This document shows positions 1-64,000 of a stretch of DNA of 64,000 bases, in pieces (the first letter of the stretch is position 1; each line of letters starts with the position of its first letter). The notes beneath the pieces are model-generated. The model was not told the origin of the DNA. It searched no databases and saw nothing but the letters and a program-made list of their open reading frames with translations. The stretch covers positions 3,534,001-3,598,000 of the forward strand of contig NZ_CP089301.1 in assembly GCF_021227995.1 (NCBI RefSeq). Direction: 5' to 3'. The translations under genes and the position numbers were made by a program. Source of the stretch: Novosphingobium kaempferiae (GTDB lineage: Bacteria; Pseudomonadota; Alphaproteobacteria; Sphingomonadales; Sphingomonadaceae).

Positions 1-422
1 TCGCCGATCTTCGCGCCCTCGGCGGCGAAGATCACGTCGCACAGCAGCGCCAGCGTCGCGCCGAGGCCGACCGCGTGGCCGTTCATCCGGCACACCACCG
101 GCTTGTCGATGTCGAGCAGGGTGGAGACGATGCGCTTGGCGACGCGCGCCTCGTGGTCGAACAGGTGCGGATTGCGGGCATTGTTCTCGATGTGGTCGAG
201 GTCGCCCCCGGCCGAGAACGCGCGGCCCGCGCCGGTCAGGACGATGACGTCGGAGCCGGTGTCGCCCTGCGCGAACCACAGCGCCTCGGCCAGATCGTCG
301 TGCAGCGCGAGGTTCACCGCGTTCAGCGCATCGGGGCGGTTCAGCGTGATGCGCAGCAGCCGTCCCTCGCGGGCCATCGCGATCGTGCCGAGCACGGGCA
401 GATCAGGCGCATTGTCGGTCAT
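1..422 (-). CDS. Enoyl-CoA hydratase/isomerase (crotonase family), C-terminus cut by window edge
   Basis: This is the N-terminal 140 or so residues of a crotonase-fold protein; the rest lies beyond base 1. The start ATG (420-422) follows a good GGAAGAGGAGA ribosome-binding site. The reading shows the family features in order: an RITLNRPDALNAV segment near residue 25, an oxyanion-hole loop GAGRAFSAGGDL near residue 65, and NGHAVGLGATLALLCDV near residue 115. Members hydrate or isomerise enoyl-CoA in beta-oxidation-type pathways in the cytoplasm. It is divergent from the flavoprotein at 614, so the 190-bp gap probably holds both promoters. Family is sure, substrate unknown. Confidence 0.9.
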   Translation of the reverse strand, partial: MTDNAPDLPVLGTIAMAREGRLLRITLNRPDALNAVNLALHDDLAEALWFAQGDTGSDVIVLTGAGRAFSAGGDLDHIENNARNPHLFDHEARVAKRIVSTLLDIDKPVVCRMNGHAVGLGATLALLCDVIFAAEGAKIG

Positions 423-613
423 CGCGGTGGGTCTCCTCTTCCAACCTTCGTCATAGGCGCGCGGTCGCGTCCGGCCAGCGCAAAACGTGCGTGGCGGGCA
501 ACCCTTCGCTCCGGCGAAACCTGCGGGCGCTTCGTTGCCAAACCGGGCGAAGTCCGATCTACCGGACTGAACGCATGCGCAGCAGCGCGGCACGGTGGAG
601 AGGAAGCAGCCCG

Positions 614-2305
614 ATGACGCAGTTCGACGAGACTTTCGACTGGGTGGTCGTGGGCAGCGGGGCGGGTTCGATGGCCTCGGCGCTGCTCATGAAGCAGGCG
701 GGCAAGTCGGTCGTCATCCTCGAAAAGGCCGAATGGGTCGGCGGCACTACCTGCAAGTCGGGCGGCGTCATGTGGATCCCCAACAACCGCTTCATGGACC
801 CCGGCGAGGACAGTCTGGAGCAGGCCTGCCGCTACCTCGACGCGGTGGTGCCCGACGGCGAGGATTCGCCCGGCACCAGCCCCGCGCGGCGTCGCACCTA
901 CGCGGTGGAAGCGCCGAAGATGCTGGACTTCATCGTCGGGCAGGGGGTCCGGATGGAGCGCGGGTCGACCTTCTGGCCGGACTACTACGACGAGCTTCCC
1001 GGCGGCATGAAGACCAGCCGCACCGTCACCGCAGTGCCCTTCGACAAGAACGAGCTGGGCAGGGAATGGGCGCCCAAGCTGCGCAAGGGCTTCCTCGAAG
1101 TTCCCGCCAAGCTGGACGACGGGATGAAGCTGCCCTTCATGAAGCATTCGTGGGCGATCAAGCGCAGCTTCATGAAGATCGCGTTCCGGCTGGTGCTGGG
1201 CAAGCTGACCGGCAAGCACTGGGTCACGGCGGGCGCGGCGCTGCAGGGGCGGATGCTCAAGGCGGTGCTGGAGAAGGACGCGGCGGACATCCGCATCAAC
1301 TCTGCGGTCGAGGAAGTGGTGATGGACGGGGACAAGGCTGCCGGCGTCGTCACCACGCGCGACGGCAAACCATGGCGCATCGGCGCGCGGCTGGGCATCC
1401 TGATGAACGCGGGCGGCTTCTCGATGAACCAGGCCATGCGCGACCGCTACATGCCGGGCACGCAGTCGAAGTGGTCCAACGGGATCGAGACCGACACCGG
1501 CGACATGCACCGCGAACTTGAGAGCAAGGGCGCGGCGCTGGCGCAGATGGACCAGATGGTCGGCTTCCAGATGACCGAGGCGCCCGGCTGGGACACCGAT
1601 TACGTCAAGCCCGGCACCCAGAGCACCACGGCCAAGCCCCACGCGATCCAGGTCGACCAGTCGGGCCTGCGCTACATGAACGAGGGCGGCTCCTACGAGG
1701 AGTTCTGCGAGACGATGCTGGTGCGCAACCGCACCGTCCCCGCCGTGCCGAGCTGGGCAATCCTAGACCAGCAGTACATGGACGAATACGCCGTCGCCGG
1801 TAAGGGCATGGCGAAGAAGAACATGGCAAAGTGGCTCGAATCCGGCTGGATGCGCCGCGCCGACACCGTGGGCGCGCTGGCGCAGGAGATCGGCGTGCCG
1901 CCCGGCGCGCTCGAAACCACCGTCGCGCGCTGGAACGGCTTCGTGCGCGGCGGCAGGGATGAGGACTTCCACAGGGGCGAGCGCGCCTACGACAACTTCC
2001 TCGGCGATCCCTTCTTCAAGGATGGCCCGAACCAGACCATGGGTACGATAGAGAAGGGCCCGTTCTACGCCTTCCCGGTCTATCCCGGCGACGTCGGCAC
2101 TTACGGCGGCGTGGTGTGCGACAGCGATTCCCGCGTGCTGCGCGCGGACGGCTCGGCGATCGAGGGGCTCTATGCCTGCGGCGTCACCACGGCATCGCCG
2201 ATGGGCCGCGTCTATCCGGGCGCGGGGGCAAGCGTCGGGCCTTCGATGACCTTCGGCTGGATCGCGGCGAAGCACGCGGCGGGGCTGGGCAATCAGCTCG
2301 CCTGA
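614..2305 (+). CDS. FAD-dependent oxidoreductase, 3-ketosteroid delta1-dehydrogenase-like
   Basis: A 563-residue flavoprotein of the FAD_binding_2 (fumarate reductase/KstD) family. The dinucleotide-binding motif VVGSGAGSMASA lies near residues 11-22 and is followed by an acidic residue and VGGTTCKSGGVMW, the usual flavin-contacting loop. The C-terminus has the conserved VYPGDVGTYGG stretch and a PGAGASVGPSMTFGWIAA FAD-closing segment. Related enzymes desaturate a ring next to a ketone, as in steroid ring A. The frame opens at 491, but ATG 614 after GAGAGGAAGCAG sits at the start of the conserved domain. A paralogue lies at 8141. The steroid substrate is inferred from family and neighbours. 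Confidence 0.85.
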   Translation: MTQFDETFDWVVVGSGAGSMASALLMKQAGKSVVILEKAEWVGGTTCKSGGVMWIPNNRFMDPGEDSLEQACRYLDAVVPDGEDSPGTSPARRRTYAVEAPKMLDFIVGQGVRMERGSTFWPDYYDELPGGMKTSRTVTAVPFDKNELGREWAPKLRKGFLEVPAKLDDGMKLPFMKHSWAIKRSFMKIAFRLVLGKLTGKHWVTAGAALQGRMLKAVLEKDAADIRINSAVEEVVMDGDKAAGVVTTRDGKPWRIGARLGILMNAGGFSMNQAMRDRYMPGTQSKWSNGIETDTGDMHRELESKGAALAQMDQMVGFQMTEAPGWDTDYVKPGTQSTTAKPHAIQVDQSGLRYMNEGGSYEEFCETMLVRNRTVPAVPSWAILDQQYMDEYAVAGKGMAKKNMAKWLESGWMRRADTVGALAQEIGVPPGALETTVARWNGFVRGGRDEDFHRGERAYDNFLGDPFFKDGPNQTMGTIEKGPFYAFPVYPGDVGTYGGVVCDSDSRVLRADGSAIEGLYACGVTTASPMGRVYPGAGASVGPSMTFGWIAAKHAAGLGNQLA

Positions 2306-2694
2306 GCCTGCCGCAGCGGGGGCTCGCAGAGCGCGATTCCCGCTCATCCGTAGCTGACTCCGCTTCTTCAAAGCTCATCCGGGCACGCGCCGGAGATCGA
2401 ACTGCATTCGGGGTCCGAGTAGCAGGCTACCGAAGAGGTTGCTGGGATGAGCTTGCGCGCAGTCGCCATTCATGGCGATCTTTTCCAGCTTCTCCAACGC
2501 GTTGAGCACGACTCCCGATGATCGCCGCCTTCGCGCGACATGGGTATTTTCCCCAAGGTTATTTATCGTCGGCATATGTCCCGAAACGGGACGTGCTCCA
2601 GTGAATCCTATCAATAAACTCGAATAACAACAATTGTGAATGGCGAATCGTGGTCTGTGAAGGTTCACTGTGATTCAGCAAAGAGGGGTTAGAA
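2306..2694. other. 389-bp intergenic region with lower GC before the solo LuxR gene
   Basis: No convincing gene lies here. The second half (about 2530-2690) is clearly more AT-rich than its surroundings, which suits a promoter or acquired DNA. It holds a perfect 15-bp palindrome (2578-2592). A minus-strand frame crosses the region but has no family resemblance that I recognise. Confidence 0.5.
2578..2592. promoter_or_regulatory. Perfect palindrome GTCCCGAAACGGGAC, candidate operator
   Basis: Six-base arms GTCCCG and CGGGAC flank AAA, about 100 bp upstream of the start codon of the solo LuxR-type gene in an AT-rich stretch. Position and symmetry suit a dimeric regulator site. No regulator can be assigned from the sequence. 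Confidence 0.4.
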
Positions 2695-2916
2695 ATGTTT
2701 GGAAACAATACTGGAGACAACATCGTCGTCTTGACAGGTCGAGAGACCGAAGTCCTCCGTCTTGTAGCTGACGGGTTCTCCGCCAAGGAGGCCGCCATCA
2801 AGCTGAAGATCGCACCGTGTACGGTCGAGCGTCATGTCGAGAACGTGCGCCTCAAGACCCGCACGCGGAACCGCGCGCACATGATCGCGCAGATCCTGCA
2901 GGATAACCTGATCTGA
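2695..2916 (+). CDS. Solo LuxR/GerE-type helix-turn-helix protein, 73 residues
   Basis: The product is almost nothing but a GerE DNA-binding domain: LTGRETEVLRLVADGFSAKE (residues 13-32) is the first helices, and IAPCTVERHVENVRLK the recognition helix region. There is no receiver, PAS or autoinducer domain. The start is supported by AAAGAGGGG eight bases upstream. It probably acts as a DNA-binding transcription factor without its own sensor, working by abundance or through a partner. It lies 240 bp before the E1 alpha gene on the same strand, with hairpins in between, so co-transcription is uncertain. Confidence 0.85.
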   Translation: MFGNNTGDNIVVLTGRETEVLRLVADGFSAKEAAIKLKIAPCTVERHVENVRLKTRTRNRAHMIAQILQDNLI

Positions 2917-2922
2917 AATCCC

Positions 2923-2952
2923 GTGCCGAGGGCGGCGGATCGCCCACGGCAC
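2923..2952. terminator. Strong hairpin just after the solo LuxR gene
   Basis: Twelve-base arms (GTGCCGAGGGCG and CGCCCACGGCAC, one mismatch) begin six bases after the stop codon. There is no T-run, so it could be a 3' stabilising stem, a Rho-assisted stop or a site for a regulator. Confidence 0.4.
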
Positions 2953-2984
2953 CCACGAACAAGTCCGACTGTCGGATGACCATG

Positions 2985-3018
2985 CGGCCGGGGGGCAATC
3001 TCCGGCCGTTCGGCTTTT
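2985..3018 (+). terminator. Candidate intrinsic terminator between LuxR gene and E1 genes
   Basis: Arms CGGCCGG (2985-2991) and CCGGCCG (3002-3008) with a 10-base loop are followed by TTCGGCTTTTC on the plus strand. It would separate the solo LuxR gene from the E1 operon, or attenuate it. The T-tract is interrupted. Confidence 0.45.
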
Positions 3019-3156
3019 CAGGGCAGGGTGCGCCTGCCTTGATACCCACACCGATGACGATACCGCAGGGGCGGTTCGCTCTCTCTTGCCAGTGGGGCAT
3101 GGCCTGAACCAATGTTCAGCCATCCCAGCAGCCACGAGCTGTCCGAGAGAGGAACC

Positions 3157-4170
3157 ATGAGCGACACGCTAACCAACCGGGCCACCCCCGACGCCGCCAC
3201 GCAGCTCGACATTTATCGGCGCATGATCCGCATCGAGCGCAACGACGACCTCACCCGCCAGCAGATCCGCCGTGGGCGCATCACCGCGCCGTACTATTCG
3301 GCGCGCGGGCAGGAGTGCATCCCCTCTGCCATCTCGGTGCTGCTGAACGACGACGACAAGATCTGCACGATCTATCGCGGCATTCACGACATGGTCGCCA
3401 AGGACATGCCGCTGCGCCCGCTCTGGGCCGAGATCTGCGGCCGCGTCGACGGCACCTGCAAGGGCAAGGGCGGGCCGATGCACCTCACGCACCCGGAAAC
3501 CGGCGTCATGGTGACGACGGGCATCGTCGGCTCCTCCATGCCGATCGCCAACGGCTTCGGCTGGGCGGCGCTGCTCGACGGCACCAAGCAGGTCACGGTC
3601 GCCTACTTCGGCGACGGCGCCAGCAACATCGGCGCCTTCCACGAAGCGCTGAACCTGGCCTCCGTCTGGAAGCTGCCGGTGATCTTCGTGTGCCAGAACA
3701 ACGGTTTCGCCGAGCATACCCGGTACGAGAACGGCACTTCGGTGGACCTCATCGCCAAGCGCGCGGCGGGCTACGGCATGCCGGGCTACACCGTGGACGG
3801 CAACGATCCGCTCGACGTCTACGCCCATGCCCACGCCGCGATCGAGCGCGCCCGTGCCGGTGAAGGCCCGACCCTGCTGGAGTGCAAGACCTTCCGCTTC
3901 ATGGGCCACGTCTTCGGCGACAACGACGCCTACATGACCAAGGAAGAGAAGGCCGCCGCAATCGAGGCCGATCCGCTGCCGCGCTTCCGCCAGAAGCTGA
4001 TCGACGACGGCGTCGCATCTGCCGAGGACCTCGATGCGCTGACCGCGAGGATCGAGGCCGAAGTGAACGACGCCATCGACTTCGCCATGGCCTGCGAATT
4101 CCCGTCCGACGACGAACTGCGCCGCGACGTCTTTGCCGAGGAGATTGCGGCCAAGGAGATTTATGCATGA
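3157..4170 (+). CDS. Thiamine-diphosphate-dependent 2-oxoacid/acetoin dehydrogenase E1, alpha subunit
   Basis: A 337-residue E1 alpha. The thiamine diphosphate motif starts GDGASN at residue 152 and ends QNNG about 30 residues later, the classical spacing. E1 decarboxylates a 2-oxoacid (or cleaves acetoin) and passes the acyl group to an E2 lipoyl enzyme. The start chosen is ATG 3157 after GAGAGAGGAACC; an upstream in-frame ATG at 3112 has no comparable site. The stop overlaps the start of the beta gene (ATGA at 4167-4170), so the two are translationally coupled. No E2 or E3 gene is in the window, so substrate and partner are open. Confidence 0.9.
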   Translation: MSDTLTNRATPDAATQLDIYRRMIRIERNDDLTRQQIRRGRITAPYYSARGQECIPSAISVLLNDDDKICTIYRGIHDMVAKDMPLRPLWAEICGRVDGTCKGKGGPMHLTHPETGVMVTTGIVGSSMPIANGFGWAALLDGTKQVTVAYFGDGASNIGAFHEALNLASVWKLPVIFVCQNNGFAEHTRYENGTSVDLIAKRAAGYGMPGYTVDGNDPLDVYAHAHAAIERARAGEGPTLLECKTFRFMGHVFGDNDAYMTKEEKAAAIEADPLPRFRQKLIDDGVASAEDLDALTARIEAEVNDAIDFAMACEFPSDDELRRDVFAEEIAAKEIYA

Positions 4171-5189
4171 GCACCGATACGTTGGAAGCCCCCGTCATCG
4201 AGACGGTGAAGATGAACGGCCTGCAGGCCATCAACGCCGCGCTGTTCGAGGCGATGGAGGCCGATCCCAAGGTTCTCGTGCTGGGCGAGGACATCGCCGA
4301 CAACGAGGGCGGCGGCGTCGTCGGCGTGACGCGCGGGCTGTCCTCCAAGTTCGGCACCCTGCGCGTGCGCTCCACCCCGATCTCCGAACAGGCGATCATG
4401 GGCGCGGCGATCGGCGCGGCGATGGCGGGCTACAAGCCGGTGGCCGAGATCATGCTGATGAACTTCACGACCGTGGCCATGGACATGATCGTGAACCACG
4501 CGGCCAAGCTGCGCTTCATGTCGGGCGGGCAGAGCCAGGTGCCGCTGGTGATCCGCACGCTTACGGGCGCGGGCAACCAGACGGCGGGTCAGCACGCCGA
4601 CTTCTACGAGGCGTGGTTCGCGCATACCGCAGGCATCAAGGTGGTGATCCCCTGGACCCCGGCGGACATGAAGGGCCTCTACCTCTCGGCGATCCAGGAT
4701 CCCGATCCGGTCATCATCATCGAAAGCGGCAAGACCCTGTTCGTGCCGATGGACGTGCCGGTGAACCAGGGGCCGATCCCGCTGGGCAAGGCGAACGTGG
4801 TGATGCCGGGCACCGACCTCACCATCGTCTCCTACGGGCAGATGATGTTCACGGTGATGCAGGCGGTCGAGGAACTGACGGCGGCGGGCGTCTCGGTCGA
4901 AGTGGTGGACCTGCGCACGATCTCGCCGTGGGACAAGGAGACGGTGCTGACCTCTGCGGAGAAGACCGGCCGCCTGCTCGTCGTCCACGAAGCGGGCCGC
5001 AACTTCGGCCCCGGCGCCGAAATCGCAGCAACTGCGCAGGAAGCGCTGTTCGGCAAACTCAAGGCCCCGGTGGGCCGCCTCGGCGCACCGTATTGCGCGG
5101 TGCCCTTCGCGAAGAAGCTGGAAGACGCCTATCTGGTGCAGCCGCCCGAGATCGTGGCCGAAGCGAAGCGTCTGGCGGCGATGGGGTAA
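4167..5189 (+). CDS. 2-oxoacid/acetoin dehydrogenase E1, beta subunit
   Basis: A 340-residue transketolase-like E1 beta, coupled to the alpha gene by a four-base overlap. The cofactor-activating glutamate region reads LGEDIADNEGGG near residue 37, and the C-terminal half carries the transketolase C-domain (LTIVSYGQM, VDLRTISPWD, VVHEAGR). With the alpha subunit it forms the alpha2beta2 E1. The FGTLRVRSTPISEQ segment fits acetoin or branched-chain-type rather than homodimeric pyruvate E1. The gene is followed by two intergenic repeat elements, not by an E2 gene. Confidence 0.9.
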   Translation: MSTDTLEAPVIETVKMNGLQAINAALFEAMEADPKVLVLGEDIADNEGGGVVGVTRGLSSKFGTLRVRSTPISEQAIMGAAIGAAMAGYKPVAEIMLMNFTTVAMDMIVNHAAKLRFMSGGQSQVPLVIRTLTGAGNQTAGQHADFYEAWFAHTAGIKVVIPWTPADMKGLYLSAIQDPDPVIIIESGKTLFVPMDVPVNQGPIPLGKANVVMPGTDLTIVSYGQMMFTVMQAVEELTAAGVSVEVVDLRTISPWDKETVLTSAEKTGRLLVVHEAGRNFGPGAEIAATAQEALFGKLKAPVGRLGAPYCAVPFAKKLEDAYLVQPPEIVAEAKRLAAMG

Positions 5190-5209
5190 GCCTTTCGCGG
5201 TGAAAACGG

Positions 5210-5240
5210 CGTCGTCCCGGACTTGCTCCGGGACCGCTGG
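5210..5240. repeat. Short GC-rich hairpin repeat, CGTCGTCCCGG family
   Basis: The GTCCCGGA...TCCGGGAC dyad recurs in this window at 22427-22460 and, with changes, at 30601-30629. All three copies are intergenic. It looks like a dispersed short palindromic repeat. Confidence 0.6.
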
Positions 5241-5308
5241 CCGTCTTTAGGCGGGGGCTTACGGCGGGGCTTGTCGAAGCCCCCGTCGCAAACGCATTTC
5301 CCGCCTCA

Positions 5309-5393
5309 CCTTTCGTCATTGCGAGCGCAGCGAAGCAATCCTGAGCGGTGCGAGCCGCCTTGGATTGCTTCGCTGCGCTCGCAATGACGAAGG
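5309..5393. repeat. REP-like long palindrome, copy 1
   Basis: Two roughly 30-base arms, TCGTCATTGCGAGCGCAGCG plus AAGCAATCC and their reverse complement, flank about 20 variable bases. The same element occurs at 17666, 18551, 22529 and 26725. It lies at a convergent junction (E1 beta and acyl-CoA dehydrogenase), where it could fold into a stable stem and stop transcription from both sides. Confidence 0.85.
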
Positions 5394-5409
5394 GTTATGG
5401 GAGAGGGCT

Positions 5410-6420
5410 TTATGAAACCTCCAGCGCCTCTCGCCCGGTACGCTCGTTCCACAGGTCGGACGATCCGCATAGCTGGAGGTTCAGCATGGCGCGCTTCATG
5501 AAGCGGTGGATCGGGTGCTCGTCGGTGAGACCGATGCCGCCATGAAGCTGGATCGCCTCTTCGGTGACATAGGCGAAGACTTCCGCCGCCAGCGTCTTGG
5601 CCGCGCCGCACTGGGTCAGCGTCGCTTCGGGATCGCGCACGCGGTTCCACAACAGCGCTTCGGCGGCGGCGATGCGGATCTTCATGTCGGCGGCCCGATG
5701 CTTGAGCGCCTGGAACATGGCGATGGGCCGGTCGAACTGGCGGCGCACCTTCATGTACTCCACCGTCATGTCGAGCGCCGCGTTCGCCGCGCCGAGGCAG
5801 TCGGCGGCGATGGCGAGGTGCGCCTCGGGGGCCAGCGCATCGTGCAGCGCCTGCGCGCCCGCCTCGTCGGTGAGCATGAGGTCGGGGTCGGGCGTGTAGC
5901 CGTCCAGCACAAGGTCGAACAGGCGGCGGCTGGTGTCCCAGATCGGTCGTTCGACCACCGAGACGCCCGGCGCGTCGGTGGGGATGAGCGCGTAGCCGTC
6001 CGGCAGCTTTGCTACCACCGCCACCGCCATGTCGGCGTCGAATACGCCCCCCACGGTGCCGCTCAGTGTGCCCTTGGTGCCGTTCAGTACACTCGCGGGC
6101 AGCATGTGCAGCGGCGCATATTCACCGCCCGCCAGCCGCTCCAGCCAGTCGCTTCGGGCCGGGATCGTGCTCGCCAGAACGGCCTGCAGGCCCAGTTGCG
6201 CGGGGATCAGGGGCGTCGTTGCCAGCACGCGGCCCATCTCGAAATGGATCGCGGCGGAAGCCTCCCGGTCGAGGCCGAGCCCGCCGTCCTCCTCCGGCAG
6301 ACGCACCATCAGCCAGCCCATTTCCGCCACCAGCCGCCAGCTCTCGTCACGCCCCGGAGAGAGCGAATCCGCGGGAAACGCCTTCTGCGCTGCGTCGGTC
6401 AGTTCGTTGAGTTCGATCAT
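5410..6420 (-). CDS. Acyl-CoA dehydrogenase, short subunit of a pair
   Basis: A 336-residue acyl-CoA dehydrogenase-fold protein, shorter and more diverged than its upstream partner. It retains the C-terminal helical domain (VRRQFDRPIAMFQALKHRAADMK near residue 230 and LHGGIGLTDEHPIHRF near 295). Only one base separates its start from the stop of the 6422-7603 gene. Tandem unequal dehydrogenases such as this form alpha2beta2 heterotetramers in steroid side-chain degradation (FadE26/27 and FadE28/29 of mycobacteria). Here the heteromer is inferred from gene arrangement. Confidence 0.85.
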   Translation of the reverse strand: MIELNELTDAAQKAFPADSLSPGRDESWRLVAEMGWLMVRLPEEDGGLGLDREASAAIHFEMGRVLATTPLIPAQLGLQAVLASTIPARSDWLERLAGGEYAPLHMLPASVLNGTKGTLSGTVGGVFDADMAVAVVAKLPDGYALIPTDAPGVSVVERPIWDTSRRLFDLVLDGYTPDPDLMLTDEAGAQALHDALAPEAHLAIAADCLGAANAALDMTVEYMKVRRQFDRPIAMFQALKHRAADMKIRIAAAEALLWNRVRDPEATLTQCGAAKTLAAEVFAYVTEEAIQLHGGIGLTDEHPIHRFMKRAMLNLQLCGSSDLWNERTGREALEVS

Positions 6421-6421
6421 C

Positions 6422-7603
6422 TCAGGCCACCCACGCCCTGGGTTCGCGCGGCATGTCGAGCATGCGTTCGGCGATGATGTTGCGCTGTACTTCCTCGCTC
6501 CCCCCGGCGATGGTCCAGGCGTAGGAATTCATGAAATCCGCCATCCAGTTGCCGGTATTGAGATCGCCGAAAGTGATCGGCGCGATGTACTGCTCGGCGA
6601 TTCCGCCCAGCCGCAGGCCCAGCTTCGCGTAGGCCCGCAGGGCGCGGCTGTAGCTGTTCTTGACGATCGAGGCGTCGCCGATCCGCTCGATCCCCCGGAT
6701 GCGGTTGTCGAGGAACTGGTCGGCGATGGCGCAGACAGCATCGACCTGCGTCACGAGTTCGCCGAAATCGCGCAGAATTCCGCGGTCCTCCTCGTGCCCA
6801 TGCTCGCGGATCAGCGCGGCCACGCGGGAGAGGGCACCGCGCATCCGATAGGACAGTTCCATCAGCGTCAGCCCGCGTTCGGAGGCCAGCGTCGCCTGCG
6901 CCACGGCCCAGCCCTTGCCTTCCTCGCCGACGCGCTCGGAGACGGGAATCTCCACGTTGTCGAGGAAAATCTCGGCGAACTCCTCGTCGCCCTGGATCTG
7001 GTGGATCGGCCGGACCGAGACGCCGGGCGTCTTCATGTCCATCAGCAGGTAGGTGATGCCCGCCTGCTTGGGGCCGTCGGACGCGGTGCGCACTAGCAGC
7101 AGGCACTTGTCGGCGAACTGGGCCATCGTCGACCAGACCTTCTGTCCGTTTACGACGTAGACGTCACCCTTCCGCTCGGCCCGGGTCTTGATCGCGGCGA
7201 GGTCCGACCCCGCGCCGGGCTCGGAGAAGCCCTGGCACCAGGTTTCGCCTTCGAGGATGCGGGGGAGGTACTGCGCCCGCTGCTCGTCGCTCGCGCATTC
7301 GTGCAGCGTGGCGAAGGCGTGGTAGGTCGACACGAAGGAGAGCAGCAGGCGCGGGCAATCGGCCTTCGCCAGTTCCTCGTAGATCACCTTCTGCTCGGCC
7401 AGCGACCGCCCGCCGCCGGGGAACGAGGCGGGCCAGTGCGGGATCGCATAGCCTGCCTTCACCAGTCTGCCGAACCAGTCGCGCTGGGTACGCACGAAGT
7501 CGTCCTGCGTGCGGCTCGCGTCGCGCCAGCCGGTCGGCGCCTCGGCGGCAAGGAAGGCGCGCACTTCGCTGCGCAGCGCTTCGAGATCGGGCTTGTCGGT
7601 CAT
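6422..7603 (-). CDS. Acyl-CoA dehydrogenase, long subunit of a pair
   Basis: A full-length 393-residue acyl-CoA dehydrogenase. Conserved parts are CQGFSEPGAGSDLAAI (FAD/substrate loop, near 120), VNGQKVWSTMAQFAD, and the C-terminal GGSEEVQRNIIAERML. The YEGT catalytic glutamate of medium-chain enzymes is replaced by a glycine, so the base, if present, should be on an earlier helix as in FadE-type enzymes. The frame can open with TTG at 7615, but ATG 7603 with upstream GGACGGTGG is preferred. It follows the Rieske ferredoxin gene by 69 bp on the same strand. Predicted role is alpha,beta-desaturation of an acyl-CoA. Confidence 0.88.
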   Translation of the reverse strand: MTDKPDLEALRSEVRAFLAAEAPTGWRDASRTQDDFVRTQRDWFGRLVKAGYAIPHWPASFPGGGRSLAEQKVIYEELAKADCPRLLLSFVSTYHAFATLHECASDEQRAQYLPRILEGETWCQGFSEPGAGSDLAAIKTRAERKGDVYVVNGQKVWSTMAQFADKCLLLVRTASDGPKQAGITYLLMDMKTPGVSVRPIHQIQGDEEFAEIFLDNVEIPVSERVGEEGKGWAVAQATLASERGLTLMELSYRMRGALSRVAALIREHGHEEDRGILRDFGELVTQVDAVCAIADQFLDNRIRGIERIGDASIVKNSYSRALRAYAKLGLRLGGIAEQYIAPITFGDLNTGNWMADFMNSYAWTIAGGSEEVQRNIIAERMLDMPREPRAWVA

Positions 7604-7672
7604 GCCACCGTCCAAGCACGGCCAGCCGCGGCGCGTCCAGAATGGGCGGTACGCGCGGGCGATATCGCGGTG

Positions 7673-7987
7673 CTAGACGGCGACCTCGATCACATCCCCC
7701 TCGATCCGCACTTCATACGTCTCGATCGGCATCGAGGCGGGCGGGTTCATCGGATTGCCGGTTTCGAGGTCGAAGCGCGCGCCGTGGACCGGGCACGATA
7801 TCCAACCCGCGCGCACGCGGCCGCATTCGAGCGTTTCGTAGGCGTGGCTGCACAAGTTGCGTACCGCGAAGACGCGGTCCTTCGCGCCGACGAGGATCAC
7901 GCTGACCCCGTTCACCTCGACCACTTTCTTGCCGCCCTGTGGAACTTCTTCCAGCCTGGCGACCGCGACGAATGCCTTCTCGCTCAT
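7673..7987 (-). CDS. Rieske-type [2Fe-2S] ferredoxin
   Basis: A 104-residue stand-alone Rieske protein. Cluster ligands are visible as C46-x-H48 and C65-x2-H68, the exact CxH...CxxH pattern. Small Rieske ferredoxins carry electrons to ring-hydroxylating or other oxygenases. The start ATG 7987 follows AAAGGG. It is the first gene of a minus-strand unit with the two acyl-CoA dehydrogenases and is divergent from the flavoprotein at 8141. No oxygenase or ferredoxin reductase lies nearby, so its partner must be elsewhere. Confidence 0.92.
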   Translation of the reverse strand: MSEKAFVAVARLEEVPQGGKKVVEVNGVSVILVGAKDRVFAVRNLCSHAYETLECGRVRAGWISCPVHGARFDLETGNPMNPPASMPIETYEVRIEGDVIEVAV

Positions 7988-8140
7988 CGTACCCTTTCGC
8001 ATCTCTCCACCCGGGTCTGCTTCGGCGCGCGCCATGGCGCAAGGGCTGGAGCAGAACCAAGCAACCCGCAGTACCCCGGCGGTCATTTCCAGAGCAAGCC
8101 GCGCCCGCGATAACACCCGAAAACCTCCGGGAGAGAACGG

Positions 8141-9889
8141 GTGCAATTCGCCGAGAGCTTTGATGTCGTCGTGGTCGGATCGGGCGCTGCCGGGGCCATG
8201 GCGGCGCTGCGCAGCGCGGACCTCGGCATGAAGGTGCTGATCGTAGAGAAGGCGCACAAGTTCGGGGGCACGTCGGCGACGTCGGGCGGGGTGATGTGGG
8301 TGCCTAACCACCGGCTCGACGGGGATGTCGGCGACAGTCGGGACAGCGCGCTGGAATACCTCGACGCGACCATCGGCGTGCCGGTCAATCGCGAGCGGCT
8401 GGAGGCTTTCGTCGATGAGGCGCCAAAGATGCTGCGCTACCTGAAATCGACGGGGGTGCAGGTTCTGGCAGCGGCATGGCCGGACTATTTCCCCGACCGT
8501 GCCGGAGCGCGTGCCGACCGCTCCGTGATCGTCCCGACCTTCGACGGGCGGCGGCTGGGTGATGGGCGCTATGCCCTGATGCGCGAGCAGTACAACCGCT
8601 TCAAGCTGTTCGGCCGCTACGCCATGGACCTGACCGAGACGTTCGCGCTGATGATGCAGTCGAAGGGCTGGCGTACGGTCGCGGGCAGGATGATCGGGCG
8701 CTACTGGATGGACCGCGGCACTCGCCGCGTCTCGCATCGCGACAAGCGTTTCACGCAAGGCGCGGCGCTGATGGGCGCGACGTATGAGCAGGCCTTCGCG
8801 CGCGGGGTCGAACTGCGGCTGGAGACGAAGCTGGAGCGCCTGCTGGTCGATGACGGCGGCCGCGTGACGGGCGTGGAAGTCTCCAGCTTCGGGCGTATCT
8901 ACGCGGTCGAGGCGCGGCACGGCGTCGTGCTGGCGGCGGGCGGCTTCGAGTGGAACCAGGAACTGCGCGACCGCTTCTACCCGGTCCCCGGCCTGACGCG
9001 CCATTCCTCAACCCCCGAGGACGGCAACCGGGGCGAGGCGCTGATCGCCGCTGAAAGTATCGGCGCGAGCACCGAGCATACCGGGCAGGGCTGGTGGATA
9101 CCGACGATGACCCTGCCGATGAAGGGCGCGTCGAACTTCCACGAGATCCATCAGGCGGCTTTCGACGTGGGCCGCCCGTGGAGCGTCGTCGTCAACCGCA
9201 AGGGCCTGCGCTTCGTCGACGAGGCCTGCGGCTACGACCGCTTCGGGCAGGCCATGGTGCGAGACCATCTGGAAACCGGCGCGAACATGCCGTGCTGGCT
9301 GATCTTCGACGCCAAGTTCCGCCGCAAGTTCAGTGCAGGCGGCCTCATGCCCACGGTCCACACACCGGAGCGCAAGGTGCCAGCAGACTGGTGGGACCAC
9401 TACGTCTTCCGCGCCGACACCATCGAGGAACTGGCGCACAAGACGCATCTTCCCGTGGAGGCCGTCCGGCAGACCGTCGCAAACATGAACGCCTATGCGA
9501 AGACCGGCGTGGACCCGGAGTTCGGGCGCGGCATGAACCCCTACGACCAGATGTTCGGCGATCCGAGTTCGACGCCCAATCCCAACATCGGCCCCATCGA
9601 CACCGCGCCGTTCTACGCGGTGCCGATCAACAACGGCGATCTCGGCACCAAGGGCGGCCTCAGATGCGATGCGCGGGCGCGGGTGCTCGACGGGGCGGGC
9701 GATCCGATCCCGGGGCTATACGCGGCGGGCAACAATGCCGGGACGCCGTTCGGGGACACCTATCCCGGCGCGGGCGCTACCATCGGGCCGGGCATGACCT
9801 TCGGGTACGTCGCGGCGAACGATATCGCCGCGCGCTCCGCCAACCAGCGGGGCGCAATCGAGCCCGCGCTGGCCGAAGCCGAATTGTGA
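8141..9889 (+). CDS. FAD-dependent oxidoreductase, 3-ketosteroid delta1-dehydrogenase-like (second copy)
   Basis: A 582-residue flavoprotein homologous to the one at 614. VVGSGAAGAMAALRSADLG near residue 11 binds ADP, then EKAHKFGGTSATSGGVMW. The C-terminus has NNGDLGTKGGLRCD and YPGAGATIGPGMTFGY. It starts at GTG 8141 after GGGAGAGAACG. The loop before GDLGTKGG lacks the tyrosine present in the paralogue (INN instead of VYP), so the two may act on different ketones. It heads an operon with an SDR and two acyl-CoA dehydrogenases. Confidence 0.85.
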   Translation: MQFAESFDVVVVGSGAAGAMAALRSADLGMKVLIVEKAHKFGGTSATSGGVMWVPNHRLDGDVGDSRDSALEYLDATIGVPVNRERLEAFVDEAPKMLRYLKSTGVQVLAAAWPDYFPDRAGARADRSVIVPTFDGRRLGDGRYALMREQYNRFKLFGRYAMDLTETFALMMQSKGWRTVAGRMIGRYWMDRGTRRVSHRDKRFTQGAALMGATYEQAFARGVELRLETKLERLLVDDGGRVTGVEVSSFGRIYAVEARHGVVLAAGGFEWNQELRDRFYPVPGLTRHSSTPEDGNRGEALIAAESIGASTEHTGQGWWIPTMTLPMKGASNFHEIHQAAFDVGRPWSVVVNRKGLRFVDEACGYDRFGQAMVRDHLETGANMPCWLIFDAKFRRKFSAGGLMPTVHTPERKVPADWWDHYVFRADTIEELAHKTHLPVEAVRQTVANMNAYAKTGVDPEFGRGMNPYDQMFGDPSSTPNPNIGPIDTAPFYAVPINNGDLGTKGGLRCDARARVLDGAGDPIPGLYAAGNNAGTPFGDTYPGAGATIGPGMTFGYVAANDIAARSANQRGAIEPALAEAEL

Positions 9890-9909
9890 GAACGGGAGAG
9901 AAGAGCAGT

Positions 9910-10683
9910 ATGCAGGGCAAGGTAGCGATCGTCACCGGCGCGGCGGGTGGCATCGGCGAGGCGATCGTGCGCTCGCTGGGCGCGCGGGGCGTGAGCGTGC
10001 TCGGTACCGGGCGCAACGAGGCCAAACTCGCGGCGCTGAAGCAGGCGCTGGACGGTGAACTCGCGTTCGATTTCGTCGCGGTCGATGCCGCTGCGGAAGA
10101 CGCGCCGGTTCGCATCGTCGAGCGGGCGGTCGAGAGGTTCGGCCGCCTCGATGTGCTGGTGAACAACGCCGGATCGTTCAATTTCGGCCCGGTCGACCAG
10201 ACCACCGATGCGATGCTCGACGAGGTTCTGAACATCTCGCTGCGCGCGCCGTTCCGCCTGTGCCGCGAGGCTCTGGGGAGGATGGGAGAGGGCGCGTCGA
10301 TCCTGTTCATCGGCTCCACCTGGGGGCTCTATGGCACACCGGGCGGCGGGGCCTATTCCACCGTCAAAGCGGGGCAGATCGGTCTCATGCAGACCCTTGC
10401 CGCCGAATACGGTCCGCGCGGCATACGCGCCAACTACATCGCGCCGACGGTGGTGCGCACCGAGATGACCGACGCCTTCTGGGATCTCGACTTCTTCCGC
10501 CGCACCAATCACGAACTGACGCCGCTGCGGCGCGACTGTACGGCGGAGGACATCGGCAGAATGACCGCGTTCCTCGCCTCCGACGATGCGGGCTTCGTCA
10601 ATGGCCAGACCATCGCGGTGGACGGCGGCATATCGACAACACGCTATCTGGCACCCGAGGCGGTCGGCGCCCTCAGGCAATAG
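9910..10683 (+). CDS. Short-chain dehydrogenase/reductase (SDR)
   Basis: A 257-residue classical SDR. The nucleotide site TGAAGGIG spans residues 9-16, NNAG follows near 87, and the catalytic pair is Tyr149 and Lys153 (YSTVK) with the serine in IGSTWG. It should interconvert an alcohol and a ketone with NAD(P)H in the cytoplasm. The start ATG 9910 is 20 bp after the flavoprotein stop and has GGGAGAAGAG upstream, so it is in the same operon. The combination of a hydroxy/keto SDR with a KstD-like flavoprotein suits ring-alcohol oxidation followed by desaturation. Confidence 0.9.
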   Translation: MQGKVAIVTGAAGGIGEAIVRSLGARGVSVLGTGRNEAKLAALKQALDGELAFDFVAVDAAAEDAPVRIVERAVERFGRLDVLVNNAGSFNFGPVDQTTDAMLDEVLNISLRAPFRLCREALGRMGEGASILFIGSTWGLYGTPGGGAYSTVKAGQIGLMQTLAAEYGPRGIRANYIAPTVVRTEMTDAFWDLDFFRRTNHELTPLRRDCTAEDIGRMTAFLASDDAGFVNGQTIAVDGGISTTRYLAPEAVGALRQ

Positions 10684-10778
10684 CGCACAGCAATCGCACC
10701 CGCGATTCCGGCGGCGGTGCCGTTGTCGCGGGTGCCTCCTTGGGCCTAACCCGGGCCTGAGAGGAGGGCGCCGCCCCG

Positions 10779-11924
10779 ATGCAATTCGAATGGACCGAGG
10801 AGCAGGACGCCTTCCGGCACAAGATCCGGGACTTCCTGCATGCCAACCTGCCTGCGGACTGGGAGAAGTTCTCAGAGCACGGCCCTGCGTCTCCCGCGCT
10901 GACCGCCTTCGCGCGCGAGTTCTGCGTGAAGCTGGCGGAGGCGGGCATCCTCTTCCCGCACTGGCCGGTGGAAATGGGCGGCGAGGGGCTCGGGCCTTGG
11001 GAGCAGCAGATCCTCTCCGAAGAGATGTGGATCGCGGGCGAGCCGCGCGGCGGCCAGTACATGAACGTCAACTGGATCGGCCCGACGCTGGAGAAGTACG
11101 GCACGGCAGAGCAGAAGGCGCGCTATCTGGAGCCGATCACGCGCGGGGAATCGCTGTGGTGTCAGGGGTTTTCGGAGCCCGATGCCGGGTCGGACCTCGC
11201 CTCGCTACGCACGCGCGCCACGTTGACCGATGGCAACTATGTCATCAACGGCCAGAAGATCTGGACCAGCTATGCGGGCCTTGCCGATACCTGCTTCCTG
11301 CTGACGCGCACCAGCGATGATCGCAAGAAGGGCATCACCATCATCCTGGTGCCCATGGACACGCCCGGCATCACGGTGCGCCAGATCCCCTCGCTGATCG
11401 GCGAGGGCGACATCCACGAAGTTTTCTTCGACGATGTGACCGTGCCCGAAACCGCCCGCTTCGGCGAGGAAGGGCAGGCGTGGGAGATCGTCGCCTATTC
11501 GCTACGCAATGAACGCCTCGGCATTCCGCGCTTCACGCTGGCCCGCGCCGCGCTCGACCGGGCGGTGCAGATGCTGCAGGCGCAGGGGCGGTTCTCGCGC
11601 GAACATGTGCGGATCGAGGCGGCGCGTTGCGCGGCCTTGTGCGAGGCGGCGGGCACGGCGAACTACGCCGTCGTCCAGAAGCGCGTGGATGGCCTTGCCA
11701 TCGGCGCGGAGTCCAGTTCCGCCCGCTACGCCACCGTCATGGCCGAGCGCGCGGTGTGCGAGTTCGTGGTGGAGTTCCTGCCCGAAGCGCTGGCCGGGGC
11801 CTCGCCATATCTCAAGATGCACCACCAGCGCGGGATCGTGGCGGGTGTCGCGGCGGGGTCGGCGGAAATCCAGCTCAACATCATCGCCAGCGACGTGCTG
11901 GAACTGCCCCGGGAGCCGCGCTGA
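10779..11924 (+). CDS. Acyl-CoA dehydrogenase, long subunit of second pair
   Basis: A 381-residue acyl-CoA dehydrogenase starting at ATG 10779 behind GAGAGGAGG. It has CQGFSEPDAGSDLASL near residue 128, NGQKIWTSYAGLAD near 156, and the C-terminal GSAEIQLNIIASDVLELPRE. It should desaturate an acyl-CoA using FAD. Its stop overlaps the start of the next dehydrogenase gene (TGATG, 11922-11926), which suggests a heteromeric enzyme. It shares its domain order with 6422-7603, so the window holds two paralogous pairs. Confidence 0.88.
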   Translation: MQFEWTEEQDAFRHKIRDFLHANLPADWEKFSEHGPASPALTAFAREFCVKLAEAGILFPHWPVEMGGEGLGPWEQQILSEEMWIAGEPRGGQYMNVNWIGPTLEKYGTAEQKARYLEPITRGESLWCQGFSEPDAGSDLASLRTRATLTDGNYVINGQKIWTSYAGLADTCFLLTRTSDDRKKGITIILVPMDTPGITVRQIPSLIGEGDIHEVFFDDVTVPETARFGEEGQAWEIVAYSLRNERLGIPRFTLARAALDRAVQMLQAQGRFSREHVRIEAARCAALCEAAGTANYAVVQKRVDGLAIGAESSSARYATVMAERAVCEFVVEFLPEALAGASPYLKMHHQRGIVAGVAAGSAEIQLNIIASDVLELPREPR

Positions 11925-12841
11925 TGGACTTGTCCCTCAACGAGGACCAGCGGCAGGTTCTGGACTTCATCGACAGCCTTGCGCGGCCCTTTGCGGGCGT
12001 GCCGATGCACGACGTCTCGCTGGCGCTGGAAAGTGAGGAACTGGACGCGGCGCTGGTGGAGAACGGCTTCCTCGACGTGATGGCGGTGGAGGAACTCGGC
12101 CCTGTGACTGCCGCGCTGGTGGTGGAGAAGCTGGCGCGCCTGCCTTTCGCGGTGGAGGCTGCGGCTTCGGCGTTCGTGCGACCGCTGATCGATCCCGACC
12201 TGCCGCGCCCGCTGTGTCTGGTGGAGGAAGGTCGAGACGGCGCGCCCATACGCTTCCTGCGTTCCGGTGCGACCGTCGTGGTCGTGGGCGCTTCAGGCGT
12301 GCGCAGCTTCAGGGCCGTCGAAAGCCTGATCGCACCTGCGCAGGAGGATACGCTCTACGGCTATCCGGTCGCCTTCCTGACCGGCATTCCCGATGCGACG
12401 ATGGCGCATGACGTGGACCCGTCCGAAGTCCTGCGCGCATGGCGCGTCGCAGTGGCGGCGGAAGCAGCGGGCCTGCTGGGCGCGGCGCTGGCGAGTACCG
12501 TCACTTATGTGTCCGATCGCAAGCAGTTCGGCCGCCCGCTCGCCACGTTCCAGGGGATGCGGCACCGGCTGGCCGAGGATCAGGTCATGACCAACAGCGT
12601 CTACTGGCTGGCCTTGCGTGCGGCCGGGACCGGCGATCCCGGCGATGCGGCGATGGCGCTGCTGCACGCGCAGGAGGCGGCGAAGCGGGTCTGCTACGAC
12701 TATCACCAGTTCCTCGGCGGCATGGGCATGACGCTGGAGCATCCGCTGCACTTGTGGACCTATCGCCTCAAGCTGTTGAGCGCGGAACTGGGAGGACGCG
12801 GGGAGCAGGGGCTGGCGGCGGCGGAGGCGCTTTGGGGCTAG
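11924..12841 (+). CDS. Acyl-CoA dehydrogenase, short subunit of second pair
   Basis: A 305-residue diverged acyl-CoA dehydrogenase. The C-terminal domain is clear (SDRKQFGRPLATFQGMRHRLAED near residue 195 and FLGGMGMTLEHPLHLWTYR near 265), while the N-terminal helical part is short. It overlaps the preceding gene by one base, so it is translationally coupled. It most likely is the non-catalytic or complementary subunit of an alpha2beta2 dehydrogenase, as known for steroid-degrading actinobacteria. It converges on the LuxR gene with only three bases between stops. Confidence 0.85.
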   Translation: MDLSLNEDQRQVLDFIDSLARPFAGVPMHDVSLALESEELDAALVENGFLDVMAVEELGPVTAALVVEKLARLPFAVEAAASAFVRPLIDPDLPRPLCLVEEGRDGAPIRFLRSGATVVVVGASGVRSFRAVESLIAPAQEDTLYGYPVAFLTGIPDATMAHDVDPSEVLRAWRVAVAAEAAGLLGAALASTVTYVSDRKQFGRPLATFQGMRHRLAEDQVMTNSVYWLALRAAGTGDPGDAAMALLHAQEAAKRVCYDYHQFLGGMGMTLEHPLHLWTYRLKLLSAELGGRGEQGLAAAEALWG

Positions 12842-12844
12842 CGA

Positions 12845-13933
12845 TCAGCCCATCACCGCCACGCTGTCGCACACCAGCCGGACCAGTTCCGCCTGCCCGC
12901 GCACGCCGAGCTTGGCGTACAGCCGCTTGGAATAATTGCGCGCCGTTTCCAGCGTCAGGCCCATGCGCTCGGCGGCTTCGGCGATGGACAGCCCCTCATT
13001 GAGCGCGATCGCCAGTTCGGCCTCGCGCGCGGGCAGGTCGAACAGGCGGGCGAGGCGTTCCACGCTGGCAGGGGTTCGCGCATTCGGCAGGCGGCAGAGC
13101 GCCAGCATCGAGGGGCGCGGCATGTCGCTGGTGGACGTAAGCAGCGCCTCCAGCCTCGGTTCCTCGTGCAGCATCACCGCACGCGGCGGCGGCGGACTGT
13201 CCGAGGCATAGAGCCCTGCTGCCGCGCTGAGTTCCCGTTCGGCATGGACGCCGAGATCGCGCAGGCGATCCCCGATGCGCGGCACGTAGCCGAGGTTGAT
13301 GCGCAGCCACGCATCAAGGCGCGGGTCGATGCTGAGCAGACGCGCCTCTCGGTCGAACACCATCCATGCCGTCGCGCTGCGAGCCATGCCCTGTGCGCTG
13401 ACGCTGGCGCGGATGCGGTGGTCCTCCAGCATGACGTAGCTGCGCAGGGCCGCCTCCAGATAGGGCGCGAGGGAGGAGAGCAGGGCGCTGTCCGCCGCCT
13501 CGCACGGCTTGGCGCGGGCGAGGATCAGCCAGGCGTCGGTCTCTCCAGCCTTGGACAGGCGCACCACGCGCTCGTCGGCGATGCCGAGGCGGGCCATCTT
13601 GGCCATGCGTTCAGCGCGGAACACCGGGTCGTGGTCGACGAACTCGCCGACACTGTAGACCCGGCCCGGACGCAGCTGGTCGTAGTGCAGCCGCTCCAGC
13701 GCATGCATCTCGAAGGGATCGACCTCCCGCGCCTCCGCGCGCAAGTCGAGACCGGCGTGGAAGTCGGTGATCTGGGCGTGTGGACCGTCGCCCTGCTTCA
13801 TCACGATGCTGACGTACTCGGCATCGCTCCGGCGACGCAGGCGCTCCAGAAACTCGGAGAACTGCGCCGCATCGCCAATCCCCGCTATCAGCGGCAGCAG
13901 CAAATCTGTCTCGTCTCGCGATGTAAGCGCCAT
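12845..13933 (-). CDS. LuxR-family transcriptional regulator
   Basis: A 362-residue regulator. The last 65 or so residues form a GerE helix-turn-helix ([20 protein letters not shown], then [20 protein letters not shown]). The first 250 residues have no motif I can name and may be a PAS- or GAF-like sensor. The start ATG 13933 follows a strong GGGAGGAAGCC. It is convergent with the flavoprotein/SDR/dehydrogenase operon and divergent from cysD. LuxR-type regulators such as TeiR control testosterone genes in Comamonas; a similar job here is only an inference. Confidence 0.85.
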
Positions 13934-14038
13934 GGCTTCCTCCCATATGGGAGGTTCTCCGATTTGTCATCCTTGCAAAGAGCGATTCGAGCCCACGGAA
14001 AGGGCGACCCTGCGAAGGCCAAAGGACCAGAGATCCTG

Positions 14039-14941
14039 ATGAAGACCCTCACGCACCTCGAAAGGCTCGAGGCCGAATCCATCCACATCATCCGCGAAGT
14101 CGTCGCCGAGGCTGAGAAGCCGGTGATGCTCTATTCCGTGGGCAAGGACAGCGCGGTGATGCTGCACCTTGCGCGGAAGGCGTTCTATCCCTCGCCGCCG
14201 CCGTTCCCGCTGCTCCATGTCGATACGACGTGGAAATTCAAGGCGATGTACGACCTGCGCGACAAGATGGCGCGTGAAAGCGGCATGGAACTGCTGGTCT
14301 ACCAGAACCCCGAAGCGGCCGAGAAGGGCATCAACCCGTTCGACCACGGCGCGCTCCACACCGACATGTGGAAGACCGAAGGGCTCAAGCAGGCGCTCGA
14401 CAAGTACGGCTTCGACGCGGCCTTCGGCGGCGCCCGCCGCGATGAGGAGAAGAGCCGCGCCAAGGAGCGCATCTTCTCGTTCCGCACGTCCTCGCACGGC
14501 TGGGATCCCAAGAACCAGCGCCCGGAGCTGTGGAACCTCTACAATGCGAAGAAGGCGCGCGGGGAATCGATCCGTGTGTTTCCGATCTCCAACTGGACCG
14601 AGCTGGACATCTGGCAGTACATCCACCTCAACGACATCCCCATCGTCCCGCTCTATTTCGCGGACAAGCGTCCCACCGTGGAGCGCGACGGGATGCTGCT
14701 GATGGTCGACGACGAGCGTTTCCCGCTGAAGGACGGCGAAGTGCCGGTGGAGCGCTCCATCCGCTTCCGCACGCTGGGCTGCTACCCGCTGACGGGCGCT
14801 GTGGAGAGCGAGGCGAAGACGCTTCCCGAGGTGATCCAGGAGACGCTCCTCACCACCACCAGCGAGCGGCAGGGCCGCGCCATCGACAAGGACGCCGGCG
14901 GTGCCGGCATGGAAGTCAAGAAGCAGCAGGGGTACTTCTGA
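14039..14941 (+). CDS. cysD: Sulfate adenylyltransferase, small subunit CysD
   Basis: A 300-residue CysD, the usual length. The PP-loop reads SVGKDS at residues 33-38. Conserved segments include [23 protein letters not shown] and [15 protein letters not shown]. With CysN it makes adenosine 5'-phosphosulfate from sulfate and ATP in the cytoplasm. The frame is open far upstream, but ATG 14039 begins the conserved region. The cysNC start is two bases after its stop, so the genes form one operon. The short gap to the divergent LuxR gene probably holds the promoter. Confidence 0.96.
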
Positions 14942-14942
14942 C

Positions 14943-16904
14943 ATGGCACAGAACGACACCGAGACGGTACTGAGCGACACCAAGCCCGTGCAGAACGACG
15001 CCGAAGCACGCTACGTCACCGACAGCCTCATCGCAGAGGACATCGACGCCTATCTCGTCCAGCACGAGCACAAGACGATGCTGCGCTTCATCACCTGCGG
15101 CAGCGTCGACGATGGCAAGTCCACCCTGATCGGACGCCTGCTCTACGATTCGAAGATGATCTTCGAGGACCAGCTCGACGCGCTGCAGTCGGACTCCAAG
15201 AAGGTCGGCACACAGGGGCAGGAGATCGACTTCGCGCTGCTCGTCGACGGCCTCGCCGCCGAGCGTGAGCAGGGCATCACCATCGACGTCGCCTATCGCT
15301 TCTTCAACACCGAGAAGCGCAAGTTCATCGTCGCCGACTGCCCGGGCCACGAACAGTACACCCGCAACATGGTGACGGGCGCCTCGACCGCCGACCTTGC
15401 GGTGATCCTGATCGACGCGCGCAAGGGCGTGCTGGTCCAGACGCGCCGCCATTCGTACCTGTGCCATCTGATCGGCATCAAGAACGTGGTGCTGGCGGTG
15501 AACAAGATGGACCTCGTCGACTACGACCAGGCCGTGTTCGATGCCATCGTCAAGGACTACGCCGAGTTCGCGAAGTCCATCGGGATCGAGAGCTTCACCG
15601 CGATGCCGATTTCCGGCTTCAAGGGCGACAACATCACCACGCTCTCGGACAATACGCCGTGGTATCAGGGCCCGACGCTGGTCGAGCACCTCGAAACCGT
15701 CGAGGTTCTGTCCTCCGTCGATGCCGACAAGCCGTTCCGCCTGCCGGTGCAGTGGGTGAACCGTCCGAACCTCGACTTCCGGGGCTTCTCGGGCCTCATC
15801 GCCACGGGCGGCGTCAAGCCGGGCGACAAGATCCGTGTCCTGCCCTCGGGCAAGACCAGCACGATCACGCGCGTCGTGACCTTCGACGGCGATCTTGACG
15901 AGGCCGTCGCCGGCCAGTCCGTCACCGTCTGCTTCGAGGACGAGATCGACTGTTCGCGCGGGTCGGTCATCTCGGTCGCGGACAATCCGCCGCAGACCGC
16001 CGACCAGTTCGAATCGACCATCGTGTGGATGGCCGACGAGGCGCTGATCCCGGGCCGTGCCTACTGGCTCAAGCTCGGCACGCAGCAGGTTTCCGCGACC
16101 GTCGCCGAGCCCAAGTACACGGTCAACGTCAACACCATGGAGCACATGGCGGCCAAGACGCTCGACCTCAACGCCATCGGCGTGGCCGAGATAACCACCG
16201 ACAAGCAGATCGTCTTCGAGCCCTATGCGGAGAACCGCACGCTCGGCGGGTTCATCCTGATCGACAAGATGACCAACGCCACGGTGGCGGCGGGCATGCT
16301 CAATTTCTCGCTGCGCCGTTCGCAGAACGTCCATTGGCAGGCGGTAGACATCGACCGCAAGCAGCACGCGGGGCTCAAGAACCAGAAGCCCGCGGTGCTG
16401 TGGTTCACCGGCCTTTCGGGCTCGGGCAAGTCCACCATCGCCAACATGGTCGAGAAGAAGCTGCACCGGATGAACCGGCACACCTTCCTGCTCGACGGCG
16501 ACAACGTGCGCCACGGTCTGAACAAGGATCTCGGCTTCACCGAGGCCGACCGCATCGAGAACATCCGCCGCGTCGGCGAAGTCTCGAAGCTGATGACCGA
16601 CGCGGGGCTTATCGTCATCACCGCGTTCATCTCGCCGTTCCAGGCGGACCGCGAGATGGTGCGCTCGATGCTGCCCGAGGGCGAGTTCATCGAGGTGTTC
16701 ATCGACACCCCGCTGAAGGTGGCCGAGGCGCGCGACGTGAAGGGTCTCTACAAGAAGGCGCGTTCGGGCGAGCTGAAGAACTTCACCGGCATCGACAGCC
16801 CCTATGAGGCGCCGCGCAACCCGGAGGTCCGCATCGACACCACCGTGATGTCGCCCGAGGAAGCTGCCGACCTCATCGTCGACACCCTGCTGGGAGACGC
16901 CTGA
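14943..16904 (+). CDS. cysNC: Bifunctional sulfate adenylyltransferase large subunit / adenylylsulfate kinase (CysN-CysC fusion)
   Basis: A 653-residue fusion. Residues 45-460 or so are the CysN GTPase: P-loop GSVDDGKST (53-61), switch region [30 protein letters not shown]. Residues 470-653 are APS kinase with P-loop GLSGSGKST at 490-498, [10 protein letters not shown] and FISPF. It adenylates sulfate at the cost of GTP and phosphorylates APS to PAPS. The start ATG 14943 is two bases after cysD; the stop overlaps cysQ by one base. The fused form is common in alphaproteobacteria. Confidence 0.96.
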
Positions 16905-17641
16905 TGAGCCTGTCCGACGGCGATCTCGCGGCGAAGTTGGCCGAAGAGGCGGGCAAGATCCTGCTGAGCGTGCGCGGCTGCGGCCTGTTCGGCGGCAAGG
17001 CACTGGGCAAGGCGGGCGACCAGACCGCCAACCAGTTCCTCTGCCACGCCCTGCGCGAACAGCGCCCGGATGACGGCCTGCTCTCCGAAGAGGAGAAGGA
17101 CAACGCCGAGCGCCTGTCCAGGAGCCGCGTGTGGATTGTCGATCCGGTCGACGGCACCCGCGAATATGGCGAGGAGCGCGCCGACTGGGCGGTCCACGTC
17201 GGTCTCGCGGTGGACGGCGTGCCGGCGCTCGGTGCGGTGGCGCTGCCGGGCGCGGGCCTCGTCCTGCGCTCGGACCAGCCGGGCGAAATTCCGCCCGCAC
17301 CGGAACGCCTGCGCATGGTCGTCAGCCGCACCCGTCCGGCGCGGGAGGCCACCAGCGTCGCCGAGACGATCGGCGCGGAACTCGTGCCCATGGGCTCGGC
17401 CGGGGCCAAGGCCATGGCGATCGTGCTGGGACAGGCGGATATCTACCTGCATTCGGGCGGTCAGTACGAGTGGGACAGCTGCGCTCCTGCCGCCGTCGCG
17501 CTCGGCTGGGGGCTGCATGTCTCGCGGATCGACGGCTCGCCGCTCGTCTACAACCAGCAGGACGTCTACATGCCCGACCTGCTGATCTGTCGGAAGGAAC
17601 ATGCCGAGATGGTGCTGCGCGAGGTCGCGGCGCTGGTTTGA
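16904..17641 (+). CDS. cysQ: 3'(2'),5'-bisphosphate nucleotidase CysQ
   Basis: A 245-residue inositol-monophosphatase-fold enzyme. The metal-binding motif DPVDGT is at residues 80-85, preceded by LLSEEEKD, and the second metal motif WDSCAPAA lies near 190. CysQ hydrolyses 3'-phosphoadenosine 5'-phosphate, the by-product of PAPS use, and so completes the sulfate-assimilation unit. Its ATG overlaps the cysNC stop (TGATG). No PAPS reductase or sulfite reductase gene is next to it. Confidence 0.9.
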   Translation: MSLSDGDLAAKLAEEAGKILLSVRGCGLFGGKALGKAGDQTANQFLCHALREQRPDDGLLSEEEKDNAERLSRSRVWIVDPVDGTREYGEERADWAVHVGLAVDGVPALGAVALPGAGLVLRSDQPGEIPPAPERLRMVVSRTRPAREATSVAETIGAELVPMGSAGAKAMAIVLGQADIYLHSGGQYEWDSCAPAAVALGWGLHVSRIDGSPLVYNQQDVYMPDLLICRKEHAEMVLREVAALV

Positions 17642-17665
17642 GGTAGCGTCAGTACCCGACCCACT

Positions 17666-17743
17666 CTTCGTCATTGCGAGCGCAGCGAAGCAATCCAGCG
17701 CACCACACCACGCTCGATTGTCTCGCCACGCTCGCAAACACGA
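17666..17743. repeat. REP-like palindrome, degenerate copy 2
   Basis: The left arm TCGTCATTGCGAGCGCAGCG is intact, but the right arm (CGATTGTCTCGCCACGCTCGC) has several changes, so the stem is weakened. It lies between cysQ and the TetR gene. The frame opening at 17674 translates into this repeat, which is one reason to reject that start for the regulator. Confidence 0.75.
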
Positions 17744-17802
17744 TCCGACCCCGCAGAATCGCCCCGACGGCATTTTGCTGGCGACGGTGGATCACATCTC
17801 AG

Positions 17803-17818
17803 TCAACATTGCTGTTCA
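17803..17818. promoter_or_regulatory. Candidate operator before the TetR gene
   Basis: TCAACA-TTGC-TGTTCA is an inverted repeat with one mismatch, located about 50 bp before the ATG of the TetR-family regulator. Autoregulation is plausible; there is no direct evidence. Confidence 0.3.
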
Positions 17819-17868
17819 GTGACGCCCCCGCTATAGCCGCCCCCTTTTCCGGGAATTCAGGGGCAGAC

Positions 17869-18537
17869 ATGGAAGCGAGGACCAGGCGCAGGGTCAGGGA
17901 TCCCATCGCCACGCGCGAGACGATCCTCGAAGCGGCCAGCAACCTGCTCGCCAAGGACGGCCTGGAGGGCGTGAGCCTTTCCGCCGTGGCCCACCTGGCG
18001 GCGGTCAACCGGGGCACCGCCTACCAGCATTTCGAAACGCGCGAGAAGCTGATCGAGGCGACCATCGAATGGGTCTCGGACAAGCTGTTCCGTGCCGTCT
18101 TCGGCGATCCCGACACCATCGGCGAACGCCGCGTCGAGGAGGTGGACACCGCCGCGCTCACCGACCGCCTGTGCGATTTCGCGATGGAAAATCCCGAGAT
18201 CTGCCGGGTCTGGCTCCAGCAGGTGCTCGCCTCGCCCGACCCGAGCCAGGATCCCTTCTGGCGCGAGTATGCAGGCTCGCTCCAGCGGTTCGCCGATACG
18301 AAGCTCGCGATGCCGGGGATCGATGCCGAAGTGTTGGCGGTAATGAACCTTGCAGGCGTGTTCTTCTGGCCGATCTTCGCCCGTTCCCACGCCGCCGACG
18401 ATGCCGAGCGCAGCACGCTGGGCCACCGCTTCAGCCACGAGATCCTGCGCCTTTCGATGTACGGCTCGATGAACGCCTCGCGCTTCCCGGACATCGCTGC
18501 GCGGCTGGCGGCGGAGGGCCCGCCGAAGCGCGATTGA
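17869..18537 (+). CDS. TetR-family transcriptional regulator
   Basis: A 222-residue TetR-type repressor. The N-terminal helix-turn-helix runs from about residue 13 to 60 (ATRETILEAASNLLAKDG, VNRGTAYQHFETREKLIE). The C-terminal ligand domain is not assignable. ATG 17869 with upstream CAGGGGC is preferred over the longer frame, whose extra 65 residues come from an intergenic repeat. It precedes the AcuI-like reductase and acyl-CoA ligase on the same strand, with a second repeat in between, and may control them. Confidence 0.85.
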   Translation: MEARTRRRVRDPIATRETILEAASNLLAKDGLEGVSLSAVAHLAAVNRGTAYQHFETREKLIEATIEWVSDKLFRAVFGDPDTIGERRVEEVDTAALTDRLCDFAMENPEICRVWLQQVLASPDPSQDPFWREYAGSLQRFADTKLAMPGIDAEVLAVMNLAGVFFWPIFARSHAADDAERSTLGHRFSHEILRLSMYGSMNASRFPDIAARLAAEGPPKRD

Positions 18538-18550
18538 GGGAGCAACCTTG

Positions 18551-18633
18551 CCTTTCGTCATTGCGAGCGCAGCGAAGCAATCCAGCGGCGAGAGCCAAAT
18601 TTGGATTGCTTCGCTGCGCTCGCAATGACGAAA
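18551..18633. repeat. REP-like long palindrome, copy 3
   Basis: Complete copy: left arm 18554-18582 or so, right arm 18603-18631, nearly perfect complements around AGCGGCGAGAGCCAAATT. It sits between the TetR gene and the reductase gene, both on the plus strand. Confidence 0.85.
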
Positions 18634-18778
18634 CGGAGGAACACCCTGTCCCAAAGCATCCGCACACCTTTCGCCTCCGCGATGCCATGCCCCGCCGCCA
18701 TTGACGCGAGGGGGCTCCACCCGTCAGCAGGGTTGGCGAGTTCGGTCGTGTCGCGGCCGAAGAGGGAGTGCCGGTTCC

Positions 18779-19762
18779 ATGTTTTCCGCTATCGTCATCG
18801 ACAAGACCGAAGAGGGCCAGACCGTCGGCCTGCAGCAGCTGGATGAAAGCGTGCTGCCCGAAGGCGATGTGACCATCGACGTCGCCTATTCGACGCTCAA
18901 CTTCAAGGATGGCCTCGCCATCACCGGCAGTTCGCCGGTCGTGCGCAAGTTCCCGATGGTGCCGGGCATCGACCTCGTCGGCACCGTGACCGAGAGCAGC
19001 CATGGCGACTGGAAGGCGGGCGACACCGTTGTGCTCAACGGCTGGGGCGTGGGCGAGGGCCACTGGGGCGGGCTGGCTCAGAAGGCGCGGCTCAAGGGCG
19101 ACTGGCTGGTGCCGCTGCCTGCGGCCTTCACCCCGGCGCAGGCCATGGCGATCGGCACGGCGGGCTATACCGCCGCGCTCTGCGTCGATGCGCTGGTCGA
19201 CTGGGGCGTGATGCCGGAGCAGGGCGAAGTGCTCGTCACGGGCGCGACCGGCGGCGTCGGCTCGGTCGCCATCGCGATCCTCAAGAGGCTGGGCTATTCG
19301 GTCGCCGCGCTGACCGGCAAGCCTGCCGAGGCGGACTATCTCAAGGCGCTGGGCGCCGAGACGATCATCGACCGCGCCGAACTGGCGGAGAAGGGCAAGC
19401 CGCTCCAGAAGGAGCGCTGGGCGGGCGTGGTGGACACCGCGGGCAGCTTCACCCTCGCCAATGCCTGCGCGCAGACGAAGTACGGCGGCGCGGTGGCGGC
19501 CTGCGGTCTGGCGCAGGGCGCGGACCTTCCGGCAACGGTCATGCCCTTCATCCTGCGCGGCGTGGCGCTGCTCGGTATCGACAGCGTGATGGCGCCCAAG
19601 GCCAAGCGCCTGAAGGCATGGGACCGGCTGGCGAAGGATCTCGATCCCGCCGCGCTCGACACCATCGGCCAGACCATCGGCCTTGGCGATGCGGTGGATG
19701 CCGCCAAGAAGTTCATGTCGGGCGAGGTCAAGGGCCGCTTCATCGTCGATGTGAACGCCTGA
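18779..19762 (+). CDS. Medium-chain reductase of the YhdH/AcuI (acrylyl-CoA reductase) family
   Basis: A 327-residue zinc-independent MDR enzyme. The N-terminus LNFKDGLAITG near residue 42 and VPGIDLVGTV are typical of YhdH/AcuI, and the nucleotide site VTGATGGVGSVA lies near 153. Known members reduce acrylyl-CoA to propionyl-CoA with NADPH, so this one may reduce a short enoyl-CoA. ATG 18779 follows GAGGGAG at a somewhat long spacing. The acyl-CoA ligase starts seven bases after its stop, so they are co-transcribed. Confidence 0.85.
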   Translation: MFSAIVIDKTEEGQTVGLQQLDESVLPEGDVTIDVAYSTLNFKDGLAITGSSPVVRKFPMVPGIDLVGTVTESSHGDWKAGDTVVLNGWGVGEGHWGGLAQKARLKGDWLVPLPAAFTPAQAMAIGTAGYTAALCVDALVDWGVMPEQGEVLVTGATGGVGSVAIAILKRLGYSVAALTGKPAEADYLKALGAETIIDRAELAEKGKPLQKERWAGVVDTAGSFTLANACAQTKYGGAVAACGLAQGADLPATVMPFILRGVALLGIDSVMAPKAKRLKAWDRLAKDLDPAALDTIGQTIGLGDAVDAAKKFMSGEVKGRFIVDVNA

Positions 19763-19769
19763 CGTCACC

Positions 19770-21491
19770 ATGACTAAGAGGATGGGCATGACGGGTTCGG
19801 TCAAGGTGGTGGACGGCCTTTCCGTGGTCCACGGCATCGCGCTGGAGGACGAACAGGGCATCGGCGCCCTCACGCTGGGCGGTTACGTGCGCGAAATCGC
19901 CGCGCGCTACGGCCCGCGCGAGGCGGCAGTGATCCACCTTGACGGGCAGGTCGTGCGCTGGACCTATGACGAGCTTTACGCCCGCTCGCTACAGGTGGCG
20001 AAGTCGCTCATCGCGCTCGGCACCGGCAAGGGCACCCGCGTCGGCATCCTCATGACCAACCGGCCGGAATTCCTCGCGGGCGTCTTGGGCGCGGCGCTGG
20101 CGGGCTGCGTGGCGACGCCGATCAGCACGTTCTTCACGCCGTCCGAACTGGAAGTGGTGCTGAAGGCCTCGGGCGTATCGGTGCTGCTGCTCGAACGCTC
20201 GGTGCTAAAGAAGGACTTCGCCGAGATGCTCGCCGGGCTTGAGCCCGAGGTCATGGCGGCGCAGCCCGGCGCGCTGGCATCGCGCAGGTTCCCGTTCCTG
20301 CGCTATGCGGCAATGATCGACAGCGACGAACCGCTCGGCATGATCGAGACTTTCGCCGCGTTCCGCCGGCGCGGCGCGGGCGTGGCCGAGGAACTCGTGC
20401 TTGCCGCCAGCGATGCGGTGACGCCTGCCGATCCGGGCATCCTGCTGTTCTCCTCGGGCTCCACTGGCAAGGCCAAGGGCATCCTCAGCGCCCATCGCGG
20501 CGTCTGCCTGCAACTTTGGCGCTGGCCGCAGTGGTACGCCATCCGCGACGAGGTGCCCGCGCGCACATGGTCGGCGAACGGCTTCTTCTGGTCCGGCAAC
20601 TTCGCCTGCGCGCTGGGCGGCACGCTTTCGCGCGGGGGGACGCTGGTCCTCCAGCGCTGGTTCGACGCGGCAGAAGCACTGGACCTCATGGCAAAGGAGC
20701 GCGCCAACATGGCGCTCGCCTGGCCGCACCAGTGGCCGCAGCTTGAGGCCGCGCCGAACTATCAGGACGTCGACCTCTCCTCGCTCGTCTACGTCGACAT
20801 GCACATGCCGATCGCGCGCCATCCCACCGTGAACAGCACCTGGCGCGAGCCGGGGCAGGCTTACGGCAATACCGAGACGTTCACGCTCATCACCGTTTTC
20901 CCCTCCGGAACGCCGGAGGAAGTCGCGGGCAAGTCCCACGGCGAGCCGACGGCGGGCTCCACCATCAAGATCGTCGACCCGATGACCGGCGCGACGATGC
21001 CGCTGGGCGAACGCGGCGAGATCGCTGTTAAGGGCGCGACGGTGATGCTGGGCTACCTCGGCATTCCGCTCAGCGATTCGACCGACGGCGACGGTTTCCT
21101 GCGCACGGCGGACGGCGGCTACGTGGACGCGCAAGGCCGCCTGTTCTGGGAAGGTCGCCTCAACGACATCATCAAGACCGGCGGCGCCAACGTCTCTCCG
21201 CTGGAGATCGACGAAGTGATCCGCGCGCACCCGGACGTGAAGGTGTCGCAGACCGTGGGCGTGCCGGACGAACTGCTGGGCGAACTCGTCGTCTCGTGCA
21301 TCGTGCCGGTGGAAGGCGCGAGCCCGAGCGCCGAGGCGATCCGCGATTTCGCGAAGGAAAAGCTCGCCAGCTACAAGCTGCCGCGCCGCATCCTGTTCGT
21401 GGCGGAGGACGATCTCCAGACCACCGGCAGCTCCAAGATCAAGACCGCCGAACTGCGCAAGCTGGCGGCGGAGCGGCTGGCGGAGGTGTGA
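19770..21491 (+). CDS. AMP-dependent acyl-CoA synthetase/ligase
   Basis: A 573-residue member of the ANL superfamily. The P-loop SSGSTGKAKG is near residue 228, and the C-terminal hinge region has GRLNDIIKTGGANVSPLEID near 460 and a late KIKT lysine near 561. It activates a carboxylic acid to its CoA thioester through an acyl-adenylate. The annotated ATG (19770) has no clear ribosome-binding site; ATG 19788 behind AAGAGGATGGG is a good alternative, six residues shorter. It is in an operon with the AcuI-like reductase and the SnoaL-like protein. Confidence 0.9.
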   Translation: MTKRMGMTGSVKVVDGLSVVHGIALEDEQGIGALTLGGYVREIAARYGPREAAVIHLDGQVVRWTYDELYARSLQVAKSLIALGTGKGTRVGILMTNRPEFLAGVLGAALAGCVATPISTFFTPSELEVVLKASGVSVLLLERSVLKKDFAEMLAGLEPEVMAAQPGALASRRFPFLRYAAMIDSDEPLGMIETFAAFRRRGAGVAEELVLAASDAVTPADPGILLFSSGSTGKAKGILSAHRGVCLQLWRWPQWYAIRDEVPARTWSANGFFWSGNFACALGGTLSRGGTLVLQRWFDAAEALDLMAKERANMALAWPHQWPQLEAAPNYQDVDLSSLVYVDMHMPIARHPTVNSTWREPGQAYGNTETFTLITVFPSGTPEEVAGKSHGEPTAGSTIKIVDPMTGATMPLGERGEIAVKGATVMLGYLGIPLSDSTDGDGFLRTADGGYVDAQGRLFWEGRLNDIIKTGGANVSPLEIDEVIRAHPDVKVSQTVGVPDELLGELVVSCIVPVEGASPSAEAIRDFAKEKLASYKLPRRILFVAEDDLQTTGSSKIKTAELRKLAAERLAEV

Positions 21492-21495
21492 GGCC

Positions 21496-21915
21496 ATGAC
21501 TACCCCCGACTTCGCCGACTGGCTCGCCATCTGCAATCTCAAGGCCGCGTACTGCCGGCTGCTCGACACCAAGGACTGGGAGGGCTGGAAGCAGCTCTTC
21601 ACCGAGGACTGCGTGCTAGATACCACGGGCAGCGGCGGCACGCGCGAGCAGGGGCGGGATCGTATCGTGGCGCAGGTCAGCACGGCGCTGGCCGGGGCGA
21701 AGACCGCACACCAGATCCATTCGCCGCAGATCACCGTCGACGGCGACCGGGCCGAAGTGGTCTGGGCGATGCAGGACCGCGTCATCAAGGACGACTTCGC
21801 ACTCACCGGCTATGGCCATTATCACGAAACGTGCGTGCGGACCGCCGAGGGTTGGAAGATCGCCGAGCAGCGCTTGACTCGCCTGATCCTCGACATCGAG
21901 CGTCCCGCTTCGTGA
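21496..21915 (+). CDS. SnoaL/NTF2-like protein, possible dehydratase or isomerase
   Basis: A 139-residue SnoaL_4-type protein, four bases after the ligase gene. It has Tyr19, Asp24, His72 and His75 in the pattern AYCRLLDTKDW and TAHQIHSP. The Tyr-x4-Asp and 48-residue gap to His match the spacing of Tyr30, Asp35 and His83 that I recall for the bile acid 7alpha-dehydratase BaiE. Similar folds are steroid isomerases, dehydratases or scavenger proteins. Fold is sure, reaction is inference. Confidence 0.8.
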   Translation: MTTPDFADWLAICNLKAAYCRLLDTKDWEGWKQLFTEDCVLDTTGSGGTREQGRDRIVAQVSTALAGAKTAHQIHSPQITVDGDRAEVVWAMQDRVIKDDFALTGYGHYHETCVRTAEGWKIAEQRLTRLILDIERPAS

Positions 21916-21982
21916 CGCATCGCGCGAATTGCTGCGCACAATTCGGCTGGCAATCCTGAGCACGCTCAGTAATCCTGTGGCC

Positions 21983-22420
21983 ATGGAACGCAGGGTGGGC
22001 ACGGTTCTGGCGCAAGTAGCGCGGCTCATGCGCCGCTCCTTCGACGAGCGCGCGCGGGAGATCGGCGTCACGCGACCGCAGTGGCAGGTGCTGAGCGTGC
22101 TGCGCCGCCATCCCGGTATCAAGCAGGCCGAACTCGCCGAAATCCTGGAGGTCGAGCCGATCACCGCCGGGCGCATGATCGACCGCATGCAGGACGGCGG
22201 CATGGTCGAACGCCGCGCCGACCCCGCCGACCGCCGTGCCTGGCGGCTATACCTCACTGCACGCGGCGACGAGATGATCGAGCGCCTGCAACCGCTGGCG
22301 GAGGAGACGTCCGAGGCCGCGCTCGCCGGGATCGACGATGCGGACAAGGCGCACATGATGCGCACGCTCGACCGGATGCTGGCGAACCTGACCGGGAAGC
22401 CGCCGGTTTCGGAGGATTGA
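21983..22420 (+). CDS. MarR-family transcriptional regulator
   Basis: A 145-residue MarR protein. The winged helix spans about residues 30-100: VTRPQWQVLSVLRRHPGIKQ, EVEPITAGRMIDRMQDGG, then the wing RRADPADRRAWRLYLT. The frame can open with TTG 21929, but ATG 21983 begins the first conserved helix; neither has a strong ribosome-binding site. It ends the ligase operon and is followed by repeats, so it may regulate that operon. Confidence 0.85.
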   Translation: MERRVGTVLAQVARLMRRSFDERAREIGVTRPQWQVLSVLRRHPGIKQAELAEILEVEPITAGRMIDRMQDGGMVERRADPADRRAWRLYLTARGDEMIERLQPLAEETSEAALAGIDDADKAHMMRTLDRMLANLTGKPPVSED

Positions 22421-22426
22421 CGGCCT

Positions 22427-22460
22427 CGTCGTCCCGGACTTGATCCGGGACCGTTGGCTG
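22427..22460. repeat. Short GC-rich hairpin repeat, CGTCGTCCCGG family, copy 2
   Basis: CGTCGTCCCGGACTTGATCC and the following GGGACCGTTGGCTG match the element at 5210-5240 with few changes. It starts six bases after the MarR stop codon and may serve as a terminator. Confidence 0.6.
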
Positions 22461-22528
22461 TGAACAGCCGGTCTGTGTGCAGAATGCGGGGGCTTCGGCA
22501 AGCTCAGCCTGAGCGGGCTCAAAGGGTG

Positions 22529-22608
22529 TTCGTCATTGCGAGCGTAGCGAAGCAATCCAGCGGCAGTGCATAACGCGTGATTGCTTCGCTGCGCTCGCAA
22601 TGACGAAG
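22529..22608. repeat. REP-like long palindrome, copy 4
   Basis: Arms CGTCATTGCGAGCGTAGCG plus AAGCAATCC and its complement flank a variable centre. The left arm carries a GCGTAGCG variant shared with copy 5. Confidence 0.85.
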
Positions 22609-22738
22609 GAGAGGGCTCGCGTTCATCTTCATCGCCCCGGCGCATCGCCCGGCGATAGGCGGGGCAGGGGGCAGGCGCTATGGTGCCCCTCGAAGCAGCC
22701 GACCCGCATGCAGCGGGCGGCCGGGGAGCGGAGGAAGC

Positions 22739-23476
22739 GTGGGCAAGACCATCGTCATCACAGGCGCGGGGGCCGGTCTCGGCAAGGCGTTGGCGCAAAG
22801 GTTCGCGGGCGAGGGCGAGACGGTGATCCTGCTCGGCCGCACGCTGTCGAAAGTGCAGGCGCTGGCGGACGAACTGGGCGCTCCGGCGCTGGCGGTGGAG
22901 TGCGACGTGGCGGATGCCGCCTCCGTGCGCGCCGCCTTCGCGACGATCGCGGCGCAGCATCCGAAGATCGACGTGCTCATCAACAATGCGGGCATCTACG
23001 AGCCGTTCACGGTGGCGGAGGCCAGCGACGCGCAGATCGACGCGATCCTGGACACCAACCTCAAGGGTCCGATCTACTGCTGCCGCGCGGCGATCCCGAT
23101 GATGGAGGCGGGCGGCCTCATCATCAACGTGGGCAGTGAATCGGTGGCGGTGCCGTTCGTGATGCTCTCGCTCTACCAGTCCAGCAAGGCGGGGCTGGAG
23201 ATGTTCACGACGGCGCTCGAAGCCGAACTGGAAGAGAGCGGCATCCGCGTCGCCTTGCTGCGCGCCGGGCCGATGTACGACGAGGGCAAGTCCTCGCCGA
23301 ACTGGGACCGCGATGCGGCGATGCGCTTCCACATGGGCTGCGCGAAGAACGGGCTGGACCTGCGCGCACGGCCCGTCTCGCACTCGGCTTCGCCCACCAG
23401 CGTGTTCCGCGCGGTGATCGACCTGCCGCCCGACGTGCGCGTCAGCCACGTCTCCATCGGCGCGCGAAAAGCCTGA
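22739..23476 (+). CDS. Short-chain dehydrogenase/reductase (SDR)
   Basis: A 245-residue SDR starting at GTG 22739 behind a strong GGAGCGGAGGAAGC. The cofactor site TGAGAGLG is at residues 8-15, NNAG near 83, and the catalytic YQSSK near 145 with a serine in NVGSES. It should oxidise or reduce an alcohol/ketone. It is 31 bp upstream of the aldehyde dehydrogenase and almost certainly in its operon, which suggests alcohol to aldehyde/ketone to acid steps. Confidence 0.88.
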   Translation: MGKTIVITGAGAGLGKALAQRFAGEGETVILLGRTLSKVQALADELGAPALAVECDVADAASVRAAFATIAAQHPKIDVLINNAGIYEPFTVAEASDAQIDAILDTNLKGPIYCCRAAIPMMEAGGLIINVGSESVAVPFVMLSLYQSSKAGLEMFTTALEAELEESGIRVALLRAGPMYDEGKSSPNWDRDAAMRFHMGCAKNGLDLRARPVSHSASPTSVFRAVIDLPPDVRVSHVSIGARKA

Positions 23477-23507
23477 TCTTCACGAATCTCTCGGCAAGGA
23501 CATAGCA

Positions 23508-24989
<1,482 letters not shown>

Positions 24990-24995
24990 GGCGCG

Positions 24996-25706
24996 ATGGA
25001 GGACGAGGCCGACCATCTCGTGGACCTGCCGCCGTCGCTTGCAGCGGCGGTGGCAGCGGCCTGCGGGGCGGTCAGCCACAACCTCAACGGCCAGCGCCTC
25101 GGTCGCAAGGGACGGGTCACGCGTGAGCGGATACTTGCCGCCGCGATCGACCTGATCGAGACTTCGGAGGAAACCGTGACGCTCGCTCGCGTGGCGAAGC
25201 GGGCGTCGCTGGGCATGACCTCGGTCTACAACTACTTCACCGACATGACCGAACTGCTGCTGGCGGTGCTCGATCCGGTCATGGCGACGGCGGAGGACGA
25301 TTACCTCTGCACCGTGCGCGAGCGGTGGTCTGACGCGGATCTCTACGAGCACTGCTACCGCTTCGTGCGCGCCTACCACGGGTTCTGGTCACGCCATTCG
25401 CGTCTGCTCCACATGCGCAACGCGCTGGCCGACCAGCAGGACGCACGCATGATGGCCCACCGCATCCGCTCCAGCCGCCCGATCATCGCCCTGCTGGTGC
25501 AGCAGATGAGCGACGAGGAAGTGGGCCTGGGGCCCCATACCTCGATGGCGACGATGGTGATGATCGGCATCGAGCGCTCGGTGACGCTGGTGACCGACCG
25601 CGAACTGCGCAAGCTGGTGGGCATGTGGCCGGAACTGAGCGAGGACCGCTATCTGGTGCCGGGGGCAAGGCTGATGGAGTTCGCGATCAGCGACGCGCGG
25701 GGGTGA
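24996..25706 (+). CDS. TetR-family transcriptional regulator
   Basis: A 236-residue TetR regulator with an N-terminal extension of about 35 residues before the helix-turn-helix (RERILAAAIDLIETSEE, LARVAKRASLGMTSVYNYFT, residues 43-85). It starts six bases after the aldehyde dehydrogenase stop, so it is the third gene of that operon and probably its repressor. The ligand is unknown. Confidence 0.86.
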   Translation: MEDEADHLVDLPPSLAAAVAAACGAVSHNLNGQRLGRKGRVTRERILAAAIDLIETSEETVTLARVAKRASLGMTSVYNYFTDMTELLLAVLDPVMATAEDDYLCTVRERWSDADLYEHCYRFVRAYHGFWSRHSRLLHMRNALADQQDARMMAHRIRSSRPIIALLVQQMSDEEVGLGPHTSMATMVMIGIERSVTLVTDRELRKLVGMWPELSEDRYLVPGARLMEFAISDARG

Positions 25707-25710
25707 ATAA

Positions 25711-25842
25711 TTCCTCCCCGAACTTGTCTCGGGGAGGTGGCAGCGACGCAGTCGCTGACGGAGGGGGAATTGCGCGAGGTTCTCCCCCTCCACCACCGCC
25801 TGCGGCGGCGGTCCCCCTCCCCGAGACAAGCTCGGGGAGGAA
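25711..25842. repeat. Composite inverted repeat, CCTCCCCGA...TCGGGGAGG type
   Basis: Left end 25711-25737 and right end 25817-25842 are each hairpins (CTCCCCGA/TCGGGGAG) and are also inverted copies of each other. Between them is a GCAGCGACGCAGTCGCTGACGG stem and a GGAGGGGGA stretch with its complement. It fills the convergent gap between the TetR gene and the crotonase and probably ends both transcripts. Confidence 0.75.
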
Positions 25843-25853
25843 TTTGCGTCCGC

Positions 25854-26675
25854 TTACTTCCCCTTGCCGCCTACACCCTTGAGGTAGGCTTCCATGCCCT
25901 CGATGTAGGCCGGGTTCAGCATCAGCCCGCTGTTGGCCATGCGCTCCACATGGCGAGAGGAATCGCGCCCGACTTCGGCGCACAGTTCGATCGCCACCTT
26001 GGCCGCGCCCATCTGTTCGCCGTTCTGTTTCGCGAGGTGGCGGCAGAAGTCCATCACCTCGGCCTCGAACGTGTCGTCCTCGTAGACCTGGTGGACGAGG
26101 CCCATGGTGAAGGCCATGTCGGCGCTCGCGGGCTTGTTCGCCATGATGAGCCAGCGCGCCCAGTGCGGTCCGCAGATCCGCGTCAGCCGCGAGACGCCGC
26201 CGGATGCGGGCAGCACGCCGAACAGCCCTTCCGGGAAGGCATAGCCCGCGCTTTTCGCGGCAAGGCGGAAGTCGCACGACAGGCTCATCTCCAGCCCGCC
26301 GCCGACGCACATCGCATGGTGCGCGGCGACGATGGGCTTTTCGACATGCTCCATCTCGTCCCACAGCTGCTGCATGTTGTTGAGGTTGAGCCGATGGTTC
26401 TCGCGCACCTTGCTGGCGGTGTTCGCGGCGACGTTGGCCTCCGACTGGATGTTGCGGTTGCCGCCGCGCAAGTCCGCACCGGATGAGAAATAGCGTCCGG
26501 CGGAGCGGATCAGCATGACCTTGAGGTCCGCCCGCTCGCGCAGGCGCCACACTGCTTCGGTGAGCAAGTCCATCATCTCGCGACTGATGGCGTTCAGCTT
26601 GTCCGGCCGGTTGAGCGTGGCGATCAGGATGCCGTCCACTTCCTCGGTCAGCAGGTGCGGGGCTTCTTCGGTCAT
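25854..26675 (-). CDS. Enoyl-CoA hydratase/isomerase (crotonase family)
   Basis: A 273-residue crotonase. Key parts are LNRPDKLNAISREMM near residue 22, the oxyanion loop SAGRYFSSGADLRG near 60, and HAMCVGGGLEMSLSCDFRLA near 117. It should hydrate or isomerise an enoyl-CoA. The ATG 26675 follows GGGAGTAAGACG. It is downstream of the fused acyl-CoA dehydrogenase on the minus strand, with REP-like copy 5 between, so they may form one unit that desaturates and hydrates. Confidence 0.9.
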   Translation of the reverse strand: MTEEAPHLLTEEVDGILIATLNRPDKLNAISREMMDLLTEAVWRLRERADLKVMLIRSAGRYFSSGADLRGGNRNIQSEANVAANTASKVRENHRLNLNNMQQLWDEMEHVEKPIVAAHHAMCVGGGLEMSLSCDFRLAAKSAGYAFPEGLFGVLPASGGVSRLTRICGPHWARWLIMANKPASADMAFTMGLVHQVYEDDTFEAEVMDFCRHLAKQNGEQMGAAKVAIELCAEVGRDSSRHVERMANSGLMLNPAYIEGMEAYLKGVGGKGK

Positions 26676-26724
26676 CTCGTCTTACTCCCACGGCATGGCG
26701 TGCGGCATTTTTCGGGAATCAATG

Positions 26725-26813
26725 CTTCGTCATTGCGAGCGTAGCGGAGCAATCCACAGCGGCATCACCGTGCTCTGGATTGCCGCGGGCCTGCGGCCCT
26801 CGCAATGACGAAC
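26725..26813. repeat. REP-like palindrome, copy 5
   Basis: CGTCATTGCGAGCGTAGCGG plus AGCAATCC, then a diverged right arm (GGATTGCCGCGGGCCTGCGG, CCCTCGCAATGACGAA). The inner part of the right arm has been replaced by a CCGCGGGCCTGCGG stem. It lies between the fused acyl-CoA dehydrogenase stop and the crotonase start. Confidence 0.8.
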
Positions 26814-26819
26814 GACGGC

Positions 26820-29006
26820 TCACCCGCGCGTGCGAGGCAGGCCCAGCCCGCGTTCCGCCACCATGGAGCGGTGAACCTCGCTGGTGCCGCCGTAGATCGT
26901 GGTGCCCGCCGCATGGCGATAGCACTGGTTGAGGAAGCCCGCAGGCCCATCGCGCTTGGAGAGCGAGGCGGGCGCGGTCAGGTCCAGCAGGTCGCGGCTG
27001 TCGCTGAGGAACTTCTCGGAGGAGTACATCTTCGACATCGGCCCGAAAGCGTGGTTGGGCTTCTTCTCCACGCTCGACCACTGCGCGCGGTAGGTCAGCA
27101 TGTCGGAGATCCACAAGTGCGCCACGCTGCGGGCGAGGCGGGTCTGCGTGCGCACTTCCCCGGCGATACCGAGGTCGCGCGTCAGTTCCTCTGCGGCGTG
27201 GATCATCGCCTTCATGACCTTGGAGAAGCCGCCGCCGTGCTCCAGTTCCAGGGCGGCGCTCATTGTCTTCGTGCCGCCGTCGATTTCGCCGAGGCGCCAC
27301 GAATCCGGGATCACCACGCCGTCGTAGAAGGTGATGTTGGTACGCTCGTCCTGGAAGGTGTGGACGGCCTGCACGGTGACGCCCTTGGTCTTGAGGGGGA
27401 CGATGAACATCGTCAGGCCCTTGTGCTTGGGCACGTCCGGGTTGGTGCGCGTCAGCATGAGGACGTAGCTCGAAAGGTTCGCGCCGCTGGTCCACATCTT
27501 GGTGCCGTCGATGCGCCAGGATCCGTCCGGCTGCTGCGTCGCCTTGCACTGCGCGGCGAAGACGTCCGACCCGCAGGAGGGCTCCGAATAGCCGAGCGAG
27601 CACAGCACGTCGCCGCCGACGATCTTCGGCAGGACTTCGGCCTTCAGTTCGTCCGATCCGTACTTGTCGATCATCATCGCGACCATCGCGGCGACGTTCG
27701 CGCCCGGTGTGTTGTAGCCCTGCCGTTCCATCTCGCCCATCGCGGCGATGCGCGCGTAAGGCGTGATGTTGCGGCCCGACAGGTGCTCGGGGAGGCCGGG
27801 GAAGAGCAGGCTGTGCTCGGCCAGCATCTTGTGGACTTCGGGGACGTAGCCTTCCCAGGAATAGTGGAACTTCGCCTTCTGCTCGGGCGTCACCTTGGTG
27901 GCGAACAGTTCGGCGATCTCGGCGCAGACCTGCCGCGCCTCGTCTCCGAGGTCGAAATCGAGCGGGACTTCGCCGGCAGCGGGGAGTGGCGGCGTCTCGC
28001 CCGCGTAGAGGCGGCGTCCGGCCTCCTCCAGCGCGAGTGCCGGGTCTCCGGCGACGAGCGGCCAGGCCTTTGCCCGCAGGTTGTAGAGGTGGACGTCGTA
28101 CTCGTTCGACAGCCCATAGCCGCCAAAGGTGTGCAGCCCCTGCGCCACCGCCCGCGCCGCCGCGTCGCAGGCGTACCAGTAGGCGAGCGAGATGGTCGGC
28201 GCGGCCTCGTCCGAGCCGTCATGAATGTCGCGGATCGCCTTCCACGCTAGGAACTTGGCGCCGTCGGTATCGCAGAGCAGGTCGGCGAGGGGGTGGGAAA
28301 TGCCCTGGAAGGTGCCGATCAGCTGGCCGAACGCCTTGCGCTCCCCGGCGTAGACCGCGGCCATCTCCAGCGCCTGACGACCAATGCCCGATAGGGCGAC
28401 GGCCATGTAGAGCTTCCACTCCTCCAGCGCCGCCGCGAAAGTGGCCACCGCCGCGTCGCCCGAGCCGAGCACTACGGCGTCGGCGTTCGCAAGTTCGATC
28501 TCGGCAATGGGCGTGGTGGCGAGGTTGGTTTCGGCCTTGCCGTCGAACGCGGTGACGAGCACCACGTCGGAGCCCCGCCGCGCTACGACGGCTTTGGCCA
28601 CCGCGCCGCCTGCGATCCACTGCTTCGGCTTGTCGGCCAGATCGTGCATGGCGATCGTAACGACCGCCTCGCCGCCGATGACCTGCTCCAGCAGTTCGTC
28701 CTGACCGCCAAGCTGGCCCAGCAGCCGCGCCGCCACCAGCGCCTCCGCCAGCGGCCCGGAGACGAGCGTGCGCCCGGCCTCCTCCATCAGCAGCGCCGCA
28801 TCGAACAGGCCAAGCTCCATGCCGCCCGCGCCTTCGGGCACGCGCATCGCGAAGGCGCCGAGTTCGGCAAGGCCGCTCCACAGCGCCGGGTCGAAGCCGT
28901 CGGTCTCCTGTGCCTTGCGCACCCTCACGGTGCTCGAATGCTCGTCGAGAAAGCGCGCGAAGGTGTCGCGCATCATGTGCTGTTCGTCGGTGAGATCGAA
29001 GTTCAT
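26820..29006 (-). CDS. Fused double-domain acyl-CoA dehydrogenase
   Basis: A 728-residue protein, twice the usual length, with two complete acyl-CoA dehydrogenase units. Unit 1 (about 1-340) has ERKAFGQLIGTFQGISHPLAD and LHTFGGYGLSNEYDVHLY. Unit 2 (about 365-728) has SLGYSEPSCGSDVFAA, IDGTKMWTSGANLSS and YGGTSEVHRSMVAERGLGL. The same layout is found in FadE34, which acts on steroid side-chain CoA esters. ATG 29006 begins the first conserved helix and follows GGGAAAGCC; the frame reaches 29057. It is divergent from the hydrolase at 29255. Confidence 0.88.
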   Translation of the reverse strand: MNFDLTDEQHMMRDTFARFLDEHSSTVRVRKAQETDGFDPALWSGLAELGAFAMRVPEGAGGMELGLFDAALLMEEAGRTLVSGPLAEALVAARLLGQLGGQDELLEQVIGGEAVVTIAMHDLADKPKQWIAGGAVAKAVVARRGSDVVLVTAFDGKAETNLATTPIAEIELANADAVVLGSGDAAVATFAAALEEWKLYMAVALSGIGRQALEMAAVYAGERKAFGQLIGTFQGISHPLADLLCDTDGAKFLAWKAIRDIHDGSDEAAPTISLAYWYACDAAARAVAQGLHTFGGYGLSNEYDVHLYNLRAKAWPLVAGDPALALEEAGRRLYAGETPPLPAAGEVPLDFDLGDEARQVCAEIAELFATKVTPEQKAKFHYSWEGYVPEVHKMLAEHSLLFPGLPEHLSGRNITPYARIAAMGEMERQGYNTPGANVAAMVAMMIDKYGSDELKAEVLPKIVGGDVLCSLGYSEPSCGSDVFAAQCKATQQPDGSWRIDGTKMWTSGANLSSYVLMLTRTNPDVPKHKGLTMFIVPLKTKGVTVQAVHTFQDERTNITFYDGVVIPDSWRLGEIDGGTKTMSAALELEHGGGFSKVMKAMIHAAEELTRDLGIAGEVRTQTRLARSVAHLWISDMLTYRAQWSSVEKKPNHAFGPMSKMYSSEKFLSDSRDLLDLTAPASLSKRDGPAGFLNQCYRHAAGTTIYGGTSEVHRSMVAERGLGLPRTRG

Positions 29007-29254
29007 GGCAGGCTTTCCCGGGAGCTTATCGTTGTGGCTTTGCATCGTCCTGAACACAGGTTCGGGGGGCGTTCAATCCGGCCCCACCGGGAATCGCGGG
29101 CGCGATGCGGCAGGGCTCCTCCCGGATGGGGATGGCAATCGCACAAGCGATGGCTGGCGCGCTCTGTGGCCGGGCGAGGGCGGGAACGGTATTCTCGGGC
29201 GCACAAGAACAAGCGGGGCGAAGCACCGGCGCACGCACTCACGGGAGACGAGAG

Positions 29255-30595
29255 ATGGAAATGAACGACATGGTCATCATCAGCGTCGATGACCACATCA
29301 GCGAACCGCCCGACATGTTCCGGAACCACCTGTCCGGCGCGCTGCTCGAATCCGCGCCGAAGATGGTCAAGGACGAGAACGGCAAGGACGTGTGGGTCTA
29401 CCAGGGGCAGAGCTTCGCCTCGGTGGCGCTCAATGCCGTGGTCGGCCGGCCCTTCGAGGAATACGGCATGGAGCCGACCTCGCTCGACCAACTGCGCGAC
29501 GGGGTCTACCGCGTGGACGAGCGCGTGAAGGACATGGACGTCAACGGCGTGGCCGCCTCGCTCAACTTCGGCTCGGTGTTCGACTTTGCGGGCGGCCGCC
29601 TCCATCGCGTGCCCGACCGCGACCTCGCGGTGAAGCACGTCAGCGCCTACAACGACTGGCACATCGACGAATGGTGCGGCGCGCATCCGGGGCGCTTCAT
29701 CCCCTGCGCCATCCTGCCGACGTGGAACATGGACGCCACCATCGCCGAACTGAAGCGGGTGAGCGCCAAGGGCTGCCACACCGTCTCGATCAGCGAGAAC
29801 CCGACCTGCCAGGGCCTGCCCAGCATCCACAACGAATACTGGAAGCCGTTCTACAAGGCCATCAACGACCTCGACATGACGATCTGCATCCACATCGGCG
29901 GCGGCAACCCCGCGCCGCATGCCTCGATGGAGACGCCGATCGAGGCGTGGATATCGACGATGCCGATGACCATTGCCTACGCCGCGTCCGACTGGCTCCA
30001 GCTTGAGGCGCTGCACGAGTATCCGGACCTGCGCATCGCGCTGTCGGAAGGCTCGATCGGCTGGGTGCCCTACTTCACCGAGCGGGCGGACTTCTCGAAT
30101 TCCCGCCACAAGTACTGGACGCATTCGCGCTTCCAGGATCTGAAGCCGAGCGAGATGTTCAAACGGCATTTCCTGAACTGCTTCATCGACGACGCCTTCG
30201 GCCTCCAGAACGTGCAGTTCATCGGCGAGGACAACATCGCCTACGAATGCGACTACCCGCATTCGGATACATTGTGGCCCGAAGTGCCCGAACGCCTCTG
30301 GCCGACCATCAACCACCTGACCGACGCGCAGATCGACAAGATCACGCACCTCAACGCGATGCGCTGGTTCCGCTTCGATCCGTTCCAGCACCATGCGAAG
30401 GCGGACCTCACCGTCGGCGCGCTGCGGGCGAAGGCGGCGGCGGAGGGCGTGGACATCACGCCCAAGTCCTCGCTCGGCGAGCGCCCGCTGGCAGAGGGCG
30501 AGGTGCGCCCGGTGACTTCGGGCGACATCATGAAGATGTTCATGCGCCACGAGGATGCGGACCGGCTGAGCCGCATGGCGGGGCAGGAGGCCTGA
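29255..30595 (+). CDS. Amidohydrolase-2-type metal-dependent hydrolase/decarboxylase
   Basis: A 446-residue TIM-barrel protein of the amidohydrolase 2 group. Likely metal ligands are in SVDDHISEP (residues 10-18), ICIHIGGG near 210 and ECDYPHSDTLWP near 330. Relatives hydrolyse C-C or C-N bonds or decarboxylate aromatic or keto acids, and many occur beside acyl-CoA dehydrogenases in degradation clusters. ATG 29255 follows GGGAGACGAG. It is divergent from the fused dehydrogenase, across a 248-bp promoter region. The reaction cannot be assigned. Confidence 0.82.
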   Translation: MEMNDMVIISVDDHISEPPDMFRNHLSGALLESAPKMVKDENGKDVWVYQGQSFASVALNAVVGRPFEEYGMEPTSLDQLRDGVYRVDERVKDMDVNGVAASLNFGSVFDFAGGRLHRVPDRDLAVKHVSAYNDWHIDEWCGAHPGRFIPCAILPTWNMDATIAELKRVSAKGCHTVSISENPTCQGLPSIHNEYWKPFYKAINDLDMTICIHIGGGNPAPHASMETPIEAWISTMPMTIAYAASDWLQLEALHEYPDLRIALSEGSIGWVPYFTERADFSNSRHKYWTHSRFQDLKPSEMFKRHFLNCFIDDAFGLQNVQFIGEDNIAYECDYPHSDTLWPEVPERLWPTINHLTDAQIDKITHLNAMRWFRFDPFQHHAKADLTVGALRAKAAAEGVDITPKSSLGERPLAEGEVRPVTSGDIMKMFMRHEDADRLSRMAGQEA

Positions 30596-30600
30596 CCCCA

Positions 30601-30629
30601 CGTCGTCCCGGGCTCGACCCGGGACGACG
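30601..30629. repeat. Hairpin repeat CGTCGTCCCGGG...CCCGGGACGACG
   Basis: Twelve-base perfect arms around CTCGA, directly after the hydrolase stop. It is related to the elements at 5210 and 22427 but with a more symmetrical stem. Confidence 0.6.
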
Positions 30630-30640
30630 CACACGAAGAA

Positions 30641-30670
30641 AGGGCCCCGCGGGCAAACCCGCGAGGCCCT
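30641..30670 (-). terminator. Intrinsic terminator, mainly for the IclR gene
   Basis: Arms AGGGCC-CGCGGG and CCCGCG-GGCCCT enclose CAAA. On the minus strand the stem is followed by TTTCTT, and on the plus strand by TCCTCGTT, so it may work for both converging genes. It lies 21 bases beyond the IclR stop codon. Confidence 0.7.
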
Positions 30671-30691
30671 TCCTCGTTGGGAACTCTAACC

Positions 30692-31504
30692 TTAGGCCGC
30701 GTGCGAGAACTGCTCCACGCTCGACTGCGCATGCTGTGCGACCGGGTCGGGCAGGCAGGCGCGCATGGCATCGCCGAGGCACTGGAACAGCGCTTCGGGG
30801 TTCACCTTGTCATCCTTGCCGTAGACGATGCTGACGACGAGCGGGTGGCCGTCCGGCTGGCGCGGGACAAGGCCGCTCAGTGCGTCGGCGCCGGTGCTGA
30901 AACCCGCGGGACCGAAGAGGTGGCGCGGATCCCGGCATGCGTCGATGCGGGCCATCATTTCCGAGAAGGCGAACTTGTCCTGCTCGGCGGCTTCGGCGTT
31001 CAGGCGGCGCACCATGCCCTCGCAGCGCTGGCGCGCCACGGTCGAGAGCATGAGCCAGCCCGGCGCGCTGCGGGCGAGCGGTTCCTTGACGCCGCCGGCC
31101 AGTTCGCGGGTGGCGGCGGGAGCGCGGGGGCCATGGCGCCAGTTCACGATCTGCGCGTCGAGGCCGACCATCGAATGCAGCGCCACCGAAAGGCCGGTCT
31201 GCGCGACGAGGCGGTCCATCAGGCGCACGATGCGTCCGTCACGCACCAGTTCGGGCTGGCCCGAAGTGCCGATCAGCGCGGCGCGCGGCGTCAGGCTGTA
31301 GGCGCGGGAATAGGGATCCTTGTGAAGCAGGCCCAGTTCCACCAGGCTCGACAGCAATTCCGAAGTGCTCGACTGCGGTCGATTGTATCGACGCACGATG
31401 TCCATGACGGTGGCCTCGCGGTGCGCATCATCGAAGTACTCCAGTACCTCGATCACGCGGCGTGCGATCTTTGCCTTGTTCGATGACGACGTCTTTCCAG
31501 CCAT
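30692..31504 (-). CDS. IclR-family transcriptional regulator
   Basis: A 270-residue IclR-type regulator. The winged helix is at about residues 12-66 (IARRVIEVLEYFDDAHREAT, SSTSELLSSLVELGLLHKD), followed by the effector-binding domain (LMDRLVAQTGLSVALHS near 100). The start ATG 31504 has a strong GGAGGAGAGACC. It is divergent from the long crotonase at 31844. The shared gap holds two dyads that could be its operators. IclR proteins often control aromatic or acid catabolism. Confidence 0.88.
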   Translation of the reverse strand: MAGKTSSSNKAKIARRVIEVLEYFDDAHREATVMDIVRRYNRPQSSTSELLSSLVELGLLHKDPYSRAYSLTPRAALIGTSGQPELVRDGRIVRLMDRLVAQTGLSVALHSMVGLDAQIVNWRHGPRAPAATRELAGGVKEPLARSAPGWLMLSTVARQRCEGMVRRLNAEAAEQDKFAFSEMMARIDACRDPRHLFGPAGFSTGADALSGLVPRQPDGHPLVVSIVYGKDDKVNPEALFQCLGDAMRACLPDPVAQHAQSSVEQFSHAA

Positions 31505-31579
31505 GAGGTCTCTCCTCCCTCCAGTTGGTTGTTGAACTCGATCTTGCTGCCGAGCCGTGCCTCAATCCCCGAGTCGTTT

Positions 31580-31593
31580 CTCAGATAACTGAG
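31580..31593. promoter_or_regulatory. Dyad CTCAG-N4-CTGAG, candidate IclR operator
   Basis: Perfect five-base arms around ATAA, 75 bases upstream of the IclR start. It has the same 14-base geometry as the neighbouring element at 31610. Confidence 0.4.
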
Positions 31594-31609
31594 CCATTCT
31601 CGTTTTTTG

Positions 31610-31623
31610 CTGACTTTGGTTAG
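31610..31623. promoter_or_regulatory. Dyad CTGAC-N4-GTTAG, shared with 41129
   Basis: CTGACTTTGGTTAG. The surrounding 20 bases (31607-31626) match those at 41126-41145 except at two positions. The second copy lies in another divergent promoter region about 9.5 kb away, so a common regulator is likely. Confidence 0.45.
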
Positions 31624-31843
31624 CATCAACAACGCTGTTCATCAAGCGCGATCTTTGTATACGATCAAGTTGACTGCGATGAGCGTTGTTTCCGGGCCGA
31701 CGAGTTGCTTTCGCGCTGCTCAACGCCCGCTTTCAGGGCCGTGTGCCGTGGTCGCCCGATGGTCCGCCAGAGGGCAGGGCTGGTCAATGCCGCGCGGCCG
31801 GTCCATGCCTGTGCAGGGGAAAAGGGAATCATCCAGAGACCAT

Positions 31844-32833
31844 ATGCAGGCGCAGACTATCGCGGGATTGACGGTAACGGCGGATGACCTTGCCCCTAAG
31901 GGATTCGCCTGGCCGGAGCCGGTCGCCGTGATCGATCTCGACATTGCGCCGCAGCATGGCGAAGCGCCTGATCTGCCGCCATGGCCGGTGATCGGCATAG
32001 GAAATCCCGCGCATCCGCTGGCTGCACGTTTGGATACACTGGTCGAGCCGGGTTTTGACGCAGTGCAACTGGTGCTTGCGGTACGGGCGCAGCCGAAGGC
32101 CGCCGCGACGCTGATTCAGCTCCTGCGCCTGCTGCCTTCGCTATCGGTGGCCGACGGCCTCGTCGCCGAGTCGCTGGCCTATGCGACGCTGCAGGCGAGC
32201 GAAGCGCATCGGACATGGATCGCGGTGCGCGAGTCGGGCACGCCGACGCCGCCCGGTCGCGTCGTGCTCACCCGCGAGGACGACCGCGCCATGGCCATGC
32301 TCGACCGCGCGGAGGCGGGCAACGCCATCGACCGCCCGATGCGCGACGCGCTGCACGAAGCCTTCGCGCTGGTGAACCTCGATCCGACGATCAGTTCGAT
32401 CACGTTGCGCGGGGCTGGTCGAACATTCAGTCTCGGCGCGGACCTTGCCGAGTTCGGCACCACGCGAGATCCCGCCATGGCTCACGCGATCCGCATGCGC
32501 ACTCTGCCCGCGCTGGAGGCGGCGCGCTGTGGGGAGCGGTTCGTGGCGGAGATCGACGGTGCCTGCGTCGGATCGGGGCTCGAACTCGCGGCCTTTGCGG
32601 GCCGGATCACGGCGACGGCGCGCTCGTGGTTCCAGTTGCCGGAACTGGCGATGGGCATCATCCCCGGCGCGGGCGGCTGCGTGTCGCTGACGCGCCGGAT
32701 CGGGCGCCAGCGCACCGCGCTCATGGTCCTGTCAGGCCGCCGCATCCCGGCGCGCAAGGCGCTCGAATGGGGCCTGATCGACGCCATCGTGGATCAGCCT
32801 TCCGCCCGCGATGGTGGCGACGACGCGGGCTGA
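31844..32833 (+). CDS. Long enoyl-CoA hydratase/isomerase with N-terminal extension
   Basis: A 329-residue crotonase whose conserved core starts only near residue 137 (RVVLTREDDRAMAMLDRAE). The core has the oxyanion loop GAGRTFSLGADLAEFG near 190, GACVGSGLELAAFAGR near 236 and MGIIPGAGG. Residues 1-136 include VIGIGNPAHPLAARLDTLVE and LVAESLAYATLQA, which I cannot name as a domain. ATG 31844 is chosen as the first with weak GAGA upstream; the frame is open to 31607. The last 102 bases overlap the convergent amidohydrolase gene. Confidence 0.8.
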   Translation: MQAQTIAGLTVTADDLAPKGFAWPEPVAVIDLDIAPQHGEAPDLPPWPVIGIGNPAHPLAARLDTLVEPGFDAVQLVLAVRAQPKAAATLIQLLRLLPSLSVADGLVAESLAYATLQASEAHRTWIAVRESGTPTPPGRVVLTREDDRAMAMLDRAEAGNAIDRPMRDALHEAFALVNLDPTISSITLRGAGRTFSLGADLAEFGTTRDPAMAHAIRMRTLPALEAARCGERFVAEIDGACVGSGLELAAFAGRITATARSWFQLPELAMGIIPGAGGCVSLTRRIGRQRTALMVLSGRRIPARKALEWGLIDAIVDQPSARDGGDDAG

Positions 32834-34171
32834 TTCGAGGCTTTCGCGTAGTTCGGTCCAGGGCTGCGGCAGCAGGCAGAGGTCGGCCTGCTCGCCCACG
32901 TCGATGCGACGCTGACGAGCAAGGCCAAGCGGATCGGCGAGGTAGAGCGCCAGTGCATCCTCCGGCGACAGTGCCTCCGCAGCGCCGATCACCGCCCCGG
33001 ACGGCGTGCGGCGGCTGACGGCGGCGGCCATCGATTTCCACGGGTCGGCATCGCCATATGGCGCATCGCTCCCACCCGCGAGAGGCACCCCGGCATCCCG
33101 CAAGCTGCGCAGCCGGTAGAGGTCGGCGTGATGGCGTGGCTCCACGTCGGCAAGATAACGGTCGCCGCGCTCGGCGATGAAGTGCGGCTGCACGCAGGCG
33201 GCAAGCCCGAGCGCGCGCATCCGCGCCACCAGATCGGGCGAGGCGACCGAGACATGCTCGATCCGGTCCCCGGCCATGGCACCCGCCGTCTCCAGCAGCG
33301 CAAGGGTAAAGACGAGTTCCACCTCGGTCACGCAATGCACCGCCAGCGCACGCCCCTGATCGCGGCCCGCGCGGATGAGTGCGAGCGTTTCGTCGAAATC
33401 GGGCAGGGCGCTTTCATGCAGGTGCAGTTTGAGCGGCCCAAGGCGCCAGCCCTGTCGTGCGGCCTCGGCCAGCGCAAGGCTGCCCGCCAGAACCGGCCTT
33501 TGCAGCATTCGACGATCCGCAACCTGCGCCGCAAAATGCTGCGCAACATGAGGGTCGTTACGAGGCGACATGTCGGTCACGCCGGTCACGCCCCGGCGTG
33601 CGAGATCGGCACTGATATCAACAAGATCAGGAGGCGCGCTACCGAGGGTCCGGCGCAGCCAGTCGTCCTCGTCGAACAGCCGTCCGGTGAAGCGACCTTC
33701 TTGGTGCTCCAGTCCCGGCGGCGGCGCGGCGGTTGCCAGCAGCATGTCCAACGCCCGCGAGTTCAGCAGCCACATCCGCCCGGTGCGATGCTGCAACCGC
33801 AAGGGCCGGTCGGAAACGAAGCGGTCGAGCGCTGCCGCATCGGGCAGCACGCCACCCAGCACGCTCTCATGGAAGCCGATGCCGCGCAGCCACCCGCTGC
33901 CCGGTAAACGCAACGCCAGGGCAAGCCCCTCCGCATCGAAGACCTGCGGTGGCCCGCACTCGACCGAGGAACGCCGCGCGGCGAGGGCGGACAGGTGGAT
34001 ATGATGGTCATGCAGCCCCGGCAGCAGCAAGCCGCCACGCCCGTCGATGACGTGCTCACCGGGTAACGGAGGCAGTGCTCCGATCGCAGCGATGCGATCG
34101 TGCGCGATGCGAACGTCGCCACGAACTAGCCGGGCGTGGGTGGTCCAGACTTCGGCATCGCGGATCAGCAT
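32732..34171 (-). CDS. Amidohydrolase family 3 protein
   Basis: A 479-residue metal-dependent amidohydrolase. It begins with the small beta-domain MLIRDAEVWT and reaches the metal-binding HDHHIHL near residue 56. Other likely ligands are in LHLHESALPDFDET, AVHCVTEVE and SDAPYGDADPW. Relatives hydrolyse cyclic amides, N-acyl groups or related bonds. The start ATG 34171 overlaps the end of the permuted CoA-transferase gene by seven bases. It is the last gene of the five-gene minus-strand operon starting at 38486, and its 3' end overlaps the crotonase. Confidence 0.85.
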   Translation of the reverse strand: MLIRDAEVWTTHARLVRGDVRIAHDRIAAIGALPPLPGEHVIDGRGGLLLPGLHDHHIHLSALAARRSSVECGPPQVFDAEGLALALRLPGSGWLRGIGFHESVLGGVLPDAAALDRFVSDRPLRLQHRTGRMWLLNSRALDMLLATAAPPPGLEHQEGRFTGRLFDEDDWLRRTLGSAPPDLVDISADLARRGVTGVTDMSPRNDPHVAQHFAAQVADRRMLQRPVLAGSLALAEAARQGWRLGPLKLHLHESALPDFDETLALIRAGRDQGRALAVHCVTEVELVFTLALLETAGAMAGDRIEHVSVASPDLVARMRALGLAACVQPHFIAERGDRYLADVEPRHHADLYRLRSLRDAGVPLAGGSDAPYGDADPWKSMAAAVSRRTPSGAVIGAAEALSPEDALALYLADPLGLARQRRIDVGEQADLCLLPQPWTELRESLESARVVATIAGGRLIHDGVDQAPFERLARRDAAA

Positions 34172-35364
34172 CGGGCGATCTCGCCGAGGTAGCGCGCGGT
34201 GTCGGCACCGATGGCGCTCACGGGTGCCGTCAGCGGTCGCAGTGGCACTTCGGGGAACCTCTCGCCCACCGAAGTACCCCATAGGTTCAGTTCAGTGCCG
34301 TTCAGTGCAGGGTCGTGCGCACGCTCCTCGGCGAGCGCCATGGCGACGATGGCGCTCATCGAAAGCCCGATGCGCTGCGCCTCTCCGCTCCGAAAAGCGC
34401 GGAATCCCTCGCGTGCGGCGACGATCCCGGTTAGCGGATCGGCAATCGCATCCCCGACATAGCCGATCCCGCCCCCAGCCTCCGCCATCGCCCGGCTCAG
34501 ACCCCCGGCGACCCCGCAATCGTTGCCGATCCCGACCCAGTTCGCCGCCTCCCCGCTCGCCCCGTGCCCCGTCACGGACAGCCAGACGAGCCCCGGAACC
34601 TCCCGAACCAGCGCCTCCGCATCGATCCCCAGATGCAGCAGGGCGCGGGGACGCGAGGACTCGATGACGATGTCCGCCCGCCGGATCAGGTCCACCAAGG
34701 CCCGCTTTTCTGCGGGATTCGCAAAGTCGACGAGCAGGCTGGCCTTGCCCTGGTTGATGCGCTCGAACGTCGCCGGATCGTCGCGCCGGATAAGGTCCGG
34801 GCGGCTGCGACTCTCCACCTTCACGACCTCCATCCCGGCCAGCCAGAACAGATGCCCCGCCAGCGGCCCCGCCCAGATTGCTGACATATCGACCACCAGC
34901 GGCCGGTGAAAACTCCCGCGATTCCGCCATTTTCCGCGCGTCATGATCTCGATCGGCGGCGAAACCGGCGTCTCGTCGATGCTCGCAACCGGCAGCCCAA
35001 GCGCGCGACCGATGGCGAGCAGATGCGCGGCATCGTGGCGCAACACGACGGCTGCGATGGCGTCCCAGTTCGTCACGTCGACAGCGGCGTCGCCGAACAG
35101 TGCAGGCAGCAATTCGCGATCCACATCGCGGATCACCGTCAGCGCGAACCAGCTTCCGTCGCGCGTCGGCATCAGGTGGGAGCCACCAAGACCCGCAGAA
35201 ATCCTGCCGTTTATGCGGTAACATCCCGCCATGGCCCGCTCGCCCATGAGTGTCGCACCGTCTAGCCTCGGCAGGCCGTATTGCTCGGCCATCGCCTGCA
35301 ACTGCCGGTCCGCCCAGCGCGAGAGCGGGATCGCCGGACCGGGGCGGAGAGGGTCAGCCGGCAA
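34165..35364 (-). CDS. Family III (CaiB/BaiF) CoA-transferase, apparently circularly permuted
   Basis: A 399-residue protein with CaiB/BaiF features in the wrong order. The usual N-terminal nucleotide-binding start (VVDMSAIWAGPLAGHLFWLA, then EVVKVES) is at residues 157-185, and the catalytic aspartate motif IADPLTGIVAA is near 307-317. The element normally at the C-terminus (LMPTRDGSWFALTVIRDVD, then LGLPVASIDETP) is instead at 64-133. It moves CoA between acids. The start is TTG 35364 with AAGGAAG five bases before it, overlapping the ligase gene; ATG 35292 is the next possibility. Confidence 0.75.
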   Translation of the reverse strand: MPADPLRPGPAIPLSRWADRQLQAMAEQYGLPRLDGATLMGERAMAGCYRINGRISAGLGGSHLMPTRDGSWFALTVIRDVDRELLPALFGDAAVDVTNWDAIAAVVLRHDAAHLLAIGRALGLPVASIDETPVSPPIEIMTRGKWRNRGSFHRPLVVDMSAIWAGPLAGHLFWLAGMEVVKVESRSRPDLIRRDDPATFERINQGKASLLVDFANPAEKRALVDLIRRADIVIESSRPRALLHLGIDAEALVREVPGLVWLSVTGHGASGEAANWVGIGNDCGVAGGLSRAMAEAGGGIGYVGDAIADPLTGIVAAREGFRAFRSGEAQRIGLSMSAIVAMALAEERAHDPALNGTELNLWGTSVGERFPEVPLRPLTAPVSAIGADTARYLGEIARC

Positions 35365-36853
35365 GGACTTCCTTGACCTTGCGGCGTAGCAGCTTGCCCA
35401 TCTCGTTGTACGGAAGTTCCTGAACGAACGCGACTTTCTCCGGCACGCGCGACGAGCGGAGGCGGGAGCGGACGAGGTCTTTCAACTCACCCTCGTCGGG
35501 TGCGGAATGCCCATCGCGCGTGACGATGGCGACACCCACGGCCTCGCCCCACTCCACGGAAGGGATCGCGCAAGCGCAGGCATCGGCGATGGCAGGGTGG
35601 GTGAGGAGCACGTCCTCGATCTCGCCGGGGGACATGTTCTCACCCCCGCGCACGATCACGTCATCGGCGCGGCCGGAGAGGAACAGGTAGCCGTCCTCGT
35701 CCATGTAGCCCGCGTCGCGCGTGGGGAACCAGCCGGCGGCGTCGAGCGCGCTCTTTTCCTTGTATTCCCCCGATACCTGATCGCCGCGCACGTAGATTTC
35801 ACCCGCTTCGCCAAGCGGCAGGACTTCGCCGTTTTCTCCCCGAATCTCGATCTCCACGGTGGGGATCGGGCGGCCGAGCGAGGTGAGGCGGGCGCGCACT
35901 TTCGGATCGTCGGAGGCGAGCGCCTCGCGGTGATCCTCCGGGCCGAGCAGGGCGATCGTCGAGCTGGTCTCGGTGAGGCCGTAGGCATTGGTGAAGCCCG
36001 CCGAGGGGAAGCGCTCCAGCGCCTTGTGTATCACCTCCAGCGGCATCTTGCCGCCGCCGTAGGCGATGGCGTGCAGCGATGCGGTGTCGGCGCTGGAGCC
36101 CTTTTCCATGGCATCGACGATTCGGGCCAGCATCGTGGGCACGACGAAGGCGTTGGTGATAGTCTCGGCTGCCACGAGCGCCAGCCACGCCTCCGGTGAG
36201 AATGCGGGCAGCATCACGATCCGGCGCTGTGCGTAGATCGAGGAGAGCAGCGCCGAAATGCCCGCGATGTGGTACGGCGGCACGACCACCAGCGCGGCGT
36301 CGGCCTCGTCGGCGCTGGCGAACTCGACGGTGCCAAGAATGTAGCCGAGCAGGTTGGAGTGGCGCAGGATCGCGGCTTTGGGCGCGGCGGTGGTGCCGCT
36401 GGTGAAGAGCTGGATCGCGATCCCTTCGCCCGGATCGTACTCGCGCGCATCGTCGTCGGGCACGGTTTCCTGCGCCTTGAGGGTGAATTCCTCGCGCGAG
36501 AGGATGGTGTGGCCCTGACCGCCCGCGATGCGCATGACGCGCTCCTCGTCACCGATGACGAGGGCGGGCGCTATGCGGCCCAGCAGGGCGGCGAGGTCGG
36601 CGTCGGGCAGGCGGTAGTTGAGCGGGCAGTAGGGCACGCCCGCCAGCGCCGCACCGAAGACCGCGATCACCGCCGCCTCGCTGCTCTCGTCGAGCAGGGC
36701 GACGTATTCGGCCTCGCTGTCCTGGATCAGCGCGAAGGCCCCGCGCGCCGCGGCTAGGAGGTCGCCGTAAGTCCAGCGCTTGCCGTCGCAGACGAGGGCG
36801 ATGCGGTCCGGCGCGGCCTCTGCGGCCATTTCGAGAAGGAGGGCGATGTTCAT
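35354..36853 (-). CDS. AMP-dependent acyl-CoA synthetase/ligase
   Basis: A 499-residue ANL-family ligase. The P-loop region FTSGTTAAPKAAI lies near residue 152, YGLTETSS near 290, GRADDVIVRGGENMSPGEIED near 393, and the catalytic lysine in MGKLLRRKV at the C-terminus. It makes an acyl-CoA from a free acid, ATP and CoA. It is separated by 13 bases from the small upstream gene and overlaps the downstream CoA-transferase by 11 bases. A ligase between two CoA-transferases in one operon is a notable redundancy. Confidence 0.92.
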   Translation of the reverse strand: MNIALLLEMAAEAAPDRIALVCDGKRWTYGDLLAAARGAFALIQDSEAEYVALLDESSEAAVIAVFGAALAGVPYCPLNYRLPDADLAALLGRIAPALVIGDEERVMRIAGGQGHTILSREEFTLKAQETVPDDDAREYDPGEGIAIQLFTSGTTAAPKAAILRHSNLLGYILGTVEFASADEADAALVVVPPYHIAGISALLSSIYAQRRIVMLPAFSPEAWLALVAAETITNAFVVPTMLARIVDAMEKGSSADTASLHAIAYGGGKMPLEVIHKALERFPSAGFTNAYGLTETSSTIALLGPEDHREALASDDPKVRARLTSLGRPIPTVEIEIRGENGEVLPLGEAGEIYVRGDQVSGEYKEKSALDAAGWFPTRDAGYMDEDGYLFLSGRADDVIVRGGENMSPGEIEDVLLTHPAIADACACAIPSVEWGEAVGVAIVTRDGHSAPDEGELKDLVRSRLRSSRVPEKVAFVQELPYNEMGKLLRRKVKEVLAG

Positions 36854-36866
36854 CGGCGTTTGCGCG

Positions 36867-37157
36867 TCAGTCCGAGGCGGGGAGGGGCTTGGCGTCCTTG
36901 ACGACGAGCGCCTGCCCGTCGACCGAGAGAGAGCCCTTGCCGGGCTTCACGCAGAGCAGTTCGTACTTTCCGTCGGCATCGACGTAACGTTTGCCCATCA
37001 GCGTCCCGGCCGAGAAATCGGCGGCGAGGGGCGCAGCTTCGGCGGGCTTGGCCTCGCCCATCGGCGCGCCGCCGCATTCGATCTGCCCGTCGGCGGCGCG
37101 GATCACCATGACTTCGGTGTCGCAGGCGGCGCTCTTCAGGCGGGTTCCAGGCTTCAT
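36867..37157 (-). CDS. Small protein of unknown function, 96 residues
   Basis: I do not recognise the family. It is soluble, without signal peptide or membrane segment. It has three cysteines: SAACDTEVMV (12), QIECGGAPM (28) and LLCVKPGKG (near 69). An MGKRYVDADGKYELLC segment is followed by a glycine/lysine-rich turn. The start ATG 37157 follows AAGGAACCCGAG, so it is well translated. It lies between a CoA-transferase and the ligase in a tight operon, and may be an accessory or metal-binding protein for that pathway. Confidence 0.75.
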   Translation of the reverse strand: MKPGTRLKSAACDTEVMVIRAADGQIECGGAPMGEAKPAEAAPLAADFSAGTLMGKRYVDADGKYELLCVKPGKGSLSVDGQALVVKDAKPLPASD

Positions 37158-37256
37158 CTCGGGTTCCTTGTTCTTTTGACGCAGTTTACGCCCTCGGTGG
37201 TCGTCCGTTCAAGCAGGGACGAGGCCGAGTGCCCTTGCAGTATGGTCGATAGGCGC

Positions 37257-38486
37257 TCAGGCGATCGCGCCCTTGGCCTTCCATTCCTCGATCTTGTCCC
37301 ATTCGACGCCCATTTCCATGAGCACGAGTTCGGTATGCTCGGAGGCCTGCGGCGAGCGCGTGGTCTCCACCGGCTCGCCGTTCCACTGGACGGGGCCGCG
37401 CACCAGCTTGAGCGGCGCGCCGCCGTCCGCGCCCTCGACCTCGACTATCATGTCGTTGGCAAGCGCCTGCTCGTCGGTCAGCAGATCGTGGAAGCTCTGG
37501 ATCGGCGCCCACTGACCCGAGAAGGTCTTGAGGTGCTGGCGCCAGTATTCGAAGGGATGCTGCGCGAAGGCCTTCACCAGCACGTCGCTGGCGGCACCTG
37601 CGTTCTCGAACAGCGCGCGCGGTTCGGAGAAGCGCGGGTCGTCGGCGGCTTCGGGCACGCCCAGATGCTCGAACAGGCTGCGGATGTGGCCGGTCGGCGA
37701 GATCGTGCAGAGGTTGATCGTGCCGTTGTCGCTCGTCTGGTAGTTGCCCATGAACGGGTTGCGCGCGGCGCCGCCCGAGCCCGGCATCGGGTTGCGGGTG
37801 AGGATGCCCGTCTCGGCCACCTGCGCGATCAGCGCACCCGATGCCCAGGCGGCGGTGCTGAGTAGCGAAACATCGAGTTCGGTCGCCTCGCCCGTCTTCT
37901 CACGGTGGTAGAGTGCGGCGGAGATGCCGCCGGCGATGAACATGCCGCCGATCGAGTCACCGAATGCGGGAATCCCCTGCGACAGCGGCGCGCCCAGTTC
38001 CTCTGGCGTCATCGAATAGGCGACGCCGCTACGGGCCCAGAAGCAGGTGCCGTCGAAACCGCCGACCTCGCGCTCCGGCCCCTTGTTGCCCAGCGCCGAG
38101 CCGCGCGCGTAGATGATGTTCGGGTTGACGGCGCGGATGTGCTCGACGTCGAACTTGTTCTTCTGGCGGACCTGCGGGAGATAGTTGGTCAGGAAGACGT
38201 CGCACTGCTTCGCCAGTTCGTAGAGCACTTCCTGCCCCTCGGGCGTGGACAGGTCGATGCCGACGCTGCGCTTGCCGCGGTTGGGGTGCTCGAACAGCGT
38301 GTGGCGCAGCGGGTCGAGCTGGACGCCGCCCATGTTGAGGAAACCGCGCTGCGTGTCGCCGCGCACCGGATGCTCGATCTTGATGACGTCGGCGCCCCAG
38401 TCGGCAAGTACCCCGCCCGCTGCGGGCGTGAAGGTGAACTGCGCCACTTCGAGGACGCGCACGCCCTGCATGACCTTAGTCGACAT
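37257..38486 (-). CDS. Family III (CaiB/BaiF) CoA-transferase
   Basis: A 409-residue enzyme in the normal domain order. The N-terminal VRVLEVAQFTFTPAAGGVLA and DVIKIEHP begin the nucleotide fold; the catalytic aspartate is probably Asp177 in GIPAFGDSIGG, followed by AALYHREKTGEATELDVSL. The C-terminal DNGTINLCTISP and ALANDMIVEVE complete it. It transfers CoA between carboxylic acids. It is the first gene of the minus-strand operon ending at 32732. Comparison with this gene reveals the permutation in 34165-35364. Confidence 0.92.
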   Translation of the reverse strand: MSTKVMQGVRVLEVAQFTFTPAAGGVLADWGADVIKIEHPVRGDTQRGFLNMGGVQLDPLRHTLFEHPNRGKRSVGIDLSTPEGQEVLYELAKQCDVFLTNYLPQVRQKNKFDVEHIRAVNPNIIYARGSALGNKGPEREVGGFDGTCFWARSGVAYSMTPEELGAPLSQGIPAFGDSIGGMFIAGGISAALYHREKTGEATELDVSLLSTAAWASGALIAQVAETGILTRNPMPGSGGAARNPFMGNYQTSDNGTINLCTISPTGHIRSLFEHLGVPEAADDPRFSEPRALFENAGAASDVLVKAFAQHPFEYWRQHLKTFSGQWAPIQSFHDLLTDEQALANDMIVEVEGADGGAPLKLVRGPVQWNGEPVETTRSPQASEHTELVLMEMGVEWDKIEEWKAKGAIA

Positions 38487-38820
38487 CTGCTGCCAATCCC
38501 CGTGGTGTTCTTATGATCGTGCGTGGCGGCCCGGTTTTCTGCCGTTTCCGCCCGTCGGCCCGGTGTGCGCGCAAAGCCGGAAGGGATCAACCGGTCGGCC
38601 CATCGTGCGGACGATCATGCCGGAAATCCGCTGTTTTCCGAGGGTTTGACAAAGAGAGTCGGTCAGGCGTTGGCGAAAAACCCGCAGCGGCGATAACGTT
38701 GCTGAAATCGCCGAGAAACATGCATATTTCGCAATTGACCATGCGTTCAAAAAATACTAACCCAGCTTAGTAAGTAAATAAGCCCGACCTCCTGAGGGTC
38801 GCAGTTTTCGGAGATACGCC
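38487..38820. other. 334-bp intergenic region, divergent promoters
   Basis: No gene. It separates the CoA-transferase operon from the small exported protein gene. The half nearest the latter is AT-rich (about 38700-38785) and has ACTAA-N6-TTAGT at 38756-38771 and a CGACC/GGTCG stem near 38785-38802, likely in the 5' leader. Confidence 0.5.
38756..38771. promoter_or_regulatory. Dyad ACTAA-N6-TTAGT, candidate operator
   Basis: Perfect five-base arms in the AT-rich region 50 bases before the exported protein gene. The arms resemble the GTTAG half-site of the 31610 and 41129 dyads, but the spacing differs. Confidence 0.3.
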
Positions 38821-39132
38821 ATGAAGAAGTTCGTCACGCTCGTCGCTCTCGCCACCGTCGCTTCGGTTCCCGCAGTCGCCTTCGCCGAGACCACCCAGGT
38901 CCGCGAAGCCACCGAGGAAGCCGCTGGCGCTCCGGTCGCTCTCAACGCCGGCAAGATGCTCTACGCTGCCGACGGCTTCCGCATCGCCCCGATCTATCGC
39001 GTCAGCGCCGAGGGCAACCCGCAGGTCATTCTCAACGGTCGTCTCGTGACCGTCCCGGCCTCGAGCCTGAGCGACGTCGCTGGCAAGGTCACCACTTCGA
39101 TGTCGAAGAAGGAACTTGCTGCCGCGAAGTGA
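38821..39132 (+). CDS. Small exported protein of unknown function, 103 residues
   Basis: A typical signal peptide (MKKFVTLVALATVASVPAVA, then FAET) should be cleaved after AFA near residue 22, giving an 81-residue periplasmic protein. The mature part has GKMLYAADGFRIAPIYRV and VILNGRLVTVPASSL, suggesting a small beta-rich domain, and ends in a lysine-rich tail. It is a single-gene unit with AT-rich promoter and a strong terminator, which suggests high expression. I do not know its function. Confidence 0.8.
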   Translation: MKKFVTLVALATVASVPAVAFAETTQVREATEEAAGAPVALNAGKMLYAADGFRIAPIYRVSAEGNPQVILNGRLVTVPASSLSDVAGKVTTSMSKKELAAAK

Positions 39133-39159
39133 GTTCTGCGGATACTCTCAAGAAGAAGA

Positions 39160-39191
39160 GGGCGGCGCCGTGAGGCGTCGCCCTTTTTCTT
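39160..39191 (+). terminator. Intrinsic terminator after the exported protein gene
   Basis: GGGCGGCGCC and GGCGTCGCCC pair (one mismatch) around GTGA and are followed by TTTTTCTTT. This is the clearest Rho-independent terminator in the window. Confidence 0.9.
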
Positions 39192-39238
39192 TGCCCGGAT
39201 GATGGTGCTGGCATCCCCGCAAGTGCGGGAGCGCGGCC

Positions 39239-39754
39239 TCAGCCGCGGCTGACGTTCTCGTAGATGCGGGTCATGAAGTCGAGCAGGGTGTCGACTTCCG
39301 CGTCGGAGAACCCGGCGAACATCTTCTGCTCGCTCTCGTTGGCGATGGCGCCGAGCTTGTCGAGCATGGGCCTTGCCTGTTCCGTCAGGAATACGGCGCG
39401 GGCACGACGGTCGTCGCGACGGTCGCGCCGTTCGAGCAGGCCGTCGGCGCAGAGGCGGTCGATCAGACGTCCTGCCGAAGCCTCGGACATCTCCAGGTAT
39501 TCGGCTATGGTGCGCTGGGTGGAGCCGGGATAGCGCGCGACGATGGCGATCATCGCCCACTGCGAGCGCGTGACGTTCAGCGCCGCCACCTTGCGGTCGA
39601 AGTTGTTGCGCTGGAGCCGCGAGACGATGGTCATGCGCAGGCCGACCTGCCGCCTGGGACTCTCGTCCCGCATCATGAACGGGTCGTTGATCGTCCCCTT
39701 GGACGTGTTGCCGGTCGTTTCGTCCTGCGCTTCTGTCGCCACCAACTGCTCCAT
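39239..39754 (-). CDS. MarR-family transcriptional regulator
   Basis: A 171-residue MarR regulator with a 40-residue N-terminal tail. The winged helix covers about residues 55-125: NVTRSQWAMIAIVARYPGST, EMSEASAGRLIDRLCADG, then RRDRRDDRRARAVFLT. It starts 11 bases after the thiolase stop and so is in its operon. The longer frame to 39814 runs into the thiolase gene, so ATG 39754 is used. Confidence 0.85.
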   Translation of the reverse strand: MEQLVATEAQDETTGNTSKGTINDPFMMRDESPRRQVGLRMTIVSRLQRNNFDRKVAALNVTRSQWAMIAIVARYPGSTQRTIAEYLEMSEASAGRLIDRLCADGLLERRDRRDDRRARAVFLTEQARPMLDKLGAIANESEQKMFAGFSDAEVDTLLDFMTRIYENVSRG

Positions 39755-39765
39755 GTCGTGCGCCG

Positions 39766-41019
39766 TCAGACGCGTTCGATGATGATCGCGGGGGCCATGC
39801 CGCCCGCCGCGCACATCGTTATGAGTCCGTAACGCCCGCCGGTCCGTTCGAGTTCATCGAGCGCGGTCCCGATCAGCATGGCCCCTGTGCCGCCGATCGG
39901 ATGGCCGAGCGCGATCGACCCTCCGTTTGGATTGACCTTGGCGCGGTCGAGGTCAAGATCGCGGATGAACTTCTCGACGACGACGGCGAAGGCCTCGTTC
40001 ACTTCGAAGACGTCGATGTCGTCGGTGGTGAGGCCCGCCTTCGCCAGAACCTTGCGCGCGGCGGGCACCGGCCCGTTCAGCATGAGGGTCGGGCAGTCGC
40101 CCGTCTCGGCCATGGCGACGATGCGCGCGCGGGGTTTCAGGCCGTGGGCGTCGGCATAGTCCTTCGACGCCAGCAGGATCGCCGAGGCGCCGTCGACCAC
40201 GCCGGAGGAGATGCCGACGTGGTGGATCGGCTTGATCTCCACGTCCGGGTACACCTGGTTAATGAGTTCGCCGTAAGTCTTGCCGCCGGGCGCCGAGGGC
40301 ATGTTCAGGAACATCTCGAAGGCGGGCTTGAGCTGCGACAGGCTTTCGGCGGTCGTCTCGGGGCGCGGATATTCTTCGTGATCGAGGATGACGTTCCCCT
40401 CATCGTCCTTCACGACGATGGTGGACTTGTCGAAGCGACCATCGGCGATGGCGATTGCGGCGCGACGCTGGCTCTCGACGCCGAGCGCTTCGAGTTCCTC
40501 GCGGGTGATGCCTTCCATCGCGGCGATGGCGTCGGCGCAGACGCCCTGGTTGGACTGCGGGTGCCTGGCCTGGAGACGGGGATTGCCCGCGCCCATTCCT
40601 GCGCTGCCGACGCCGGCCTCACGCATCTTCATGCCGTACATGTTGGCGTAGGACAGCATGTCCATGCCGCCCGCGACCATGAGGTCCGCCATGCCGGACT
40701 TTATCATCGCCGCGGAAAGGCTGGTCGCGGTCAGGCTCGATCCGCAGAAGCGATTGAGCGTCACGCCGCCCGCCTTCACGTCGTAGCCCGCATCGAGCGC
40801 CGCCATGCGGCCGATGTCCCCCGCTTGCAGGCCGAGTGCGGCGGAGACGCCCCAGATCACGTCGTCGACATCGGCCGTCTCAAGATCGTTGCGTTCCTTG
40901 AGCGCGGCGAGGACGGTCGCCGAAAGGTGTTCGGGATGCATCTGCGAGAGCGCGCCCTTGCCCATCTTGCCGATCCCGCGCGGGGTGCGGACGGCGTCGA
41001 TGATGTAGGCCTCGGTCAA
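39766..41019 (-). CDS. Acetyl-CoA acetyltransferase (thiolase)
   Basis: A 417-residue thiolase. The nucleophile is Cys92 in NRFCGSSLTA, the second active-site part is NEAFA, His is in GHPIGGTGA, and the second Cys in CAAGGMAPA at the end. It cleaves a 3-ketoacyl-CoA with CoA, the last step of a beta-oxidation cycle. The start is TTG 41019, seven bases after AGGAGA; no ATG fits, and the earlier in-frame ATG at 41184 would add 55 residues unlike a thiolase. It is divergent from the MFS gene. Confidence 0.92.
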   Translation of the reverse strand: MTEAYIIDAVRTPRGIGKMGKGALSQMHPEHLSATVLAALKERNDLETADVDDVIWGVSAALGLQAGDIGRMAALDAGYDVKAGGVTLNRFCGSSLTATSLSAAMIKSGMADLMVAGGMDMLSYANMYGMKMREAGVGSAGMGAGNPRLQARHPQSNQGVCADAIAAMEGITREELEALGVESQRRAAIAIADGRFDKSTIVVKDDEGNVILDHEEYPRPETTAESLSQLKPAFEMFLNMPSAPGGKTYGELINQVYPDVEIKPIHHVGISSGVVDGASAILLASKDYADAHGLKPRARIVAMAETGDCPTLMLNGPVPAARKVLAKAGLTTDDIDVFEVNEAFAVVVEKFIRDLDLDRAKVNPNGGSIALGHPIGGTGAMLIGTALDELERTGGRYGLITMCAAGGMAPAIIIERV

Positions 41020-41128
41020 AGCAGGTCTCCTCGCGTTCCTTCGCGCAGCAAAGCGCGGTTTTCCGCGTGATGCTAGTGCGGGCAGGGTTTGGCAATCGGC
41101 GCTCCCGGCGCTATCGCCGCGGCGATTG

Positions 41129-41142
41129 CTGACTATGGTTAG
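41129..41142. promoter_or_regulatory. Dyad CTGAC-N4-GTTAG, shared with 31610
   Basis: CTGACTATGGTTAG lies between the divergent thiolase and MFS genes. With its flanks (41126-41145) it agrees at 18 of 20 positions with the element at 31607-31626. Confidence 0.45.
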
Positions 41143-41271
41143 TATGTTGGAATCGCGCAGCGTTGCATCAAGGGCCTGCACCAACGGATCGTCTTCGCGA
41201 TGGGCGGGTTGACGACGGGCGAGGGCGGTTCAAGATCGATCGCCAAGAACGAAGGCAGGGGACGAGCAGGG

Positions 41272-42939
41272 ATGGCGACGGCGCAGCATGAGGAAGCGGG
41301 AGGCGCGTTCGCACCGCTGCGCGAGCGCACGTTCCGCAATATCTGGACCGCCAGCCTGTTCTCCAATTTCGGACAGCTCTTCCTCGGCGTCGGCGCGCAG
41401 TGGGAGATGACCCGGCTGAGCAGTTCGCCCAGTATGGTCGCGCTGGTTCAGACGGCGATGATGATCCCGCTGATGCTGGTCACGCTTCCCGCGGGCGCTA
41501 TCGCCGACATGTTCGACCGCCGCCGCATCGCCATGAGCGGCCTCGCGTTCAGTGCGGTAAGCGCGGCGGTGCTGGCGGGGGTCACCTTCCTCGGGTTGAC
41601 GACACCGTTGCTGCTGTTGGCGTTCTGCGTGCTGATAGGTGCCGGTGTGGCGCTGTTCTCGCCCTCATGGCAGGCCTCGATCCCCGAGCAGGTGTCTCGT
41701 GCGCACCTGCCTGCCGCCGTGGCGCTGGGCACAATCAGCTACAACGTCGCGCGCAGTTTCGGTCCGGCGCTGGGCGGGCTGATCGTGGTGGTCTACGGCG
41801 TCAAGGCCGTGTTCGGCATGACCTCGCTGCTGTACCTGCCGCTGCTGACGGCGTTCTTCTTCTGGCGGCGCGAACACGTCCCTTCGCGCCTCCCGCCCGA
41901 GCGGATCGACCGCGCGATCGTGACGGGTGCGCGTTACGCTCTCCACGCGCCAGCCGTGCGCACCGCCTTGCTGCGCGTGCTGGGCTTCGGCCTGACCACC
42001 GCGACAGCCTCGGCGCTGGCTCCGCTGGTCGCCAAGGATCTGCTGCATGGCAACGCGGCGACTTTCGGCATCCTGCTCGGCGCGCAGGGGGTGGGTGCGG
42101 TGGCCGGAGCCCTCTTCGTGAGCCAGATCCGCGCTGTGATCTCCACCGAATGGGCGGTGCGTCTGTTCGCAATCGGAACCGGCGTCGCTCTCGTAGTGAC
42201 GGGTTTCAGCCATTCTCTGGTGGTGACCTGCCTCGCGTTCCTCGTCGTAGGTGCATGCAACATCCTCACTATCGCGATGCTGAATGTCACCGTGCAACTG
42301 TCCGCACCGCGCTGGGTGACGGCGAGGGCGCTCTCGCTGTTCTCCTCCGCCATCACCGCCGGGATCGGAATCGGCGCCTGGGCCTGGGGCGTCGTCGCCG
42401 CGCACCACGATGTCGCGTTCGCGCTGGTGGCCTCCGGCGTGGCCGTTGCCGGCACGGCTCTGCTGGGCATCATTCTGCCTATCGGCAAGGATTCCGAGGC
42501 CGACATGGACACAGTGGACATCGGCTACGACCCCGCGCCCAACCTTGGCGTGACGTTGCGTTCCGGCCCGATCGTCGTCGAGGTGGAATATGACGTCGAT
42601 CCCGAACTTGCGCGGGAGTTCTACGAGGTCATGATGCAGATGCAGAAAGTGCGAAAGCGCATCGGCGCCTTCGACTGGACGATCTCTCGCGACATCGAGA
42701 ATCCCGCGCTCTGGACCGAGCGCTATCACTGCCCGACCTGGGGCGATTACCTGCGCATGCGGGGCCGCTATACGCAAGGCGACTACGACATCCAGGCGCA
42801 GGCTGACGGATTCAACCGAACCAATCACGGTCGTCGCGTCCGCCGTCGTCTGGAACGACCCTTCGGATCGGTGCGATGGAAGGCGGATTCCTACGATCCG
42901 CAGCAGGAGACGATGGGCTACATCACGCCGGGCACCTGA
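41272..42939 (+). CDS. MFS transporter with C-terminal soluble domain (MFS_3/EntS-like)
   Basis: A 555-residue protein. About 12 membrane segments fill residues 35-430, beginning FRNIWTASLFSNFGQLFLGV, with the MFS loop ADMFDRRRIAMSG near 90. Residues 445-555 form a soluble tail (VVEVEYDVDPELAREFYEVM and ERYHCPTWGDYLRMRGRYTQ) as in the transmembrane-secretion-effector family. Proteins of this family export siderophores or small molecules from the inner membrane. ATG 41272 follows GCAGGG. It precedes a TonB-dependent receptor, so a linked import/export role is possible. Confidence 0.85.
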   Translation: MATAQHEEAGGAFAPLRERTFRNIWTASLFSNFGQLFLGVGAQWEMTRLSSSPSMVALVQTAMMIPLMLVTLPAGAIADMFDRRRIAMSGLAFSAVSAAVLAGVTFLGLTTPLLLLAFCVLIGAGVALFSPSWQASIPEQVSRAHLPAAVALGTISYNVARSFGPALGGLIVVVYGVKAVFGMTSLLYLPLLTAFFFWRREHVPSRLPPERIDRAIVTGARYALHAPAVRTALLRVLGFGLTTATASALAPLVAKDLLHGNAATFGILLGAQGVGAVAGALFVSQIRAVISTEWAVRLFAIGTGVALVVTGFSHSLVVTCLAFLVVGACNILTIAMLNVTVQLSAPRWVTARALSLFSSAITAGIGIGAWAWGVVAAHHDVAFALVASGVAVAGTALLGIILPIGKDSEADMDTVDIGYDPAPNLGVTLRSGPIVVEVEYDVDPELAREFYEVMMQMQKVRKRIGAFDWTISRDIENPALWTERYHCPTWGDYLRMRGRYTQGDYDIQAQADGFNRTNHGRRVRRRLERPFGSVRWKADSYDPQQETMGYITPGT

Positions 42940-43040
42940 CGAATCTGCCTCCGCGATATCTGGGCGCATGCACAGTCGCGTCGCTGGAACGCGCAGGACC
43001 GTAGTGTAGGTTTGCGCGAAAAGCAGATGGGAGGGAAATC

Positions 43041-45251
43041 GTGAAAAACGCCCGGACTTGCGCGTCCGTCATGGCGCTCGCCGCAATGACGCCGCTACCC
43101 GTATTCGCGCAGGAAGCGCAGGACGCAGCCAGCGTCGAGGAAGGCGCGATCATCGTGACCGCACAGCGCCGCGCCGAGGCGCAGGTGGACGTGCCCATCT
43201 CGATCACCAACCTGTCCAGTGACGCGCTGCAGACGGCCAGCGTCCAGCAGCTTGCGGATATCGGCAAGGTCACGCCGGCCCTGCGTTTCGACTTCGCGGG
43301 CGGTTTCTTTCAGCCCACCATCCGCGGCATCGGTACGGCGGTGACGACCTCGGGCGGCGGCGGCAACGTCGGCATCTACATCGACGGGTTTTACTCGCCG
43401 AACCCGCTGGCAGCCGACTTCGATCTCATCAGCGTGGACTCGATCCAGGTACTGAAAGGTCCCCAGGGCACGCTGTTCGGTCGCAACACCACCGGCGGTG
43501 CGATTCTCGTCACCACGCATGAACCGTCCACCTCTGCCAACGCTTTCGAGGGCCGCGTCTCCTACGGTCGCTACAACGAGGCCCGAGCGGAGGCTTACAC
43601 CAACTACGTCATTTCGGACCGCGTCGCGCTCAGCGTGGAAGGGCAGTACCGCCGCGGCGACGGCTGGCAGCGCGACATCTCCAGCGACCGGCGCGTAGGC
43701 GACTACGAGAACTGGTCGATACGCCTCGGCCTCAAGGCGGAACTGAGCGATACCGTCGATGTGCTGCTGCGTTACAAGCACGCGGCGGTCGACGATCCGT
43801 CGCCGATGCTGGCATCGACCCTGAACACGTCCGACTTCGGCCTTGGCGCTCCCTTCGGCGGTATTCCGGGCACTTACACCACGGCGAAGAACCGGATCGC
43901 CACCGGTTCGGTGGGCGAGTTGCTGCGTGTGAACAGCGATGTGGTGCAGGGTACGATCCGCGCCTACCTCGGCTTCGCGGACCTTACATCCTACAGCCAG
44001 TACCGCAGCGAAAACACGGTGATGTCGCAGGATCTCGACTACTCGGGCCTCGACCTGTTCCAACTTGGCCTGCCCAATCTCAACGAGACGTGGAGCCAGG
44101 AACTGCTGCTGACTTCCAAGAGCGGATCGAAGCTGCAATGGACGGCAGGGCTGTTCTACTTCGAGAACACCGACACCTACATCACCTACATCAACAACGC
44201 AGGCAACGATCCCAACGATCGTATCCGGCTCGGCGGGTCGAGCACGACGGTGAAGAGCTACGCCGCCTTCGTGGACGCGACTTACGAGATCACGCCGCAG
44301 CTGTTCCTGACCGCCGGTGCCCGATACTCGAAGGACAAGATCGTCGACGCCTACTGGAACCGCCAGTTCGTCGTGACGGAAGTGCCGGTGCCCGACATTT
44401 CCAACAGCAAGCTGACGCCGCGTGCCGTGCTCCGCTACAAGCCGACCGACCGGACCAGCGTCTACGCCTCGTTCACCAAGGGCTACAAGGCCGCGATTTC
44501 CGACGTGGGCGGCTCGTGCCAGATTCCGGACACGAACTACACCTGCAACAACGTCCGGCCCGAGGACATCAACGCCTATGAGGTCGGCTTCAAATACGAG
44601 GATCGCGGCCTGTCGTTCGAGGCAGCCGGATTCTACTATGATTACAAGAACCTGCAGGTCTCCATATACCGCACCGGCACGGCGGAGATCATCAACGCGG
44701 CCACCTCCGAAATCTATGGCCTCGAAGGCTCGCTGCATTATCAGGTTACGCCCGCGTTCCAGATCAACACCGGCGCCTCCTACGTCCACGCGCGCTACAA
44801 GCGGTTCAACAACGCGCCGGTCTACGTGCGCTGTGCGACGCTCGACGCGGACACGGCTGCGGCCTGTCTTGCGAATGGCGTGACGTTCGTCGTGGTTCCG
44901 ACCACGCTTGAAGATGTGACGATGCAGCGGACGCCGGAATTCACCGGCTTCATCGGCGCTCGCTACGAGACCGACCTGGCGGGCGGCGAACTCGCGCTGT
45001 CGGGCAACCTGTTCTACTCGTCGAGCTTCTTCTTCGGGCCGTCCGGCGTGCAGTTCAAGCAGCGCGGGTACGAGACGCTGGCTCTGCGCGCGCAGTGGAA
45101 TGCCCCGGGCGACAAGTTCCACGTCGCGGTGTTCGGCGATAACGTGACCAACAGCCGCTATCTGACGCAAGCGCAGTATTCCAGTTTCGGCCTCGGCGCG
45201 AACTGGAGCAAGCCGACGACCTACGGCATCGAGTTCGGCGTCGAGTTCTGA
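43041..45251 (+). CDS. TonB-dependent outer-membrane receptor
   Basis: A 736-residue receptor. The signal peptide ends at PVFAQ near residue 24; a TonB-box-like IIVTAQRR follows, then the plug (residues 45-160; VLKGPQGTLFGRNTTGGAI) and the 22-strand barrel, ending in the aromatic-terminated FGVEF. It starts at GTG 43041 behind a strong GGGAGGGAAATC. Receptors of this kind in sphingomonads import hydrophobic carbon sources as well as iron chelates. Located among catabolic genes, it may import the pathway substrate. Confidence 0.9.
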   Translation: MKNARTCASVMALAAMTPLPVFAQEAQDAASVEEGAIIVTAQRRAEAQVDVPISITNLSSDALQTASVQQLADIGKVTPALRFDFAGGFFQPTIRGIGTAVTTSGGGGNVGIYIDGFYSPNPLAADFDLISVDSIQVLKGPQGTLFGRNTTGGAILVTTHEPSTSANAFEGRVSYGRYNEARAEAYTNYVISDRVALSVEGQYRRGDGWQRDISSDRRVGDYENWSIRLGLKAELSDTVDVLLRYKHAAVDDPSPMLASTLNTSDFGLGAPFGGIPGTYTTAKNRIATGSVGELLRVNSDVVQGTIRAYLGFADLTSYSQYRSENTVMSQDLDYSGLDLFQLGLPNLNETWSQELLLTSKSGSKLQWTAGLFYFENTDTYITYINNAGNDPNDRIRLGGSSTTVKSYAAFVDATYEITPQLFLTAGARYSKDKIVDAYWNRQFVVTEVPVPDISNSKLTPRAVLRYKPTDRTSVYASFTKGYKAAISDVGGSCQIPDTNYTCNNVRPEDINAYEVGFKYEDRGLSFEAAGFYYDYKNLQVSIYRTGTAEIINAATSEIYGLEGSLHYQVTPAFQINTGASYVHARYKRFNNAPVYVRCATLDADTAAACLANGVTFVVVPTTLEDVTMQRTPEFTGFIGARYETDLAGGELALSGNLFYSSSFFFGPSGVQFKQRGYETLALRAQWNAPGDKFHVAVFGDNVTNSRYLTQAQYSSFGLGANWSKPTTYGIEFGVEF

Positions 45252-45335
45252 GGCGTTCCCGCTTGGGGATTGTCCGTCATCGGTGGGGCGGCACGATGAT
45301 CGTCCGGTGCGTGAGAGCACGAGTGGGAGAATGCG

Positions 45336-46376
45336 ATGCCTGAGCAGAAGGTCTGGCGCGTCGTCCAGTGGGCGACGGGCAACGTCGGCAGCCGCGCGCT
45401 GCGCATGGTGATCGAGCACCCGCGGATGAAACTCGTCGGCCTCTGGGTCAGTTCGCCGGACAAGCTCGGCAAGGATGCGGGGGAACTGTGCGGTCTGACG
45501 GATACCGGCGTTAAGGCCACCGGTTCACTCGACGAGATCGTTGCGCTGGACGCCGACTGCGTTCTCTACATGCCGCAGGGGACCGACTGGGACGCGCTCT
45601 GCGCGCTGCTTGCCTCGGGCAAGAACGTGGTGACGACGCGCGGGGACTTCCATTTCCCGCCGATGATGGACGCTGCCAGGCGGGCGCGGATCGAGGAAGC
45701 CTGCGCGGCTGGCGGAACCTCGATCTATTCTACGGGTTCCAGCCCCGGTTTCGTGACCGAGGCTCTGGCGATCCCGCTGCTTTCTCTGCAGCGCGAACAC
45801 GGACTGCTGACGATCGACGAATATGCGGACGTTTCGAGCCGCGATTCCCCTGACATGCTGTTCCATATCATGGGGTTCGCCGCCCCGATGGCGCCCTTCG
45901 ACCAGCGTCGTTCCGAGCATCTCAAGGGCGATTTCGGCAGTTCGCTGTCACAGATCGCCGAAGCCATCGGCCTGCCTTGCGATGATATTGAGGCGGTCGG
46001 CGAACTTTCCGCAACGCGGCAGGATCTCGACATCGCGGCAGGGAAGGTGCCAGCCGGAACGGTCGGCGCGATGCGCACGACGATCACCTGCAAGCACGCC
46101 GGCAAGCCGATCCTGCGTTTCCGCGCCAACTGGTACGTGACGACCGACATCGAGCACGACTGGGCACTGCGCGAGTCCGGTTGGCGGATCACGACCGAGG
46201 GTGACACCCCGGTAAAGGTCGATATCTACTTCCCCGTGGCCGAGGAGGACTATGCCGCCTATACGCCGGGGCTGACGGCCCACCGTCCGATCAACGCGAT
46301 CCCCGCCGTATGCGCCGCGCCGCCGGGGATCCGCACTACCGTGGAACTGCCGCAGATCGTACCGCTCTACGGCTGA
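45336..46376 (+). CDS. DapB-like NAD(P)-binding oxidoreductase
   Basis: A 346-residue protein with a dihydrodipicolinate-reductase-type Rossmann start: WRVVQWATGNVGSRALRMV (residues 7-25). The rest (STGSSPGFVTEALAIPLL, YADVSSRDSPDMLF) is typical of the DapB-like family that is common in mycobacteria and sphingomonads but is not part of lysine synthesis. It probably reduces or oxidises a catabolic intermediate. ATG 45336 has GGGAGA upstream; ATG 45331 is out of frame. It ends 19 bases from the convergent efflux operon. Confidence 0.8.
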   Translation: MPEQKVWRVVQWATGNVGSRALRMVIEHPRMKLVGLWVSSPDKLGKDAGELCGLTDTGVKATGSLDEIVALDADCVLYMPQGTDWDALCALLASGKNVVTTRGDFHFPPMMDAARRARIEEACAAGGTSIYSTGSSPGFVTEALAIPLLSLQREHGLLTIDEYADVSSRDSPDMLFHIMGFAAPMAPFDQRRSEHLKGDFGSSLSQIAEAIGLPCDDIEAVGELSATRQDLDIAAGKVPAGTVGAMRTTITCKHAGKPILRFRANWYVTTDIEHDWALRESGWRITTEGDTPVKVDIYFPVAEEDYAAYTPGLTAHRPINAIPAVCAAPPGIRTTVELPQIVPLYG

Positions 46377-46380
46377 GGTC

Positions 46381-46408
46381 GTTAGTTGGAGGGCGTTAGT
46401 TGGAGGGC
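46381..46408. repeat. 14-bp perfect tandem duplication at the efflux gene 3' end
   Basis: GTTAGTTGGAGGGC occurs twice in direct succession. The copy at 46395-46408 contains the stop codon of the outer-membrane efflux gene; the other copy lies just beyond it, so the protein is not changed. Confidence 0.9.
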
Positions 46409-47808
46409 GTTGCCGTCGCCTGATCGCCACCGAGCACACGGTAGAGCGTGATGCGGTTGTTCGCCTGCGCCAACCGTACCGCGATTTCAGCCTGCCGGGC
46501 TGAATAGAGGCTGCGCTGGGCGTCGAGGTTGTCGAGCGAACTGACGATGCCGCGCCGGTACGTCGCCTCGGTCAGCGTCGCGGTGTCCTGCGCAGCCTTC
46601 GTGAAGGCACTTGCGGCGCGCAGGCGTTCGGTGAGCGTACCCTGATCGGCAAGCGCGTCGGCGGTTTCCTGGAAGGCGGACTGGATCGCCTTCTCGTAAG
46701 TCGCCAGCGCAGCGTCACGCTGCGCCTTGGAGACCTGCACGTTGGCCGAGCGACCACCGGCATTGAACACCGACCAGCTTCCGTCCGCGCCGAGCGTGGT
46801 CGTGCGGGAGGCAGCGTCGAACAGGCTCGATAGCGACTGGCTCGCGAAGCCGATGAGCGCGCTCAGAGATATGGTCGGGAACAGTTGCGCCCGTGCTACC
46901 CCGATGTCGGCATTGGCCGCGCGCAGCTGGTACTCGGCCTGAACGACGTCCGGACGGCGCAACAGCACTTGCGTGGAAGTGCCCGCGGGTACTTCGCCGA
47001 GGCTGCCGTTCACCTCGTCGATCCCGGCGGGGAGCAATGTGGTATCGAAGTCGGCGCCGACGAGGAGGCGGATCGCATTGACGTCCTGCGCCAGCGCAGC
47101 GGTCTGGGATGCCACGTCGCCATTGGCGGTTTCGAGCACCTGCTCCGCCTGCCGTAGTTCGGTCCTTGCCGCGATGCCGCCCTTGAGGCGCGCGCCGGAG
47201 AGCCGCACGCTGTCCTTTGCGTTCGCGGCGGTATTCTGCGCGACCTTGAGCAGATCCGCGTCGGCGGCATAAGTAGCCCAAGCCTGCGCCAGATCGGCGA
47301 CGAGGCCGAGACGTACCGTGCGCGCCGACGCCTCGGTCGCCAGCGCGGTGTCGCGCTGGGACTGGGTGGCGTTGGCGAGCCTGCCGAACAGGTCCAGCTC
47401 GAACGATGAAATGCCGCCCTGAAGCGCGTAGTTCATGCCATTGCGACCGAACCCGCCGCCTGTCTCGGAATCGGTGGCCGAACCGCTGATCCCCACGGCG
47501 GGGAACTGGTTCGCGCGAGTCACCCGCACCTGCGCCCGTGCTGCGGCGACATTGGCCGCCGCCACGCGAAGGTCACGATTGTTGACGAGGGCCTGCTCCA
47601 CCAGCGACTGGAGCCGCGCATCGCGGAAGATGTCCTTGTAAGACACGAGCGGGAGCTCGGATTCACTCTGCGTGAGGTATGCGTCCCCAACCGGCCATGA
47701 GGTAGGTACAGGTGCGGCTGGCTGGACGTATTTCGGCGCCATCGAGCATGCGCCCAGCGCGATTGCGGGCAGCATGCCGGTCAAGAGGCGAATGGCGAGA
47801 CGGGTCAC
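46396..47808 (-). CDS. RND efflux outer-membrane lipoprotein (NodT/OprM family)
   Basis: A 470-residue outer-membrane channel. The N-terminal IALGACSMAP is a lipobox with the lipidated cysteine near residue 20. Two repeats of the OEP domain follow (from LPLVSYKDIFRDARLQSLVE, and from LLRRPDVVQAEYQLRAANAD). It forms a trimeric exit duct for the RND pump. The start GTG 47808 overlaps the pump stop by four bases (GTGA) and follows GGGAGATCAGG. It is the third gene of the efflux operon. Confidence 0.92.
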   Translation of the reverse strand: MTRLAIRLLTGMLPAIALGACSMAPKYVQPAAPVPTSWPVGDAYLTQSESELPLVSYKDIFRDARLQSLVEQALVNNRDLRVAAANVAAARAQVRVTRANQFPAVGISGSATDSETGGGFGRNGMNYALQGGISSFELDLFGRLANATQSQRDTALATEASARTVRLGLVADLAQAWATYAADADLLKVAQNTAANAKDSVRLSGARLKGGIAARTELRQAEQVLETANGDVASQTAALAQDVNAIRLLVGADFDTTLLPAGIDEVNGSLGEVPAGTSTQVLLRRPDVVQAEYQLRAANADIGVARAQLFPTISLSALIGFASQSLSSLFDAASRTTTLGADGSWSVFNAGGRSANVQVSKAQRDAALATYEKAIQSAFQETADALADQGTLTERLRAASAFTKAAQDTATLTEATYRRGIVSSLDNLDAQRSLYSARQAEIAVRLAQANNRITLYRVLGGDQATATPSN

Positions 47809-50800
47809 GCCTGATCTCCCGAATGCTCGCGATGTTCGTGCAGCTTCTCCCGGGCGAGGGCGAGGCCGTCGCGCACGCCGCGGCGGACGAGCACGAAGAA
47901 CAGCGGGATGTAGAAGATCGCAAGGATCGTCGCGGTCAGCATGCCGCCGACCACCGCCGTACCGATTGCGACGCGGCTGTTGGCACCCGCGCCCGTCGCG
48001 ATGGCGAGCGGCAGCACGCCGAAGATGAACGCGAAGCTGGTCATCAGGATCGGGCGCAGGCGGATCTTTGCGGCTTCGAGTGCCGCATCGATCACGCGCT
48101 TGCCCTGTCGTTCGGCCTGCTCGGCGAACTCGATCATGAGGATTGCGTTCTTCGCGGCAAGCCCCATCGTCGTCAGCAGGCCGATCTGGAGATAGACGTC
48201 GTTTTCCAGCCCACGCAGCGTCACGAAGGCGATTGCACCCAGCAGGCCGAGCGGAATGACCAGGATCACCGCGACGGGGATCGACCAGCTCTCGTAGAGC
48301 GCGGCAAGGCACAGGAACACGACCAGCAACGACAGCGCATAGAGGATCGGGCCCTGACCCGAGGACAGCCGTTCCTGATAGGACGAGCCTGCCCATGCCA
48401 CGCTGACGCCGGGGATGTCGGCGGCAAGCTGCTCCATGACGTTCATCGCGGTCCCGGAACTCACACCGGAAGCCGCCTCACCCGAGAATTCGTAGGCTTG
48501 AAGTCCGTTGAAGCGCGAGGTGGAACTGGGGGCGGTCGACCAGCTGACTTTCGAGAAAGCGGAGAACGGCGCCATCTGCCCGTCCGAGCCGCGCACGAAC
48601 CACTGTGCAAGGTCTTCCGGGCGTGAACGGAACTGCGCATCGCCCTGGACGTAGACGCGCTTGACGCGGCCCTTGTCGATGAAGTCGTTGACGTAGTTGC
48701 CACCCCAGGCGGTCGACAGCGTGGAGTTCACGTTTGTCGCCGTCAGGCCGTATGCCGTGAGTGCACGGATGTCGGTATCGATCTTGAGCGTGGAAACATC
48801 GGGCAGGTTGCTCAGACGAACGCCCGAAAGCTGGTCGTTCGAAGCAGCCGCAGCCAGAAGCTTTTCACGGGCTTCGGCGAACTTGGCAGCGGAAAGGCCA
48901 CTGGCGTTCTGCAGCTCCATCTGGAAGCCTGACGAGCTGCCGAGGCCGCGCACGGCGCCCGGCACCAGTACGAAGACCTGTGCGTCGCGAAGGTTGCGGA
49001 ATGCGGCACTGGCGCGCTGGACTATGGCCTGTGCGCTGTTCTCCGATCCCTTGCGCTCTTCCCAGTCGGTCAGGTTGATGAAGGCCTGTCCGCTGTTCTG
49101 GCCGGATGCCCCCATGCCACCGCCCGTGACCGAGAACATGCCCGATACGTTGTGCTTCTCGTGCGTGTTGAAATAGGTTTCCACCGCGCGCTGCACCTGC
49201 TCGGTGCGCGCACGCGGCGTACCGGCGGGGAGGCGCCACTGCACCATCACGTTGCCCTGATCCTCGTTGGGGAGGAAGCCGGTGGGCAGGCGCTGGAACA
49301 GCACGAACGTCGCGACGCAGGTGACGGCAAACAGCGCCAGCCAGCGCCACTTGTGGGCGACGACCCTGTCGACCTGCCGGACATAGGCGTCGGTCGTGCG
49401 CTCGAAGCTGCGGTTGAACCAGTTTGCGAACTTGTCCCAACCACGGACCAGCCATGGAGCGTGGCGTTCGATCCACGTCGGTTCACGATGCTCGGCATGG
49501 ACCTTGGGCTTGAGCAGCGTGGCAGTAAGCGCCGGGCTGAGGATCAGCGCTACGAAGACCGACAGCACCATGGCCGTCACGATGGTGAGCGAGAACTGGC
49601 GATAGATGACACCTGTCGATCCGCCGAAGAACGCCATCGGCAGGAACACCGCCGACAGCACCAGCGCGATGGCGATCAGCGCGATCTGGATTTCCTCCAT
49701 CGACTTGATGGTGGCTTCGCGCGGGCTCATGCCCGGGTTTTCCTCCAGTAGGCGCTCGACGTTCTCGACCACGACGATGGCGTCGTCGACCAACAGGCCG
49801 ATGGCCAGCACCAGCCCGAACAGGGTCATGGTGTTGATCGAGAAGTCCATGACGTAGAATACGGCGAAGGTGCCGAGGAGCACGACCGGCACGGCGATCG
49901 CGGGGATCAGCGTCGCGCGCCAGCTTTGCAGGAATACGAACATCACGATGACGACCAGGATGATCGCCTCGAACAGCGCCTTCTCGACTTCCTCGACGGA
50001 CAGCTTGATGAACTGCGTGGAGTCGGTGCCGTAGCTGTATTTCAGGCCGTCCGGCATCTCTGCCGAGAGTTCCTGCATTCTGGCCTTCACCGCCTCGGCA
50101 GTGCGCAGCGCGTCGGCGCCGGGGGCGAGTGAAATGGAGATACCGGCGCCGGGGTGGGCATTCACGCGGCTGATCGTGGTGTAGTTGTCCGCGCCGATCT
50201 CGACGCGCGCCACATCGCCGATGGTCACGGTCGAACCGTCGGGATTGGTCTTGACCACGATGTTGCGGAACTGGTCGGCGGTCTGGAGCCGCGAACCGGC
50301 GGTGACGACGGCGTTGATCGCCTGGCCTTCGACCGCAGGCATGCCGCCGATCTCACCCGCCGCGACCTCGGTGTTCTGCGAGGTGATCGCAGATGTCACG
50401 TCGCTGGGCATCAGCGCCACGGCCGCCAGCTTGCGCGGATCGAGCCAGATGCGCATCGCGTGCGGCGCACCGAACACGTTGACGTCACCCACGCCTTCGA
50501 CGCGGGACAACGGATCCTGGATGTTCGACGCGAGGTAGTCCGACACGTCCTGGTTGGAGCGGCTGTCGGTCTCGTCATAGACCGCGACCAGCAGGAGCTG
50601 ATCGGGATTGGACTTGGTCACGGTCACGCCGCGCTGCTGCACCGTCTGGGGCAGGCGCGGGATCGCGGACTGGACCTTGTTCTGGACCTGCACCTGAGCG
50701 ATGTCGGGATCGGTGCCCTTGGCGAAGACCGCGTTGATCGTGGCCTGTCCGCGATTGCTCGATTCCGAACTGAAGTACAGCAGGCCGTCGATGCCGGTCA

Positions 50801-51005
50801 GCTGCTGTTCGATGATCTGGGTGACCGAGTTCTCGATCGTCTGGGCAGAGGCGCCCTGATATGTCGCGCGGATATTGACCTGCGTCGGCGCGATGTCGGG
50901 GTATTGCTCGTTGGGCAGGAAGTTCAGCGCGCCGAGGCCGGCGAGCATCACGATGATCGCCAGAACCCAGGCGAAGATCGGCCGGTCGATGAAGATGCGT
51001 GACAT
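47805..51005 (-). CDS. RND multidrug efflux inner-membrane transporter (HAE1, AcrB/MexB family)
   Basis: A 1066-residue pump, full length for the family. The start MSRIFIDRPIFAWVLAI is typical. The proton-relay aspartates are in GLLVDDAIVVVENVERLLEE near residue 405. Two large periplasmic loops and 12 membrane helices follow the AcrB pattern (FLPTGFL-like RLPTGFLPNEDQGN near 570). It exports hydrophobic compounds using the proton gradient. The adaptor ends seven bases upstream and the outer-membrane gene overlaps its end. Export of toxic steroid-like or solvent molecules would fit, but is not shown. Confidence 0.95.
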   Translation of the reverse strand: MSRIFIDRPIFAWVLAIIVMLAGLGALNFLPNEQYPDIAPTQVNIRATYQGASAQTIENSVTQIIEQQLTGIDGLLYFSSESSNRGQATINAVFAKGTDPDIAQVQVQNKVQSAIPRLPQTVQQRGVTVTKSNPDQLLLVAVYDETDSRSNQDVSDYLASNIQDPLSRVEGVGDVNVFGAPHAMRIWLDPRKLAAVALMPSDVTSAITSQNTEVAAGEIGGMPAVEGQAINAVVTAGSRLQTADQFRNIVVKTNPDGSTVTIGDVARVEIGADNYTTISRVNAHPGAGISISLAPGADALRTAEAVKARMQELSAEMPDGLKYSYGTDSTQFIKLSVEEVEKALFEAIILVVIVMFVFLQSWRATLIPAIAVPVVLLGTFAVFYVMDFSINTMTLFGLVLAIGLLVDDAIVVVENVERLLEENPGMSPREATIKSMEEIQIALIAIALVLSAVFLPMAFFGGSTGVIYRQFSLTIVTAMVLSVFVALILSPALTATLLKPKVHAEHREPTWIERHAPWLVRGWDKFANWFNRSFERTTDAYVRQVDRVVAHKWRWLALFAVTCVATFVLFQRLPTGFLPNEDQGNVMVQWRLPAGTPRARTEQVQRAVETYFNTHEKHNVSGMFSVTGGGMGASGQNSGQAFINLTDWEERKGSENSAQAIVQRASAAFRNLRDAQVFVLVPGAVRGLGSSSGFQMELQNASGLSAAKFAEAREKLLAAAASNDQLSGVRLSNLPDVSTLKIDTDIRALTAYGLTATNVNSTLSTAWGGNYVNDFIDKGRVKRVYVQGDAQFRSRPEDLAQWFVRGSDGQMAPFSAFSKVSWSTAPSSTSRFNGLQAYEFSGEAASGVSSGTAMNVMEQLAADIPGVSVAWAGSSYQERLSSGQGPILYALSLLVVFLCLAALYESWSIPVAVILVIPLGLLGAIAFVTLRGLENDVYLQIGLLTTMGLAAKNAILMIEFAEQAERQGKRVIDAALEAAKIRLRPILMTSFAFIFGVLPLAIATGAGANSRVAIGTAVVGGMLTATILAIFYIPLFFVLVRRGVRDGLALAREKLHEHREHSGDQA

Positions 51006-51011
51006 GCCGGC

Positions 51012-52238
51012 TCAGGCGCCCTTGCGGCCCGATTGGCCGCCGGCGTGCTCGCCACCTTCGCCCTTCTTCGGCGGCGCTACGTTCTGCGGCGTGGTGTTGA
51101 TCACCGGCTTGATGGCGGCACCCTGGCGCAGACCATTCAGACCCTGCACGATGACCTTGTCGCCTTTCTTCAATCCTGCGGTAACGACCGAATATTCGTT
51201 ATAGGTACGCTCCGCAGTGACCTTGCGGCGTTCCGCCTTGTTGTCTGCGCCGACCAGCATCACGAATGCCGAGCCGTCGAAGTCGCGCTGGATGGCGTTC
51301 TGCGGGATCAGGATCGCGTTGGGGTCGTTGGCCTGGTCGAACATGGCAGTCACGAACATGCCCGGCAGCAACATGCCGTCCGGGTTCGGGAAACGCGCCC
51401 GCAGCGTCACGGTGCCGGTCGTCTGGTCGACGGTGACTTCGGAGAATTGGACTGTGCCCGCCTGCGGATAGCGGGCGCCGCCGTCGAGTTGGAGATGCAC
51501 CTCGGTGCTTCCGGGGTTGACGCCACCTTCCGCGAGACGACGGCGCAGGGCGGTCAGTTCGGTCGCGGACTGCTGCATATCGACGTACACGGGGTCCATG
51601 CGCTGGATCACCGCCAGCGGATCGGCCTGGCTGGCGCTGACGAGTGCGCCGACGGTGAACAACTGACGCCCGATGCGCCCGCTGATCGGCGCAGGCACGG
51701 TGGTGAAGCGCAGGTTGATCTTCGCCGTGTCGAGCGCAGCCGCGTTCTGGGCGATCGCCGCCTTGGCAGTGCGTGCTTGCGCCTGCGCGTCGGTATAGTC
51801 CTGCTTGGCGATCGCCTCCATGTCGGCAAGCGGGCGATAGCGCTCCGCCTTGACCGACGCGGCATCTGCCGTGGCGCGCGCGCTTGAGAGGTTCGCCTGT
51901 GCCTGGTTCACCGCAGCGCGGTATAGGCTCGGGTCGATCTCGAACAGGGGCTGCCCCGCCTTCACGGTGCTGCCTTCGGTGAAGAAGCGGCGCTTGATGA
52001 CGCCCGTCACCTGCGGGCGAACTTCTGAGGTCTCGAAAGCCACCGTGCGGCCACTCAGCGTAACGGCAATGGGCACGCTGCTCGTCTGGGCGACAATATA
52101 GCCGACTTCGGCGATGCGCTGCTGCTGGCCCTTGGACGATTCGCCGGAACACGCGGAAAGCGACGCGCCTGCAACGAGCAGGAGCGGCCAGCGCCAACCG
52201 GAGGGCCGGCGAAGGGCTTTGGGGGGATAGGTGGTCAA
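51012..52238 (-). CDS. RND efflux periplasmic adaptor (AcrA/MexA family)
   Basis: A membrane-fusion lipoprotein of 408 residues. The N-terminus has the lipobox LSAC (SLSACSGES). The barrel-sandwich hybrid parts are RPQVTGVIKRRFFTEGSTVK and VPAPISGRIGRQLFTVGALV, with an alpha-hairpin between. The C-terminus is lysine- and glycine-rich. Two starts are possible: TTG 52238, which gives a normal signal peptide (AAGG nine bases before), and ATG 52304, which adds 22 residues and has no ribosome-binding site. It is the first gene of the operon. Confidence 0.88.
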   Translation of the reverse strand: MTTYPPKALRRPSGWRWPLLLVAGASLSACSGESSKGQQQRIAEVGYIVAQTSSVPIAVTLSGRTVAFETSEVRPQVTGVIKRRFFTEGSTVKAGQPLFEIDPSLYRAAVNQAQANLSSARATADAASVKAERYRPLADMEAIAKQDYTDAQAQARTAKAAIAQNAAALDTAKINLRFTTVPAPISGRIGRQLFTVGALVSASQADPLAVIQRMDPVYVDMQQSATELTALRRRLAEGGVNPGSTEVHLQLDGGARYPQAGTVQFSEVTVDQTTGTVTLRARFPNPDGMLLPGMFVTAMFDQANDPNAILIPQNAIQRDFDGSAFVMLVGADNKAERRKVTAERTYNEYSVVTAGLKKGDKVIVQGLNGLRQGAAIKPVINTTPQNVAPPKKGEGGEHAGGQSGRKGA

Positions 52239-52311
52239 GTCGCACGCCTTGTTGGATGTCGTGCCTGTCCTATTCAGCAAAGCGGTGCGCCCGCAAGCGC
52301 CCATTTCGCAG

Positions 52312-52346
52312 GTGCGACAATTTGCGACTAAAGATCAAAGTCGCAC
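52312..52346. promoter_or_regulatory. Nested GCGAC dyads upstream of the efflux operon
   Basis: TGCGACT (52323-52329) and AGTCGCA (52339-52345) are perfect inverted arms around an AT-rich nine-base centre. A further GTGCGAC at 52312-52318 pairs with GTCGCAC at 52340-52346. Lying 75-110 bases before the adaptor start, it looks like a repressor operator overlapping the promoter. No regulator gene is adjacent. Confidence 0.5.
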
Positions 52347-52429
52347 GACAATCCTGTCGCTGGCGCACAAAGGCTGCGCGCTGGTCCCCGATGGGGAAGT
52401 TTTTCGGCTGATGGCACCAAGGAAGGAAG

Positions 52430-52505
52430 TGGTGCCCGAGGGCGGATTCGAACCACCGACACTGCGATTTTCAGTCGCATGCTCTACCAACTGAGCTACT
52501 CGGGC
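52430..52505 (-). tRNA. tRNA-Phe (anticodon GAA)
   Basis: Read on the minus strand, the 76-base gene starts GCCCGAGTAGCTCAG, has the anticodon loop CTGAAAA in a TGCGA/TCGCA stem, a GGTTCGAATCC T-arm and the acceptor end CTCGGGC-A with CCA encoded. All four stems close. The anticodon GAA reads phenylalanine codons. Confidence 0.97.
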
Positions 52506-52604
52506 ATCCGATCGGCGGCGGTCTTCGAAGAGACCGGCGAGCGGTGTGGGCGGGCCTATGAAGAAGCGCGCCGACCTTGGCAACCCCTAAATGACGAACA
52601 AATT

Positions 52605-52808
52605 TCAATCGCCCTGTGGATTGTTTGTCGGACCGCCTTCCGGGCCATGCGTGAAGTCCTCGGGATCGCTGGGCTGGCCGGGCAGGGCGTAGCCATCGTC
52701 GAGCCACTGGAGAAGGTCGCGGTCACGGCAGCGCTTGGAGCAGAAGGGTGCATGCTCGGCGACGCGCGGCTTGCGGCAGATGGGGCATTTGCGTTCGGAG
52801 AGGGTCAT
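52605..52808 (-). CDS. yacG: YacG, zinc-finger inhibitor of DNA gyrase
   Basis: A 67-residue YacG. The zinc ligands are in KCPICRKP (residues 7-14) and [15 protein letters not shown], the exact CxxC...CxxxC pattern. In E. coli YacG binds GyrB and inhibits gyrase. The start ATG 52808 overlaps the stop of the RNase gene (52805), so they are coupled. An acidic/glycine tail follows the conserved DGYALPG. The longer frame is rejected as it adds a non-conserved arginine-rich stretch. Confidence 0.93.
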
Positions 52809-53779
52809 AGGGGAACGGCCTGAGCGAATCCGGCAGTGAGTGCAAGCGCGCGATCTTCGTGCCAACGGACCACGCGACCAGTGCGCCGCGACAACTGGTC
52901 CAGCCATGCGTCGGTAGTCGCGGCGCGCACGGCGGGATTAGCGGTAAGCAGCAGTGCTCCCGGCTCGGAGACCGCCTCGGCGCTGCGCAGCAGCAGGCGC
53001 GCTGCGGCAGACGCAGGAGCCGAGCGCACGCGCTGGGGGATGGAGGGGCGCTCCAGCTTCGCGACGAGTTGAACGAAGCCGAAGCCGTTCATGGCAGTGC
53101 GCTGATGCGGCCAGTGATCGAGCGCGGCTGCGAGGGCTTCGTCCACCGCGCGGCGATCTTCCTTGCGCTCCAACGATGGGAAATCGATGCCGATCGACCC
53201 GGCGAGGTCGAGCCGACCAACTGCGTCGGCAATGGCAGGCACGGCTGCGAGCGCCAGCGCTGCCGGAGACAAGGCACCGTCGATGTCGATGAGCGTCATC
53301 GCGGGCGTCGGCGTGACGACCAGTGAGCCACCGTTGAAGGCGATCACGCCGTCTAGCGCTTCGGCCACGATCTCCGGCCATGGGTCTTCGGGAAAGCGAC
53401 GCACCGCCTTTACCGGAACACCATCGGCGCTGAGGGCTTGGGCCAGTGTAGGCGCAGCACGGGGGGCGAGATCGCTGGCGCGAGCTTGCGCGAGCTTCAG
53501 GCGGCCCGTTTCGGCCATGGCGGCTCGGGTCACGATGACCCGCTGGGGTGCGCCTTCACTGGCCGACTTGGGAAGGCCGTCGACCAGCGCCTGCTCGCCC
53601 GAATCGAACCTTACCGTGCCACGAGAAGACCCGGAACGACGCGAGACGAGCACCGCGTCGGCCACTTCACCCGCTGCCAGCCGTCCGGGCCAGTCGAGCC
53701 TTGCGGCGTGGACCTGACCGTTCTCGACGAGGATCGCGCGGGTTTCGCCGATCCCGTCCTCGACCAGCCATTCAGCCAA
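52805..53779 (-). CDS. Compact ribonuclease E/G-like protein
   Basis: A 324-residue protein of the RNase E/G family, much shorter than RNase G (about 490). A weak S1-like part occupies residues 1-70. The catalytic-type segments are [10 protein letters not shown] near 163 (with the first aspartate) and [19 protein letters not shown] near 194 (second aspartate). The CPxCxG zinc-link of RNase E/G is absent. The start is TTG 53779, overlapping the maf stop by eight bases. In alphaproteobacteria this position (infA-maf-RNase-yacG) is conserved, so it is probably functional. Confidence 0.8.
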
Positions 53780-54368
53780 TGGAGAAGCCCGCGCTGCGCA
53801 ACAGCGCGCGCGTTTCGAACAGGGGAAGTCCTACGACGCCGGAATGGCTGCCGGAAATCCAGGCGATCAGACCCTCGGCGCTGCCCTGGATGGCGTAGCC
53901 TCCGGCCTTGCCCTCCCACTCGCCGCCGGCGATGTAGGCTTCGGTCTCGTCGTGCGAGAGTTGCTTGAACCGGACGATCGTTTCGCTCAGGCGTTCGTGC
54001 ATGGGTCCGTCCGGCGCGCGCAGGGCGATGGCGGAGAGCACGCGATGGCGACGGCCCGAAAGCAGTGCCAGGCAATCGCGGGCGGTCTTCTCGTCCTCAG
54101 CCTTGGGCAGCACGCGGCGCCCGCAGGCAACGACTGTATCGCCGGCGAGCACGAAGGCGTCACTCGCGGGCAATGCCAGCGCCTTCTCCCGCGCCATGCG
54201 CCGGGCGTAGTCGCGCGGCGCTTCACGGGGAAGCGGTGTCTCGTCGATGTCTGCTGCCTCGACCGTGAAATCGCTCATCCCGATGCGGGAGAGCAGTTCG
54301 CGGCGTCGTGGACTGGCCGAGGCGAGAATGAGCCGGGGGGCGCCTGGCCCCGCCGACAGGTCAGCCAC
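53772..54368 (-). CDS. maf: Maf-family nucleoside triphosphate pyrophosphatase
   Basis: A 198-residue Maf protein. The signature [18 protein letters not shown] lies near residues 14-31, then DIDETPLP and [18 protein letters not shown] near 75, and [20 protein letters not shown] near 160. Maf hydrolyses non-canonical or modified nucleotides and affects septum formation. The start is placed at GTG 54368, eight bases after the infA stop, because no ATG fits; CTG or a start inside infA cannot be excluded. Confidence 0.88.
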
Positions 54369-54375
54369 GGTCAGA

Positions 54376-54627
54376 TCAGGAACCGAACTGGCCGGGGCCG
54401 CCACGGCCCGGCATGAAGCGGTAGGTGATGCGCCCCTTGGTGAGGTCATAGGGGGTCAGTTCGACGAGGACTTCGTCGCCGACCAGCACGCGGATGCGGT
54501 TCTTGCGCATCTTGCCGGCTGTGTGACCGAGGATCTCGTGGCCGTTCTCCAGCTCGACGCGGAACATCGCGTTGGGGAGAAGCTCGACCACCCGGCCGCG
54601 CATTTCGAGGAGTTCTTCTTTCGCCAT
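54376..54627 (-). CDS. infA: Translation initiation factor IF-1
   Basis: An 83-residue IF-1, an S1/OB-fold protein that binds the ribosomal A site during initiation. [20 protein letters not shown] and [20 protein letters not shown] are nearly invariant. It is about 11 residues longer than E. coli IF-1, ending in a glycine-rich [13 protein letters not shown]. It is the first gene of the infA-maf-RNase-yacG unit. Confidence 0.96.
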
Positions 54628-54917
54628 CGGCGATCAGTTTCCGTTGTTCTGGTGTGTCATCGGCGCGCGACATAGCCACGACTCCACGAAAATGGAAGCC
54701 TTGGCGGCATTTTGCCTTCTGCACGGCGGCGATTTCCCGACAGCGGTGCGCAAATGTCCCGTCCACGAAGGAGTGACGCCGGTTCATCCGGGCGCAAGAC
54801 GATTGCGACAAAATGATACCGCGCGGCGGCTTGTCGTGAGGAAGGGGGCGAGGCAATAGCGAGGGAGGGGAAGGAACACTGCACTATTTCGAACATGTAT
54901 CTTGGCGGAGATTGCAC

Positions 54918-57900
54918 TTGCGTTCCTTACCTCTGATCAGCCTCGTGGCGTGCCTCGCCATGCCGACGCTGGCGTCTGCGGCAGATGCCGGCGCCAACGC
55001 GCCGGCCGCGCCGGTCATCAAGGATGACGATAAAGACCCCGAAGCGCCCCTAGAGGTTCACGGGAACGAGATTCTCGTCACTGCGCCGCGCATCATCGGC
55101 TCTATCGACGTTCCGCAGAAGCCGATCGAGGTCTTCGACGAGAACGACATCGCCTCCTACGGCGTGGCTTCGATCGAGGAGCTGCTGGACGCGATCAGCC
55201 CACAGACCGGCAGCGGTCGCGGCCGCGGAGACGGTCGCCCGCTGATGCTGCTGAACGGCCAGCGCATCTCCAGCTTCCGCGAAATGCGCGGCATCCCGCC
55301 CGAGGCGATCCGCCGGGTGGAGGTGCTGCCTGAGGAAGTGGCGTTGCGCTTCGGCTATTCCGCCAACCAGCGCGTCGTGAACATCATCCTCAAGGACCAG
55401 TTCGCGGCGGTCACCACCTCGGGCGAATACAATCGCCCGACGCGCGGTGGCTACGACAACTACGAGCTGGAAGGCGGCCTCTTCAAGATTTCCGGCCCGC
55501 GCCGCTACAACATCAACGGCAAGCTCGACAACACGAGCATGCTGACCGAGGCCGAGCGCGGCATCACGCAGGAAGAATCGCGCACGTCGCAGGTCGCCGG
55601 CGATCCCGATCCCGCGCGCTATCGCAGCCTCGCGGCGCAGGATCACGAACTGACGCTCGAAGGCACGATGACGCAGGGCCTGGGCGAGAAGGGCTTGGCC
55701 GGTGCGATCACGGTGACGGGTGGCTACACCCGTTCGAACACCGTCTCGCTCTCCGGCCTCGATACCGTCGATTTGACTTATGACGGACAGACGCTGCGTC
55801 GCACTTTGCCCGATCCGCTGACCAACCGGTCGGTCACGGATACGTTCGAGGGCGGCCTCGGCTACAGTTCCATGATCGGTGAGTGGCAGTTCAGTGCCAC
55901 CGCCAACGCGACCTACACGGACGCCAATACCCGCGTCGATCGCCGCCGAGGCGACGATTCCACCGCCGATCTGCGCGCCGCTGTCGCTTCCGGTGCGCTC
56001 GACATTGCGGGAGCTCTGCCGGACGTGCCCGGCGCTGGCGTCGATACCGCGCGCACGCGACAACTGACGCTCAGCAATCTCGCGACGATCTCGGGCAAGC
56101 CGTTCCGTATGCCCGCTGGCGAAGCGAACCTGACTATCAAGGCGGGTTACGATTACGACCGCTCGATGAGCGAGGACACCCGCAATACGCTCGGCAATGT
56201 CACGCTCAAGCGTGGTGACGTGCTGGGCGGCGTCAATCTGGCGCTGCCGCTGACGAGCAAGGGAGAGGATTTCCTCGGCGCGGTTGGCGACATCACGCTG
56301 AACTTCAGCGGCGGTCTCGATCACCTGTCCGACTTCGGCACGCTGAAGGACTGGAGCGCGGGCGTCACCTGGTCGCCGACCGATACGCTGATGCTGCAGG
56401 CCAGCTATATCGTGGACGAGGCCGCGCCCAAGCTGACGCAACTCGCGGCCCCGAACATCGTCAACTACAACGTCGCGGTCTACGACTTCACGCGCGGCCA
56501 GACGGCGCTCGTCACCACGACCACCGGCGGAAACCCTGATCTCCGGAAGGAGACGCAGCGCGACTGGAAGATTTCGGCGCAATGGAAACTGCCGTTCATG
56601 CAGCGCTCCAACCTGATCGTCGAATATTTCCGCAATCGGTCGAGCGACGTCACGCAGTCGTTCCCGCTGCTTACCCCGGCGATCGAGGCAGCGTTCCCCA
56701 ACCGGGTCACCCGCGACGCCGAGGGCAACCTGATCGCCATCGACCGCCGTGCCGTGACTTTCGACGAAGTGAAGAGTTCGTCGTTGCGCTGGGGCTTCAA
56801 CATCTCCGGCAGTCTCGGGGGTTCTTCTTCGTCGAGCGGCGGCGCAGGAGCGGGTAGCAATGCCGGCGGTCCGTCGGGCGCGCGCATGGCTTCTGCTCCG
56901 GCGCAGTCCGTTACCGGGCCGAACGGTCCGATGGCTGGTGCTCAGACCTTGGGCGGGCAGCCTGCGGGTGCGCCCGGTGCTGGACGGCAGGGCTTCGATC
57001 CCTCGCGCTTCGCCGCGATCCGCGAGAAGCTTTGCGCACCCGGCGCGGCCGATCCCGATCCTGCGACGTTGCCCGAGGGGCTGCGCAACCGCCTCTCCGG
57101 GCCCGATGGCAAGCTCGATCCGACCAAGCTGGCCGAATTCAAGCAGCGCGCCTGTTCAGCGGACGGCCCGGGCGCCGGTCCCGGCGGCCCGGGGCAGGGC
57201 GGTCCGATGGATCCCGAGCGTTTCGAGCGCATCCGCACGGCGCTGTGCTCAGGCGGCAGCGGCCCGCCCGACGTCGCGAGCCTGCCCGACCGTATGCGCG
57301 AGCGCATCATGGGCGCGGACGGCAAGGTCGATCCCGCCAAACTCGAAGAACTGAAGCAGCGCTTCTGCAGCGGGAATGCTCCGACGCCGGGCGCGGGCGG
57401 CGAGCGCGGGGGCAATGGTGGAGGCGAGGCGCAGCCGATGTTCCCACCGCCGGGCGCTTTCGGCGGACCGCCGCCTATGGCATCGAATTCCGGCAGTGGC
57501 GGCGCAGGCGGAACTCGCTCCGAAGCCGGTGGGCGGGGGCCGGGCGGCATGGGTGGTCCTCCGGGGGGAGGTTTCGGACCTCCGGGCGGTCGCAATGGCA
57601 GCCGCTGGAACCTGTCGATCTACCACACATGGCGTTTCACCGACACGATCCTCATCGCGCCGGGCGTGCCGGTGCTCGACCAGCTCAACGGCGATTCGAC
57701 CTCGGCCGGCGGCACGCCACGTCACTCGATCGAAGCGGAGGGTGGCCTGTTCAAGAACGGCTACGGCCTGCGCCTGAAGGCGGAGTGGGAAGCACCGGCC
57801 CGCGTCGACGGCTCGGGTGCGCCCAGCAGTCAGGACTTGCGCTTCGGCAGCACTTTCGACGTCTCGCTGCGCGTGTTCGCGGACCTTGGTCGCAACGAGA

Positions 57901-58079
57901 ACCTCGTTGCAAAGATGCCTTTCTTCAAGGGCGCGCGCCTGTCGCTGGTGGCGGACAATCTGCTCGACTCGCGCCAGAAGGTCACCGACCAGACCGGCGC
58001 GACGCCGATCGCGTACCAGCGTGCCTATCGCCAACCGCAGGGCCGGGTGCTGGGCATCGATTTCCGCAAGATGTTCTGA
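54918..58079 (+). CDS. TonB-dependent-receptor-like outer-membrane protein with large glycine-rich repeat insert
   Basis: A 1053-residue protein. The signal peptide ends LASAADA near residue 23. A plug-like part (about 45-165; VASIEELLDAISPQTGSGRG, MLLNGQRISSF, VEVLPEEVALRFGY) precedes a barrel, and the C-terminus ends in phenylalanine (GIDFRKMF). Residues 631-894 or so are an insert rich in Gly, Ser and Pro with two 55-residue repeats at 693-747 and 764-818. It has no clear TonB box. The frame reaches TTG 54912, but TTG 54918 has GGAG at the better spacing. The ligand is unknown. Confidence 0.82.
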   Translation: MRSLPLISLVACLAMPTLASAADAGANAPAAPVIKDDDKDPEAPLEVHGNEILVTAPRIIGSIDVPQKPIEVFDENDIASYGVASIEELLDAISPQTGSGRGRGDGRPLMLLNGQRISSFREMRGIPPEAIRRVEVLPEEVALRFGYSANQRVVNIILKDQFAAVTTSGEYNRPTRGGYDNYELEGGLFKISGPRRYNINGKLDNTSMLTEAERGITQEESRTSQVAGDPDPARYRSLAAQDHELTLEGTMTQGLGEKGLAGAITVTGGYTRSNTVSLSGLDTVDLTYDGQTLRRTLPDPLTNRSVTDTFEGGLGYSSMIGEWQFSATANATYTDANTRVDRRRGDDSTADLRAAVASGALDIAGALPDVPGAGVDTARTRQLTLSNLATISGKPFRMPAGEANLTIKAGYDYDRSMSEDTRNTLGNVTLKRGDVLGGVNLALPLTSKGEDFLGAVGDITLNFSGGLDHLSDFGTLKDWSAGVTWSPTDTLMLQASYIVDEAAPKLTQLAAPNIVNYNVAVYDFTRGQTALVTTTTGGNPDLRKETQRDWKISAQWKLPFMQRSNLIVEYFRNRSSDVTQSFPLLTPAIEAAFPNRVTRDAEGNLIAIDRRAVTFDEVKSSSLRWGFNISGSLGGSSSSSGGAGAGSNAGGPSGARMASAPAQSVTGPNGPMAGAQTLGGQPAGAPGAGRQGFDPSRFAAIREKLCAPGAADPDPATLPEGLRNRLSGPDGKLDPTKLAEFKQRACSADGPGAGPGGPGQGGPMDPERFERIRTALCSGGSGPPDVASLPDRMRERIMGADGKVDPAKLEELKQRFCSGNAPTPGAGGERGGNGGGEAQPMFPPPGAFGGPPPMASNSGSGGAGGTRSEAGGRGPGGMGGPPGGGFGPPGGRNGSRWNLSIYHTWRFTDTILIAPGVPVLDQLNGDSTSAGGTPRHSIEAEGGLFKNGYGLRLKAEWEAPARVDGSGAPSSQDLRFGSTFDVSLRVFADLGRNENLVAKMPFFKGARLSLVADNLLDSRQKVTDQTGATPIAYQRAYRQPQGRVLGIDFRKMF
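56994..57371 (+). repeat. Two 55-codon protein repeats inside the receptor insert
   Basis: Repeat 1 is 56994-57158 and repeat 2 is 57207-57371, separated by a glycine-rich 16-residue linker. They agree at about 30 of 55 residues: DPxRF, IR, LC, then LPxxxRxR, GxDGKxDPxKL and KQRxCS. Each has two cysteines about 40 residues apart. The GPDGKLDP and GADGKVDP turns resemble EF-hand-like acidic loops, but calcium binding is a guess. Confidence 0.9.
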
Positions 58080-58095
58080 GGCGTTACCTGTTCTG

Positions 58096-58135
58096 AGGAT
58101 AGGCCGGGTCGGGGGCTACCGATCCGGCCTATCCT
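58096..58135. terminator. Hairpin between the receptor-like gene and uvrC
   Basis: Twelve-base perfect arms AGGATAGGCCGG and CCGGCCTATCCT with a 16-base loop, 16 bases after the receptor stop codon. The T-run is missing, so it may be a Rho-assisted terminator or mRNA-stabilising stem. Confidence 0.55.
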
Positions 58136-58152
58136 GTCCTATCTGGACGAAC

Positions 58153-60108
58153 ATGGCACGAACATCTGGCAGGACGCCTGCCGGCACTCCCGACCAACCC
58201 AATCGCCTCGAACGCTTCAACGAGGAGCGGGCGACCTACACCGTGCGCGGCTCCGATCAGCCCGATCTCCAGGCCGGGGTCGAGGTGATCCGCGACACGG
58301 TGCGCACGTTGCCAGCCAAGCCCGGCGTCTATCGCATGCAGGATGCGCGCGGAGACGTGCTCTACGTCGGCAAGGCGCGGGTGCTGCGCAACCGCGTCGC
58401 CAACTATACCCAGTGGGAGCGCCTGCCCGGTCGCCTGCAGCGCATGGTCAGCCAGACGCGCTCGATGACCATCGTCACGACCAACTCGGAGGCCGAGGCG
58501 CTGCTGCTGGAAGCGCAACTCATCAAGCGCTTCCGTCCCGCCTACAATGTGCTTCTGCGTGACGACAAGTCGTTCCCCTTTATCCTGCTGCGCTCGGACC
58601 ACGCTTTCCCGCGCATCATGAAGCATCGCGGCGCGCGCAAGATGAAGGGCAATTACTACGGTCCCTTCGCCAGCGCCGGCTCGGTGAACACGACGATCAA
58701 CGCGCTGCAGAAGCTCTTTCTGCTCAGGAGTTGCACCGACAGCTTTTTCTCCCGTCGCGACCGGCCGTGCCTGCTTTACCAGATCAAGCGATGCTCGGCC
58801 CCTTGCGTCGATCGTATCGACGAGGCGGGCTACGCCGAACTCGTGCAGGAGGCGAAGGATTTCCTTGGCGGGAGGTCCAGCGCAGTCCAGCGCAAGATCG
58901 AAGCACAGATGGCCGAAGCGGCCGCCGATCTCGATTTCGAGCGCGCGGCGATGCTGCGTGACCGTTTGCGAGCGGCGACATTCATCCAGGGCAGCCAGGC
59001 CATCAATGCCGAAGGGCTCGACAACGCGGACATCTTCGCGATGGCCAGCAAGGGCGGGCAGGTCGGTGTGCAGGCCTTCTTCATACGCGGTGGCCAGAAC
59101 TGGGGGCACCGCGCGTTCTTCCCCACGCACACCGAAGGGTTGAGCGAGGAGGAAGTCATGCAGAGCTTCCTCGCGCAGTTCTACGAGGAAGTGCCGCCCG
59201 CGCGCTGCATTCTGGTCGACCGCGAACTGCCTGAGGCGGACCTGATCGCCGAGGCTCTGCGCGAAGGTGCGGGCGGCAAGGTCGAGATTTCAGTGCCTCA
59301 GCGCGGCAACCGACGGCAGCTTATGGCGCAGGCCACGCGTAACGCCGTGGAAGCGCTCGACCGCCGTCTGGCAGAGCGGGGTTCGCAGGCCAAAGTCTGG
59401 CGCGAAATGGCGGATTTCCTCGAACTGCCCGATGTGCCGCAGCGCGTGGAAGTCTACGACAACAGCCATATCTCGGGTACGAAGGCGCTGGGTGCGATGG
59501 TTGTGGCCGGGCCGGAGGGCTTCATCACCAGCCAGTACCGCAAGTTCAACATCAAGAGCGCCCAGACCGACGACGACTACGCAATGATGCGCGAGGTCAT
59601 GACCCGCCGCTTCGGCCGCGTGCAGGAGGAAGATCCCGAGCGCACCGGCGGCACTTGGCCCGACCTCGTCCTGATCGACGGCGGCAAGGGGCAGATGAAT
59701 TCGGTCAAGGATGCGCTGGAGGAACTCGGCATCGAGGATGTCAATCTCATCGCCATCGCCAAGGGCCCGCATCACGGGCGGGAAGGTCGCGAGGTCTTCC
59801 ACTTCGCGGACGGTCGCGAGAAGATGCTTCCGGTAAACTCGCCGGTGCTGTTCCACCTTCAGCGCCTGCGGGACGAGGTCCATCGCTTCGTCATCGGCGC
59901 GCACCGCGCGAAGCGCAGCCGCGCCATCACGGCGAGCCCGCTCGATGAGATCCCGGGCATCGGTCCGGCCCGTAAACGCGCCCTGCTGCTGCACTTCGGC
60001 ACGGCGAGCAAGGTCCGCGCGGCCAGTCTAGACGATCTGCGTCGCGCGCCGGGTGTCAGTGTGGCGGTCGCGCAGACGATCTATGACTTCTACCACCCCA
60101 ACGGCTGA
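58153..60108 (+). CDS. uvrC: UvrABC system protein C (excinuclease)
   Basis: A 651-residue UvrC. The GIY-YIG nuclease starts at KPGVYRMQDARGDVLYVGKA near residue 56. The UVR motif (FERAAMLRDRLRAA) is near 262, the RNase H-like endonuclease half has EVYDNSHISGTKALGAMV near 435 and LVLIDGGKGQMNSV near 505, and the helix-hairpin-helix end is IPGIGPARKRALLLHFG near 600. It makes both incisions in nucleotide excision repair. ATG 58153 is used, with GGAC upstream; the frame is open further into the receptor gene. Confidence 0.96.
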   Translation: MARTSGRTPAGTPDQPNRLERFNEERATYTVRGSDQPDLQAGVEVIRDTVRTLPAKPGVYRMQDARGDVLYVGKARVLRNRVANYTQWERLPGRLQRMVSQTRSMTIVTTNSEAEALLLEAQLIKRFRPAYNVLLRDDKSFPFILLRSDHAFPRIMKHRGARKMKGNYYGPFASAGSVNTTINALQKLFLLRSCTDSFFSRRDRPCLLYQIKRCSAPCVDRIDEAGYAELVQEAKDFLGGRSSAVQRKIEAQMAEAAADLDFERAAMLRDRLRAATFIQGSQAINAEGLDNADIFAMASKGGQVGVQAFFIRGGQNWGHRAFFPTHTEGLSEEEVMQSFLAQFYEEVPPARCILVDRELPEADLIAEALREGAGGKVEISVPQRGNRRQLMAQATRNAVEALDRRLAERGSQAKVWREMADFLELPDVPQRVEVYDNSHISGTKALGAMVVAGPEGFITSQYRKFNIKSAQTDDDYAMMREVMTRRFGRVQEEDPERTGGTWPDLVLIDGGKGQMNSVKDALEELGIEDVNLIAIAKGPHHGREGREVFHFADGREKMLPVNSPVLFHLQRLRDEVHRFVIGAHRAKRSRAITASPLDEIPGIGPARKRALLLHFGTASKVRAASLDDLRRAPGVSVAVAQTIYDFYHPNG

Positions 60109-60172
60109 TAGCTGCACGGCAACCGACGGGAAAGGTTGCCGTATATGGGAAGTTTCGCGGCTCGACCGAAGG

Positions 60173-60397
60173 TCAGTGGGCAGCGTGGTGGCGGTGCAGG
60201 AGATGGTCGAGCAACGGTGTGGTTTCGCCATTCCAGGCGCGCTCATGGAAGAAGAACACCACGGCGTTCACCATGGGCTCGATCAGCGCGATGCCTCCAG
60301 CCATACTCACCGATCCAGTGATCAGGTAAGCGACGGTGAAGCCCACCATCAGGTGAAGGGACAGGAACCTGAGCGTCTTTGTGAGGTCGCGGGTCAT
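60173..60397 (-). CDS. DUF2061-type small membrane protein
   Basis: A 74-residue protein with two membrane segments (LHLMVGFTVAYLITGSVS and GGIALIEPMVNAVVFFFHE). The order KTLRFLSLHL ... HERAW is that of DUF2061 proteins, whose function is unknown. ATG 60397 follows AAAGGATCGACC and is preferred over 60415. It ends in a histidine-rich tail (LLHRHHAAH). It converges on uvrC. Confidence 0.8.
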   Translation of the reverse strand: MTRDLTKTLRFLSLHLMVGFTVAYLITGSVSMAGGIALIEPMVNAVVFFFHERAWNGETTPLLDHLLHRHHAAH

Positions 60398-60500
60398 CGG
60401 TCGATCCTTTCGCATGCATTCTTAATGCGAATGGATTGCAACTGGAAACTGGCGATGGTCAGCACTGTGATCGTAAGCGGCGATTAAATGTGGACCTGAG

Positions 60501-61361
60501 TCAGAGGCCCAGCTTGCGCGCGACTCTCCATGCCAGCGCCTTGGCCCGGTTGGTTTGCGGCCATCGCCCGGGAGCACCCGGCTTCATGCCGATCCGTCGC
60601 AAAAGGCCATTGAAGGCCCGCGCGTCCGCTTCCGCGAAACTCCACTCCGAGCGCCAGGTGATCGAAAGCGAGACGGACGGCTCAGGCCCGTTGCGCACGA
60701 AATGCGGTGCCATGACGGGAACGTAGAGTGCTTCGCCCGGCCCCAGCGCGAACTCGCGGCCGCCTTCCAGCAACTCTTCGCGCCAGCGCAGTTCGCGACC
60801 GCCTCCGGTGTGATAGGTTTCGTGCACCTCGTCGGGCGCATAGGCCGCGTTTCCGGCCGGAAACTGCGTCATGATCTTCGATCCGCGCACCTGCATGAGG
60901 ATGTTGTGCTCGGGATCGAAATGGTATGGCGTGACCCCGCCCGCGCTGGTGATGAAGACGAATGCTTGCGTCTTGAGCATGGCGCCAGTTTTTGCCTCGA
61001 TGGCAGGGCGGATTTCGTCGAGCAGACCGGCCAGCAGGGCGGCATAAGCTGGATCCTGCTCGACATTCTTGAGCACGGCCCAAGACTTCGTCGTCTCGAT
61101 ATGACGGATGGTTTCGCCGATCGGAATGCCGGTGGCAGTTGGCTTACCCTCGACACCGATGGGCTGGTCGCTGGCGTTGTACTCGATGGAGGCAGGCGGC
61201 AGAGCTTCGGCCAGCCGGGCGAGCGCTTCCAGTTCCATCAACGGATGCGCGCCGAGTACATGCGTGAGCTTGTGCGGAATTTCGGGGTAGTTCGCAGCGA
61301 AGTCCGTGCGCGCGTTTTCCGGGAAGACGGTGCCTGGATCAAGGTGGGTATGCGCGTTCAT
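60501..61361 (-). CDS. Cupin/JmjC-like protein, possible Fe(II)/2-oxoglutarate oxygenase
   Basis: A 286-residue cupin-like protein. The sequence PYHFDPEHN gives His147 and Asp149, and APHFVRNG gives His220, a full HxD...H facial triad as in JmjC-type oxygenases. An NILMQVRGSKIM strand follows the first ligands. It could hydroxylate a protein or small molecule, or be a sensor. Its ATG overlaps the stop of the acyltransferase gene by four bases (ATGA), so the two are made together. Confidence 0.8.
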   Translation of the reverse strand: MNAHTHLDPGTVFPENARTDFAANYPEIPHKLTHVLGAHPLMELEALARLAEALPPASIEYNASDQPIGVEGKPTATGIPIGETIRHIETTKSWAVLKNVEQDPAYAALLAGLLDEIRPAIEAKTGAMLKTQAFVFITSAGGVTPYHFDPEHNILMQVRGSKIMTQFPAGNAAYAPDEVHETYHTGGGRELRWREELLEGGREFALGPGEALYVPVMAPHFVRNGPEPSVSLSITWRSEWSFAEADARAFNGLLRRIGMKPGAPGRWPQTNRAKALAWRVARKLGL

Positions 61362-62548
61362 GGCAGGGTTCCGGCGGGATGGCGCGCGGTTTCGGCGCGA
61401 ACGAACTGGCGGAAGGCGGCGCGACGCAGGCGGCCGCCGATGGCTATGGAGAGTCGGCCAATTCCGCGACGCTCACGCCAGAGATGGTCGATCATCGGGT
61501 GATCGGCGCTGGCGCAACTGTCGCTCCACGCGATCCCCGCGCGTTCCAGAATGCGCAGGTTCTCGATCTGGAGCAGAACGCCGGGCGAGAAGCGCGAATA
61601 GGTCTCATCGAATGCGGTCTTGAACGAATAGGCACCCGGCGGCGTCAGGAATGTCGCCAGCATGGCGATGGGCCTGCCGTCCAGCTTCAGGGTCAGGCGT
61701 TCGAGCCGCCCGCGCGCAGCCGCGCCGTTAAGCGCATCATGGAACAGCCTTGCGGTGCCGTTAGCCGAAGCAAGGGCAGAGCCTGCCTTGCCTTTCCACC
61801 CTCCAGATTCCAGTGCTAGGAAGCTCTCACACCAACGCGCCACGCCTTCGGCATCGGTACGCCGTTCGAAGACGACGCTGCCCTCTTCCGCCAGCCGATT
61901 GGCCTGCCGCCGCAGTTCCTTGCGCTTCTTGCCGGTCAGTGAGGCTTCCAGATAGGCCTCGGGCGAAAGCTTGGAAGCCAGCATAGCGCGTGACTCCCGA
62001 TGGACGATCTCGATCTGCCGACCTTCGTTCGAGGCGACTGCCTCCAGCGCTGTGTGAAGAGGGCCGCCGAGCACGATTCCACGCAAATGCATGAAGAGTG
62101 CCGCGCCGGGACTATCGTCGGCCCAGCGCAGGACCGCCTGCCAGAACGGAACTTCCGTACCCCGTGCCACCAGCGGCACGCCGCAGAAGCAGTTGGAGTG
62201 CAGCCAGTTCGACATTTGCGGAACCGGCCAGCGGTAATAGCGCGATGCTCGCTCGATCGGGAGCAGTCCCGCGAGTTTGCCGCCCTGCTCGTAGCGCAGA
62301 ACCATAAGGCGATCGGTGCCCGGAAGGTGCCGCAACGAAGGCAGGAGGTACCAGCTCTCGAAGAAGGGATTGGGCTCGCTTGCGCGGGCGGCGAGCCCGT
62401 CCCAGTCCGCGACTTCAGCTTCAAGCGACCGCCACGGAACGCATGTCAGACGACCGATCGGCGCGCGCGACGGTGAAGCCTCGGCGTCGAGCGCCGAGGA
62501 GCCGTATTCACGGTGCGCCTCGCTTGCCACTTGATGCGATCCCGCCAC
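61358..62548 (-). CDS. BioF2/CelD-like GNAT acyltransferase
   Basis: A 396-residue protein of the Acetyltransf_6 (BioF2-like) group. Key parts are FFESWYLLPSL near residue 62, SLTGKKRKELRRQANRLAEEG near 205, and the GNAT core LTLKLDGRPIAMLATFL with FKTAFDETYSRFSPGVLLQI near 300. Relatives add acyl or aminoacyl groups, often in envelope or polysaccharide synthesis. It starts at GTG 62548 (weak ribosome-binding site; GTG 62530 is also possible). It is coupled to the cupin-like gene downstream. Confidence 0.82.
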   Translation of the reverse strand: MAGSHQVASEAHREYGSSALDAEASPSRAPIGRLTCVPWRSLEAEVADWDGLAARASEPNPFFESWYLLPSLRHLPGTDRLMVLRYEQGGKLAGLLPIERASRYYRWPVPQMSNWLHSNCFCGVPLVARGTEVPFWQAVLRWADDSPGAALFMHLRGIVLGGPLHTALEAVASNEGRQIEIVHRESRAMLASKLSPEAYLEASLTGKKRKELRRQANRLAEEGSVVFERRTDAEGVARWCESFLALESGGWKGKAGSALASANGTARLFHDALNGAAARGRLERLTLKLDGRPIAMLATFLTPPGAYSFKTAFDETYSRFSPGVLLQIENLRILERAGIAWSDSCASADHPMIDHLWRERRGIGRLSIAIGGRLRRAAFRQFVRAETARHPAGTLP

Positions 62549-62630
62549 TTGCTTGACACCCCGATTGCCGGGACGTTTCGCTTTCTTGGCCGAGATTAGC
62601 GCCCAGAAATCAAGGAAACGCTAACGGGAA

Positions 62631-62656
62631 CGCCCTTCCCGCGAAGGAGAAGGGCG
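62631..62656 (-). terminator. Hairpin terminator of hppA
   Basis: CGCCCTTC and GAAGGGCG form a perfect eight-base stem with a 10-base loop, nine bases beyond the hppA stop. On the minus strand it is followed by TTCCCGTTAG, a weak T-tract. Confidence 0.55.
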
Positions 62657-62664
62657 CCGTTGTT

Positions 62665-64000
62665 TCATCCGGCCGCCATTGCCGCGAGCAGCAGCAGGGC
62701 GACGATGTTGGTGATCTTTATCATCGGGTTGACGGCCGGTCCTGCGGTATCCTTGTAGGGATCGCCTACGGTATCGCCGGTGACGGCCGCCTTGTGGGCG
62801 TCGGAACCCTTTCCACCATGGTTGCCGTCCTCGATGTACTTCTTGGCGTTATCCCACGCGCCACCGCCCGAGGTCATCGAAAGGGCCACGAACAGCCCGC
62901 CGACGATCACGCCGAGCAGCAGCGCGCCGAGAGCCGCGAAGCCGTTCTGTGGTCCGGCGACCCAGCCGATCACGCAGTAGACTGCGATCGGCGCCAGCAC
63001 CGGCAGCAGCGAGGGGATTATCATCTCCTTGATCGCCGCCTTGGTGACGAGGTCGACCGTGCGCGCATAGTCGGGCTTCTCGGCATAGGTCATGATGCCC
63101 GGCTTTTCGCGGAACTGTTCACGCACGTCGACCACCACGTCGCCCGCCGCACGCCCCACCGCCGTCATGCCCATCGCGCCGAACAGGTAAGGGAGCAGCG
63201 CTCCCAGCAGCAGGCCGACGATGACGTAGGGGTTCTCCAGACTGAAATCGACCTTCAGGTTCGGGAAGAACTCGCGTAGATCGGTGGTGTAGGCGGCGAA
63301 GAGCACCAGCGCCGCGAGGCCCGCCGAGCCGATGGCGTAACCCTTGGTGACGGCCTTGGTGGTGTTGCCCACCGCATCGAGCGCGTCCGTCTTCTCACGC
63401 ACCGCATCGTCGAGGCCCGCCATCTCGGCAATGCCACCCGCATTGTCGGTGACGGGGCCATAGGCGTCGAGCGCCACGACCATGCCCGCCAGCGCCAGCA
63501 TTGCGGTGGCTGCATATGCGATGCCCAGCAGTCCAGCCAGTTGGTAGGCGATAATGATGCCCGCAACGATCACGATGGTCGGCAGCGCAGTGGCCTCAAG
63601 GCTGATTGCAAGGCCCTGGATTACGTTGGTCCCGTGGCCGGTCACCGACGCCTTGGCGATCGAGCGGACCGGACGATAGTTGGTACCAGTATAGTACTCG
63701 GTGATCCAGATGATGAGCCCGGTGATCGCGAGGCCGACGAGGGCGCAGTAGAACAGTGTGCGGCCGTTGAAGTCGCCTCCGGCAATGGCCGTTTCCATGT
63801 CGCCGAGCGCGTGGGAAATGGCCCACCAGATCGCCGGGATCGACAGTACTGCCGTTACCAGGAAGCCCTTGTACATGGCTCCCATGATGTTCTTTCCGCC
63901 GCCGAGGCGCACGAAATAGGTGCCGATGATCGAAGTGACGATGCACACGCCGCCGATCAGAAGGGGCAGGGCCATCATCGCGCTCAGGTTGTCCGCGCCC
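62665..64000 (-). CDS. hppA: Proton-translocating inorganic pyrophosphatase (K+-insensitive type), N-terminus cut by window edge
   Basis: The last 445 or so residues of a membrane-bound pyrophosphatase. It has many membrane segments and the conserved [20 protein letters not shown] and [16 protein letters not shown]. The lysine in [10 protein letters not shown] (where K+-dependent enzymes have alanine) marks the K+-independent type. [20 protein letters not shown] and a C-terminal membrane helix complete it. It pumps protons across the inner membrane with the energy of pyrophosphate, which the CoA ligases and CysDN here produce. The start lies beyond 64000. Confidence 0.96.

Follow-up and report, generated by a model that had tools for sequence, protein, structure and literature searches.

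Family III CoA-transferases are known for subunits that are threaded through each other's central hole (PMC3720670). In a normal member, according to PMC3720670 and PMC9196870, the large domain is assembled from both chain ends with the small domain between them, two linkers join the domains such that the subunits are mutually threaded, and the active site combines the large domain of one subunit with the small domain of the other. We describe here a protein that shares with FRC/YfdW, YfdE, Rv3272, CaiB and mesaconyl-CoA transferase (MCT) the same Rossmann large domain with an aligned Asp, a small domain and a C-terminal tail, but that differs from the normal enzymes in having the order small-large-tail, a small domain tied to the large one by a single covalent link, not two, and extra N-terminal helices. 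Set against PF02515, the Rossmann large domain, the catalytic Asp and the small domain are all present, whereas the order large-small-tail, with the large domain drawn from both chain ends, is replaced by small-large-tail. Alpha-methylacyl-CoA racemase has the same fold, and His126 of the racemase, mentioned in the title of a PDB entry, would fall at I279 of our protein, a position implied only by the aligned range (156-280 to 9-127). No description of a small-large-tail arrangement was found in searches of an open-access library.

The gene lies in a window of 64,000 nucleotides of Novosphingobium kaempferiae DNA, meaning the whole stretch of DNA that was analysed, and all coordinates refer to it unless stated otherwise. 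A scan of GTDB species genomes located 178 loci that encode relatives, and the 80 with matches into the N-terminal half were kept; it is these 80 related loci to which the frequencies below refer. The features of immediate concern are the following.

31607..32833, forward strand: enoyl-CoA hydratase/crotonase-type ORF, with a relative in 69 of the 80 related loci
32732..34282, reverse strand: Amidohydro_3 family hydrolase ORF, overlapping the end of the rearranged gene
34165..35364, reverse strand: coding sequence of the rearranged CaiB/BaiF-type CoA-transferase, 399 aa, with a TTG start
35354..36853, reverse strand: AMP-dependent acyl-CoA ligase, overlapping the start of the rearranged gene, with a relative in 67 of the 80 related loci
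37257..38486, reverse strand: CaiB paralogue of normal order, 409 aa, which serves as a control

The rearranged ORF sits between the AMP-ligase and Amidohydro_3 ORFs and overlaps with both, its start running 11 bases into the upstream AMP-ligase ORF. In 71 of the 80 loci a same-strand relative of the amidohydrolase starts downstream at a distance of no more than 1.2 kb, and the AMP-ligase relative in the mycobacterial loci has only 25-29 percent identity. The gene set suggests a catabolic module for the activation and beta-oxidation-like breakdown of some acid. Several further observations were made in this region. Within 31607-36853 the ORFs of the AMP-ligase, the rearranged CoA-transferase and the Amidohydro_3 hydrolase run head to tail with overlapping ends, and the set recurs across phyla. 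The crotonase domain match at 31607-32833 covers only profile positions 10-175 of 251, more than 200 residues precede the domain in the ORF, and the last 100 or so bases at the 3' end of this ORF are shared with the convergent amidohydrolase ORF. Farther away, two fused acyl-CoA dehydrogenase units are present in a single 745-aa protein (26820-29057), and an MFS-type transporter ORF (41200-42939) has an MFS_3 match extending to residue 552, past the MFS_1 part (49-393). A PADLOC run gave no match.

The original prediction had read the order of the protein as swapped, with the part that usually comes last found at residues 64-133, the stretch that usually opens such enzymes at residue 164, the catalytic Asp motif kept, and a total length (399 aa) equal to one ordinary enzyme. 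These points are borne out, the swap itself by Pfam, by profile-profile comparison and by a structure model. The Pfam CoA_transf_3 match is restricted to residues 157-347 (profile 6-206 of 366, 1.6e-33); the control paralogue matches profile positions 1-366 in normal order, as had also been predicted. PDB sequence matches with E below 1e-4 start at query residues 147-164, which corresponds to the start of the solved CaiB-family enzymes. Pfam gives no match with the window's N-terminal fragment, and single-sequence searches found CoA_transf_3 in just 2 of 51 N-terminal fragments, with a best E of 0.032. (Alignment A2 holds the window sequence and 50 of 59 non-redundant fragments.) The small domain emerges when diverse profiles are compared, as is needed for its detection: shallow profiles built from 65 close homologues and from the paralogue's close relatives missed it (N-terminal part 16.8, P 0.15).

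For the profile-profile comparison we used 80 rearranged rows against 36 of normal order. The 80-row set contains the window protein, 77 of the 80 scanned loci, and two further loci, L082 and L083; loci L038, L039 and L072, the three of the 80 with cut or broken ORFs, were excluded from the alignments, and hhalign kept 74 of the 80 rows after its own filter. The start codon of each locus is the first in frame, such that some N-termini are too long (for example those of L015 and L083). In native order the protein aligns in three separate stretches: residues 150-345 fall on columns 4-217 of the large domain (E 2e-35), residues 39-129 on columns 224-329 of the small domain (E 4e-4, hhalign probability 69 percent), and residues 366-397 on columns 362-393 of the tail (E 0.045). 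The small-domain score of 39.1 compares with a maximum of 19.5 in 100 column shuffles and 10.7 when reversed, and the tail score of 22.9 with a maximum of 15.0 in 100 shuffles. A structure model of residues 8-152 (pLDDT 88.8, pTM 0.64) places residues 53-134 in superposition on the small domains of solved CaiB-family enzymes, and no unrelated N-terminal domain is seen. A Foldseek search with the N-terminal fragment returned nothing at E 0.001 or better, and its best matches were to CaiB-family proteins (2.5e-3). The superposition on 10ui_D, of 2..122 over 210..365 with an rmsd of 9.3, indicates that the N-terminal helices and small domain are not one rigid body. The domain map that follows from these comparisons, with all parts on the reverse strand, is given here.

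35209..35343, reverse strand: residues 8-52, helices 15-29 and 36-47 and the linker to the small domain
34963..35208, reverse strand: residues 53-134, small domain, from profile-profile comparison and structure superposition
34918..34962, reverse strand: residues 135-149, small-to-large linker, with a strand at 138-146 in the full model only and absent from the fragment model
34312..34917, reverse strand: residues 150-351, large (Rossmann) domain, from Pfam, PDB sequences, profile and structure
34438..34440, reverse strand: codon of Asp309, the counterpart by alignment of Asp175 in Rv3272
34270..34311, reverse strand: residues 352-365, the point where a normal enzyme would carry the small domain
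34174..34269, reverse strand: residues 366-397, C-terminal tail (lGADTa..L), where normal enzymes also carry it, from profile and structure

GRISAGLGG, the loop that opens the small domain, lies roughly where normal enzymes have their active-site loop, and W164-A-G-P is the start of the large domain's first motif. The ADPLTG motif with D309 is retained; D309 also aligns to an Asp of 4ed9 and of 10uh, and a D175A mutant of Rv3272 is named in the PDB title of 5yiy. The small domain is relocated ahead of the large domain, and this holds independently of the objections that can be raised from the tree, the missing intermediate, the tail and Pfam.

Relatives of this protein are numerous. A protein search found 2307 relatives at E 0.001 or better, among which there may be normal-order relatives; the 120 of these that were listed, the window's protein included, span 90-100 percent of the query, and where names are given among them they are CoA transferase, acyl-CoA transferase, CaiB-like acyl-CoA transferase or hypothetical protein, so that the small domain passes unnoticed. 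The 80 loci carry the titles of Novosphingobium, other Alphaproteobacteria, Gammaproteobacteria, mycobacteria, Williamsia, a Polyangiaceae bin and others. An assembly error, frameshift product or chance resemblance would leave no such trail: query coverage, together with 80 loci of other genomes in several phyla, refutes this explanation, to which we assign next to no chance. In an even sample of the same phylum a full-length profile has some match in at least 185 of 398 genomes (at most 4 candidates scored a genome), and among the best matches listed for this sample three, in the window's own genome, G122 and G259, start before profile position 130, the rest matching via the large domain; within the same family, a profile of the N-terminal half finds a match at 1e-5 in at least 22 of 249 genomes (at most 16 candidates scored a genome). 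Conservation of the order among homologues, which the original prediction proposed to survey, is seen across the 80 loci, and the 33 rearranged members sampled after thinning form one clade with support of 99 in a tree of the large domain. The tail is absent in five of seven further loci, where the protein stops right after the large domain, so part of the rearranged family can do without it. The tail-less short members are L125, L127, L128, L129 and L131 (in G587, G626, G420, G434 and G259), with large-domain matches that end at position 195-198 of 250.

The swap had been interpreted as a circular permutation and not a fusion, and here the comparison of block orders leads elsewhere. Writing L, S and T for large domain, small domain and tail, a strict circular permutation would have joined the ends of an ordinary gene and opened a new start between the large and the small domain; the small-domain half does precede the large-domain half, and a profile alignment in circular order scores 277.6 against 263.7 for the native order. 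The alignment of native and moved orders that had been suggested likewise favors the circular order L-T-S (287.7) over the native S-L-T (262.6) and T-S-L (262.5), yet the order L-S-T scores higher still, 301.9, in a single alignment that spans columns 11-393 (346 columns). HMMER agrees: when S is moved between L and T, bits increase relative to the native order in 79 of 80 rows, relative to the circular order in 78 of 80, relative to omission of S in 75 of 80, and relative to a once-shuffled S in all 80, although on average no more than 3.7 to 6.0 bits are gained and the in-place signal of S in the window protein alone is about 1 bit. The structure places the tail after the large domain as well, for example in the match of model residues 153..395 over 5yiy_B 11..393, where the range denotes the first and last aligned residues only. 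Cutting and rejoining L-S-T between L and S would yield S-T-L, with the tail right after the small domain and before the large domain; the protein is S-L-T, with its tail at 366-397 still C-terminal, and is therefore not a strict circular permutant. The first-copy remnants retained in longer relatives, considered next, also speak against this explanation, and we regard it as improbable; the earlier interpretation was right on the rest, namely a single enzyme of ordinary length with the small-domain half ahead of the catalytic half.

Evidence for a first copy comes from relatives with longer N-termini. The N-terminal halves of 15 long relatives, chosen by eye, align in normal order to columns 150-333, which take in the residues leading up to the catalytic Asp, the pair of helices behind it and the small domain, with a score of 56.1 against a shuffle maximum of 17.2, and this collinear match covers the region equivalent to the helices in residues 8-52. 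A regular-expression search picks out a W..(S/A/C)G motif ahead of the small domain in 12 of 80 rows, a count that includes L082 (which is without TG) and misses a degenerate form in L060. The position of the first-copy Asp aligns to Ala in L043 and L047, and further upstream a short stretch in 12 rows aligns close to the beginning of the enzyme, at columns 18-39 (21.1 versus 14.7 in 200 shuffles). In the tree, both actinobacterial and proteobacterial branches contain the motif, for which the simplest account is that the long form came first and that the window protein acquired its short N-terminus later. We read residues 8-52 as what is left of a first large domain, namely the helices found after the catalytic Asp in normal enzymes, together with the linker to the small domain, and residues 352-365 as the scar of a lost second small domain.

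From these remnants we infer that the protein is probably what remains of a tandem fusion of two family III CoA-transferases, and the swap looks like a trace of that event. Two copies would have fused as L1-S1-T1-L2-S2-T2, after which L1 would have decayed to two helices and S2 been lost, leaving S1-L2-T2. In the fusion each small domain would lie over the large domain of the other copy, S1 over L2 and S2 over L1; loss of L1 and S2 leaves one complete site, S1 with L2, which would explain why exactly these parts are missing. Circular permutation by tandem duplication and trimming is a general model, and the present case would share with it a two-copy fusion in which part loss alters the domain order; it would differ in that the inner part S2 is lost too and the tail stays, giving a relocated domain. 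The two post-Asp helices may have been kept because in MCT their equivalents are among the helices that meet at the dimer centre (PMC9196870). Extant tandem CaiB proteins (810 aa at 894348-896549 of contig C1 in the same genome; 822 aa in G328) have S1 and then later L2, the same relative order as here, but keep both units over most of the profile, which the rearranged protein does not. They are not its nearest neighbours in the L-domain tree, except for one first half on a long branch; with midpoint rooting the nearest neighbours are all long branches, that first half and three single proteins, and a link to the second halves finds no support in this tree, in which few tandem proteins are sampled. 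An intact L1-S1-L2 intermediate was not found in seven more loci with N-half matches, two of which have long open frames, that of G587 appearing by eye to read out of frame into a neighbouring gene. The tandem origin rests partly on points that the tree and the missing intermediate weaken; the relocation does not. As a separate observation on the 810-aa double CaiB, which lies outside the window, its first unit is a far poorer fit to the normal profile than its second (108.5 versus 228.7 bits).

Because the ordinary site lies between S of one subunit and L of the other, S1 and L2 would make up one active site in one chain, with S1 as a lid over Asp309 of L2 in cis. One covalent link between S and L in place of two means that the chain is not a closed ring and that an interlocked dimer is not expected, although the N-terminal helices may close the ring non-covalently. 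The predicted activity is CoA transfer onto or between carboxylic acids, within the conserved catabolic gene set of AMP-ligase, amidohydrolase and crotonase. We put forward tentatively, as a reading that falls a little short of probable, an uncatenated family III CoA-transferase with a single site, in which a fused pseudo-dimer was cut to one S and one L that make a full site within one chain. A domain-swapped homodimer of the same architecture and origin, with S of one chain over L of the other and no covalent interlock, overlaps with this reading in all but the cis site; it would conform to normal members, whose site is formed between subunits (PMC3720670, PMC9196870), and we judge it unlikely without dismissing it. 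We give little weight to the possibility that activity requires pairing with the normal-order CaiB of the same operon in a mixed dimer. Such a dimer would be possible at no fewer than 44 of the 80 loci, where a second CaiB-family ORF of normal order is present in the fetched flanks (counting ORFs of 250 aa or more in flanks of up to 6 kb), and the PDB list includes BbsEF, a CoA-transferase with two kinds of chain; counted against it are the invariance of the aligned Asp, both in the 65 rows of alignment A1 (the window plus 64 of the 119 other listed search matches) and in the 32 rows of A3 (the window plus 31 loci), and the absence of any other CaiB-family ORF of 250 aa or more from the fetched flanks of all 18 loci titled Mycobacterium, Mycolicibacterium or Mycobacteriaceae. 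In one locus, L037, the normal-order CaiB that adjoins the rearranged gene is split into two ORFs (about 2729-4064 of that locus), possibly by a frameshift or sequencing error.

This branch of the enzyme family, with its lid domain ahead of the catalytic domain, probably arose by the whittling of two fused copies, and the rearranged family would show domain relocation through fusion and selective loss. If the uncatenated single-site reading is true, a fold known from interlocked dimers also exists without the interlock, and a conserved branch in which the ring is broken would let the need for interlocking in folding, stability or catalysis be tested directly.
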